From a virus: a DNA stretch of 43,614 nucleotides. Positions 1-43,614 of this stretch are shown here, one piece after another. The stretch spans positions 1-43,614 of IMG/VR virus record IMGVR_UViG_3300044951_000465; one strand, 5' to 3'. The notes under the pieces are model-generated. The model worked only from the letters and a program-made list of their open reading frames with translations. It was not told the origin of the DNA and made no database searches. The translations under genes and the position numbers were made by a program. Numbering within the stretch: position 1 is the stretch's first letter; every line of letters begins with the position of its first letter.

Positions 1-308
1 ACATCAAGATCTAACGAGTTCAAAACATTGAAGATACCTAGGGCAATTTGATCAATCGGTGTTTCATAATGAATATTCTCATGGTCCATCAACTCACGAA
101 TCTGAAGTCGTTCAACGATAACGTGCACGACTTCATGCCAGAACGTTTGGTTCATCATCTCCAACGACTTGGTGTTGTCAATGCGAATCGATTCTTTATC
201 GTACGAGACTTCGCCGTAAAGATGCCCACGTACGCTGGTATGGCTAACAGCGTGCCCACCTTCAACAAAGGAAACATCGAACGGTAAACCGCAAACTTTG
301 ATCTGCAT
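1..308 (-). CDS. Putative HExxH zinc metallopeptidase, partial
   Basis: The frame starts at ATG 308 (alternative ATG 311) and runs off the left edge, so only about 102 residues are visible. An HEVVH motif lies at residues 58-62, preceded by a hydrophobic/aromatic stretch (TFW), which is the usual zinc-binding helix of small metallopeptidases; short phage proteins of this kind are common. An AGGAG ribosome site sits 7 bases before ATG 308, inside the end of the preceding gene, and the start overlaps that gene's TGA, so translation is probably coupled. The substrate is unknown. The third zinc ligand cannot be assigned because the C-terminus is missing. It could be a SprT- or ImmA-like domain or an inactive relative. 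Confidence 0.6.
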   Translation of the reverse strand, partial: MQIKVCGLPFDVSFVEGGHAVSHTSVRGHLYGEVSYDKESIRIDNTKSLEMMNQTFWHEVVHVIVERLQIRELMDHENIHYETPIDQIALGIFNVLNSLDLD

Positions 309-1201
309 CATTTAACTCCTGGGTAAAGTGAACGAGGGCGACCTTCTCCATTCTTGACACGTATCATCTTATCGAATTCGCAACAGCAATTTTGAACATT
401 GTGAACAGGTAGTTTCCAATCAAGTTCTTTAATCAATAGATCTTGCAACACTAGCATTTCCTTCAACCCTTGATCTTGGCGTAAACCTTTCTCAAGGGGT
501 CTCCCGTGAATGCGATTCAAGCCACGAATTGAACCGGGACCGAGAGGTGCCCAAGTCCACCAGTCTGGTGCATCTTTGAGTTCAGATGTGAACTTCAGAT
601 CGGCAACCACTTGTCCTGCCATAAAACTACCGAGGCCGTCGAATTGGCGCAAGTGATTCCAGTAACTTTCGAGTGATTCTTGACTATCATTGTTCTTTGC
701 ATCGAACGAAAGAGCTACGGTCATAGGAGCACGCCCACGTTCCCAAATAGGTGTCAACACGCGGTCAAGAATATAATCAATCTTGTCCATACTTACACCA
801 TTGGTTGAAACAAGATATGCGCCTGTGAAGATCTTAGCACCTAGTCTATCGCGATAAACTTTTAACTGATCTCTCCAAAGTTCTTTTAATTCAGGCCAGA
901 ATGTTTCTTTCTCACCTAATCGATATTTCGGAAAACCGATTAAATCTAACGTCGGAGGCCAATTGAACAAACGTGCAACGATCATCGCAAACCACATATT
1001 CGGATGCGGGTCGTTTGGCTTAATCCAGTTTTCAGTGATCCACTTGCTGACCGTATCATCTTCACGTTTCACGTTACAGAACTTGTAAGTCTGTAAAATA
1101 GGATCGTTAGTCCACGGTTTTGGCGCACCCGCTTCTTTCTTGACACGAATTGCTTCACGTTCTTTTACCCAATAAACGAACAACTCTTCCATTTCAGTCA
1201 T
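308..1201 (-). CDS. Predicted thymidine hypermodification protein (5-hmdU DNA kinase helical domain / aGPT-PPlase-like)
   Basis: A 297-aa protein. The N-terminal block reads FVYWVKERE (residues 8-16), then PKPWTNDPILQ (27-37), then FCNVKREDD (41-49). I recognise this signature from phage proteins tied to thymidine hypermodification (the clade called aGPT-PPlase or 5-hmdU DNA kinase helical domain). A glycosylase-like helix-hairpin-helix stretch follows at about 189-204 (GLGSFMAGQVVAD), then GPGSIRGLNR at about 221-230. The frame is open to an earlier ATG at 1237, but ATG 1201 overlaps the exonuclease stop as ATGA and has AGGAG 7 bases upstream, so I prefer 1201. No P-loop kinase is visible in this protein, so its exact reaction is uncertain. 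The hydroxymethyl-dUMP-forming enzyme expected in such a pathway is not in the window. Confidence 0.72.
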   Translation of the reverse strand: MTEMEELFVYWVKEREAIRVKKEAGAPKPWTNDPILQTYKFCNVKREDDTVSKWITENWIKPNDPHPNMWFAMIVARLFNWPPTLDLIGFPKYRLGEKETFWPELKELWRDQLKVYRDRLGAKIFTGAYLVSTNGVSMDKIDYILDRVLTPIWERGRAPMTVALSFDAKNNDSQESLESYWNHLRQFDGLGSFMAGQVVADLKFTSELKDAPDWWTWAPLGPGSIRGLNRIHGRPLEKGLRQDQGLKEMLVLQDLLIKELDWKLPVHNVQNCCCEFDKMIRVKNGEGRPRSLYPGVK

Positions 1202-1734
1202 TTCCATACTCCTGCCGCTTTCAGCAAACGGATACAATGTTCGGCTTGACTACGCGCATCGTCAAGTGCGTTGTGAAACGTACCAGTTCGTTCCATCTTT
1301 ACTTCAGGAAATAGATTCTTCAACGTGCGATAACATGTGTCGCCCCAATACGGCCACGGTTTTTCAAGTTTACACTTTCTGTAAGCGTTGTCAAGTATTA
1401 CGTTATCAAACGTAGCACCGTTGCCCCAGATTTTGCGGTCTTTGAAGTTATCACTATTGGCGTCAATCCATGCTGAAAAGTCTTGCAAAACCGCACCAAT
1501 CGTATAAGAAGGTTTGTCAAACTCTGCACGGGCTTCGTCGCTTTGTTTCATCCACCACATGACGGTTGAAGTTGACATTTCCATACCGACGTCAACACAG
1601 GACTGAGGGTTGACTCGCAAATAGAACGTTTCATTCGCTACACCGTCTTTGTCAAACAAAACCGCACCTATTGAAATAATGACAGCATTATTTCCAGTAC
1701 CCAATGTTTCAAGGTCAAGCATTATATTGTTCAT
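1198..1734 (-). CDS. DnaQ-like 3'-5' exonuclease
   Basis: A 178-aa protein of the DEDD exonuclease superfamily. Catalytic residues can be read directly: D7 and E9 in DLET, D110 in NGATFDN, and H154 with D159 in HNALDDA, the DEDDh arrangement. The single-domain length and the D-L-E-T-L-G start resemble phage exonucleases of the Rv2179c/RNase T-like type. It probably trims 3' ends of DNA or RNA; the substrate cannot be told from sequence. Its start overlaps the helicase stop (ATGA) and its stop overlaps the next start, placing it in one coupled operon with helicase and primase, which favours a role in replication, recombination or nucleotide recycling. Confidence 0.88.
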   Translation of the reverse strand: MNNIMLDLETLGTGNNAVIISIGAVLFDKDGVANETFYLRVNPQSCVDVGMEMSTSTVMWWMKQSDEARAEFDKPSYTIGAVLQDFSAWIDANSDNFKDRKIWGNGATFDNVILDNAYRKCKLEKPWPYWGDTCYRTLKNLFPEVKMERTGTFHNALDDARSQAEHCIRLLKAAGVWK

Positions 1735-3263
1735 TGCGAATCACCATAATAGTCGTAATATAGTTTTGAAGAAGGAAGAACGATGGTCAATTTTTCCTTT
1801 GCCCTTGTTACCCCAACATAAGCAACGCGACGTTCATTGTCTGGTTGCTTTATATACTCCTGATGTGACCTATAAGCCATGTCGCTCAATAACACAACGT
1901 GGTCCGCTTCACCACCTTTCGCTGCGTGTATCGTGCTAATAGAGCACTTTGGTGTGGCGCTTAGCCCGTGCCCATTTGCTCCCAAGCGTTGGTAATAGGC
2001 TATAAGGTCGTCCCCAATACCATGTAAACAAGCGTACCACGGTGCAATGTCTAACAGGCCAAAATTATTTCGCAGTTCTGCAAAGCTAAACAGGTCTGTA
2101 TCTTTAAGGTTAGCAACCTTGACCTTAAAACCGCGAGCTAGATATTCACCAATTCGCATATTGTCATACATTGCCTTGACTTCTGCACCTGTTGCCATTT
2201 CAGCTTTACGCAACTTCTCCACACCTTCAATCGCCTTAATATGTGCCGAACGTACTGATGAGAAGCCGTATTTGTTTGTATAAGGGATTCCCATCCGGTG
2301 CATGTAATCTTGTACCTTCCTTGCAAGGTAGGTGTTGCGAACAAGGAATAGCGTACTTTCCTCTACTACCACAACTTCTTCTAGCGAAGTCATGAAATTG
2401 ACTTCACCTTCTGAATCACGCGGGTCAAACGGTTTGTCAAAACGATTCTCAATCTTTTGAACAATACCATTGGCAATTTCATGAACAGAACGCGGCAAGC
2501 GGTATGACTTGCTAAGAATTGTTTTGTCACCTTCTAGCGCCAGAAACGCATTGACATCGGCTCCACTCCACTTATAGATACTCTGATCATCGTCACCCGC
2601 AATTATTGTTTGTCGAACATTACCGTAAGCGTGCTTCAAAACAGACCATTGGAGTGAAGACAAGTCCTGTGCTTCATCAACAATAACCTGTCTTGCCGGC
2701 GAGGGGTCGCACATTGCAATATAGGCCGACAACATGTCGGTGAAGTCCATGACATACTTGCTGGATTTGAAGTCTTGATAACCTTCTTGGAAGCGCTCTA
2801 GTTCTTCCCACTCGCATTCGTGATAATTCTCTTCCCACACTTCTTTAAGAGGGCGTTGTGTGACACGCGCAAGATTATCCAAGAATAATAATGTATCACC
2901 TTTTTCACTTCCAACAGGTACACCTTCAGATTCATCCCAAGTCCCTTCAAATCGATAACCCAACCATTCTCCAAGTTCCCTATAATGCTCCTTACCAACA
3001 ACGTCACTCTTACCTATACCGAGTCCAGCGAAACACATTGCATGAACTGTTTTGAACATTGGTAACTGACGCGGCTTCAGATTGAACTTTTCACCCGCCC
3101 GTCCCGTTGCCTCTGCAATCGCCTTCTTTGTAAAACTGACAAATGCAATCCTATCAGGTGATTCCCCGGATTGCAACAACGCGTCAATCTCGCTTAACAC
3201 TTTCGTCGTTTTGCCGCATCCTGGCGGACCAAGTATTAACGACTGATTATCAGAAATCCTCAT
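1731..3263 (-). CDS. UvrD/Rep-like superfamily 1 DNA helicase
   Basis: A 510-aa protein with clear SF1 motifs: Walker A GPPGCGKTT at 12-20, motif Ia FVSFTKKA at 41-48, motif II DEAQD at 196-200, motif III GDDDQSIYKWSGA from 223, SYRL at about 253, and the C-terminal motif VGVTRAKEKL at about 483-492, with an ISTIHAAKG motif before it. It is shorter than cellular UvrD (about 700 aa), as usual for phage members. It should unwind DNA 3'-5' in replication or recombination. The start has AAAGGA upstream and overlaps the end of the primase gene by 14 bases, so the two are probably co-translated. Confidence 0.93.
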   Translation of the reverse strand: MRISDNQSLILGPPGCGKTTKVLSEIDALLQSGESPDRIAFVSFTKKAIAEATGRAGEKFNLKPRQLPMFKTVHAMCFAGLGIGKSDVVGKEHYRELGEWLGYRFEGTWDESEGVPVGSEKGDTLLFLDNLARVTQRPLKEVWEENYHECEWEELERFQEGYQDFKSSKYVMDFTDMLSAYIAMCDPSPARQVIVDEAQDLSSLQWSVLKHAYGNVRQTIIAGDDDQSIYKWSGADVNAFLALEGDKTILSKSYRLPRSVHEIANGIVQKIENRFDKPFDPRDSEGEVNFMTSLEEVVVVEESTLFLVRNTYLARKVQDYMHRMGIPYTNKYGFSSVRSAHIKAIEGVEKLRKAEMATGAEVKAMYDNMRIGEYLARGFKVKVANLKDTDLFSFAELRNNFGLLDIAPWYACLHGIGDDLIAYYQRLGANGHGLSATPKCSISTIHAAKGGEADHVVLLSDMAYRSHQEYIKQPDNERRVAYVGVTRAKEKLTIVLPSSKLYYDYYGDSQ

Positions 3264-4755
3264 GCTTTATATCCTTTGGAGGTAGGGGTAACTTCTTCTC
3301 TTTACCATTTGGGTCATACACTTCTTTCGGTACAATCCAACATTCATTTTTCCTATAATATATCGGTTTAACACCTAAGTCCATCATCAGTACCCAAACT
3401 TTACGAGCATCAAATTCAATGTTCTGCCGTTTCAAATAGTCCATAAAGTCAGAACCTCGGGTATAATAACCGTCTGGTTCATCAACCCAACGCCCGATGT
3501 TGATATCTGTTGGCGATCTTGCTGGTGGGGTTGTTGCAAAGTAACGTGTCAAGTGATCTGTAATACGATCGCTCATTCTCGTTTCTCTTGGTACTTCTAT
3601 AATCTCTATCGATGATAACTTGTTTCGCATAAACTTGTCCCATTCTTCGTTCTTCATCTTACCTGGGATCTTGTTTATGGTGTTGACGCAAACAATCTTG
3701 AAACGTTCTTGCGACAATATATCTTCTGTTTCTACTTCTGTACGCACACCCTCAATGGACAAAATCCACATCGGTGGCTCAGAATTCATCTTGGTTATGC
3801 TGTCTAGTGCGATACCAACATCAATGTGCTGAAAAGCATGAATTCCAAAATCTCTACCTTTACACGTCTCTCGATTACAGTTATTGCATAAAGGAACGTT
3901 GTTGCAAGTGTACGCATAATTCTTTTTCTCAAGTGACTTTACAATCGCCGTGACTTCACGATGGTTGAGTGGCGGGGCTACGAACTGATGATTGAACTCG
4001 CTGAGTTTATCTTCCCAGCTTGATTCATATTTGGCTCGGCAATAAACTCCGATATTGAACAAGACTGTGTTTCGCTCACCTTCGCCAGCTTTGGAACTTG
4101 TGATCGCTTGCAAGCAAGGCGGGCCGTCTGAAAATTCAGACATTGTTTCTGGTACTTCAAAACTGATAACATCATCAAGTCTCTTTGATTCAGCGTAATC
4201 AAGGAACTGCTCAGGTGTCGCTGGTTTTCCGTTAATAATTGCATAGCGTTCTGTCAATGCGCCCTGGAAATATGGCATATTGAGCCAATTTCCAATATCA
4301 CTTGAGTTCGCTAACTTGACTTGCTTGGGATAAAACTCACGTTCTCCAAGACCTAGAGCAAAACTGGCTTCAGCCATCTTTGCCCGCACTTCAGCGCACG
4401 ATTGAAACTCTTTGAAATACGCTGTAAGGTGTGCTCCGCCTGACTTGGTACGCAACACAACAAACGGAAGTTCTAGACCATTGACCTTAGCTTCAAGTTC
4501 AATCAGATCGAGTGGGTAGATGTCTACGTCAATTGCGCCCCAATTACAGGTCGCATTGTCAGTAATAGGGATAACGCCAAGACCTTCTTCACCGTTTAGA
4601 TGTTTGTCCCAACATCTCACATCGTAAGGTTCGCGTAAGGTTTGATTACTTGAATCCCGTTTACCGTTCTTACCAACTTTTGAGGTTGTTTTGTTTTTAC
4701 CTCTTGCCCTGTCTAGACCACCATAAAGATTGAAAAAGCGTTCTGCAAGACTCAT
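3250..4755 (-). CDS. Archaeo-eukaryotic-type primase/primase-polymerase
   Basis: A 501-aa protein. The AEP core is visible: GAIDVDIY (metal-binding D-x-D, about residues 73-80), then LRTKSGGAH (about 101-109, the S-x-H type motif), then a GNWLNMPYF segment typical of phage and TOTE-type primases. A helical PriCT-like segment (RNTVLFNIGVYCR) follows at about 230, and then a cysteine cluster CNNVPLCNNCNRETC that could bind zinc. It probably synthesises primers and may extend them; no separate DNA polymerase is seen here. The frame could begin at a GTG at 4758, but ATG 4755 with AAAGG 8 bases upstream is better. It lies directly upstream of the SF1 helicase. Confidence 0.85.
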   Translation of the reverse strand: MSLAERFFNLYGGLDRARGKNKTTSKVGKNGKRDSSNQTLREPYDVRCWDKHLNGEEGLGVIPITDNATCNWGAIDVDIYPLDLIELEAKVNGLELPFVVLRTKSGGAHLTAYFKEFQSCAEVRAKMAEASFALGLGEREFYPKQVKLANSSDIGNWLNMPYFQGALTERYAIINGKPATPEQFLDYAESKRLDDVISFEVPETMSEFSDGPPCLQAITSSKAGEGERNTVLFNIGVYCRAKYESSWEDKLSEFNHQFVAPPLNHREVTAIVKSLEKKNYAYTCNNVPLCNNCNRETCKGRDFGIHAFQHIDVGIALDSITKMNSEPPMWILSIEGVRTEVETEDILSQERFKIVCVNTINKIPGKMKNEEWDKFMRNKLSSIEIIEVPRETRMSDRITDHLTRYFATTPPARSPTDINIGRWVDEPDGYYTRGSDFMDYLKRQNIEFDARKVWVLMMDLGVKPIYYRKNECWIVPKEVYDPNGKEKKLPLPPKDIKHEDF

Positions 4756-4892
4756 CACTCGTGCCTTTGTTTTCTATGTGACCCTATGCCGGGTTTGGGC
4801 TGTTACTTTACACCCTGCCCGGTAATGCTGCAATATTCGTACGGGCTTTTCACCCGCTTGGAGATTAGTGAACCTCTAACCCTTGCACCTTA

Positions 4893-5678
4893 TTAGAACT
4901 TTTCTTTGGCTTCGTTACTTGCAGCCTCAGTTTCCATCTTGCGCTCGACCTTTGCCAGACCAGACTTGACAATATGGTTGAACGACTTGGCTTCCTCGTA
5001 CTCTGCCGTATCAGTCACCTTACCGACCATAGTGAACTTGTAACCAAACCAAGAACCCTTGTCATTAGACTGAGCAACAGTGTTGATTTTGTACGCATGG
5101 CTGAACATCGGGGCAATTTCAAACATACCTGTCGCTGGGTTCTTTTGCTTGATACCTTGCATCATCGACATCCACTGTTTGGACGCTTTGATTTGGGTAG
5201 AACTCAGACTCATGATGGCCGGTGACAACTGCCCATTGCGACGGATCAAGACATAGTGATTGCGCGTGTCATTTAGCGCATGACCATTCGGCAACAGATT
5301 ACGACCTTTTTCATCACGAGTCGTAGTGCTGCAAATTGGATCAGACGGCAAGTGCTCACCAAAGAAACCACCGCCGGATTCACGTGTACCCCATTCAATA
5401 AAGCGTTGCGTGTAATGACAGGGGATGACTTCAACACCTTCTTCACCGTAGCACTCCTGAGTGACAGAGTTGAAGAGCATACCTTCTTCAGCACCCTTGA
5501 TATATGCCCCATCAGACTTCTTGACTTGCGGGCTACCGGACTGAAGGATACTCAGGAACGGAATCGCATAACTTTCTTGCGACGTTTCCTCAAAACCACT
5601 TCCTGCATCTTGTGAATAGACATCATCAGCAATTGCAACAGCGGTATTTTCTTTTACAGCAACTTCGGTTTTCGCCAT
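4893..5678 (-). CDS. Conserved phage protein, candidate ssDNA-binding/recombination protein
   Basis: A 261-aa soluble protein without membrane segments. The pattern 'PFLSILQSGSPQV...GMLFNSVT...GVEVIPC' in the first third is one I recognise from a widespread phage family found beside replication and recombination genes; members are often tentatively called ssDNA-binding proteins, but I know of no visible catalytic motif. The C-terminus is rich in Glu and Ala (about the last 20 residues), as in many ssDNA-binding proteins. The frame is open to 5702, but ATG 5678 follows AAGGAG by 7 bases and is the likely start. It has a 148-base leader with a strong composite hairpin. The operon context with primase and helicases supports a DNA-binding role. 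Confidence 0.5.
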   Translation of the reverse strand: MAKTEVAVKENTAVAIADDVYSQDAGSGFEETSQESYAIPFLSILQSGSPQVKKSDGAYIKGAEEGMLFNSVTQECYGEEGVEVIPCHYTQRFIEWGTRESGGGFFGEHLPSDPICSTTTRDEKGRNLLPNGHALNDTRNHYVLIRRNGQLSPAIMSLSSTQIKASKQWMSMMQGIKQKNPATGMFEIAPMFSHAYKINTVAQSNDKGSWFGYKFTMVGKVTDTAEYEEAKSFNHIVKSGLAKVERKMETEAASNEAKEKF

Positions 5679-5705
5679 GATCGGCTCCTTTTCAATTGGC
5701 AATTA

Positions 5706-5820
5706 GGAGAGACTTCAAACTTGCCACAGTTTGAAGAATGGCCGTCTCTCCGGTCTGTCACACGAATCATTTAAATCCAGGCCCGTCGCAACGTCTGGAC
5801 TGACCGATCGTGTATGGTCA
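5706..5820 (-). promoter_or_regulatory. Structured 5' leader (three hairpins) of the candidate ssDNA-binding gene
   Basis: Read on the minus strand. At 5751-5706 an 8-bp outer stem (GGAGAGAC/GTCTCTCC) encloses an inner 8-bp stem (TTCAAACT/AGTTTGAA) with loop GTGGCA and an 8-base one-sided bulge. At 5798-5777 CCAG/CTGG encloses CGT/ACG, followed by ATTTAAAT. At 5820-5801 TGACC pairs with GGTCA. The composite hairpin ends 27 bases before the gene's start codon, close to the ribosome site. It could be a translational operator, an attenuator or an mRNA stabiliser; the first hairpin in transcript order could also be a processing site. Confidence 0.5.
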
Positions 5821-5826
5821 TGCTCT

Positions 5827-6336
5827 TTACTTCGAAATCACCGTCGTTTTAACGACAGAGGCTCCGAAAAAGTCAACAGGAAGTTCAAGCCCCGCCGACA
5901 TACGTTCTTTAACAAATGTCTTCAAAGTCATCGGGTGAACAGTTTCTTTGACATTAGGTACAAAACCCATGTCACTCAATAGCTCTAGAACCTCTTTAGC
6001 TAAATCGTCTTCACCCTTTCCGAAGTTAAGGTTTACCGCAGTCTTGATTATACCGTCAAGTTCGTTCTTACGTAACCACTCGAAACATTCAAACTGTTTC
6101 TCGTCGGGTATCTTAGCGTAATATTCATCCTTGATACTGACCTTATAACCGTTATCGAGTTCAAAAGAGTTGATACCCAGTTCTTGCATCATACCTGGAA
6201 CAATTTCGTACCGTTGGGCGTTCAATTGTTCTTTTAGTTCTTTTAACCTGTTTTCTGCGTATATAACCTGATTCTCAATGTCCTGCTGTAATTTCGCAGC
6301 AAAGATCAAGTCTTTTAACGTAAATTCTTTTTCCAT
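5827..6336 (-). CDS. Conserved phage protein of unknown function
   Basis: A 169-aa protein. Residues 14-45 form a probable coiled coil or long helix rich in Gln, Glu and Lys, followed by a compact region with 'ELGINSFELDNGYKVSIKDEYYAKIP' character (a beta-hairpin-like stretch) and a C-terminal part with HPMTLKTFVKERM. I recognise the combination from other phages, where it lies near replication genes, but no function is established that I can name. It has AGGTGAT upstream of ATG 6336. It sits between the 115-aa gene and the structured leader, as part of the DNA-metabolism block. Confidence 0.75.
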   Translation of the reverse strand: MEKEFTLKDLIFAAKLQQDIENQVIYAENRLKELKEQLNAQRYEIVPGMMQELGINSFELDNGYKVSIKDEYYAKIPDEKQFECFEWLRKNELDGIIKTAVNLNFGKGEDDLAKEVLELLSDMGFVPNVKETVHPMTLKTFVKERMSAGLELPVDFFGASVVKTTVISK

Positions 6337-6345
6337 TTATATCAC

Positions 6346-6693
6346 CTATGAAAGTTGACTACCCCACACTTGAATCTCAATGGGAAGATACTTCCTAGTT
6401 CTCTTGTCCCACTTGAGTACCTTGTAAAACCCACCATTTATATCTGCAACGACGGCACATACCGCACCGATAGTTATTGGATCACCGACAGGAAGAATGA
6501 AATCATTGTCATTGAAATCCTTCAACTTTTCACGTAAACTTCTAATCATCGGAACACTAAACATCATTGACTGATTATGACGCGTCAATACTTCAATCTC
6601 GCCATATTCAGCCGCTGGCGTAATATCAAACAATGGAACCGGGTTACCGTCTCGGTAGGTAATCGGTTCAGTCACGCAATATACTTTGGACAC
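6346..6693 (-). CDS. Hypothetical phage protein, GTG start
   Basis: A 115-aa protein with mixed alpha/beta character and no membrane segment. The start codon is GTG at 6693 with AGGTAAC upstream; no better ATG exists in frame before conserved-looking sequence. It ends 9 bases before the next gene and begins 67 bases after the SNF2-like helicase, where a promoter-like motif is present. I do not recognise the family. The length, ribosome site and tight packing support a real gene. Confidence 0.7.
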   Translation of the reverse strand: MSKVYCVTEPITYRDGNPVPLFDITPAAEYGEIEVLTRHNQSMMFSVPMIRSLREKLKDFNDNDFILPVGDPITIGAVCAVVADINGGFYKVLKWDKRTRKYLPIEIQVWGSQLS

Positions 6694-6725
6694 TTTGTTA
6701 CCTATACAAATACTAATGTGCAGCC

Positions 6726-6754
6726 AGTTTAATAGCTTTTAGTAGTCAATGCAA
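6726..6754 (-). promoter_or_regulatory. Candidate sigma-70-like promoter TTGCAT-N17-TAAACT
   Basis: In the 67-base gap after the SNF2-like gene, the minus strand reads TTGCAT (6754-6749), 17 bases, then TAAACT (6731-6726). It would drive the 115-aa gene and the downstream replication genes. The -10 is shared with gaps at 37.28 kb and 23.49 kb. Confidence 0.4.
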
Positions 6755-6760
6755 GCGGTG

Positions 6761-8212
6761 TTACAACGTCATCATTTCGTGACTTATATCCTTCTTGTCA
6801 CGAAGGATTTTGGTGATATATTCATCGACAGTGTTGTCAGCAATGATATCGATACACGTTACTATCTCAGTTTGACCTATGCGATGTTGTCTGTCTTCAG
6901 ATTGAGCATGTGTTCTGTAACTGAAATCTTTTGAATAGTAAATCGCAGTCGCACTGTTGGTCAAATTAAGCCCGATACCTCCGACTGAAGTATTGGCAAC
7001 CAGATACCGAACTTTTCCGGTTTTGAATAATTCAATCTTCTCTTCACGATTCTTTGTTTCGCCGTAATAAGTCACACATTCTTCACCTAACGCCTGTGCA
7101 ATTTGCTTGATATCATCAACAAAGCGACACCAAATAACCACCTGACCGCTCGTAGTTTCTAACAAGGTCATCAGGGCTTCAATGCGAGGATTATCTTTTG
7201 GATCTTTGAACAGATAGGTCAATCCTTCTGTCGTATCACCTGGAAGATAACCTGACAACACTTGCTGCAACCGCATGATCAATGTCATCTTATGCAGGAC
7301 TGTCACAGTGTCATCTTCAAGTGCTACCTTGGCTTTTAGCTTCAATTCATCGTAAATCTTGCGCTGTCGTGCCTCAAGTTCGTAATAAATCGACTGATAG
7401 ATCTTATCAGGTAGGTCTGAGTGGTCTTTCTTGAGCCGTATTGCGACATACGGTTTCATCACTTCTTTCAACTTGTCAAGATTCTTCCACTTCGGTTTGC
7501 CGTCAGCATCTTTGTCAACCAATACCGGAGCAAAACGCGCACCCTTTCGCATGATTGCCAACATTGTAGGATGCGTAGGGGGTAGAATTTCTGCGTAAGT
7601 GTGCTTGAAACTCGTAAACGACTGACCAAAAATGTCAGTGTCAAGAAACGACATCTGCGAATACAGGTCAAACACTGAATTATTGATCGGTGTACCTGTC
7701 AATATCCGCTTATAAGACGCTTTATCACCCAACTTCAACAAACGTTTTGTCCGTTTGGCATCTGGATTCTTTATTGTGTCAGACTCATCAACGACCAACA
7801 TACAATCAGTAGACTGAAGAAAGCGTGTCAAGAACTTCTCAGCATCGCTTTTATCACGGCTCAACGCTTCAATGTTCATACAAAGGACGCGTAGACGTTC
7901 TCCTGGATCAAATAAACATTCGCACGCGACCATTGACTTCTTATCACCAGAACGCCAAACTGCTACACGATAAGCCAATGTATCTGGAAAATCGTTAGGA
8001 AAGTCTTCCTTCGCCCATTTTGCATGAATGCCTTTCGGGGCAATTATCGCAACAGCGTTAATCTTTCCCTTGCTGTATAAGTGTAACGCAGTGTCATTCG
8101 TTACTTTGCTCTTCCCTAATCCCATCTCGAATAGAAGGGCGAAGTTACGCAGGTCTTTCGACAGCTCAAAGTCTTCAAGCTGATAATCACGCGGCTTGCG
8201 TTTGAAAATCAT
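6761..8212 (-). CDS. SNF2-family (superfamily 2) DNA helicase/translocase
   Basis: A 483-aa protein with motif I EMGLGKSK at 29-36, motif Ia IIAPKG at about 56, motif II VVDESD at 140-145 (DESD where DEAH is usual), motif III LTGTPINNS at 171-179, and C-terminal RecA-lobe motifs including SVGGIGLNL and RQHRIGQ (441-447). RQHRIGQ is characteristic of Snf2-type translocases. Phage members are thought to remodel or unwind DNA in replication or recombination; the exact role is not known. The start overlaps the stop of the 77-aa gene as ATGA. It lacks the extra nuclease or DNA-binding domains of cellular homologues. Confidence 0.92.
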   Translation of the reverse strand: MIFKRKPRDYQLEDFELSKDLRNFALLFEMGLGKSKVTNDTALHLYSKGKINAVAIIAPKGIHAKWAKEDFPNDFPDTLAYRVAVWRSGDKKSMVACECLFDPGERLRVLCMNIEALSRDKSDAEKFLTRFLQSTDCMLVVDESDTIKNPDAKRTKRLLKLGDKASYKRILTGTPINNSVFDLYSQMSFLDTDIFGQSFTSFKHTYAEILPPTHPTMLAIMRKGARFAPVLVDKDADGKPKWKNLDKLKEVMKPYVAIRLKKDHSDLPDKIYQSIYYELEARQRKIYDELKLKAKVALEDDTVTVLHKMTLIMRLQQVLSGYLPGDTTEGLTYLFKDPKDNPRIEALMTLLETTSGQVVIWCRFVDDIKQIAQALGEECVTYYGETKNREEKIELFKTGKVRYLVANTSVGGIGLNLTNSATAIYYSKDFSYRTHAQSEDRQHRIGQTEIVTCIDIIADNTVDEYITKILRDKKDISHEMMTL

Positions 8213-8442
8213 AGTTTAACCCTTTTGACTTTACCTGTTGTTTTCCAAGGTTCTTGGTAGACACAGATCGTTTCAATATTCGAATGAGTGGAAGTTATCA
8301 ACTTTGCTTTCTGCTCAGGGCAAATCTTATCAATCTGTTTGACTGATCTTTGCCCTACTTCATAGCCTGTAGCGTAACCAAGTAAACCAACGATCAATAA
8401 TACAAAGATCTCTATCGAGAACGCAATCCATCCTTTAACCAT
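8209..8442 (-). CDS. Small membrane-anchored hypothetical protein
   Basis: A 77-aa protein with one hydrophobic segment at residues 5-24 (WIAFSIEIFVLLIVGLLGYA) and a short soluble tail with two cysteines (C41 and C60). The start is well supported by AAAGGAGAAG upstream of ATG 8442. It is the first gene after the 0.6-kb non-coding region and is coupled to the helicase by ATGA. It may tether something to the inner membrane or act on the host envelope; nothing more can be said. Confidence 0.75.
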   Translation of the reverse strand: MVKGWIAFSIEIFVLLIVGLLGYATGYEVGQRSVKQIDKICPEQKAKLITSTHSNIETICVYQEPWKTTGKVKRVKL

Positions 8443-8647
8443 AACTTCTCCTTTAACCTATTAAACAGCATTGCCATTGTGGCACAAACCAAACGTCGCA
8501 GCAACAGTTGCTCAAACAATCGTCCTTCGACCACCCATATCGTCTCAATTCTCAAAGAAAATAATATATAATATTCTATCCCGCGACAGAGTAGATTCCT
8601 TAGCAAATGTTGCACTGCACAAACTCTTAAAACGACATTTTAGCCAA

Positions 8648-8676
8648 CCTATATAAGCGTTTGCTTATGCTGTCAC
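8648..8676 (-). promoter_or_regulatory. Candidate sigma-70 promoter for the replication block
   Basis: The minus strand reads GTGACA (8676-8671; 5 of 6 to TTGACA), a 17-base spacer, then TATAGG (8653-8648; 4 of 6 to TATAAT). Transcription would begin near 8641, about 200 bases before the 77-aa gene, giving a long leader. Confidence 0.4.
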
Positions 8677-8890
8677 ACTAAAGTTAAAGTGATCGATTTG
8701 TGTTTAGTGAACCAGCCAATAAAAACAACAACTTACACCAATGTTTAGTTAGTTAGGCTAGTAATATATGCCAGCTTTTTATTTTGCGTAGTGTTTGGCT
8801 GGCAATAAACTTAGCTAACCCCCAATGTTGTGTTGCAGTGCAATATACCCTATATGCTAAATCGGTAGCACACTGTTAGGTTGCTGAGCA

Positions 8891-8928
8891 AACTTGTAAA
8901 CATCTAGTCTACTGAATGTTTACAAGTT
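8891..8928. repeat. Perfect 13-bp inverted repeat
   Basis: AACTTGTAAACAT at 8891-8903 and its exact reverse complement at 8916-8928, separated by 12 bases. The AT-rich arms with no T-tract suggest a protein-binding site (operator or origin element) rather than a terminator. Confidence 0.75.
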
Positions 8929-9019
8929 AAAGACGATGTGCGGTGTGGTGTAAACAACTGGGCAAAACGGCCACAAAATTGCGTTATTGCAGCCCAGGAG
9001 ACGACCAGCAGCAGGGTTT

Positions 9020-9059
9020 GAGCAAGTGGGTAGCTATGGTAGCCTACCGCACTTTGCTC
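9020..9059 (-). terminator. Long hairpin after the last virion gene
   Basis: Seven bases after the stop codon of the 603-aa gene the transcript can fold GAGCAAAGTG / CACTTGCTC (one bulged A) with an inner GGTAG/CTACC stem. No U-tract follows on the minus strand, so it may be a 3' mRNA stabiliser or processing hairpin rather than an intrinsic terminator. Confidence 0.45.
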
Positions 9060-9065
9060 TATTGC

Positions 9066-10877
9066 TTAAAAACCGCTTTCAATTGGGTTGTTTCCACGTG
9101 TACCCGCTTGATTGGCACTTGAAATATTTGAATCTTCAGCGTTACCAAGGTGTTTCTTCTTCATATCGCTTATGAACTTCAAAGTTGACAGCTGAGCATC
9201 TGCCGTTTCTCTTCCAATACCGATACCTGTACGAGTACCACCTTGCATGATTTGGTCCAATAGTTCTGATGGAGCATTTCCACCAAAATCACTTGGCATG
9301 AAGTGTGAACTATCGCCGAAGTACCATCCTTTTCCAAATGGAGTTTTTGAGGCGCGCATTACTGTGCTAGGCAGACCTAAACCCATTGTATCTGCAACAG
9401 TTGCACCAATAGAACTTAAATGAAGTGTGCGATCAGGTACAGAACTTAAATCTTCTGCATTGCGGCGCATTAGTGCTAAAGTGTCAACTAGATCAGAATT
9501 ACCGTCAGGACCATATTGTTTAAGATACTTACGAACACGGTCTATCGCCTGAGTGTCTGCTTCATTTCCAATGATACTTGCTGTTTTAGGCGCACCTAAT
9601 TCTTCAACATTCCTTAGATTATGTGCGACATCAGACTTTCTCCAAGGAAGTACTTCTTTTTCCCAACGAGCAGTTGCGTCATTGTGCTCTTTAACAATAT
9701 TGGCATACTTAGATCTGGTACTAGGGGAACTATTCTGACCCCATGAATCAAAATCAGTTTTAGAACTCTTGTAAGCCTGTTTTGCATCTCCAACAGCATT
9801 CCCAACGATTTCTCCCTTGTTGACAAGGCTCTTTGCCCTTCCTTGTGCAGAACCGAGCATTTGTTGGATGCTTCTAAATTCATCGTAAGTTAGCGCACTG
9901 GGGTTATCTATGAAGTCGTTGAACTTCTCTATTTCTGAAGTCTTGTAATAAGAATCTTCAAATATTTTAGGATAATTCTTTCTAAGTTGAGAAGCCGCCA
10001 TATGCATATTGGGAGCGTCTATAAGTATGGTTGTCCTTCCTATCTTTTGTTTCACAGGAGCATAGATAGCGTCAGCATGTTGTCTAACCTTCTCATCAGT
10101 TGCTAAAACAGATTTCGTTACTTTGTTTACGCCAGTGTCACCATCTGGAACAATCAGTTTGCGAAGTTTTTCAGTGTTTTTATTATGCGCCCCATGACCA
10201 TAAGGAAGATTTGTAAGGAAGTTTTCACCAGAACGAATGAGAGTTCCTTCGTCAGGAGGTAGCAGATCACCTATGCCTGGTTTCAACCCCATATCTTTAG
10301 CAACTTTGTCAGCTTGTTGTGCTGATTTGTTACCCCACTTTCCAGCGAGTCCGGCCGCACCTTTACCAACGGTCTCGATTCCAGCGGAACCAATTGCTCC
10401 TCCTGCAAACCCTAGAGCGCCTTTTAGACCTCGCTCTGTAAGATCACCTGACGAAGTAAGAGCTTCGTAACCTCCTCCGATCAAACCGTTTAATCCTGCG
10501 CGACCTAACAATGTCTTCGCTGTACCACCCGGAATTGCTAACGAAGGCAGAACCTCACCTGCAAATTCACCGCCTTTGGCGTAGTAACGATTAGGAGATT
10601 GTTGATTAGCTATACCTTGATTCCAGTACTTATCGTTTTCTTCATCTTCCTTCTTAAGAGCAGCTCGTTCTTTATCTTTACCAAGTAACTTGTATCCTAG
10701 ATCTAGTACACCGTGCCCTGCTTTTGTGAGCCCTCTTCCCACACCAATGGCCCCAGCTTCACCTCCTGAATACCCCTTGGCATATTCAGGAAGTTTAAAA
10801 GATTCAGGGTGTTCAGGGGATAAATCTTCAGAAGAAGGGCCGAAATTGTCTTCGTAGATTGGAGAAAAGTCGCTCAT
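9066..10877 (-). CDS. Large internal virion/DNA-ejection protein candidate
   Basis: A 603-aa protein. Its N-terminal third is rich in Gly and Ala with amphipathic/hydrophobic glycine-zipper-like stretches (about residues 118-180, many GLxG, GAxG), which suits a membrane-penetrating ejection protein; the rest is predicted helical and hydrophilic. It is the last of a run of five large proteins directly after the tail genes, the usual place of ejection proteins in short-tailed phages. Its start overlaps the stop of the 538-aa gene. No enzymatic motif was found, so this is a position- and composition-based call. Confidence 0.55.
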   Translation of the reverse strand: MSDFSPIYEDNFGPSSEDLSPEHPESFKLPEYAKGYSGGEAGAIGVGRGLTKAGHGVLDLGYKLLGKDKERAALKKEDEENDKYWNQGIANQQSPNRYYAKGGEFAGEVLPSLAIPGGTAKTLLGRAGLNGLIGGGYEALTSSGDLTERGLKGALGFAGGAIGSAGIETVGKGAAGLAGKWGNKSAQQADKVAKDMGLKPGIGDLLPPDEGTLIRSGENFLTNLPYGHGAHNKNTEKLRKLIVPDGDTGVNKVTKSVLATDEKVRQHADAIYAPVKQKIGRTTILIDAPNMHMAASQLRKNYPKIFEDSYYKTSEIEKFNDFIDNPSALTYDEFRSIQQMLGSAQGRAKSLVNKGEIVGNAVGDAKQAYKSSKTDFDSWGQNSSPSTRSKYANIVKEHNDATARWEKEVLPWRKSDVAHNLRNVEELGAPKTASIIGNEADTQAIDRVRKYLKQYGPDGNSDLVDTLALMRRNAEDLSSVPDRTLHLSSIGATVADTMGLGLPSTVMRASKTPFGKGWYFGDSSHFMPSDFGGNAPSELLDQIMQGGTRTGIGIGRETADAQLSTLKFISDMKKKHLGNAEDSNISSANQAGTRGNNPIESGF

Positions 10878-12490
10878 TTCTTCTTTCCTTTTTGGTAAGA
10901 ACTGATATAAGCGTCTATATCAGCAGAACCTCTGAACGATTTGGCAGCAAATTCGTTCCAATCACGTTCATTTGGCATTTTACCACCGTGCGAATCTGCC
11001 CATTCTTGCTTACTGATAGGAATCATCTGCCAAAGTGTTTTATCGGTACCTGGAACAGATACAAGCTTATAAGTCAACGCATGGCTGAAGTTCTTAGTAT
11101 CAGGAGTCCAATTGTCCATACGCTTTTCTTTGACGATATGTTTCTGCTTATTCTTCAACTGATCTTCTTGCAAAACTGACAAATAATTCAATAATCCTGT
11201 AAGTTTCAAGATACCTTGAGGATTGTTACGCAGATCCCCCAAAGATTTGAGAGTCGTTATCAAGTCAAGGTTAGATACAGCTGTTCCGGAACCCAGAGCC
11301 TTGATCTTTTCACGTGCCACATTCATAAGATTACCGAAGTAAGCTTGGTCATTTGAACTAGATTGTGCGATCTTTTGCTCAGGATCAAAATAGTTTACGA
11401 AACCGCCTAGCTCGGATTTAAACTCGTGCAATGGACCAGTGTTCAATTTACCACTCAGAACCATCGATTCCATAGGAACTATATTCTTACGCATAGCTCC
11501 GTGCTGAGTAATTGCTTCAGGTATGACCTTGCCCGCTTCTTCAGAAGCCAACTTACCCGCTTCACCTTCATATTCAGCAGCATGTTTCAATTGTGCAGGA
11601 GTTTGTAAAGGTGGAAGCCCTGATACAGTAGCCATTTTATCAACAGAAGCTGTTTGCCTAGGTGTACCTTGATAAGCGGGTGCAGTGGGGACAGTCAACC
11701 GTTGTTTTTGTTCAAGTAGAGTCGCTTTTGTGGTAGGGGAAATCCCAGGGCGTGCCAACTCCTTATCAATCTGTTGTATATCTAACGCTTGATATGTTTC
11801 ATCAGTTTTTGGAAGAAGTTTCTGATCAGCAACCAGAGTAGTTGCGTTACCGTTTTCATTGATGTACCGTTCTACCTCTTCTGGTCCATACTTGAAGATT
11901 ATATCGTGAGCTGTTTTGTCTGCATAGTTTGCAGCTTCTTTATCGTCCCCACCTTGTTTTAAGCGTTCAGTCAAGAGGATATTACGCAAAATAGATTTTT
12001 GACGTTGTTGCATGACGCCAGGAATAACGAGTTTTTGTTCACCCGTAACTTTGTTTATGCGATAAAAACCTGTATCTGGAGCCCCATGGACAACCCAATC
12101 GTCTTTACTACTGTTGACGTTTTTAGCGACCTTTGAATACATCTTATCAAAGGTATCTAGATCTAGGTTTTTAAGAACCGCTTCTTCTCTTCCGAGTTTG
12201 TGCTTAAACAGCCATTCTTTTTGTGCTTGTTCTGCTTCACTGCCTCTGGCAACGGAATATGCTGCGTTTGTCGGGGCGTCGTTGTTGAACATTCCCCTGA
12301 CCTTGGCTTGGAAAGGCGTTTCTTTTAAACGAGGGTCTTCATCGTAGGCTCGTTTGATTCCACCCATAGCGTCGTTGCGTTGTTGTATCCAGCTAGGCAA
12401 TTCGGCCAGAAGCTGTTTGATTTCATCTGGCATGCTTGCAGTAGGATCAGTTGCACCAAGATTAGCGACAGGGGTCAGCATGTTGTCCAT
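10874..12490 (-). CDS. Internal virion protein candidate, mostly helical
   Basis: A 538-aa hydrophilic protein, rich in Lys, Glu, Gln and Ala, with no membrane segment and several probable long helices (for example about residues 90-130 and 420-460). It lies between two other putative ejection proteins and overlaps the next gene by ATGA. It ends in a basic tail (YQKGKKK). I do not recognise a catalytic domain. By size and position it is probably packaged in the capsid and ejected with the DNA, but a tail-associated role is also possible. Confidence 0.5.
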   Translation of the reverse strand: MDNMLTPVANLGATDPTASMPDEIKQLLAELPSWIQQRNDAMGGIKRAYDEDPRLKETPFQAKVRGMFNNDAPTNAAYSVARGSEAEQAQKEWLFKHKLGREEAVLKNLDLDTFDKMYSKVAKNVNSSKDDWVVHGAPDTGFYRINKVTGEQKLVIPGVMQQRQKSILRNILLTERLKQGGDDKEAANYADKTAHDIIFKYGPEEVERYINENGNATTLVADQKLLPKTDETYQALDIQQIDKELARPGISPTTKATLLEQKQRLTVPTAPAYQGTPRQTASVDKMATVSGLPPLQTPAQLKHAAEYEGEAGKLASEEAGKVIPEAITQHGAMRKNIVPMESMVLSGKLNTGPLHEFKSELGGFVNYFDPEQKIAQSSSNDQAYFGNLMNVAREKIKALGSGTAVSNLDLITTLKSLGDLRNNPQGILKLTGLLNYLSVLQEDQLKNKQKHIVKEKRMDNWTPDTKNFSHALTYKLVSVPGTDKTLWQMIPISKQEWADSHGGKMPNERDWNEFAAKSFRGSADIDAYISSYQKGKKK

Positions 12491-12499
12491 TTGTAATCC

Positions 12500-13438
12500 T
12501 TACTGAGTTGTTCCAGGGGCGATACCTGCCAGTTGTTCAGTCAACCAAGAATAAAGCGCAGAGTTCGGATCGGCAGACGTGGTGTTGACTTGCTGTGTTG
12601 TCGGATTTATTCCTGACTTGAGTTGGTTCAACACACCACCCATCTTGCCCATTGCATCAAGCGGCATATTCCAAGTGTTTTGCCAGTTGTTGAAATCGGC
12701 AGTCAAACCTTCTTGATTGACTGCTCTGTTCTGAGCACCCATGTTGAACGTATTGCTTAAATCGTTCCAGTTCTGCTGTCCTGCCTGCAATGCGCCAGTG
12801 TAAATATTTTGTCCAGCTTGCAATGCACCGTTTGCAGCGGCTTGTCCTGCGGTATTCCAGGCAAGGTTGTTTGTCGCAGCTTGGTTGTACGCTTGATTCA
12901 TTGCTGTACCCTGAGCATTGCTGATCGCCTGTTGATTATCCCTGATTGCACGATTTGTGAAATCACCATTACGTGTCGAGCCAAATTGACCATTTCCAGC
13001 AAACGTACTATTCACCCCAGGAAGAACATTTTCCATAAGGTTGCGATTGCCAAGTGTTGCGATCTGATCATTGACGCCAGACAAATAAGGGTTCAACTGT
13101 TGCTGCATTTTCGCAGGATCAAACACACCCAAACCAGCGGAGGCGGTGCCTGCGTTTTGCATCATGGTATTGCCAGCAGCATAGTTGTCACCCCATGCCC
13201 CGACTGCATTGGGTACTTGGTTCAACGCACTCTGTTGCAGAGGATCAATTCCAGCACTCATTTGTCCAGTGTAACCACCCGTCATGCCGGTGGTCGGATT
13301 GATCATGCTGTTGTAGTAGTCTTGTAGGAAGCCTCCAAACTGCTGACTCGGGGCAGTTACATACCCCGGCATCGTATAGGAGGTGGCGATATTATTAACC
13401 GTCCCAGGTTGTGCGACTGTTGTAGTTGTATCGGCCAT
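12500..13438 (-). CDS. Conserved virion protein, ejection-protein-like, Gln/Asn/Ala-rich
   Basis: A 312-aa protein rich in Gln, Asn, Ala and Gly. The middle has 'NPYLSGVNDQIATLGNRNLMENVLPGVN...GQFGSTRNGDF...RAIRDNQ', a pattern I recognise from structural proteins of other podovirus-like phages; the following Ala/Gln heptad-rich region (about residues 165-225) is probably an extended helix. It is typical of internal virion or tail-needle-associated proteins. It follows the 205-aa gene with no gap and has no membrane segment. The exact role is unknown. Confidence 0.6.
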   Translation of the reverse strand: MADTTTTVAQPGTVNNIATSYTMPGYVTAPSQQFGGFLQDYYNSMINPTTGMTGGYTGQMSAGIDPLQQSALNQVPNAVGAWGDNYAAGNTMMQNAGTASAGLGVFDPAKMQQQLNPYLSGVNDQIATLGNRNLMENVLPGVNSTFAGNGQFGSTRNGDFTNRAIRDNQQAISNAQGTAMNQAYNQAATNNLAWNTAGQAAANGALQAGQNIYTGALQAGQQNWNDLSNTFNMGAQNRAVNQEGLTADFNNWQNTWNMPLDAMGKMGGVLNQLKSGINPTTQQVNTTSADPNSALYSWLTEQLAGIAPGTTQ

Positions 13439-13439
13439 A

Positions 13440-14057
13440 TTATCCTCTCGACATTCCTAGATTAGTAGGTGAATAGATACCGTTTGTTGCAGGTGTCACT
13501 TGTTGAGCAGTAACTTTCGGCACACCGAAAATGGTTCCTTGTGGTGTTGCCCCCGCTCTAGCAGAATCACCCCGATTTATTGTTGCCATTATAGCGTTTT
13601 TACCCGCATTATTTGCGCTACTTGCTTGCTTACTCTTAATACCGGCAATAATGGCACTCATCAACAATTGAGCATTCTTATCCCCACCAACCGCTTTTGA
13701 AAGCGCGTCTTTGACTGTTTTAAGTATTCCCGAATTTGAACTAGAACTTGTAGAAGCTGAACCCTCTCCACCGAAGCCAAATAAGTTCAATATATCTGAT
13801 TGACTTGCATCACTACCTAAATCTGGAAACAACGTCTGTGACAGATCGGACGTAGGGCGGTAACCTGCTCCCCAATTATCCGGGTTCAATAGGGCTGAAT
13901 TCGGGTCACCCAACATTGACCACGGGTCGCTTTGCATAGATATGCCGTCGAGATCAATCTCACCCTGCATATCCTGAATAGTACCCAACATGTCTCCGAA
14001 ATCAATCTCACCCTGCATATCACTAATGTCACCTAACATGTCTTCCATCCAACCCAT
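13440..14057 (-). CDS. Virion-associated hypothetical protein sharing a C-terminal module with its neighbour
   Basis: A 205-aa protein. The N-terminus carries two tandem copies of about 17 residues (DMLGDISDMQGEID-F-G then DMLGTIQDMQGEID), encoded by a DNA repeat at about 13955-14050. The C-terminal 80 residues (LLMSAIIAGIKSKQASSANNAG...TIFGVPK...GIYSPTNLGMSRG) match in order the C-terminus of the adjacent 973-aa protein (SLIMAGLSSYQAGSANDVG...TIFGRPN...GMYVPSLTLGLNR). This suggests a duplicated virion-targeting or assembly module. It lies two bases from that gene. Function unknown. Confidence 0.65.
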   Translation of the reverse strand: MGWMEDMLGDISDMQGEIDFGDMLGTIQDMQGEIDLDGISMQSDPWSMLGDPNSALLNPDNWGAGYRPTSDLSQTLFPDLGSDASQSDILNLFGFGGEGSASTSSSSNSGILKTVKDALSKAVGGDKNAQLLMSAIIAGIKSKQASSANNAGKNAIMATINRGDSARAGATPQGTIFGVPKVTAQQVTPATNGIYSPTNLGMSRG

Positions 14058-14058
14058 A

Positions 14059-16980
14059 TCACACCACCTTTCTGTTTAAGCCTAATGTCAAACTAGGAAC
14101 ATACATCCCGTTATTCGTAGTTTGGTAGCCGTTGTTCGTAACTTGAGAGAGTGCCCCGTTAGGTCTTCCAAATATTGTATTTGTTGCCGGTGCAATTGTC
14201 GTATCTGTATTCGCATTATTCAAAAGATCACTTATCGCAGCGTCACCTACGTCATTTGCAGAACCTGCTTGGTAGCTACTCAACCCCGCCATGATCAACG
14301 ATTTTATCGACGGGTCCAAGGAATCCCACCAACTTCCAAACGTACCTGTTGTCGGAGGTGTCGTCGTTGTCGGAGGTGTCGTCGTTGTCGGAGGTGTCGT
14401 CGTCGTAGGAGGCGTAGTCGTCGTTGTCGGAGGTGTCGTCGTTGTCGTAGGTGGCGTGACGGTTGTCGTAGGTGGTGTGACAATCGGATCGGTTGTAGTT
14501 ACCGGGTCAGGAACTGTTGGGTCAGGGAACGTCGGATCGGGATACCATGTGTCCGGCGTCGGTGTAACAGTCGTGCTGAGATTGCCAAGAACACCTGTAC
14601 TGTAATCGACAGGGGCAGGGTCAGGGAATGACGGTTCAAACGTAGGATCAGGATACCATGTGTCTGGGGTCGGAGTTGTGGTTCCGATTGTTGAATAGTC
14701 AGCACCACTGTAATCAGGCTTAAGGTCTTCAATCGGATACGTCGGTTCTACCGTGTAGTTAGGATTGAGGTCTTCAATAGGAGTTACATTGTTTATGTTG
14801 TAGTCAGGGGTGAAATCAGGGAAAGGGTCGTCTAGTCCATTTACCGTGCTTCCTTCAAAGTCTCCAACAGTGTCCCAATTAATGTCGTTAGCATCGGGTT
14901 TTTCCGTCATCCCTGCCAAAACACCTGCCGCAGCTTGAGAAGTAGTCGCGTTGTCATAAATATCAGGCAAATCTTGACCAAACGGATCGTTTACCGGGGT
15001 GTATGGATCGGCCATTTGTAACCAATCGGACGCATCGAGAGTACCACCGGGAGAAGTACCAAGAATGTCCAATGCACCACTGTCTGCCCAATTAGTGTCA
15101 TTACCATTGGCAACAGACGCAACCGAAGTAGTCTGTTCGTCAGGAGCAAAGTACTCAGGTTGTGGCGGGTCGATTGTTTCTACAATAGGTGGTGAATAAG
15201 GGTGTGTTGTGACCTCTCCTTGCCCGACTCCTGTGGCGGTATTGTATTCTTGGTCAGTCATGCCTTCCCGTTGATAGTCTTTGTCAAATGAACCGTCGAA
15301 GTTACCTGAATTTTGCGTAAGCCCGTAAGGATCATCACCACCAGTCAAATCGAAAATATCTGCCGCTTGCTGCCATTCGTAATCAACTGGCGTTTCAAAC
15401 AACCCTTTGGCAGCGTTCCAGACTTGACCAAGTGCATTCTTAGTTCCACTCTTAAGTGCTCCATTAATTACCGAATCAAGTATGTCAGCATTTCCGCCAG
15501 TTATGTTATTGCTGATACCACCAGTCAAACCGCCTGCTGCGCCGTTTATTGCAGAGTCTAAGATGCTGTTTCCAGTGCCACCTGTGGGCATCAGAGCATT
15601 TACCCCTTGGTTTACCCCTGCGCCCACCAGCGGAGCAGTAATACCTGCCAGTATACCCTGTCCTATATCTCCGTTTGCCGCACCTGTTAAACCGCCCAAC
15701 ACGCCGCTATTCACAGTGCTATTGGCGAGCGTATTCCCTAGACCAAGAGCTTCAAGCCCTGTCACAGCATTGCCTGCCAATGAACCATATTGACCTATGA
15801 CATCGGAAATTATGCTCGGAACACCATAGCTATTCGCTACCTGCGCCGCTATTTCACTAGCGTTCATGCCAAGATCGGCCAATTGCGTTGATTCGTTGAA
15901 TGCCCCACCTAAGTTACCGAAACCACCTGCTCCAGCAATTGCTGCCAATGCTCCGAGTGGATTACGTTCATCTATGGCGGTTGCCATTTGCATTGCGTAT
16001 CCAAGTGGAGCAAGCGGTGTGAACGATAGGATAGTTCCTATTATCCCGCCAAGGCCACCAAACATTGGATCGTGCACGTTGTTTTGTTGAACCATAGCAT
16101 CTGAGTAGCCTTCGGCCATCTTATTGCTTAACGTGCTTAGTGAAGGATATAACTTGGCTAATTCAGAACCTTTTACCAAAACTTGGTCGGAAATCTCACT
16201 TCCAGGAGTAACGACATCGGCTATATTTGGATTCATCCAAGCATACGGACTAGGCGAGTCCATCGAGTAGTCTTGTATGCTAAGACTATCTTTAAGATAG
16301 TCAGGTACGCTTTGAGCTTTTACGTTTACATTATCGTTAGCTGTCCCAACTGTAAGACCACCTAAACCTGCTTGTGATAACGCTGTGTTGATCCTGAATT
16401 GCTGGTCAGGAAAATACTCAGCTAAATCGTTTAGATAATTTATATAAGAATCTGAAGGTGTGTAGGAATCCAAACCCGCTTCATCTTTTCCAGATGTGTC
16501 TGTCCAAGTACCACCTGAACCAACACCTAAATCATAAGCATCGTTACCGTAGTCATCCTTAGCATAATTTACACCCATACCCACATTTCTGAAATTTCCA
16601 TTACCACTGGTATTTACAATCAAACCTGAATTTTGAATACCAGCATTGTATGCAGCATCGTAGTCTGGGGCAGTATATGTGGGATTACCTTCACCCCACA
16701 ATTTTGCTTCACGAGTAGGTCCAATCCAATTTAGATATTCGGTAGGCGATTGAAAGAACGTCTGTGGGTCAATTGTGTTGTAGTCGAAGCTATCTTTTGC
16801 CCCGTAGTATTGAGAAACAATAGGATCAGCCAACCAACTGTTTATTAGTGCTTGATACTGGTTTACAGGTTGTTGTTGAACAACGGGCTGTTGAGCAGGT
16901 AGTAATTCGGCCTCCCGTTGGGCGGCTTGTTGGGCGGCAATAGCTGCACTTCTACCAGAATTACGATGCGTTAAGCTCAT
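14059..16980 (-). CDS. 973-aa virion protein with Pro/Thr linker, ejection-protein candidate
   Basis: A 973-aa protein. The N-terminus is Gln/Ala-rich; residues about 310-530 form a long Gly/Ala/Leu-rich region with hydrophobic stretches (GLGGIIGTILSF, GGLTGGISNN), which suits membrane insertion or a packed core. Residues about 600-830 are acidic and Pro/Asp-rich with repeated TPTPDTWYPDPTF blocks. A PPTTTT repeat follows at about 834-876, then the C-terminal module shared with the 205-aa protein. It overlaps the nozzle gene by ATGA. It is probably an ejection or tail-associated protein; no catalytic motif was seen. Confidence 0.55.
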   Translation of the reverse strand: MSLTHRNSGRSAAIAAQQAAQREAELLPAQQPVVQQQPVNQYQALINSWLADPIVSQYYGAKDSFDYNTIDPQTFFQSPTEYLNWIGPTREAKLWGEGNPTYTAPDYDAAYNAGIQNSGLIVNTSGNGNFRNVGMGVNYAKDDYGNDAYDLGVGSGGTWTDTSGKDEAGLDSYTPSDSYINYLNDLAEYFPDQQFRINTALSQAGLGGLTVGTANDNVNVKAQSVPDYLKDSLSIQDYSMDSPSPYAWMNPNIADVVTPGSEISDQVLVKGSELAKLYPSLSTLSNKMAEGYSDAMVQQNNVHDPMFGGLGGIIGTILSFTPLAPLGYAMQMATAIDERNPLGALAAIAGAGGFGNLGGAFNESTQLADLGMNASEIAAQVANSYGVPSIISDVIGQYGSLAGNAVTGLEALGLGNTLANSTVNSGVLGGLTGAANGDIGQGILAGITAPLVGAGVNQGVNALMPTGGTGNSILDSAINGAAGGLTGGISNNITGGNADILDSVINGALKSGTKNALGQVWNAAKGLFETPVDYEWQQAADIFDLTGGDDPYGLTQNSGNFDGSFDKDYQREGMTDQEYNTATGVGQGEVTTHPYSPPIVETIDPPQPEYFAPDEQTTSVASVANGNDTNWADSGALDILGTSPGGTLDASDWLQMADPYTPVNDPFGQDLPDIYDNATTSQAAAGVLAGMTEKPDANDINWDTVGDFEGSTVNGLDDPFPDFTPDYNINNVTPIEDLNPNYTVEPTYPIEDLKPDYSGADYSTIGTTTPTPDTWYPDPTFEPSFPDPAPVDYSTGVLGNLSTTVTPTPDTWYPDPTFPDPTVPDPVTTTDPIVTPPTTTVTPPTTTTTPPTTTTTPPTTTTPPTTTTPPTTTTPPTTGTFGSWWDSLDPSIKSLIMAGLSSYQAGSANDVGDAAISDLLNNANTDTTIAPATNTIFGRPNGALSQVTNNGYQTTNNGMYVPSLTLGLNRKVV
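14351..14481. repeat. 18-21 bp minisatellite encoding PPTTTT repeats
   Basis: Seven imperfect copies of a unit like GTCGGAGGTGTCGTCGTT (plus strand), some extended by a GTC/GTT triplet. All lengths are multiples of three, so the frame is kept. It encodes the Pro/Thr linker in the 973-aa protein and is likely prone to copy-number change. Confidence 0.85.
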
Positions 16981-18710
16981 GGTCTTACGTCTCCCGGCTC
17001 AGTCCAAAGTATGGTTTTACCCATTTCGTAAAAACCATTTAACTCGTTTGATCTAAACTTCAAAAGTATGTGACGCTTTTGAATACGTGAATCTATCTTT
17101 TCTGTTGTTGCATCAAATGAGAATGGACCGTCTTCAATCGGTTGAGAATTGGCATAATCGTAACCAATGACACTGAGGTCAACGGAACCTTCTTGCAAAA
17201 AGTCAGGTTCAACACGAACCAATCTTGTCAATCGGTTCACACCTTGATTGGCAGGTAATCCGAAGTCAGCAGTCGTTATGTAGCTATCTATGGCACTTTC
17301 TTGATCGTCATCTACGGCATTTCTGCCACGTTCATGCAAGAACAGTTTATAGAGTTCAGTTGTGCTGGTTACAACGCCAACGTCAGTCGTTCCTGTATCG
17401 GCGTCTGTGCTTATCTTTGTGAAGTTTTCACCGACAGAGAATTCAGTCGATCCAATCAATTTGACATGAAAAGACGTTGCGCTACCATTGGCAACAATGT
17501 TCCCAATTGCCCCGGAAGTGGACCCTTTTATGCTGTTTCCAATGACGAATTCGCCCGTTGTTATCGTGTAACCAATGCTTCTTATCGTTCCTTTGTTAGA
17601 AGAACACATGATCGGATACTGAAACACTTGCGAGTAATAGCCAGATGAACGGTCTAATTCACAGTCGTACCACGTTTGTTCGCGCACGTTGTAGATTATG
17701 GCATGTGAACATTCCGTAGCATCACCCCTTGGGTAGAACCACCAAATCTCACCAAACCTTGGCACCTTCATAGCCCAAATCTTATTGCGATGCTCGTAGT
17801 TAAGGTTGTCAAACAACCAATTCAAATTGACGTTATTGGGTATCTCCTTGACTGTTCCACCTTCTGAGACATAGAAACGGTCGATACCTATCCAATAGAA
17901 AACACCGTCGTATTCTATGACTGAATTTTGAGCAACAATGGAGCAAGAACCTACGCGGGAGAACCTGAATATAGCTTGACCACCGATGTAGTCCATTCGG
18001 ATCAATTCCGTCAAAGTCCATAGCAAACCTGCCGCACCCGAACCTGAATGAATAGGGAAACCCTGTACGATCTTGGCCCCTGAAACACGCGCTGTTCCAG
18101 CATCACCCGTCGTATAGTTCTGAGGTTCGTTGGCGTTTGACCAAGTGACCTTTCCATCGGAACCATACAGCACTGCGTAGGGCGCTGAAACAAAACAGCC
18201 ACCACTAGCCACACCGTTAGCATCTGAAATAACTGTAAAAGCAGAAGAACCATCAGCAGCACCGACAATCAACTTATGCTCGGTCAAATCGTCAATATTC
18301 AACGCTGTTTTTGTAGGAACAGCCAGTACGATTGATTTGGTACTTCCTGCCGCAGCGTCGTACATCGAATCTGTAGACCACAGGTAATCAGTATCGCCTG
18401 TGAAATCAGAAGAAGGGGTTACATCAGAGACAGAAGAACCGCTGCCGTTGTTATCAACTTGAATCATCTCTATTTTCGAGTTAGAAAATGAGAAGATGTT
18501 GATCTGGTCACCACGGGACCAAACGATATTGTCTCTGGTAGGCCCAGAAATACGGTCTGAAATTAAAGAATAACCACCGATCTTTTTAGGACGACCACGT
18601 TGAAAACGAACCCATTGCCCGTCTGAATACATTTCACCGTCGAGCAGAGTCCCATCTCTTAGTATTCCGGGTTTTGAAGATAACAGTGATAGTTTTTGAA
18701 TTTCAGACAT
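16977..18710 (-). CDS. Tail nozzle / P22 gp10-like DNA stabilisation protein
   Basis: A 577-aa protein, almost all beta, with repeating blocks such as DNIVWSRGDQINIF, YAVLYGSDGKVTWSNANEPQNY, NSVIEYDGVFYWIGIDRFYVSEGG and GEIWWFYPRGD. This is the beta-propeller type pattern of podovirus nozzle proteins (P22 gp10 and T7 gp12-type hub). It should close the tail tube below the adaptor. It sits in the tail block after the fibre and adaptor genes. The frame ends within an ATGA overlap with the 973-aa gene. The role is inferred from fold-like repeats, size and order. Confidence 0.7.
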   Translation of the reverse strand: MSEIQKLSLLSSKPGILRDGTLLDGEMYSDGQWVRFQRGRPKKIGGYSLISDRISGPTRDNIVWSRGDQINIFSFSNSKIEMIQVDNNGSGSSVSDVTPSSDFTGDTDYLWSTDSMYDAAAGSTKSIVLAVPTKTALNIDDLTEHKLIVGAADGSSAFTVISDANGVASGGCFVSAPYAVLYGSDGKVTWSNANEPQNYTTGDAGTARVSGAKIVQGFPIHSGSGAAGLLWTLTELIRMDYIGGQAIFRFSRVGSCSIVAQNSVIEYDGVFYWIGIDRFYVSEGGTVKEIPNNVNLNWLFDNLNYEHRNKIWAMKVPRFGEIWWFYPRGDATECSHAIIYNVREQTWYDCELDRSSGYYSQVFQYPIMCSSNKGTIRSIGYTITTGEFVIGNSIKGSTSGAIGNIVANGSATSFHVKLIGSTEFSVGENFTKISTDADTGTTDVGVVTSTTELYKLFLHERGRNAVDDDQESAIDSYITTADFGLPANQGVNRLTRLVRVEPDFLQEGSVDLSVIGYDYANSQPIEDGPFSFDATTEKIDSRIQKRHILLKFRSNELNGFYEMGKTILWTEPGDVRP

Positions 18711-18772
18711 AGTGGTTTCCGTAAACTGTATGTATCAACGTCGGCCACAGTTTCGTTGCCTGAACTGGTTTA

Positions 18773-18781
18773 AGTATAGCA
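18773..18781 (-). promoter_or_regulatory. Candidate extended -10 promoter TGCTATACT
   Basis: In the 73-base gap before the nozzle gene the minus strand reads TGCTATACT, a match to TGnTATAAT-type extended -10 sites. No good -35 is visible. It would drive the nozzle and ejection-protein genes. Confidence 0.35.
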
Positions 18782-18783
18782 CA

Positions 18784-19083
18784 TTAAACGCCAACTGAGC
18801 CCGCCATGTCATCTTGCAACATCAACCAACTATAACATTTTACAAAGATATCTTCCCCAGTTATTGCAGCTACTTCTGAGTAAGGTACGTGGTATCTGCG
18901 AAAATCAACTTCTGCTATTTCATCATTGATCGGTTCAGAAGCGTAACCAGCAACATCAATAGTAACCGTGAACCTACTCAACGGGTTTCTGGTCCTACTA
19001 ACTTGCGCGGATACAATACGAAAATAGGCTCCGTTGAACGGTACGCCATACTTTGAATTAGATACGTTTACTTTTATCGCCAT
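18784..19083 (-). CDS. Small tail-associated hypothetical protein
   Basis: A 99-aa protein of beta character. The pattern RRYHVPYSEV...GEDIFVKCYSWLM near the C-terminus is one I have seen in short proteins next to phage fibre genes, though no function is assigned. It lies 10 bases after the fibre gene and ends just before a promoter-like motif, so it is probably co-expressed with the fibre as a structural or chaperone component. Confidence 0.65.
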   Translation of the reverse strand: MAIKVNVSNSKYGVPFNGAYFRIVSAQVSRTRNPLSRFTVTIDVAGYASEPINDEIAEVDFRRYHVPYSEVAAITGEDIFVKCYSWLMLQDDMAGSVGV

Positions 19084-19093
19084 TTGATACTCC

Positions 19094-21667
19094 TTATCCA
19101 GTTATCTCAGATGTCCAGCAGGTAGCTGACCATCGAATGGTTTTCGCTGCTTCTCCAGTCACGGTTATAGCCAACGCACCGTTGGTTGTATCTGCTGCCA
19201 CATTGACATCCCATGCAGCAGTATCTTCTGCCAATACTGTTTTCGTAACAGAACCAACTAAAGCAGTCGTTGCAGCAGAACCGTTCCTATCGATAACACC
19301 TTTAAACTCATATCCTGCTGATTCATTATCCGCATCAGTACGACGGGCAACGACAAGGATAGTGAATGCGTAAGTCGAATCGTTCGGTAAGACTACTTGA
19401 TTGTACGCACTTACTGTACTGGTATCCGATGTTAATGCAGTAGGGGTCGCATTGGTTGTAATTGTACCGAGAACGGTTGTCCCCATTTGACCTGCTGTAC
19501 CTCCACCAATGGCAGGCGTATAGTAAGAAGCAAACGCATATTTACCATAGATACTAGCTACAGAAGCCCCAACACCTATCGCGCATGAATATTTTGAATT
19601 AGAGGTACTAACACTAGCTCCATTTATCGCCACAGAGTATTGCGATGCTGCAGTACTAGAAGAACCGATAGCTATTGCACCAGTTTGATTCGCTATTGTA
19701 CTGGTTCCAATACTTATCGAGTCTACCCCGCTTGCTTTAGCTAATTTGCCAATCGCAATACCATTCGCCCCAGTCGCACCATAAGAAGCAGTGTTGTTGG
19801 TTATTACGGCAGCAAACGAATCCCCGCCAACGGAGTAAGAACCACCGATTGCTACAGAACCTGCTCCTGTAGCGCATACGGCTGCGCTTCCTGAACCATT
19901 AGAACCAATGGCTGTTCCATAATTAGCAGCACAGTTGGCCGAATCCCCAAGGGCTACACCCTTGACGCCGCTGCAAGCAGTCGCTGTTCCTATTGCAGTA
20001 GCGTTAGTTCCAGCACCAGCAGAATTATAGCCGATAGCGACAGTACAGGTGCCTGTGGACTGAGCGTAAGCACCTAGTGATACTGACAAACTTCCTGAAC
20101 CGATTCCAGATGCTTGTACTATCGACCACTTACCTGACGCGGAAGCATCCACACAAACAACTCTTACAGTTTGTCCAATCGGTACACTCCACGAATTGTC
20201 CCCTGTAGCAAACGTATCACTTCCTACTCTAGTTATCGCTATAGGGCTTCCTCCACCGTAATTGTAATAATAGAAATTAAATCCAACGCCTATTGCAGCA
20301 CAAGATGGTAGCGTTATCGCCCCTGATCCAGATGTTGTGCGAATTATCGAGCCAACATCATTAGCCACAACAGAATACGCAGTGGTCTTATCGGACACTA
20401 CCAACGTTGTACTGATGGTATCAATGCTACCTTGTAACTCAGCAAGAGCAGCGTTCAAATTGGTTGCTATAAGGTTTCCTGACGCGGCGGTTGTCAAACC
20501 GTTTGATGTGAACACACCAACCGAAGTACCGTTGACAGCTATCCCTAAATCTTGAGAAGAAGACTTGTAGATACCTGTGTTAGTCTTAGTTGCAAAGTTT
20601 ATAGCAGGAGAGGCAGCGGAACCATCGGTAGCACTAATTGAAGATACGACAGTGGTACTTTGTGCAGAAACAATGTCTGTTCCATCACAAAAAGCGATAG
20701 TTCTAGATGTCTGAGCGACAGTTACCCCTGTACCTAACGAAGTCTTGACGATTACACTGTTTGAAGTTGAACAATTGTTATACGTGTAGTAAATCGCAAC
20801 TACAGGAGGGACAATAACGGTTACTGTGGCCGATGGTGTACCTGTGAATGTCAACAGTTTGTTAGACGCTTCGGTAGGACTAAGCGTTATAGTTCCTCCA
20901 GCCGAAACATCTTTTGTCAATTGAGTGAAATTGTATTGGACGGATTTGCCCAATCCAATCGAATATAACGCTGAACCTGAGCAAGCTATTGTTAGAGATT
21001 CACCGGGTTGGATCGTGATGCTAGAAGCACCGTCAATCAATTCACTTGAATTCGGGTCTAATGTGACCGTCCCTGTTCCGCTATTTCTGAACAACAGGAA
21101 GAAGTCGTCGGCCAATGTTGCCACTGCGGAAAACGTGTAGGTGGCGACACCACCGGTATGAACCAATACTTTTGAACGATAGCTTGTATCTATGGTTATA
21201 CCTGCGGCAGAAGTAACGACAGGGTGAGCTTGGTTCAAACTTGTTGAAACAGCCTTGATACCATAACCGATCAACGAGGCTGCATCGGCTGAAGATGAGC
21301 CAACACCATAAGAAACAACTGCCCAAGTACCCGCTTCTGAGCTATTGTCAGTTACAAAGATATACTTGGCTACACCACTAGAAACAGTTGTAACAGTGTT
21401 GCCGATAGAATCAACAATGGTTACGCTGTTTGTCCCGATGTTACGAACTAGAAAATCCTCACCTTTACTGACTTCGGATGCAAACGGAAGCGTCAAAATA
21501 AGACCAGCGGAACAAGTTATATCCATTATCGAAGATATATAACCGCCCGTTCCATCGTAATTGAACGACCATTGCAGCGTAGAGTCCGTAGTGAATGTCT
21601 GCGAAGAGTAGGTCTGTCTAGACGGATTTACCGTATTTGAACCAAAAACATCGGAATAGGTTGTCAT
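19094..21667 (-). CDS. Tail fibre with YadA-like head repeats
   Basis: An 857-aa Ser/Thr/Gly-rich beta protein. Residues 1-430 contain repeated beta domains such as 'GTVTLDPNSSELIDGASSITIQPGESLTI' blocks. Residues about 525-710 hold a run of short motifs like VAIGYNS, TAIGTAT, VALGDSA, TAIGSNG, VAIGGSY, IAIGKLA, ISIGTST, IAIGSSS and CAIGVGA; these are the 14-residue-type repeats of YadA/Hia trimeric adhesin heads. The C-terminal ~130 residues (ending RWSATCWTSEITG) resemble a receptor-facing tip. It likely forms a trimeric host-recognition fibre. The start overlaps the adaptor gene. Confidence 0.8.
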   Translation of the reverse strand: MTTYSDVFGSNTVNPSRQTYSSQTFTTDSTLQWSFNYDGTGGYISSIMDITCSAGLILTLPFASEVSKGEDFLVRNIGTNSVTIVDSIGNTVTTVSSGVAKYIFVTDNSSEAGTWAVVSYGVGSSSADAASLIGYGIKAVSTSLNQAHPVVTSAAGITIDTSYRSKVLVHTGGVATYTFSAVATLADDFFLLFRNSGTGTVTLDPNSSELIDGASSITIQPGESLTIACSGSALYSIGLGKSVQYNFTQLTKDVSAGGTITLSPTEASNKLLTFTGTPSATVTVIVPPVVAIYYTYNNCSTSNSVIVKTSLGTGVTVAQTSRTIAFCDGTDIVSAQSTTVVSSISATDGSAASPAINFATKTNTGIYKSSSQDLGIAVNGTSVGVFTSNGLTTAASGNLIATNLNAALAELQGSIDTISTTLVVSDKTTAYSVVANDVGSIIRTTSGSGAITLPSCAAIGVGFNFYYYNYGGGSPIAITRVGSDTFATGDNSWSVPIGQTVRVVCVDASASGKWSIVQASGIGSGSLSVSLGAYAQSTGTCTVAIGYNSAGAGTNATAIGTATACSGVKGVALGDSANCAANYGTAIGSNGSGSAAVCATGAGSVAIGGSYSVGGDSFAAVITNNTASYGATGANGIAIGKLAKASGVDSISIGTSTIANQTGAIAIGSSSTAASQYSVAINGASVSTSNSKYSCAIGVGASVASIYGKYAFASYYTPAIGGGTAGQMGTTVLGTITTNATPTALTSDTSTVSAYNQVVLPNDSTYAFTILVVARRTDADNESAGYEFKGVIDRNGSAATTALVGSVTKTVLAEDTAAWDVNVAADTTNGALAITVTGEAAKTIRWSATCWTSEITG

Positions 21668-22293
21668 TTTTGGCCCCTGTTAGAAGACTTATCTGTCATA
21701 TTGCTTACGTTCTCTTTGTTGACTGCTGCGGCTGCACGGTCAAACATCATCTGGAATTCTTGCAACCGTTCGCTTGTCTTCAAGAACGGTTGAACCTCTA
21801 GCAACGTCGCATAGAGCAACAACTGCGGCGCATATTGTGTCGTCCAATTGGTTTGATTTGACGCATCCAACGGTTGCGGTCTTTCGTAATAGTTGACCGT
21901 TGCCGAATAACCCGCATCAGGGGTCGGAGCAATCAACCAATGTTCGTAATCGTAGTCTGAATACAAGGATGGTTCGTCTTTTAACGAGGTGTCAGGCCAA
22001 TATGACTGGAGGTATTGTAACCCTCTCAGTTTCAAAAACTTCTTGGAATTACCAACGTCAATTGAAAGACTCTCAGTTTCTCTCCAACGGGCAGGTTTCT
22101 CAATAACAGGGTTGCCAAGACTTAACGTGAAGTTCGCTATTCTAAGATAACCTAGACCCCGTATTTCGCTAGCCAAACGATTTTCAGCCAGCATTATGAA
22201 TCGAGGTATTTGTGCAGAAAACTCAGCGTCTGATCTTTCAGCGTAAAGCTGAATATCAGAAATCAAAGAATTGTAGGTAAGTGCTTCAGCCAT
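21664..22293 (-). CDS. Head-tail adaptor / tail tubular protein A-like (SU10-adaptor type)
   Basis: A 209-aa protein. The N-terminal helices (SLISDIQLYAERSDAEF...IPRFIMLAENRLASEIR) and the later YWPDTSL...YDYEHWLIAPTPDAGYSATVNYYERPQPL segment match the usual layout of phage adaptors of the T7 gp11/SU10 type, about 200 aa. It should sit under the portal and connect it to the nozzle. Its start overlaps the end of the zinc-ribbon gene and its stop overlaps the fibre start. Confidence 0.75.
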   Translation of the reverse strand: MAEALTYNSLISDIQLYAERSDAEFSAQIPRFIMLAENRLASEIRGLGYLRIANFTLSLGNPVIEKPARWRETESLSIDVGNSKKFLKLRGLQYLQSYWPDTSLKDEPSLYSDYDYEHWLIAPTPDAGYSATVNYYERPQPLDASNQTNWTTQYAPQLLLYATLLEVQPFLKTSERLQEFQMMFDRAAAAVNKENVSNMTDKSSNRGQK

Positions 22294-22510
22294 CTAACGC
22301 CTCATCTAGTGAAGGTCTGTGAACCGTAATATTTTCAGGTTCTCTTTGATGCTTGCGATAAGGATCAAGGTCGTCTGAACAAGATTTACAAACTAACAGG
22401 CCAGGAGAGTTAGGATCACCCCGTAGTTCGTACCGTTGCTTTTTCAATCTACACCGCATACATACCCCTAGCGTGGGACTGTGTTTGTCGATTGAATGAA
22501 ATAGCGACAT
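22286..22510 (-). CDS. Small zinc-ribbon phage protein
   Basis: A 74-aa protein with two CxxC pairs, C17-x2-C20 and C41-x2-C44, spaced by 20 residues, a clear zinc-ribbon pattern. The stretch PGLLVCKSCSDDLDPYRKHQREPEN is familiar from small proteins located between adaptor and head-completion genes of related phages. The role is unknown; a structural assembly factor fits the context better than a transcription factor. It begins one base after the stop of the 316-aa gene. Confidence 0.75.
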   Translation of the reverse strand: MSLFHSIDKHSPTLGVCMRCRLKKQRYELRGDPNSPGLLVCKSCSDDLDPYRKHQREPENITVHRPSLDEALDG

Positions 22511-22511
22511 G

Positions 22512-23462
22512 TTAGTAGTTGTAGACGCCGATATTCGGTATCAACGACACGGGAGAGTTATCTCGTTCTTCCATCTGTACTTCAGCCAAGGCATTTTGAG
22601 CCATTGTGGTACATAATCCGATACGTTCTTGTGGCGCACCAATGATTTCAAACGACAGGTTTTTAGCCAATTGCCAACAGATCGCATCCAGCCAACGCTG
22701 CGGAATGTCTAATGTTTCTGTAAGCGAACCAATATCGGCAATCTGACGCTGCCGATACAGTTGAACCGTGTTGTTTGCAGCAGTCGCATCACAAACAGGC
22801 CATGTGACCATAACCGGCGTCAACTGACGATCAAACCAGTATTGCAACGGTGTACCGGGCGAATGCTTATTCGGCAATGCCAAATAATCGTCCCTATTCA
22901 AACGATAGATAGGAACATCACGATAGCTTGAAATGTACTTCTTTTCAGTTATATCAACGACAGAAGAAGCTCGTAGTTTTACAAACGTCGTACCAACAAT
23001 ACCGTCCAACGAATACCACGCTGCCGTTTCTGTTGGAACAATCGTTTTAATGACGGTGTAGGTTATACCGTCATCAGAAATAGAAACTGTTACCGATGTT
23101 GCGATAGTGTCGATATAAACCATTCTGACATCAGTCGCAGTTGCAAATTCTGTTATTACTATGTCGCCCAGAGTCGTATCTGTCCCGCTGACTTCAGTCA
23201 ATGTGCGGTAATTGGCGTTTGTTACGTCAATTGTACCGTCAGACAGTGTGTAATGACTTTTGCCTTCTGAAAGAACAAGAAATTGCTCTTCAAGGCACCA
23301 TAGGTTCATCCCCAGATTGTGAAGATTCATAAGAACAAAATACAGATTGTTCTTAGCTATTTCGACTATCTCGGGGGTTTGTATTTCAGCAGAAAGGCCA
23401 ATACGGCGCATGGCCGTATCCAGTATTGTTGATATTTTGACGGATGTTTGACCAACAGTCAT
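22512..23462 (-). CDS. Head-completion/tail accessory protein candidate
   Basis: A 316-aa protein. It has an N-terminal helical part (ISTILDTAMRRIGLSAE...NNLYFVLMNLHNLGMNLW), a beta insert (about 75-175), then YRLNRDDYLALPNKHSPGTPLQYWFDRQLTP, a block I recognise from podovirus-like phages beside the adaptor gene. It is likely a tail accessory or packaged-DNA stabilising factor (P22 gp4-like in position). The gene starts the tail block after the lysis cassette and has a promoter-like motif 26 bases upstream, with AGGAG before the ATG. Confidence 0.65.
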   Translation of the reverse strand: MTVGQTSVKISTILDTAMRRIGLSAEIQTPEIVEIAKNNLYFVLMNLHNLGMNLWCLEEQFLVLSEGKSHYTLSDGTIDVTNANYRTLTEVSGTDTTLGDIVITEFATATDVRMVYIDTIATSVTVSISDDGITYTVIKTIVPTETAAWYSLDGIVGTTFVKLRASSVVDITEKKYISSYRDVPIYRLNRDDYLALPNKHSPGTPLQYWFDRQLTPVMVTWPVCDATAANNTVQLYRQRQIADIGSLTETLDIPQRWLDAICWQLAKNLSFEIIGAPQERIGLCTTMAQNALAEVQMEERDNSPVSLIPNIGVYNY

Positions 23463-23487
23463 TTTACACTCCTAAACAATACTGAGC

Positions 23488-23496
23488 AGTTTAACA
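23488..23496 (-). promoter_or_regulatory. Candidate extended -10 promoter TGTTAAACT
   Basis: The minus strand of the 59-base gap between spanin and tail genes reads TGTTAAACTGCTCAG. It matches the recurrent (T/A)GnTA(T/A)ACT motif of other wide gaps. The -35 is weak. It would start the tail operon. Confidence 0.35.
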
Positions 23497-23521
23497 TAAA
23501 ACTACAGGCAATAAAATTGGT

Positions 23522-24058
23522 CTATTTCACAATCTCTTTTGGTCGAACGTGCCAGTCGATGACCGCGTTGAATTCGGCAAGGCATTTGTCGAGTCGGGAG
23601 TAGTTTTCGGCAACATTGACCCCAATGGCTCGGGTGACTTCGGCCTGGTAGGCAAGATCAGCGGCACTTTCGGCAGGGGTCGCTGGAGTAGATGGGTCGG
23701 GGGTTGTGGGCAATCCGGTTTTAGCGCCACTGGCGTACTCCACCAGCACCCGGACAGAAGGGTCACACACCCCAGTAATAGCGTTGGCATACTTAAGGTA
23801 CTCAGATCGAGTTTCATCTAGCCTCCGTTGGGTTTCTGCAAGTTTCGCACTGAGTCGGTTTCCCGCCTCGACGCCCGCAAGATACTGCTGATGCGCCTCC
23901 TCTGCCTGAGCCGCAGCAAGTAATCTATGCCGATCCTCGCACTCAGTAGTAGCGTCAGAGCGAATAACCATAACACCCCAAGAAAGGCCAGCGATAATAC
24001 AAACGGTAGCAGCAAAACCGATCCAAACATTGCGGGGAATGAGTGCGAGGAAACCCAT
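23522..24058 (-). CDS. i-spanin (Rz-like)
   Basis: A 178-aa protein starting at ATG 24058, one base after the stop of the 35-aa peptide (TGACATG). It has one N-terminal transmembrane segment at about residues 11-31 (IGFAATVCIIAGLSWGVMVIR), a periplasmic Ala/Glu/Arg-rich coiled coil (about 45-80) and a C-terminal part. This is the Rz topology: an inner-membrane anchor with a periplasmic coiled coil. A different-frame lipoprotein gene is nested inside it, which strongly supports the call. The frame is open to 24106, but the later start suits the membrane topology. It acts after endolysin to fuse inner and outer membranes. Confidence 0.85.
   Translation of the reverse strand: MGFLALIPRNVWIGFAATVCIIAGLSWGVMVIRSDATTECEDRHRLLAAAQAEEAHQQYLAGVEAGNRLSAKLAETQRRLDETRSEYLKYANAITGVCDPSVRVLVEYASGAKTGLPTTPDPSTPATPAESAADLAYQAEVTRAIGVNVAENYSRLDKCLAEFNAVIDWHVRPKEIVK
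23527..23817 (-). CDS. o-spanin (Rz1-like lipoprotein) nested within Rz
   Basis: A 96-aa protein read in another frame inside the i-spanin gene. ATG 23817 has GGAGG five bases upstream. The N-terminus is a lipoprotein signal with lipobox LSGC and Cys24 as the lipidated residue; the mature part is Pro-rich (residues 28-65: many P, PKVP, PTRP). These are the hallmarks of Rz1. It should anchor in the outer membrane and pair with Rz. Overlap is nearly complete at the 3' end, ending five bases before the Rz stop. Confidence 0.85.
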   Translation of the reverse strand: MKLDLSTLSMPTLLLGCVTLLSGCWWSTPVALKPDCPQPPTHLLQRPLPKVPLILPTRPKSPEPLGSMLPKTTPDSTNALPNSTRSSTGTFDQKRL

Positions 24059-24059
24059 G

Positions 24060-24167
24060 TCATTTGTCACCCGAGTTGAAATCAACCAAATAAACCAATG
24101 CAACAACCGCGATTATCACCATTGGCACGCCGAAAGCTAAAAGGATTGGAATTTGTTCTGCGATCAT
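24060..24167 (-). CDS. 35-aa single-helix membrane peptide
   Basis: ATG 24167 overlaps the holin stop as ATGA, and its TGA is one base before the spanin start. The peptide has a hydrophobic core at residues 5-28 (QIPILLAFGVPMVIIAVVALVYLV) and a short polar tail ending SGDK. Being flush with both neighbours supports a real gene. It could be a second holin, antiholin or pinholin-like factor in the lysis cassette. Confidence 0.6.
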   Translation of the reverse strand: MIAEQIPILLAFGVPMVIIAVVALVYLVDFNSGDK

Positions 24168-24418
24168 TTGCTATCCAAGTAGTTTTTGAACACATAGCCG
24201 ACAAGTAACGTCGCGGGGGCAGACAGGGCGGCAAGGATGGCTGCAACGCCTGCGTCTGACTTACCGAGAGCTAAGGCAGTTAATGAATACTCATGTGCCC
24301 ATTCAGCTTGCACCCACAACATCCAGATGCTGATACCAAGAACTGAACGGCGAATGATTCCGCGCGTGTCCAGGAAGTCCCAGAATGCGGTGAACCAGTT
24401 GTTGAGCACTTCGGTCAT
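24164..24418 (-). CDS. Holin candidate
   Basis: An 84-aa membrane protein with hydrophobic segments at about residues 25-42 (VLGISIWMLWVQAEW) and 58-79 (GVAAILAALSAPATLLVGYVF), with a charged C-terminus (KNYLDSK). This two-helix pattern and size suit a class II holin. ATG 24418 overlaps the endolysin stop (ATGA) and has GAGGTGG upstream; an ATG at 24427 is less likely. It sits between endolysin and spanins. Confidence 0.7.
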   Translation of the reverse strand: MTEVLNNWFTAFWDFLDTRGIIRRSVLGISIWMLWVQAEWAHEYSLTALALGKSDAGVAAILAALSAPATLLVGYVFKNYLDSK

Positions 24419-24765
24419 TTTGTCCACCTCGCCATGCGCGGCCTGACATCGATATGCGTGAAGTTCTTGTACGAACCGATACCGTACCTTCCAGGGTACT
24501 TGCTGGTCAGATACTGCTGCACTTTGGCAGGGGATAAACCCTCAACCGTAATGTCAGCAGCCGTCCCTTTCATGTGTTGCGAATCTTCTTCGCCGCCCAC
24601 ACGTGCATTGTGTTCTTTGCAGCGACAACCACTGTTAATGTGAACAGGTTTACCGTATGTGGTACGAACGTCTTCCAGCACCCAAAGAAGTTCGTGATCA
24701 ACTGCGGCAAATCCGCAACCACATGCACAAGCGAACTCTTCACGTGAGAAGTGGGGGCTGATCAT
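24415..24765 (-). CDS. Endolysin, M15 family peptidase
   Basis: A 116-aa single-domain protein. The active site is clear: SGCR at 45-48, H64-x6-D71 (SQHMKGTAAD) and H104-x-D106 (THID), which are the zinc ligands and catalytic residues of M15A D,D-carboxypeptidase-like endolysins. It should cleave peptide bonds in peptidoglycan. No signal peptide is seen, so export depends on the holin. It overlaps the 55-aa gene upstream and holin downstream by ATGA. Confidence 0.93.
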   Translation of the reverse strand: MISPHFSREEFACACGCGFAAVDHELLWVLEDVRTTYGKPVHINSGCRCKEHNARVGGEEDSQHMKGTAADITVEGLSPAKVQQYLTSKYPGRYGIGSYKNFTHIDVRPRMARWTK

Positions 24766-24929
24766 TCCGGCTTTTCCTCTTGGTACTTGTCACAATGCGC
24801 GGCATGAGGGAACTCCCCACGATCAAATTCACAACAGGCCAGACGGTGTTGTTGCAATACCCAGAAACACGTCGCGCACTGATGCGTCAAATCACGCTCA
24901 GAACACCAACCGTATTCTTCAGGTCGCAT
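24762..24929 (-). CDS. 55-aa Cys/His-rich small protein
   Basis: ATG 24929 overlaps the previous gene's TAA (TAATG), and its TGA overlaps the endolysin ATG (ATGA). The product has six cysteines (C9, C18, C21, C32, C33, C46) and four histidines (H16, H28, H42, H45), including C18-x2-C21, suggesting zinc binding. No strong ribosome site is visible, so it depends on coupling. Nothing is known of its function. Its exact fit between neighbours argues that it is real. Confidence 0.65.
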   Translation of the reverse strand: MRPEEYGWCSERDLTHQCATCFWVLQQHRLACCEFDRGEFPHAAHCDKYQEEKPE

Positions 24930-25555
24930 TACGACGGATAGCCGGAAGGTTGCGAAATGTAGAAGTCCAACGTCGCAGTGTCTGTAACAGTATTCGTCAA
25001 GATACGAACAGCGGTTGAACCAAGGGTCGCAGTACCAGCAACGTCAGCCGTTCCAGCAGCAATAGCTTGGCTCCACGCAGCACTGTTACTAGGACTTGCA
25101 ATATCAAAAATATTGGCTGCAATCTGCTGTGGAGTGAAGTTAATCGTTCCGCTGATATCCGCCATCAACGAGGCACTGGCGTTAGATCGCCATTCGATGG
25201 GGATAGTTTGACTGACGGATGCCGCAGCATGACCTAGACCAAAAGTAGCCGCCCCTGCTGTTGTTGAAGAAGAAACCCCGGTCAAAGTTTTGAAGTATTT
25301 GGTGCCAGTAACAGTTGCATTGTTTGGACCAGTTAGACCTGTTTCAGTAATAGCGTTTCCATCAACATCCGTACCTGTCAAAGTAAACGACAAACCTGAC
25401 AAATTCGACGTACTGACAATACTGACTTTGTGCCCAAGACCGTCTGCTGTCGCTGTGGTCGTCGGGGTCCAAGGACCGGCACCAGTCAATGCGTTCGCGT
25501 TAAAACCTGCCGCTTTGATAGTAACTGGCGCAATAGAGATTTTGATAGGACGCAT
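24929..25555 (-). CDS. Conserved virion protein (minor structural, near capsid)
   Basis: A 208-aa Ala/Thr/Ser-rich beta protein with no membrane segment. The pattern 'SFTLTGTDVDGNAITETGLTGPNNATVTGTKYFKTLTGVSSST' is typical of phage structural proteins located near the major capsid gene; I cannot name the family. It follows a strong hairpin and lies between probable decoration protein and lysis cassette. It may be a minor capsid or head-fibre component. Confidence 0.65.
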   Translation of the reverse strand: MRPIKISIAPVTIKAAGFNANALTGAGPWTPTTTATADGLGHKVSIVSTSNLSGLSFTLTGTDVDGNAITETGLTGPNNATVTGTKYFKTLTGVSSSTTAGAATFGLGHAAASVSQTIPIEWRSNASASLMADISGTINFTPQQIAANIFDIASPSNSAAWSQAIAAGTADVAGTATLGSTAVRILTNTVTDTATLDFYISQPSGYPS

Positions 25556-25574
25556 TACTTACTCCCAAAATATA

Positions 25575-25594
25575 TCTCCCGCCGAAGCGGGAGA
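25575..25594 (-). terminator. cUUCGg hairpin after the 256-aa gene
   Basis: Minus strand TCTCCCGC-TTCG-GCGGGAGA, a perfect 8-bp stem with a super-stable UUCG loop, followed by TATATTTTG. It is likely an intrinsic or partial terminator, or an mRNA 3' stabiliser, 5 bases after the stop codon. Confidence 0.75.
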
Positions 25595-25599
25595 GTTTG

Positions 25600-26370
25600 T
25601 TACCGTTCTGCAACAACCAGGATGTAATCAATCTGAAGAGTTTCAGCAGCAGCAGTCGGTCCAGCTTTAATACCGAAAACAGTGTGCATCTCATCTAAAT
25701 TACCAGGGGTAATAGTTTGACCAGTCCCCATCACCCAAGTATCACTACCATTCACAGCAGCGTAAGGGGTAACAGTAGATATCCCGTCAAAATAGAACGC
25801 CACTTTGGTCCAGGTGTCTGTGACAGAAGTCGCAAACGCACTCGTAGTAGACTGAGTTCCCGCATCGCTGACTTCAAAATTCAAAGTCATTGCAGTTTCA
25901 GGAGTCTTCCAAATCAAAGCGCCGTCGTAAGAAGCAAGCGGACCTGCTGCGTTGGCTTGCATACCACCTGTCGTGGTAGTGTCGGTAAGACCTACCCACC
26001 AAGTAGACTCATTAGTCGTAGCTTCAGCAACCTTAACACGAGCTTCCAACCACAACCGTTTACCAGCGGTGAATTTGAAGTTCTCTTGCTGAGTTACCAT
26101 CGCATGATGATCATTATCGGCAGCAGCAGTTACGACATTGTAAATACCTCCAAGAGCATCTTGGAAGGCGTTTGTACCAGTGCCACCATCGTCAACAGAC
26201 CCCCAAGTGATAGTTGAAGACGTAGTTGCATTCAACCCGTACATGAAGTCTTCGAACAAGACAATATACTTCATGGGGTACGGGATACCGATGCTAGCTA
26301 AAGGGTGACCTTCAGCGGCGGTAGTGATCCCGTTTGGAAATCGGGAAGTCAGCGGATTTTCAATCGGCAT
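25600..26370 (-). CDS. Jelly-roll/lectin-like capsid decoration protein candidate
   Basis: A 256-aa beta-rich protein. The N-terminus holds ENPLTSRFPNGITT; the core has VLFEDFMYG, FKFTAGKRLWLEARVKV, WWVGLTD, WTKVAFYFDG and IDYILVVAER, a concanavalin-like fold pattern common in proteins next to phage capsid genes. It is probably a decoration or head-fibre protein. It is bracketed by two cUUCGg hairpins, which suggests that its level is set separately from the capsid protein. Confidence 0.65.
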   Translation of the reverse strand: MPIENPLTSRFPNGITTAAEGHPLASIGIPYPMKYIVLFEDFMYGLNATTSSTITWGSVDDGGTGTNAFQDALGGIYNVVTAAADNDHHAMVTQQENFKFTAGKRLWLEARVKVAEATTNESTWWVGLTDTTTTGGMQANAAGPLASYDGALIWKTPETAMTLNFEVSDAGTQSTTSAFATSVTDTWTKVAFYFDGISTVTPYAAVNGSDTWVMGTGQTITPGNLDEMHTVFGIKAGPTAAAETLQIDYILVVAER

Positions 26371-26390
26371 TTCATTCTCCTAAAGGTTTA

Positions 26391-26410
26391 GGGCTGACCG
26401 AAGTCAGCCC
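26391..26410 (-). terminator. cUUCGg hairpin after the major capsid gene
   Basis: Minus strand GGGCTGAC-TTCG-GTCAGCCC, a perfect 8-bp stem with UUCG loop, followed by TAAACCTTT. It starts 8 bases after the capsid stop codon. It may terminate part of the transcripts or protect the capsid mRNA 3' end. Confidence 0.75.
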
Positions 26411-26418
26411 ATTTTCAA

Positions 26419-27333
26419 TTAAACGCCAGCGGTGCCGAAGATTTGACGCCAGTCGGTCCATCCTGAGCCATAACGCTCAGTGGCCTTGTAGCGAACAGAA
26501 TCAGTCTCGAAATCACCTTCCATGGTTTTCTCAAGAGCGCGACGTTTCAGAACCTTCAGACCTTCAGGAGCATCAGTCTGCACGAACCAAGCGGTAGAGC
26601 TAGTCAGACGACTAACCACAGCGGATTCATCCGACAACATACCGATAGACTTCACAGCATTGATGTCGTTGTTGGCAGTACCGCTACGGAGAACGGACTT
26701 CAGAATCACTTCAGCCTGGAAGACATTATCCGGGGAGATAATAAGCTTCTTCGGGGTGATGCGAATCTTCTTGCCGTTGCTATCTTCAGCCTTGCGGATT
26801 TGGATGAGCATCTGCTCCAGAGAGGTCTGGGACAGAACAGCCGCAGTAGCGAGGACATTGGACTGAGTGCTGCCTACCGTGGGGTGGGAAGCAGAACACA
26901 AAACAACACCGTCACCACCGTTGTAGCCAGAAGTGAAAGCACGGTTCAGGTGATTAGCCAGAACGGTTTCCTTGGTTTCAACCATAGATTGAGCCAAGTG
27001 CTTGGAGAAGGTCGTACCGATACGGATGTGGTCGCCATCTTCAACAAGAACTTTGGTCAGAGCATAAGCCAGACCGTAGACCTTGTATTGATAACGAGTA
27101 ACGTACAGTTGACCACCGGACTGATAGGTAACAGCTTGACCGTCCGGCAGTTCGGGTGCAGCACCCATACCGTACAGCATCACTTCTTCATGATAAGAAC
27201 GGGGGGTACCCGTTTCTTCGGTCATGAATTGTTTCCACTCGTCCTTACGTTGATCATAAACACCATCAAACGATTTGTTTAGAATCGGTTCAACGATATT
27301 ACGGAAATCAGTAACGCGCATTGGGGTTGCCAT
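26419..27333 (-). CDS. Major capsid protein
   Basis: A 304-aa protein with the HK97-fold character of the Mu-F-type/podovirus capsid families: N-terminal ATPMRVTDFRNIVEPILNK, a long E-loop-like stretch (QAVTYQSGGQLYVTRYQYKVYGLAYALTK), a helical spine (HLAQSMVETKETVLANHLNRAF), then the A-domain-like GKKIRITPKKLIISPDNVFQAEVILKS and a C-terminal WFVQTDAPEGLKVLKRR...YGSGWTDWRQIFG. Order (scaffold, two small head genes, capsid, decoration) fits well. It has AGGAG before ATG 27333 and a UUCG hairpin behind it. Confidence 0.88.
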   Translation of the reverse strand: MATPMRVTDFRNIVEPILNKSFDGVYDQRKDEWKQFMTEETGTPRSYHEEVMLYGMGAAPELPDGQAVTYQSGGQLYVTRYQYKVYGLAYALTKVLVEDGDHIRIGTTFSKHLAQSMVETKETVLANHLNRAFTSGYNGGDGVVLCSASHPTVGSTQSNVLATAAVLSQTSLEQMLIQIRKAEDSNGKKIRITPKKLIISPDNVFQAEVILKSVLRSGTANNDINAVKSIGMLSDESAVVSRLTSSTAWFVQTDAPEGLKVLKRRALEKTMEGDFETDSVRYKATERYGSGWTDWRQIFGTAGV

Positions 27334-27349
27334 TATTCATTCTCCTTTA

Positions 27350-27985
27350 TTAAGCAGTGCCAGCGTCATTCTCAACGACACGAGCGGCGCGACCCAACTG
27401 CGGGTTAGCAATACGAACGATGACACGGGTGTAAGTGTCGCCTGCGGTATTCTTGCCATCTTCAACAAAGTCGATGATCTGGAAACCACCAGTCGAATTG
27501 TCGGCAATAGGAGTCGCAGAAACGGTACAACTTGCAACGCCGGTCGAAGTGGAACCGTAAGGACTAGAACCATTGGACCAATCAGCTTGAGAACCGATGT
27601 CGCTCAGGGCAATTGCACCGTCAGCCATGACTTCAAACTCGTTTTGGTCGCCTTCGTATACCAACGCCCAAGCGGTAGTGCCCGAGAGTTGAGCAGTGCC
27701 AGTAGGCCAATAAGCAGACTTGATCGGTTTACCAGTGGAGTCGGTGTATTCGCAACCTGCGAAAATACCAAGGATAGGCATCGCGGCGATGGTTCCAGTA
27801 CGCGAACCGTCCAAAGTGGACAATTCAATCGTACCTTCACCAGTTGCAGTACCAGCGAGAGAAACGGGATCACCCGAGAAAATGTTTGCGGCATAACCAG
27901 AAGCAATCGGGAAACGGCGAGCAATACCGTGAACCGTAGGCTGACGAGCTAGCCGGAAACCAAAGCCAAGTGCAGTAGTGGACAT
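27350..27985 (-). CDS. Head decoration/stabilisation protein candidate
   Basis: A 211-aa Ala/Gly/Thr-rich beta protein. Features include an N-terminal SGYAANIFSGDPVSL segment and a mid GIFAGCEYTDSTGKPIKSAYWP segment, which I recognise from proteins lying directly before the major capsid gene in many phages. No enzymatic motif is present. It probably binds the capsid surface. It lies 16 bases before the capsid gene and has its own ribosome site (AAAGGAAT before ATG). Confidence 0.65.
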   Translation of the reverse strand: MSTTALGFGFRLARQPTVHGIARRFPIASGYAANIFSGDPVSLAGTATGEGTIELSTLDGSRTGTIAAMPILGIFAGCEYTDSTGKPIKSAYWPTGTAQLSGTTAWALVYEGDQNEFEVMADGAIALSDIGSQADWSNGSSPYGSTSTGVASCTVSATPIADNSTGGFQIIDFVEDGKNTAGDTYTRVIVRIANPQLGRAARVVENDAGTA

Positions 27986-27996
27986 TTAGATTCCTT

Positions 27997-28524
27997 TCAA
28001 TTGAAAACAGGGATTTTTACATTTGGCGAAAGACTAGAGAATCCTTCGTCATCTTTGTCGAAACCACCAAGACGCTTACCACCGGAATCTTTGATCGCTT
28101 CGATAGCATTGCTACGAATACGTTCTTCTTCCTCGTTGGGGCGATGATAGTGAAATTCTTCCATGATCTCTTGGTATATCTCTTGGGGAATTTGAAAGAG
28201 GATCATTTCATTCATCGAAACACAACCTTCGTATTCACCAGATTTAGACCGATAATGATCAAATCCAGGTATTTCTTCTGCTTTCACCGGGGTATAGCCC
28301 ATCTTTACACGCTTATAAATCGGGTCATACTGATTCGTTGTCGAAAGCCATACATAATGCCAACCGGGTTTGGAGGGCGGGGTAGGCAGTGCTTCTTGAC
28401 CAAACTCCCTGAACATCTTGCGACGTTGTTGGGAGGTACTCAATACGTCTTCCGTAGTTTCACGAACATCGCTACGAATGTTCCTAGAACCTGCGTCAGA
28501 CTTTTTAACCATACGTTCATCCAT
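27997..28524 (-). CDS. Conserved head-block protein of unknown function
   Basis: A 175-aa protein with a basic, polar N-terminus and a core KPGWHYVWLSTTNQYDPIYKRVKMGYTPVKAEEIPGF, a conserved phage pattern in the scaffold-capsid interval, followed by GEYEGCVSMNEMILFQIPQEIYQ. Such proteins are consistently head-linked but their job is not known to me. It begins 11 bases after the scaffold gene. Confidence 0.7.
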   Translation of the reverse strand: MDERMVKKSDAGSRNIRSDVRETTEDVLSTSQQRRKMFREFGQEALPTPPSKPGWHYVWLSTTNQYDPIYKRVKMGYTPVKAEEIPGFDHYRSKSGEYEGCVSMNEMILFQIPQEIYQEIMEEFHYHRPNEEEERIRSNAIEAIKDSGGKRLGGFDKDDEGFSSLSPNVKIPVFN

Positions 28525-28535
28525 TTTGAATCTCC

Positions 28536-29510
28536 TTAACCTTTAGATTGTTTGTCATAATCAATGTACGATTTGATCATTTCGCGCCTTGCCGAAGGAT
28601 CATCCCACACACCTGCATCTTTCATTGCCTTAACTCGTTCAGGCGATAGCCGATACCCGGAAGTTGGTTTTGTAGCACCTTGACTAGAACTTTCAGTCGG
28701 GGGTCTTGGTTTTTCTCCTTTGGTGGATGTATTAGAGCCAGTATAGCTCGTGTTAAATCGATGTGGCAAATATTTTTGCAATCGAGTATCCAGTTCTTTC
28801 CAATATTCCGGTTGACGTGGGTCCCAACCTTGAGAAGCCATACCACCTTCAATAGATTGAGTTACTCGACTATCCTCGTCTTTACCCGTTACATCATACC
28901 ACGGTTTAGATTCAATCCACCGTTGAGCATTTTGAACAATACCTGGGTCCAACGTCTGTTGAGGACGCTGAGACATTCGCTTGGCAATTGTCTGTTTAAC
29001 GTTATTAAGGTCTTCCGCACGTTTACGGGCAGCATAATAAAGTTCAGTGGCATCGACTTGTGCCTGACCATCATTATCTTGAGTGGCTTGCGCCATTGCT
29101 TGACGCGAAAGATTGAGAGCATCGTTTGCATCGTTAATGGCTTTATCGATCTGAGCAATTCCAGATTGAACATTGCGCTTTTCAACGGTGTTCTTCCAAG
29201 AATTAACTTCGTCCAATTGACGGCGCAGTGTTTCAATTTCCCTACGATAGCTATCTTCTTTCTGCTTGCGATACTCGACTTTCTGCTTGCGCTCTAACCG
29301 ACGACGTTCACGGATCGCTTCGCGTTCTTCAGGGGATTTGTCAAAATGATCTTCTTCGACTTCCTTTTCACGGTCATCATCGTCACTCGATTCAACCGCT
29401 ACCGGTTCAAGCTTACTTTCACCTAAAGAAGCAAAATCGTCATCCAACTGTTTAATTTCATCATCCGATAGCGGGATGTCCTCAACTACAACATCGTCTT
29501 CTAGTGCCAT
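28536..29510 (-). CDS. Capsid scaffold protein candidate
   Basis: A 324-aa highly charged, helical protein. The N-terminus is acidic (residues 1-60), then comes a Glu/Arg/Lys-rich coiled coil (about 60-115), an Ala/Gln/Asn-rich helical middle and a C-terminal helix-turn-helix-like segment (SPERVKAMKDAGVWDDPSARREMIKSYIDY). This layout is typical of scaffolds of short-tailed phages. It lies between the co-chaperonin gene and the small head genes upstream of the capsid gene. Confidence 0.7.
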   Translation of the reverse strand: MALEDDVVVEDIPLSDDEIKQLDDDFASLGESKLEPVAVESSDDDDREKEVEEDHFDKSPEEREAIRERRRLERKQKVEYRKQKEDSYRREIETLRRQLDEVNSWKNTVEKRNVQSGIAQIDKAINDANDALNLSRQAMAQATQDNDGQAQVDATELYYAARKRAEDLNNVKQTIAKRMSQRPQQTLDPGIVQNAQRWIESKPWYDVTGKDEDSRVTQSIEGGMASQGWDPRQPEYWKELDTRLQKYLPHRFNTSYTGSNTSTKGEKPRPPTESSSQGATKPTSGYRLSPERVKAMKDAGVWDDPSARREMIKSYIDYDKQSKG

Positions 29511-29530
29511 ACTAACTCTCCTTCAGAGTA

Positions 29531-29938
29531 TCAAGCGTTGATAAATTCGTACTGCGTATTCAACGGATCACCTTTGATCTTTGCAATCAATTCGTGGTCG
29601 TTAATCAACATGAAAACGCAAGGTTCATCGGGTTCGGATGTGATCGTTACTTCAAAACGATCACCACCGTATTTCGGAACACGAACAAAGGAGCCGACGT
29701 CAGCCCAAACACCTTCAGGCCAGGGTTCCAATGTGTCTTTCTTCTTAAACGCCAATGGACCTATTTCAACCACTTTGGCAACTTGCGTTGAGTATTTCTC
29801 GGAATCCCGTGTCTCATTGACAATCAAAATCCCACCCGCAGTTGTTTTCTTCACACGTCGCAATTGAACCAAAATACGTCCACCAAGAGGCTCGATACGT
29901 GAATCAACGTCGGGAAAAGCCCACTCTATATCGGTCAT
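29531..29938 (-). CDS. GroES-like co-chaperonin
   Basis: A 135-aa protein of Cpn10 type: RIEPLGGRILVQLRRVKKTTAGGILIVNE at about 16-44 (the hallmark PLxDRVLV...KTAGGI pattern with mobile loop), then a beta core with KVVEIGPLAF, VGSFVRVPKYGG and a C-terminal CVFMLINDHELIAKI. It is longer than bacterial GroES (about 97 aa). It should cap host GroEL during folding of capsid protein. Its place beside scaffold and capsid genes fits. Confidence 0.85.
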   Translation of the reverse strand: MTDIEWAFPDVDSRIEPLGGRILVQLRRVKKTTAGGILIVNETRDSEKYSTQVAKVVEIGPLAFKKKDTLEPWPEGVWADVGSFVRVPKYGGDRFEVTITSEPDEPCVFMLINDHELIAKIKGDPLNTQYEFINA

Positions 29939-29959
29939 TCAACTTCCTTCGAAGTAAGG

Positions 29960-30133
29960 TTAATCGTCCTTATCGCTATCTAAATCTAACAAAATCTGGA
30001 TAGCTTCTTTTAGGCCATTATAATGACCCACTCGCTCCCTATAGGACGGATAGTCGGGAGCGGGGTTTTCTAAAGCACTCTCTTTTAGCTCATCCAAGCG
30101 ATCAAAAAGTGCTTTAATCTGGTTGCTCATCAT
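29960..30133 (-). CDS. Small helical phage protein
   Basis: A 57-aa helical protein (MMSNQIKALFDRL...RERVGHYNGLKEAIQILLDL); the RVGxYxGLKEAIxIL pattern is familiar from short phage proteins near head genes. Although the frame is open to a TTG at 30175, the start at ATG 30133 overlaps the stop of a 16-aa upstream ORF (ATGA) and is preferred. Function unknown. Confidence 0.65.
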   Translation of the reverse strand: MMSNQIKALFDRLDELKESALENPAPDYPSYRERVGHYNGLKEAIQILLDLDSDKDD

Positions 30134-30180
30134 TTCTTCTTCGGAGGTTTGACTGCTTTCTTTTTCGTTCCGCAAGACAT
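30130..30180 (-). CDS. 16-aa Lys-rich mini-ORF with strong ribosome site
   Basis: ATG 30180 lies 7 bases after AGGAG and encodes MSCGTKKKAVKPPKKK before a TGA that overlaps the next ATG. It could be a tiny basic protein or a leader peptide that couples translation of the 57-aa gene. Lysine codons dominate its second half. Confidence 0.5.
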   Translation of the reverse strand: MSCGTKKKAVKPPKKK

Positions 30181-30215
30181 CTCTTTTCTCCTATACGTTA
30201 AAACCTAACTTTATA

Positions 30216-30767
30216 TCAAGCTGCGAGTAAAAGCCACTCATCTTCATGTTTCTTTTTACGTTTAATTGCAATTTGTTTGACGTTATGCGCTATCAGCTTT
30301 TCAACTTCTGCTTTTGAAACTACAACAGCTTTAGGTTTCGACACTGAAACCAGTTTCAACGGACTCTTTGTGATTGCATCTAAAACATCGTCAATCTCTG
30401 CAATCAGACTTTCATTTTCAGCATTGCGAGTAAACACCGGAGCGCGTGGTGCTATGCTAGGGTAAGGGGTACTTTGCTCAACACGTGCTGCTGCGCGTCT
30501 ACGGGGTTGCTTTTTAACCTGTTTTGCCGCCTTTACAACTACAGGCGCAACGGTTTTAACTCCAATCCCACGTTTCTTATGATCTTCTTCAATCGATTTG
30601 GCATAAAGCTCGTACATCCAAAGACGTGTAACACCTGATCGTTTGTTACCCATGTTTTGGCAACATTCAGCGATCTGCGTAAGCTTGTTTTTATACGATA
30701 CCCCTTGAGGATGCGACCAAATCGCATTAGATATCGCAACATTGTCTTCAACCGTCAGGTCAACCAT
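30216..30767 (-). CDS. Basic hypothetical protein with an N-terminal module shared with the fibre
   Basis: A 183-aa basic protein. Residues 1-40 (LTVEDNVAISNAIWSHPQG...LTQIAECCQN) match in order the C-terminus of the preceding repeat protein (LTPEDIAAIADAVWAHPDA...LDQILACCNG). The middle is Lys/Arg/Ala-rich (KAAKQVKKQPRRRAAARVE at about 80-98) and a second basic helix ends the protein. The start overlaps the upstream stop by 8 bases in another frame. It may be an assembly partner of the adhesin; a DNA-binding role is also possible. Confidence 0.6.
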   Translation of the reverse strand: MVDLTVEDNVAISNAIWSHPQGVSYKNKLTQIAECCQNMGNKRSGVTRLWMYELYAKSIEEDHKKRGIGVKTVAPVVVKAAKQVKKQPRRRAAARVEQSTPYPSIAPRAPVFTRNAENESLIAEIDDVLDAITKSPLKLVSVSKPKAVVVSKAEVEKLIAHNVKQIAIKRKKKHEDEWLLLAA

Positions 30768-31548
30768 TACAACACGCTAAAATCTGATCCAATTGTTCGT
30801 GAGCAGCAATTGCGTCTGGATGTGCCCATACAGCATCTGCAATAGCGGCGATATCTTCCGGTGTTAATGAACTCGCCGCAGCCCATGTGATTCCAGCACT
30901 TTGTCCTGTAAGGGTGAACGTACCGTTCTGAGCAACGATAGAACGACTGCGCGTAATTGTTGCATTCTGCCCTGTCAACGACAACGTGCCATGCTGCGCG
31001 ATTAGGTCATAAGCACCTACTGTTGTACGTGTTATCGTCGCACTTTGTCCGGTTAGCGTCAGCGTTCCGTTATTGGCAGTTATGACCTTGCTACGCTTGA
31101 TAATTGCACTTTGTCCCGTGAGGGTCAGCGTGCCGTTGCTTGCGACGATCCGTTTACTTCGAGTTATCGTCGCACTTTGACCAGTTAGTGTCAGCGTACC
31201 TGCTTGCGCGGTTAGAACTTTGCTCTTGGTGAGAGTGGCAATTTGTCCGGTTAGCGTCAGCGTCCCGTTATTGGCAGTCAGCGTGTATGCTGTGCCACTC
31301 AGCGTCGTCCAACCATCTACATGAACGACGTTTGAATACGTCGTACCGTCAAAGATTACCGCAGCAGAATCGTATTCAGTCGATGCACTCAGCCCAGTCG
31401 CATCAAGATACTGACCTGATCCTGTCCATGTCGCATTGCCTGCCCACGATGCCGCTGCACCTGTCGAATCCTGCCCTGCGACGATCTGCGCGTTGCTAGG
31501 TGTGCCAGTGCCTGCGGGGTAGGTGACGATGTATAAAGTTTGCGGCAT
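30760..31548 (-). CDS. Adhesin C-terminal part: Fn3-like domain plus six 22-aa repeats
   Basis: A 262-aa protein. Residues 1-85 look like most of a fibronectin type III domain (TLYIVTYPAGTGTPSNAQIVAG...YLDATGLSASTEYDSAAVIFDG...SNVV). Residues about 85-222 are six copies of a 22-residue unit with core GTLTLTGQSATITRSK. The last 37 residues form the module shared with the 183-aa protein. The first Fn3 strand seems to be encoded at the end of the preceding lectin gene, one base away in another frame, and no good ribosome site precedes this ATG. It is probably a host-binding or decoration protein made by frameshift or reinitiation. Confidence 0.7.
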   Translation of the reverse strand: MPQTLYIVTYPAGTGTPSNAQIVAGQDSTGAAASWAGNATWTGSGQYLDATGLSASTEYDSAAVIFDGTTYSNVVHVDGWTTLSGTAYTLTANNGTLTLTGQIATLTKSKVLTAQAGTLTLTGQSATITRSKRIVASNGTLTLTGQSAIIKRSKVITANNGTLTLTGQSATITRTTVGAYDLIAQHGTLSLTGQNATITRSRSIVAQNGTFTLTGQSAGITWAAASSLTPEDIAAIADAVWAHPDAIAAHEQLDQILACCNG

Positions 31549-31555
31549 GTCAGGT
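31543..31555 (-). promoter_or_regulatory. Possible +1 frameshift or reinitiation site (ACC TGA C ATG)
   Basis: The lectin gene ends ACC-TGA, followed by C and the next ATG. Skipping one base at the stop would read GAC-ATG and join both frames. UGA followed by C is the weak stop context used in prfB. The upstream codon ACC is not as slippery as CUU, so stop-restart coupling is the main alternative. Confidence 0.4.
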
Positions 31556-32407
31556 GCTCGCAGTCAATCGCCCGCCGCTGCTGGTGATATTGCTCACCGC
31601 GAGGGAGGATAGGACCGGGAATGAGGGCGATGAAACGTCGAAATAGATGACACGCTTTTTGGGTTTGAAAATTTGCCAGGGGTTATTGAATAACTCTTTT
31701 ATTTCGGCATGACTTAATGGCCTTCCAAACGCATGGACAAAACTTAGCCCCCCATTTAGGTAATCTTGATAGCCTACATACGATCTAGACCCAAGTCTTG
31801 CTGATGTAGTTGAAGTTGGTATTGCTGTCGAGCATGTTGTACTGTTTACTAAAACTCCTTCTACCCAAACCTCTGCACGATTGTTTGCAGGAGAATACAC
31901 AACGCAACATGTTCTGACGTCTCCAGCAACTGGAGTTCTGCCTTCTGCAATTTCATTAGTTCCAAGTGTGCCGCCTCCATTAGCATAAAACCTTGTTCCT
32001 GATCTTGATGGCGTGCCAGTATAATAAAAGTTTTCAAGCGTGTAAGAGCGACCACCAGTATTATCGTCTTTTGAAAATAACGAATGCCCAACACCCGATC
32101 CTGTTGTAGAAATCTTATATCTTAAAAATACAGTAATACTTTTGTTGGTAAAATCTACATCACTTCCTGTACCGCAGTCTGTATATTGACTACTTGTTTT
32201 TATAAAATTCTTTATCCTACCTAAACTATCCGCGTATACTGTCGGACCATTTATATCTGTTAATGATTTTTTATTAACAGAATTAATTAAAGAGGTTGCT
32301 GCTGACCAGGAGAATTGTAGGTTATTAGTAATTGGGTTAAAAAAATCTACGTCAACCACTCCTTGCGGCTGACGTTTCCACCGATCCGGAAGAATAATCG
32401 CAGCCAC
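31550..32407 (-). CDS. LamG/concanavalin-like lectin domain protein (adhesin N-terminal part)
   Basis: A 285-aa protein. A concanavalin-type jelly roll is recognisable: YTDCGTGSDVDF, ITVFLRYKIS, NNRAEVWVEGVLVN, ARLGSRSYVGYQDYLNGGLSFVHAFGRPLSHAEIKELFNNPW (residues up to about 245), which is the usual end of phage LamG domains. It then has KPKKRVIYFDVSSPSFPVLSSLAVSNITSSGGRLTAST, the first strand of an Fn3-like domain, before the stop. It probably binds glycans on host or on particle surfaces. The AT-richer DNA of its middle (about 32000-32350) differs from its neighbours, hinting at exchange. Confidence 0.78.
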   Translation of the reverse strand: MAAIILPDRWKRQPQGVVDVDFFNPITNNLQFSWSAATSLINSVNKKSLTDINGPTVYADSLGRIKNFIKTSSQYTDCGTGSDVDFTNKSITVFLRYKISTTGSGVGHSLFSKDDNTGGRSYTLENFYYTGTPSRSGTRFYANGGGTLGTNEIAEGRTPVAGDVRTCCVVYSPANNRAEVWVEGVLVNSTTCSTAIPTSTTSARLGSRSYVGYQDYLNGGLSFVHAFGRPLSHAEIKELFNNPWQIFKPKKRVIYFDVSSPSFPVLSSLAVSNITSSGGRLTAST

Positions 32408-32410
32408 GAT

Positions 32411-32848
32411 TTACGCCGAATTAGCCGAGATATTGGCTTGATAGACGTTGCCAGAAGTCAACGCAACACCAAGATCGTTTTTGACAACCAATTTCAAGTA
32501 CCGCGCAGTCGGCAAACCACTAAGGCTGAAAAACTTGCGATGCACATTGGTATCAACCATCGGTAACACACCAAGGAAGTGCAAATCAGCCTCTTCCGTA
32601 GTCGTAGTACCGCTTTCAGGACCTGATCCATAGTTGCTGTTATCCAGGCTGAACTTGCAGAAGAGGACAAGTTGCTTGTTGCCAGACGGTGTTCCGTTGG
32701 CGTCAGCCTCAACTTCAAAAGTAACGTCAATCGGAATCGCTGCACCCAAATCAATCGCCGAAGACATGACGTAAGTCGCACTCGCCAATGTACCAAGATT
32801 AAGAACTGAACTGCTGCGCGTGCCTTGCGCTAAGGTTGTTGTGGTCAT
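32411..32848 (-). CDS. Virion structural protein, beta-rich
   Basis: A 145-aa Ser/Thr-rich beta protein with segments AIPIDVTFEVEADANG, LVLFCKFSLDNSNYG and FFSLSGLPTARYLKLVVKND that suggest a beta-sandwich. I recognise similar short proteins near fibre genes of phages but cannot name a role. It sits between two other small structural genes with gaps of only three bases on each side. Confidence 0.65.
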   Translation of the reverse strand: MTTTTLAQGTRSSSVLNLGTLASATYVMSSAIDLGAAIPIDVTFEVEADANGTPSGNKQLVLFCKFSLDNSNYGSGPESGTTTTEEADLHFLGVLPMVDTNVHRKFFSLSGLPTARYLKLVVKNDLGVALTSGNVYQANISANSA

Positions 32849-32851
32849 GGT

Positions 32852-33298
32852 TTAGCCCCTTGTCGCTTGCGCGATCTGTTCGATTGTCACATTGCCAAGT
32901 CCAGCCTGTTCCGCCCGTGAAATCAGCGTATCAGCCAGACTCAGGATCACCGCTTTGTTCACTTCGGTGAAATCCGGGATCAGCGTTTCATCGACCAGTC
33001 CGTCCAAGACTTGCTCGAACTTGCCGAGAATCATCGGGTTGCTCAGATCGAAGATCGGGAACACCTCCAACGCTCTCTTGGCAGCTACACAAGCTGGCTG
33101 TTGGCTGGCCTCGATAGCGATCAACAAATCGACCAGCATCAAATACTGGCGAATGTCGTGACTGGCGACCTTACCCTTGGCCGGAATGTCTGCACGGTTG
33201 AGAACGGCTGCAACCACGCCGTCTGCCCCAGCTTGAATGTGCGGTGCGAGTTCTGCGGCCAGCGGGCCGGAGGTGAGTTCTTCGAGTAGTGTGGTCAT
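32852..33298 (-). CDS. Helical phage protein of unknown function
   Basis: A 148-aa predominantly helical protein with the pattern SGPLAAELAPHIQAGADGVVAAVLNRADIPAKGKV at its N-terminus, common in phage proteins placed beside fibre and head genes. No catalytic residues are evident. Its start overlaps the preceding stop by one base (TAATG), supporting co-translation with the 135-aa gene. Confidence 0.65.
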   Translation of the reverse strand: MTTLLEELTSGPLAAELAPHIQAGADGVVAAVLNRADIPAKGKVASHDIRQYLMLVDLLIAIEASQQPACVAAKRALEVFPIFDLSNPMILGKFEQVLDGLVDETLIPDFTEVNKAVILSLADTLISRAEQAGLGNVTIEQIAQATRG

Positions 33299-33705
33299 TA
33301 CGCAATGCTCCCTTGTAAGACGCCGTTAGTGGCATCTAGGTCTACCGTGACGGTTTCACCGACCCCGACAGCTTGAGAAGAACCGTAGTCCCAACTTCCG
33401 ACAGCACCGGAAGATGAACCTACGAGGACTGCGTAGCGGAACGAGAAACCTGCACTAGCTCCAGTCCATGCAGCAGGATCAGCAAGGACCAATTTGTACG
33501 TTCCGCCAGTTTGAGTTGCGCTTGAAACGGAGGCACTATTACCACCCGTGGTGTACCCGTTTCCGTTAGCGACTTCAGTCAGCGTTCCTGCAGTAGCGTC
33601 AATTGCCGTAGCAAGTTTGACTGCCCAAGTTTCAGAACCGAGATTACCTGCTTCGAGAATTGTCTCAATTGCAGGAACGAATTTTGTAAAAGATGAGGTT
33701 GGCAT
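33298..33705 (-). CDS. Virion structural protein, beta-rich
   Basis: A 135-aa beta protein with GNGYTTGG, FSFRYAVLVGSSSGAVGSWDYG and VTVDLDATNGVLQ, a pattern I recognise as a very widespread small phage structural protein. Its function is not known to me; it may decorate the head or neck. It starts 14 bases after the small basic gene. Confidence 0.7.
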   Translation of the reverse strand: MPTSSFTKFVPAIETILEAGNLGSETWAVKLATAIDATAGTLTEVANGNGYTTGGNSASVSSATQTGGTYKLVLADPAAWTGASAGFSFRYAVLVGSSSGAVGSWDYGSSQAVGVGETVTVDLDATNGVLQGSIA

Positions 33706-33719
33706 TTGTTGCTCCTAAA

Positions 33720-33947
33720 CTAAACCCAAGGTAAATCGGGATTCCTAATTCTGTCAGAAAAATATGCTTTACGGCAGTGGTCACGGTCCACTTTGTCTAA
33801 TAACCGGCAAATCCATCTGCAACCTGGGCAATCGTGTGTCGCTTGTCTGCGGTAAAGACGACCTGAAATTGTTTCGGCGCGACCACGGAACCAGAGGTCA
33901 TTTATCGTAATGTCTACCCAGATTAACCATTCCCATATGCGGTTCAT
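33720..33947 (-). CDS. Small basic phage protein with HCxxAY motif
   Basis: A 75-aa protein with a tryptophan-rich N-terminus (IWEWLIWVDITINDL), a middle TISGRLYRRQ and a C-terminal DRDHCRKAYFSDRIRNPDLPW. The NHCxxAYxSExxR-type ending is common in small uncharacterised phage proteins. It overlaps the membrane-protein gene by ATGA. Function unknown. Confidence 0.7.
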   Translation of the reverse strand: MNRIWEWLIWVDITINDLWFRGRAETISGRLYRRQATHDCPGCRWICRLLDKVDRDHCRKAYFSDRIRNPDLPWV

Positions 33948-34126
33948 GGTCTATCCAATCCGTGTGTCATTGCAGCCCAGAGAATCGCAATTGCTGCCAA
34001 AACTGCCGCTGACCATTTGATAAAATCACCAATAATTTTAAATGCCGAAATACCAACCTGTGCGCTATCCCACGATTCGATCATTTCTCTGAGTTTTTGC
34101 ATTTCTGCATCTGTTAAATCACCCAT
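33944..34126 (-). CDS. Small one-helix membrane protein, holin-like
   Basis: A 60-aa protein with an N-terminal amphipathic helix (DAEMQKLREMIESWDSAQ) and one transmembrane segment at about residues 34-53 (WSAAVLAAIAILWAAMTH). The size and topology suit a holin or antiholin, but it is far from the lysis cassette, so a structural or other membrane role is possible. Start overlaps the previous gene by 8 bases; stop overlaps the next by ATGA. Confidence 0.65.
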   Translation of the reverse strand: MGDLTDAEMQKLREMIESWDSAQVGISAFKIIGDFIKWSAAVLAAIAILWAAMTHGLDRP

Positions 34127-34322
34127 GCGCGGCTCCCCGTAATTTAAGCACCATTTTTCCGATAGATGAAAAGAAATCCATCGCTGGTTTATTCACTTCC
34201 CAGTCATTTATTAATGTGGCTAACTTGACGACTTCGTGCGGTTCCAGTCTGTATTTCACACACTTTTTTAATAATGGACAGGTGTCGTCGCAGTTACTAA
34301 TTGGACCGCATTCGGTATTCAT
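34119..34322 (-). CDS. Small Cys-rich hypothetical protein
   Basis: A 67-aa protein with four cysteines in its first third (C5, C11, C15, C21), possibly metal-binding, followed by a helical part (EPHEVVKLATLINDWEVNKP). It overlaps both neighbours (ATGA upstream). I do not recognise the family. Confidence 0.6.
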   Translation of the reverse strand: MNTECGPISNCDDTCPLLKKCVKYRLEPHEVVKLATLINDWEVNKPAMDFFSSIGKMVLKLRGAAHG

Positions 34323-34510
34323 TTGTTAGCAGCGACTTCTGCTTCAGACCAAGCAATCAGTTCGCCTTGTGCGTTGTGAAGAATGCGCTCGATTCCGACT
34401 ACACTTCCAATACCCATAGCTGCCCAAATCTGTTTAGTTTCAGAAAAGTCAGCACCTGTGTCAGCATCGGTGATTTTCAGTGTTACTTCGACTTTGTATT
34501 TCATGTTCAT
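34319..34510 (-). CDS. Small hypothetical protein
   Basis: A 63-aa protein of beta-beta-alpha character (KYKVEVTLKITDADTG then helix). Its start overlaps the portal stop by ATGA and it overlaps the next gene, so it is embedded in the coupled small-gene run. Function unknown. Confidence 0.6.
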   Translation of the reverse strand: MNMKYKVEVTLKITDADTGADFSETKQIWAAMGIGSVVGIERILHNAQGELIAWSEAEVAANK

Positions 34511-37254
34511 TCTCCAATGTCTAATTCAGAACGTGCGCCAATCATGTCGCCATTTTCGTCACGTATCGCAGTTGTCTTCCTTGGTGCGCGACTTGCTTCG
34601 ATTGTGGCTTGTAAACCTTGCATCATTAATTGCAAAGGTTCATTCATATCGGGTTTTTTAACTTCTGGAACAACAGTAGACAGATGTTGTTGCGCCAATT
34701 TAGCCGCCTCGATCTGTAGTGTTGTCGCATTATCCTCACGATTTTTCCACATTTCAACCATAGCTTTGCGGAAAGCATCTTCGCGTTGAACTACGATACG
34801 TTCCATATCCGCTTTCGCTTGAGTCTGATTTTCTAAAACTCGTGACATTATTTCTTTTTCACGTAGTTCTTGTTCTTTTTGCATCTTCTCAAGTTCCATC
34901 TGATGCTTACGTTCAGCATCAGAACGCTTCTGTTCCATTTCAGTCAGTTTCGCTTGGTAATTACGCTCAGCTTCTTGACTGCGACGCTCTGTTTCTACCT
35001 TTTGCGCTTCTGTCATTAAGCGTGTAGACATTATAGTAGGATCAGGATTCAGCCAATCCATATTTTCTTTAACGAAAGCAGTTGCTTCGGCTATGACGCC
35101 AATGGTTTGCTCTGCTAAACTGGTATCTTGATCAACAATCTGCATAGAAACCTGCGCCATCAGTTGTTCTTGCGGCGGTTGCTGTTGTGGCGCAAGTTGT
35201 TGTGGTACTTGGCCCGGTAGCTGCGGCGGTTGCTGTTGTGGCGCAGCTTGTTGTATCCTTGTGGCAAAGAAAAGACCTAAATGTTCTTTAAGATGGTCCA
35301 AAACCTTCATCGTTATCGGAACCATGATCGGGTTCTTACCTAACATAGGATCACGAAGATAATTTATGTGAACCACTATGTGAGACATGTGATCTTGTTG
35401 AGGTGCAGTGATAACGGGTTTACCACCAATCCATGCTATCATTTCAGAAGCAACATCAAGCGGTTGCGGTTGTTGCGGCATCGGTAACAGCCGATCAACA
35501 TTGTTTACCTTCATCAACTGCAACATCGAACGATGCAGTTCCAGCTTGTTGTATTGAACCGAAGGATCGCTAGCGGCAAGTTGCAGAACACCTTGCATCT
35601 GGGCAAAACGCTGCGCTTCGCTGAATATGCGCGGGTCACTTACCGGAGTGACGTTCTTCATCGAAACGGTGTTAGGGTCTAAACCGTATTCTTGAAGTTC
35701 GTGTTGACCATAGGTCTTCAACAAACGAATAACAATGTCGAACTTCTTCGCTTGGCTGAAGTGCAACCGCGAATGAATGCTGGAGAAGATCACCGCACCT
35801 TGTTCAATAAGAGCTTGAACAGTCCCTACGGGCGTATTAGCAGTGGCATCTGCGATCTTTTCGGATGCAGTGCTGACTACCCCCTTGGCAGCGTCCGTCA
35901 ACCACCCTAGCAACTGGAATAGGACCGGGCTAGGGGCATTGAACGGCATCGTCATCAGATATTTGCGAATATCGTCCGTCCCGACAGGACCTTCGATTTC
36001 TACAATATTCGTGACATCAACTTGCTTGGTTTGACCGTTAATCCTCGACCCTTTTAGTTTCAGAAGAGTCGGAGCGTTATTGATGTGTGCGGAGTCTAAA
36101 AGAGCGCGAAGAGCGCCGGTAGAAGCAGCAGATAGACCACCAATAAGGTGTGGAAGTCCAATTCCGTACGCACCCATCCAGTAAATGAAGACATCTTCAA
36201 CAATCCAGTCCAATTTCTGGAAGGTTTGGTCGTTTTGGTCCCAATTACGTCGAATTGCGAGAATATCTTGTTCATAATCGTCAATGGTTATGATATAGGG
36301 TGCGCGATTACCACCTGAGAAGGTGTCTTCTTCCGTTTCCAGCCACGTGTAAACTTCGTAAATTGTCCTTACACCGTCATCGTTGTATCCAACGGACTCT
36401 TTACCTTCGATCTTCTCATTTGCTTTTGACGATAAACTCTTATCCGGGTCTGTGGACACAGAAATCGAGCTAATATCACGGTAAACACCTGATTTGACCC
36501 GTTGTTCGTAGTCGTATTTGGAAACGTACTGACGATGCGTGATTCGTTCTGAATCGTAGAAGTTTGTTGAGTAAAACGGGATGAAAATGTTGTCTATCGA
36601 GACAAATTCGGAGCAAATACGGTTTTTTGTCGTACTCCAATACAGTTTCATGAACTGACTGCCACCCAAAGGCAGTTGTGTCAGCAGTTTTTCTGTCTCA
36701 GAACGGTATTCTGCAATGCGTTTTGTGAACTGATTGTTCAAACAAAGCGCAGTTTGACGGACAACTTTCTCCTGTTCAGGATCAAGGGCGCCGTCTGACT
36801 CCATTTTGACCGGGCCACCGGCAGGGAACAGTTCTTTAATGGCACGTGAAGCAAAATCAATACAAGATTCTGCCAAAACAGGATGGACAACTTTGGATGC
36901 ACCTGAAAAACCTGCACCACCGGGAGCATCATTACCTAAACCAGTACGACGAAGACCATCTTCATATTGTTCGTCACGCTTTTTACGTGCTTCTTTGTCG
37001 TTATCGATCTGTTCAAGTAGTTCGGTGGCTAAATCCTGTAGATAAGTCGTTCCAAGGTCTTCAGCCAGATTATCGTCAAACTGTTGTTCAGCTTCTTGAT
37101 CTTCTTCATCGGGAACGATAACACTTCCGTCTTCCTGTTCGATAAACTCGGCATTCTCAGAATCGTCAAGATCTTCGTAATAGGACTCTTCTTCCTGTAT
37201 AGGAACAATAGGATCTTCAGGTTCCAGATAAGAAGGGTCGTTTACGTGGATCAT
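34507..37254 (-). CDS. Portal protein
   Basis: A 915-aa protein, longer than P22 portal (725 aa). The first ~70 residues are very acidic. Then comes a portal core with RRTGLGNDAPGGAGFSGASKVVHPVLAESCIDFASRAIKELFP and PLGGSQFMKLYWSTTKNRICSEFVSIDNIFIPF, and a stem/wing pattern later (GLPHLIGGLSAASTGALRALLDSAHINN). Residues about 665-700 are Pro/Gln-rich, followed by a charged coiled coil at about 740-850 that may form a barrel in the capsid. It is the DNA gateway and terminase docking site. A promoter-like motif and CAGGAAAC site precede ATG 37254. Confidence 0.9.
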   Translation of the reverse strand: MIHVNDPSYLEPEDPIVPIQEEESYYEDLDDSENAEFIEQEDGSVIVPDEEDQEAEQQFDDNLAEDLGTTYLQDLATELLEQIDNDKEARKKRDEQYEDGLRRTGLGNDAPGGAGFSGASKVVHPVLAESCIDFASRAIKELFPAGGPVKMESDGALDPEQEKVVRQTALCLNNQFTKRIAEYRSETEKLLTQLPLGGSQFMKLYWSTTKNRICSEFVSIDNIFIPFYSTNFYDSERITHRQYVSKYDYEQRVKSGVYRDISSISVSTDPDKSLSSKANEKIEGKESVGYNDDGVRTIYEVYTWLETEEDTFSGGNRAPYIITIDDYEQDILAIRRNWDQNDQTFQKLDWIVEDVFIYWMGAYGIGLPHLIGGLSAASTGALRALLDSAHINNAPTLLKLKGSRINGQTKQVDVTNIVEIEGPVGTDDIRKYLMTMPFNAPSPVLFQLLGWLTDAAKGVVSTASEKIADATANTPVGTVQALIEQGAVIFSSIHSRLHFSQAKKFDIVIRLLKTYGQHELQEYGLDPNTVSMKNVTPVSDPRIFSEAQRFAQMQGVLQLAASDPSVQYNKLELHRSMLQLMKVNNVDRLLPMPQQPQPLDVASEMIAWIGGKPVITAPQQDHMSHIVVHINYLRDPMLGKNPIMVPITMKVLDHLKEHLGLFFATRIQQAAPQQQPPQLPGQVPQQLAPQQQPPQEQLMAQVSMQIVDQDTSLAEQTIGVIAEATAFVKENMDWLNPDPTIMSTRLMTEAQKVETERRSQEAERNYQAKLTEMEQKRSDAERKHQMELEKMQKEQELREKEIMSRVLENQTQAKADMERIVVQREDAFRKAMVEMWKNREDNATTLQIEAAKLAQQHLSTVVPEVKKPDMNEPLQLMMQGLQATIEASRAPRKTTAIRDENGDMIGARSELDIGE

Positions 37255-37279
37255 AATGTTTCCTGAAAATTATTGAGTC

Positions 37280-37307
37280 AGTTTAGCACATTTTTGAGGT
37301 TGTGCAA
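37280..37307 (-). promoter_or_regulatory. Candidate promoter TTGCAC-N16-TAAACT before the portal gene
   Basis: The 60-base gap reads, on the minus strand, TTGCAC (37307-37302), 16 bases ending TGTGC, then TAAACT (37285-37280) followed by GACTCA. The same -10 style occurs in other gaps. Confidence 0.4.
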
Positions 37308-37314
37308 TAAGGTG

Positions 37315-39390
37315 TTAAATACCACCTCCGATTAACGACCGCCGATATTCGTTATACCAACTCATCAGACCGGCTGCAACATCTGTGTCCCCAGGATAGT
37401 CTAACAACGATGGCGGGTCATATTCATTCTTTGAGCGATACCATTGCCTAAACGCTTCGTCATCGTCCAACTGATGTGCGATATCTTCACTAGTCATAAA
37501 CGATTGATTAAATCGTTGCATGTCAACATTATCCAACTCGCTAACATCCGAGAAGTTACCAGACTTCACGAAATCTTGAAGATACGGAATATGTTCGGCT
37601 TTCGGTTTACCGTTGTGTTTGCCTTTGATTTGATTGATGTTGAATTTAGGAGGTTCTTGAAGATATTGTTGATATTCAGGCGTTTCAGAAGCCAACTGAT
37701 CGTGTAATTTTATTCTTTCACTCGTGGAAAGTTTAACCCCGTTCTGTTTAAGACCTTCATAATATTGATCAAATTTAGAATCTATCTGTTGCTCTATCTC
37801 AGGGTGATTGTTTCTTAAATAGAGGTAAGGTGTAACTTCTTTAGGTTTCACCGTCTCCACCTGAGCAACAGGTTTTCCGTCAGGATCGAGGAGAAGATTG
37901 ACACGCGAATCACCTGACCCGTAGTTTCGAAGCATGTCGTCGCCTTGCGTACACCATCCACCTTTTTCGCCGCAGGCTTTTCCGATCTTGAAGGCTTCTT
38001 CAGAATCCGCAACGTCAGGTAGGCGTACCATGCGATAACCGTCGGGGTATTCTTTTACAACATTCCAATCGGGGTAATCACGAATTGCTTCGTTTGATTT
38101 CTTTTCTGCTTCGATCGCCATGCGGCGGCGATGTTGGTTGACTCTTGCAACGAGATCAACCATTGATTCCATAGAATTCCTGCGCGGATTTGCGAGGTCT
38201 TCAGGAGTAAGACGAAGATTGGCAGGAAGGTCGGATGTCGGGCTGAGCGCGTTGCCGATTTCGTCGGTGAGATGGTCTAGTCCGAGATACCTTGGTGCGG
38301 CAGTGTCAAGAGAATGAACAGAGCTTTCTGGAGGAATAGTTGTTAACCAAGGGTTTTCAGATAGAAGTTTTTGGTCTATTACTGAAGGGTTTCCTGTGAA
38401 TTCATGTAAATATTCATCAGCTTTCTCAGGTGTCGCAAGCCAGTCCGATTCTTTCTCCCACTGTCTACCCAATTTCGTAGACGCAAACCCCTCTTCAGGG
38501 AAGCCGAGTTCTCTTCGATTTACAAAATTTGTTATCCGATTGTCAAGTTGATCAGGTTCATAATGTAAAATGCCCGACATTTCATCTTCGTAACGTTCAC
38601 GAGCGCGAGTGATATCATTTGTACGTTTAACTAGATCTTCGTCGTTTGGATACTTGTTAAATGCTTTTTCTTTTGCTGCGTAATATCGATCTTCTGCTTT
38701 TTGAGCAAGGCGATCTGCACGCAGGCGAATCGGATCTTCCGGAGTTGCCATTGAGTTCTTGATGTAGTTTACGAGCGGGCCGTCGATCCATTGGTTCGTT
38801 GCTGCTTGTGGTTCTAATCTAGCGCGGTGACCTGCTAGATTAGAAACAAGTTTATTATAGAGATCAGGGTTACTTGTTTCTAATCTAGCTAATTCTTCAG
38901 GAGTGTATTTGGCGTTCAACTGTTGTAATATTTCTTCAACAGGTTTTCCTGTCGTTCCGTATGTCTTTTTCAACCCCTTCACAGCGTTTTCAACCGACCC
39001 TGTCAGCCAGTTTCCACCTTTGTTCTTGATGACGCCGAGTGCTCCTTCTGCAGGAGTTGGAATCGGCATGTCGAGCAGGCGTTTATCAGGAATCGGGATA
39101 CGACCAGTGTGCCCTTTTGTCAACGGATTGAGACCGTACGACATATCGTCAAGAAGTTCGGGTGATTCACCGAAGAGAAGTGAGCCGATTTCGTGCCCTG
39201 CGCCGTAACGATTCCACGGAGAATCGGGATACTTATCTGCGGCAAGTTTCTTCGTTTCGTAACGATTCAGAAGTGCTTTAATCTTCTTTGCAAGATCTGC
39301 TTGTGGTGCGATCAAAGCATTGCGTGAAGGTGCTTTAACAGAATTTTCACGTTCTTTTAAACCGTTCAAGAATTCGTCAATAGTCTGCAT
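37315..39390 (-). CDS. 691-aa protein with WCT...QIKGxxN region, unknown function
   Basis: A 691-aa hydrophilic protein between terminase and portal. The first ~440 residues are helical and charged. A compact part then holds YRMVRLPDVADSEEAFKIGKACGEKGGWCTQGDDMLRNY (WCT at 479-481), RVNLLLDPDGKPVAQVET, and QIKGKHN at about 587-593. I have seen this WCT/IxGxxN combination in other phage and mobile-element proteins (some PcfJ-like), but know no confirmed activity. It could be a virion enzyme or an internal protein. It has an unremarkable ribosome site (AGG) and a hairpin in its leader. Confidence 0.6.
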   Translation of the reverse strand: MQTIDEFLNGLKERENSVKAPSRNALIAPQADLAKKIKALLNRYETKKLAADKYPDSPWNRYGAGHEIGSLLFGESPELLDDMSYGLNPLTKGHTGRIPIPDKRLLDMPIPTPAEGALGVIKNKGGNWLTGSVENAVKGLKKTYGTTGKPVEEILQQLNAKYTPEELARLETSNPDLYNKLVSNLAGHRARLEPQAATNQWIDGPLVNYIKNSMATPEDPIRLRADRLAQKAEDRYYAAKEKAFNKYPNDEDLVKRTNDITRARERYEDEMSGILHYEPDQLDNRITNFVNRRELGFPEEGFASTKLGRQWEKESDWLATPEKADEYLHEFTGNPSVIDQKLLSENPWLTTIPPESSVHSLDTAAPRYLGLDHLTDEIGNALSPTSDLPANLRLTPEDLANPRRNSMESMVDLVARVNQHRRRMAIEAEKKSNEAIRDYPDWNVVKEYPDGYRMVRLPDVADSEEAFKIGKACGEKGGWCTQGDDMLRNYGSGDSRVNLLLDPDGKPVAQVETVKPKEVTPYLYLRNNHPEIEQQIDSKFDQYYEGLKQNGVKLSTSERIKLHDQLASETPEYQQYLQEPPKFNINQIKGKHNGKPKAEHIPYLQDFVKSGNFSDVSELDNVDMQRFNQSFMTSEDIAHQLDDDEAFRQWYRSKNEYDPPSLLDYPGDTDVAAGLMSWYNEYRRSLIGGGI

Positions 39391-39396
39391 GATCGC

Positions 39397-39420
39397 CTGC
39401 GCCGAAATGTTTGAGCGCAG
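39397..39420 (-). other. Intercistronic hairpin between TerL and the 691-aa gene
   Basis: CTGCGC and GCGCAG form a 6-bp stem with a 12-base loop in the 44-base gap. It sits just downstream of a promoter-like motif and 6 bases before the next ATG, so it might limit ribosome access. Confidence 0.4.
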
Positions 39421-39447
39421 TATAGCTCACCTATTTAAACTGCGTAA
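39419..39447 (-). promoter_or_regulatory. Candidate promoter TTACGC-N17-TATACT
   Basis: On the minus strand TTACGC (39447-39442), 17 bases ending GAGC, then TATACT (39424-39419). It overlaps the TerL stop region and would drive the 691-aa gene. The motif GAGCTATACTG is shared with other gaps. Confidence 0.38.
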
Positions 39448-41165
39448 GGGTTTACCTTTTCAGTTCCCCATTCTTCTTCATCTTCGTATTCTTCTTTTTT
39501 AGGTTCTGGATCAATATAAATCCATTCTTGATCACGGAAGACGCTCAACGCCTGTGTGGTACAGTCAACATATTCATCGTGTGCGCTATTTGGGAACGAG
39601 CAAACCTCTCGTAAATAATCCTCAGCCCATGTCACAAACTCCCCTGGAACTTGCTTGGATTCTGGAATATAAACACGTCCGTTTAGGACCAAATGGCTGA
39701 CTGCATGTAGACGCATCGATTTATCAGGCCTACCTGGATTATACTTCCTTATCGGCAATCCAGCCCGTTGTAAATCTTGAATCAAAGGGATGCCTGAACC
39801 TTTATCTTCAATCAAAAGAAGATCAACGGGTGCTTCTTGATCACCATAGGTTGCCTTGTAATCCTCTACAGCGCGAATACGGAGTTCTGGATATTTCAAA
39901 TGTTCAGTCCAACAATCTAGAATCATCACGCAATGAGGTTCGTCTGGACCTGGACGAAATACGCCAAAAACAACGCACCCTGTGGGATCGTTTTCTGTTT
40001 TCTCTGTAAATGCGGTGTCGTATGACTGGATGACATATTCAAAGACCGGCATTGCTTTCTTGGCGGACCATTGCTTAAACCAGCTCCGTTTCAATATTCC
40101 TGATTCTTCGATGTCGATCAGCTCTGCGTAGATCTCCTGACGACCTAGATTTGTTCCTTCATATTGCGTAATCTGCCGCATGAATGGTGCAGCAAGATTC
40201 GTCTTGTTCTCGTAAGTGCTCCCTGTCGTCATTACGATCTTATTGATCGGATGCCTTGCGAGCTTGACCAACTGCTGGATCAACGGAGTGGGTTTCGGAG
40301 TCGTCGTTACGACGCATCGAGGGTTTGTTCCAAGGCGCAAACAGAATTGCAACATATCAAATGTCATCTGCTGCGTATTGATATCGTAACCAGCAATCTC
40401 GTCAACCCATGCGAAATCAAATTGAGGACCACGGAGACGTTCAGGTTCTTCTGCTGAGAAGAGGGAGGCTTGCGCTCCATTGGGCCACGTGACCCGACGT
40501 TTCGTTGACTCGTATAATGGACGCGCCCATGGAGGGCAAACGTTGACCAGACCGGATTGACCTTCTACCGCAACGTCGCGAGCATCACTGGCCGTTGGTG
40601 AGATGACTGCGATACGACGGGCCTGTCCTGTTTCAACCATCTCTCGTGCGAGTTCAGCTCCGACTCTCGTCTTGCCGAATCCACGACCAGCTAGTAGGAT
40701 CCATGTTGCCCATTGTTTGCGGAACTCGCAAACATCATCGTTAGGATTTGGTACTTCCTTGATCCATACGTTTGGCGTAAGATGTTGGATCGGTTTCCAT
40801 CCGTCTTCATCTGGAGGTTCGTATGTGATTATAACGTTTGTCTTTTCACCTTCGGTTGACATCGCTTCCTGTTGGTGGCAACTAGGAAAATTCTCGATTT
40901 TTAATTTTTTGTCTGTCTGACTTTGAGCACGCAGATACGCACACATACAATAAGAAGTCGCTTTCGATTTCTTATGATCGGGAGCCAATTGTTTTGGACG
41001 ACCGAGGAACTCCCAATCGAATTGCAACTTCGCAGCGTCTTCGTCTGACATCGCACGAATCATCTCTGCGCGTTTTTTAGCAGGAAGCATATCAAACTTT
41101 TCCCTTGCACTAAGGTATTCGATTGAAGGCTTGTCAGTCGACTTAAGTATGTATTTCTCGGTCAC
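39435..41165 (-). CDS. terL: Large terminase subunit (TerL) with N-terminal insertion
   Basis: A 576-aa protein. ATPase motifs: Walker A LAGRGFGKT at about 158-166, Walker B WVDE at 253-256, coupling motif VTTTP at 286-290. Nuclease: D383 (QSYDTAF), E453 (LLIEDKGSG), and D534 in HDEYVD (529-534). In the Terminase_6-type family the N-terminal WEFxxRPxQLAP block normally runs almost directly into the Walker A region; here about 87 residues (64-150) separate LGRPKQLAPD from QWATWILLAG. The insert carries C73, C75, C96-H97 and C146. The start overlaps nothing upstream beyond ATGA with the 405-aa gene. It powers DNA packaging and cuts concatemers. Confidence 0.95.
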   Translation of the reverse strand: MTEKYILKSTDKPSIEYLSAREKFDMLPAKKRAEMIRAMSDEDAAKLQFDWEFLGRPKQLAPDHKKSKATSYCMCAYLRAQSQTDKKLKIENFPSCHQQEAMSTEGEKTNVIITYEPPDEDGWKPIQHLTPNVWIKEVPNPNDDVCEFRKQWATWILLAGRGFGKTRVGAELAREMVETGQARRIAVISPTASDARDVAVEGQSGLVNVCPPWARPLYESTKRRVTWPNGAQASLFSAEEPERLRGPQFDFAWVDEIAGYDINTQQMTFDMLQFCLRLGTNPRCVVTTTPKPTPLIQQLVKLARHPINKIVMTTGSTYENKTNLAAPFMRQITQYEGTNLGRQEIYAELIDIEESGILKRSWFKQWSAKKAMPVFEYVIQSYDTAFTEKTENDPTGCVVFGVFRPGPDEPHCVMILDCWTEHLKYPELRIRAVEDYKATYGDQEAPVDLLLIEDKGSGIPLIQDLQRAGLPIRKYNPGRPDKSMRLHAVSHLVLNGRVYIPESKQVPGEFVTWAEDYLREVCSFPNSAHDEYVDCTTQALSVFRDQEWIYIDPEPKKEEYEDEEEWGTEKVNPYAV

Positions 41166-42379
41166 AGTTCACCCAACTTTCCTGCGAAAATTTCGTTTAT
41201 CGCATCTTCATAAATAGGGTCACTACGTTTTGTTCTCAACCATTTCATTGAAGGATCATAAGAACCTGCTTCTACATCTTGTAAAATAGATTTCAAATCA
41301 TCTGGTTGATCTTTCCAAGGGCCAAAATTAGGAGTTTTTACCGAACCGACTGGGCCAGCGACATTAGGAGTACTTGTCGGCCCCATTGCCCAATTATCAA
41401 GATTACTCTTAATGTAGTCTGACATCTTAGTATCTAAAAATTCATCTACTTCCCTAGGATCATTTGCGTTTTTATAAAGAGTGGAAATTGCGTCATCTCC
41501 GAAATCTGCCCTAATCATATCTTTTATCGAAGTGTTTGCAATATTATCTTGAAGTTCTCTAGTCGCTAACCAAAAATTATCGGGTTTGGTTCTTATCAAT
41601 TGATCAAGGCGATTCATAGCGTCATAACTGATATCTTCTTCATCTATCAATTTAGCAACATCAGTTGGATCAGAGATTTGATCAAATATCTCACGATTCA
41701 AATACGGGAAATAATTCGAATCTGTAAAGTTTCTAATAACTCCGAGTTTGTCTGCCAAAGAGAATCCTTGTTTTGCCACTGTCGGAGCAATCGAAGCGAC
41801 TTCGTCTACTAGCGATTTACCGAGTAACGGTTCATCAAGAGCCTTTGCAGCGAGTTTTCCCAAACGGGGAATTTGTGAGGCCAATGCCATCGCTCCTCCG
41901 ATCGCCGCACCCTGTTTAACAAAATTTCTTCGTGAAGGTGATGTCATACCTTTTGATAACTGATTCAGAATTGATTCACCGCCGCGCTTTGCTAATTTTG
42001 TTCCTAATTGAACTGGAGCGTAATACGCTCCGACTTGACTCGCCGTCAGCGCATCCATCGCAGCGCGAACCTTACCGCTGGTAAACGCTTTTCCAGTCGG
42101 ATCCGTGCGATTCGGACGGTCAAAACCTTCTTGAGCCAATCGATCCATTGCGTCAGCGGTTTCATGCCCACCTGTCAAAAAATACGGAATAAATGGGATA
42201 ATGTCGGCAGGGGAACCCATTTTTCCACCTGCATCAACTAATCTATCGGCTATCGATCTTTGTACCGGGGCCACTCGTTCAAGAACTCTTTGATACAACG
42301 GTCTAGGGACTTCTGTCAGAGAAGGAGATGAATTACCACCGTTGCGTTTGATCAAATCTAATAGTTCTTGTTCAGTCAT
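41162..42379 (-). CDS. 405-aa phage protein with internal Tat-like motif
   Basis: A 405-aa protein between the terminase genes. The first ~145 residues have short hydrophobic and Gly-containing parts (ADIIPFIPYFLTGG), then SPSRRNFVKQGAAIGGAMALASQIP at about 147-171, which looks exactly like a twin-arginine signal (SRRxF-K plus hydrophobic stretch) but in the middle of the chain. The rest is helical and acidic. No catalytic motif is recognised. It could be a virion protein with a membrane-active helix. AAAGG precedes ATG 42379; the stop overlaps TerL. Confidence 0.65.
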   Translation of the reverse strand: MTEQELLDLIKRNGGNSSPSLTEVPRPLYQRVLERVAPVQRSIADRLVDAGGKMGSPADIIPFIPYFLTGGHETADAMDRLAQEGFDRPNRTDPTGKAFTSGKVRAAMDALTASQVGAYYAPVQLGTKLAKRGGESILNQLSKGMTSPSRRNFVKQGAAIGGAMALASQIPRLGKLAAKALDEPLLGKSLVDEVASIAPTVAKQGFSLADKLGVIRNFTDSNYFPYLNREIFDQISDPTDVAKLIDEEDISYDAMNRLDQLIRTKPDNFWLATRELQDNIANTSIKDMIRADFGDDAISTLYKNANDPREVDEFLDTKMSDYIKSNLDNWAMGPTSTPNVAGPVGSVKTPNFGPWKDQPDDLKSILQDVEAGSYDPSMKWLRTKRSDPIYEDAINEIFAGKLGEL

Positions 42380-42410
42380 GATAGATAACCTTTGAAGTTT
42401 ATTGTCGAGT

Positions 42411-42440
42411 AGTATAACTCAAATTTAGGTCTATCGTCAT
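42411..42440 (-). promoter_or_regulatory. Candidate promoter ATGACG-N18-TATACT
   Basis: On the minus strand ATGACG (42440-42435), 18 bases ending GAGT, then TATACT (42416-42411), in the gap between the small terminase and the 405-aa gene. It fits the recurrent gap motif. Confidence 0.38.
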
Positions 42441-43069
42441 TTTGAATCCTCGTAATCGATGTCGGTGATTTCTGCTTCAATGGCACTGAGAAAGTTTTGC
42501 TTGACTTCAGAAAATTGGATAGGGCCTCCGTTTGCGCCCGTAACTTCTGTAACTTTTGTTTCCTTCCAACCTGCTCTTGTCTTCAACCAAAAGCGCACCA
42601 TGTCCGTGTCGCCTCCGAGGGCACTCTGGAGGGCGACTTTTGCTACGGCTTGATTGATGCGTTGTGCGCTTGTCTCAATCTCGTATTTATAATACTTCTC
42701 TAAGAGCTTGGGTTCAATTCTCAAGGTCGCAGCAATGTCTTGGACACTGAGGCCCAATGCGGTCATTTGCTCTACCTGCTTCGCTTGCTCAAATCCAGGG
42801 TCAAATCCAGGACTACCCTTGATGTTCGCCTGATTAATCAATGCGTCGCTTATGTTCTTTGACCATTCGGGCAGGAGATATTGTGCAACCAAAGGATCTC
42901 GGCCAAGGCCTGCAGGACCGTTCTCACCTCCAACCACATCAGTCAATAGTTCGCCTTCGGCGTTGTAACGCTTAGGAACAAATGGTTTGACTACCTCAGG
43001 AACAAAGTCTTCACCGAGGCTGAACGGTTCTTTTTCGTCGTCTTGCTTGCGTTTGCGAGGGCGTGCCAT
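42437..43069 (-). CDS. Small terminase subunit candidate (TerS)
   Basis: A 210-aa protein from ATG 43069, which follows AAAGGA; an upstream in-frame ATG at 43180 would start inside the promoter/leader and lacks a good site. The basic N-terminus (MARPRKRKQDDE) leads to a helix-turn-helix-like stretch at about 93-131 (QMTALGLSVQDIAATLRIEPKLLEKYY), then AVAKVALQSALGGDTDMVRFWLKTRAGWKET, a pattern common in small terminases and related DNA-binding phage proteins. It lies one gene upstream of TerL. It should recognise the packaging site, perhaps the repeats just upstream. Confidence 0.72.
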   Translation of the reverse strand: MARPRKRKQDDEKEPFSLGEDFVPEVVKPFVPKRYNAEGELLTDVVGGENGPAGLGRDPLVAQYLLPEWSKNISDALINQANIKGSPGFDPGFEQAKQVEQMTALGLSVQDIAATLRIEPKLLEKYYKYEIETSAQRINQAVAKVALQSALGGDTDMVRFWLKTRAGWKETKVTEVTGANGGPIQFSEVKQNFLSAIEAEITDIDYEDSK

Positions 43070-43090
43070 GTTATCTATCCTTTGTCTTAC

Positions 43091-43125
43091 GAAGATTAAC
43101 CAATCTTCTTTATCGAATTGTACCA
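43091..43125 (-). promoter_or_regulatory. Extended -10 promoter and 5'-end hairpin before terS
   Basis: The minus strand has TGGTACAAT (43125-43117), a good extended -10, with an AT-rich upstream region but a poor -35. Immediately downstream is GAAGATT-GGTT-AATCTTC (43108-43091), a perfect 7-bp hairpin that would lie at the 5' end of the transcript and could stabilise it. The ribosome site AAAGGA follows. Confidence 0.5.
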
Positions 43126-43190
43126 TAATTTTTGAAATTTTAAAATTTTTTGTCGTCTCATATTGAGAACCGTGTGACATCGCGGTTCTA

Positions 43191-43261
43191 TAAAGCTCGA
43201 CAGCCTGTCCTAATTAATAAAGCTCGACAGCCTGTCCTAATTAATAAAGCTCGACAGCCTG
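43191..43261. repeat. 27-bp tandem repeat, 2.6 copies
   Basis: Unit TAAAGCTCGACAGCCTGTCC plus TAATTAA: exact copies at 43191-43217 and 43218-43244 and a partial at 43245-43261. Each full copy contains GACAG-C-CTGTC, an 11-bp odd palindrome, and a TAATTA palindrome. It lies just upstream of the terS promoter. Possible roles are operator, terminase-binding site or origin iteron. Confidence 0.85.

Positions 43262-43614
<353 letters not shown>

Follow-up and report, generated by a model that had tools for sequence, protein, structure and literature searches.

The window analysed here is a virus record of 43,614 bases (IMG/VR IMGVR_UViG_3300044951_000465, positions 1 to 43,614) that encodes a terminase, portal, head protein, endolysin and GroES-like gene. 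The phages collection, searched by DNA and by protein, gave no match to the locus described below, and one scan of the genome collection returned a single relative, the bacterial L137, which carries tandem unbroken domains. A DNA-pattern match in L013 was rejected as chance.

Three consecutive genes on the minus strand form the locus: a lectin gene, a second open reading frame (ORF2) that begins directly behind it, and the gene that follows ORF2 (Table 1). The lectin ORF matches Laminin_G_3 (PF13385, E 5.3e-12, Pfam), and the lectin modelled alone gives a poor structure (pLDDT 47). Its core (31682-32359) is swapped between related phages, at about 25% identity, and the sequences flanking it, a head (ILPxRWxxQPQG) and the NPWQIF-tail, are conserved in most relatives; in the relative L034 three lectin domains occur in tandem. 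The C-terminal motif of ORF2 (AIADAVWAHP...LACC) is partly duplicated where the next gene begins, with a second match of 42% identity at 30657-30764; the two copies together span 30657-30873.

Table 1. Features of the lectin-ORF2 locus, in window coordinates.
Feature	Position	Strand	Description or basis
Lectin gene	31550..32407	-	285 aa; GTG start at 32407; LamG/concanavalin-like core
Lectin C-terminal tail, FPVLSSLAVSNITSSGGRLTAST, Fn3 strands A and B	31553..31621	-	Alignment with fused homologues; L022 model; kept in related lectins
Junction TGA-C-ATG (lectin stop, one base, ORF2 start)	31546..31552	-	Same in two other contigs
ORF2	30760..31548	-	262 aa; half Fn3 domain, repeat stalk, conserved C-terminus
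ORF2 N-terminal half Fn3, strand C onward (MPQTLYIVTYPAG...WTTL)	31300..31548	-	Alignment with fused homologues; L022 model
Degenerate repeats (GTLTLTGQ..AT), putative stalk	30883..31287	-	Tandem repeat 31031-31269
ORF2 C-terminal motif, LTPEDIAAIADAVWAHP...LACCNG, putative anchor	30763..30873	-	Same motif in L044
Next gene	30216..30767	-	Overlaps ORF2 by 8 nt; without a ribosome site (dG +0.1)

The lectin ORF ends GCG AGC ACC TGA, followed by a single C (31549) and the ATG of ORF2 (31548-31546), confirming on the minus strand the junction ACC-TGA-C-ATG reported in a preliminary description of this DNA. A +1 reading through the stop, ACC-(T)GAC-ATG, is open and joins 285, one and 262 residues; the fused protein envisaged in that description is thus available as an open reading, at a length of 548 aa instead of about 547 aa. 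The frame of ORF2 is open for just five codons upstream of its own ATG. The lack of a good ribosome site before this ATG is borne out by a dG of -2.2 kcal/mol, compared with about -4 to -9.5 for most window genes preceded by a real intergenic gap. A one-base event could divide an unbroken ancestor in this way, and a genuine or assembly frameshift had been raised as an explanation of the break. However, two other IMG/VR contigs match the window with 100% identity over 2,800 bases across the junction, which makes an assembly slip in a single record unlikely; the split is also kept in divergent phages. An error of sequencing or assembly is accordingly regarded as extremely improbable, and so is an inactivating mutation that arose recently in a single strain.

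Natural homologues in which the domain is unbroken were found by a search using a distant ORF2 relative, and comprise L130, L132, L134, L136 and the bacterial L137 (tandem copies). These homologues align across the junction, the lectin tail FPVLSSLAVSNITSSGGRLTAST corresponding to strands A-B and ORF2 from MPQTLYIVTYPAG onward to strand C and beyond. The joined domain was modelled as a single chain on the relative L022, with the stop read through as a residue, and the resulting model has a mean pLDDT of 84, with about 89-95 in the tail strands; strands 22-32 and 35-43 lie before the stop and strand 47-55 after it. When the L022 joined-domain model was compared with the PDB, matches with E<=0.001 were essentially all Fn3 (e.g. 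5n48, TMt up to 0.80). The Pfam fn3 model matched neither the ORF2 halves, the lectin nor the fused homologues. The split of an Fn3 domain between the lectin ORF and ORF2 is real and conserved. The division of one such domain between the two ORFs, as first proposed, therefore stands, but the L022 model assigns two strands (A and B) to the tail, where only the first strand had been recognized. Homologues in one chain, which it had been suggested should be sought, do exist, solely as unbroken, ordinary domains; relatives with this junction always have two ORFs, and in all of them the domain is split, not complete in one of the products.

Eleven distinct related junctions were compared, the window included, with spacing counted from the first base of the stop to the first base of the start. 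All 11 keep two ORFs, with an NTG start 4-12 nt from the lectin stop, and seven read TGA-C-ATG or TGA-C-GTG (window, L026, L021, L035, L123, L125 and L143). ORF2 lies in the lectin frame in L022 (TAA-GCT-ATG), L124 (TAA-ATC-GTG) and L038 (TAA-GGATGACAT-ATG), and L039 has a TAG stop and a longer spacer (TAG-CGCG-ATG). All of them keep a stop with an NTG close behind it, at a constant position in the domain, while the stop codon, the spacer and the frame (+1 or 0) vary. The ribosome site of ORF2 is weak at 10 of the 11 junctions, the exception being L038, where it is good. The five unbroken homologues have no Met or Val start at the split position, the NTG being present in split forms only, which argues that it acts as a start codon.

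The preliminary description had likened the junction to a prfB frameshift site. The junction carries just one of the defining elements of prfB frameshifting (PMC12421855), the UGA-C at 31552-31549; TGAC also ends 6 of the 24 listed window genes. The likeness to the programmed +1 frameshift of prfB (PMC12421855) lies in the UGA followed by C and in the +1 relation; unlike prfB, the junction is without an AGGGGG-like element and a CTTT slippery site and is, as far as known, not regulated by its product. Programmed +1 frameshifting at ACC-UGA-C would yield a minor fused lectin-Fn3-stalk protein beside free lectin, a proposal favoured by the correct +1 frame, by UGA-C being a weak stop, by the recurrence of TGA-C-NTG at 7 of the 11 junctions, and by the shifted residue, an Asp that would sit where the unbroken homologues carry Asp. 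Precedents are also known in the +1 shifts at CCC_UGA of Listeria phage PSA (PMC5009743) and in SPP1 gp17.1*, which acquires an Fn3 domain via frameshift (PMC8718954). The sequence around the stop, however, speaks against such a shift. An internal Shine-Dalgarno is absent (dG -2.2 in the window and -2.2 to +1.9 over the TGA-C set, vs -10.6 for the prfB motif), as is a slippery P-site codon (CTTT; CCC_U in phage PSA). A +1 slip of the P-site tRNA costs one of three pairs at all seven TGA-C junctions, the first pair being lost in the window (ACC to CCT) and the middle pair in other relatives, and the P codons vary within this set (ACC, AAC and AGC). RNA structure at the junction did not exceed chance (z about -1.3 to +1.3). 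In L022, L124 and L038, the lectin and ORF2 cannot be fused by frameshifting because ORF2 follows in the same frame behind a TAA. The frameshift-appended Ig/Fn3 sequences of SPP1 gp17.1*, T3 coat and Listeria PSA resemble the present case in that a phage surface protein is followed by out-of-frame Ig/Fn3 sequence; in those phage cases, however, a whole C-terminal domain is appended, whereas the present break falls within the domain and the frame relation varies among relatives. With UGA-C alone of the prfB elements and a frame relation of 0 in three relatives, the prfB-like reading is not supported, and programmed frameshifting in general is considered improbable, although some frameshifting at a low level may occur. 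Even without binding of the two halves, the locus illustrates that an out-of-frame Ig/Fn3 half at a TGA-C-ATG is by itself no evidence of frameshifting.

Given the variable frames and stops and the weak ribosome sites, the best reading of the junction is stop-restart, which the preliminary description had named as an alternative. In the GeneTack study, the signature of coupling is a co-located stop and start within 10 nt (PMC3711429), and gene pairs at -8 to +10 nt are enriched for complex subunits in E. coli and H. volcanii (PMC10666635); removal of the Shine-Dalgarno often weakens reinitiation but need not abolish it (PMC6728339). At the junctions described above, the start lies within about 10 nt of the upstream stop, this arrangement is conserved, and the downstream ribosome site is weak. 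In the window, three genes in a row begin close to the preceding stop, at a distance of 3 nt for the lectin gene, 1 nt for ORF2 and -8 nt for the gene behind it. Their ribosome sites are weak or missing (dG -1.7, -2.2 and +0.1, respectively), and most window genes with wider gaps have good ones. The next gene overlaps ORF2 and is without a ribosome site, suggesting that the coupling run goes on past ORF2. Ribosomes ending the lectin at the UGA would restart at the AUG one base downstream, and two products would result: a lectin with a free A-B hairpin at its end, and a stalk protein beginning with the open C-to-G remainder of the Fn3 domain. We infer that reinitiation is the main route to ORF2, and the two proteins would be made in coupled amounts. 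As in known termination-reinitiation pairs (PMC6728339, PMC10666635), the stop and start are a few nt apart, the downstream ribosome site is weak and the arrangement is conserved; unlike the usual pairs, the present one does not overlap by 4 or 1 nt and does not encode whole subunits, one domain being divided between the two products instead.

The strands missing from each half lie in a separate polypeptide, A-B in the lectin ORF and C-G in ORF2, both in the window and in its relatives. Compared with its nearest relatives, the window shows about 25% identity in the lectin core but 69-90% in the tail and 87-91% in the ORF2 half; for the gene upstream of the lectin the value is 91-96%. The tail is likewise conserved at the C-terminus of related lectins, and the ORF2 repeats differ among relatives, with unrelated repeats in their place in L010 and L035. 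The conserved A-B tail and C-G half therefore sit between two variable parts. The tail shows little synonymous change: in the comparison of the window with L033 the figure is 6/30 codons, against 65/130 for the upstream gene, and with L026 the tail gives 7/36. Coupling by itself does not account for this; phages may have exchanged the tail recently, or a constraint at the RNA level may act on it.

It is proposed that the A-B hairpin of the lectin would fill the open C-G half of ORF2 to form one Fn3 domain non-covalently, and that the rebuilt domain would attach an exchangeable lectin to the stalk. In chaperone-usher pili (donor-strand complementation) and in engineered split Ig-like tags, a beta-strand element of one chain completes the Ig-like fold of another. 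By analogy, the strands of one polypeptide would here too complete the fold of another; the difference is that the donated strands would be A and B instead of G, and that complementation is putative here, being deduced from the genes. Two loci bear on the arrangement: L034 encodes an A-B-tailed lectin followed by a gene whose C-G half is without A-B in cis, and in L127 the C-G half without A-B in cis lies two genes away from the A-B-tailed lectin. With tail and half in such separate genes, the split of L034 and L127 is not one that a local frameshift could join. Among locus groups holding a C-G half without its own A-B, 13 of 15 have an A-B tail in another gene, a count that is biased, since the searches behind it were directed mostly at one half or the other; the exceptions are L135 and L129, in which a half domain is present and no A-B tail occurs in the DNA seen, L129 being cut short upstream.

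It is also possible that the genes are coupled and the halves do not complement, the tail being a remnant or a C-terminal hairpin of a generic kind, and the half domain of ORF2 folding alone or dimerizing. L135, with its C-G half lacking an A-B neighbour, is consistent with this, as is the end of the L039 ORF2, where an A-B-like tail has no C-G start adjoining and may serve other uses. The tail is, however, conserved far beyond the lectin core, tail and half domain share a locus in most groups as counted above, and an exposed half of an Fn3 core would be costly, such that non-complementing halves appear somewhat unlikely. That the lectin gene and ORF2 are separate, translationally coupled genes whose halves most likely rebuild one Fn3 domain non-covalently is the combined reading adopted here, with a confidence that is evenly balanced. 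As judged from the genes, the two proteins would rebuild the domain with variable lectins attaching to variable stalks. A more tentative extension, to which slightly less than even weight is given, is that the split Fn3 may act as a snap-on connector, in which any A-B-tailed lectin would fit a stalk with an open C-G half, whether encoded by adjacent or distant genes, giving plug-and-play adhesins. If the halves bind, they would represent a natural split-protein connector by which a fast-changing lectin is kept separate from its carrier. They would then also explain how phages exchange adhesins without redesign of the fibre, and could be put to use as a genetically simple coupling pair.

Several further features were observed. 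One ORF2, at L039:9235-9948, opens with a C-G half and closes with an A-B-like tail (LSLPTVIDITATTARGRVTATEYA), resembling a subunit with a donor end and an acceptor end. In the window, the GroES-like co-chaperonin gene (Cpn10, E 9.7e-08) at 29531-29938 adjoins the head genes, and a nested ORF pair at 23522-24106, beside the endolysin, has the look of Rz/Rz1 when judged by eye, with a lipobox (LLSGC) and a proline-rich inner frame. The region 19094-21667 encodes a large protein, probably a tail fibre, that contains YadA head repeats. Close to the window end, a 27-bp exact tandem repeat is present in 2.7 copies (43190-43261), and a pure TGGC run occupies 43556-43614.
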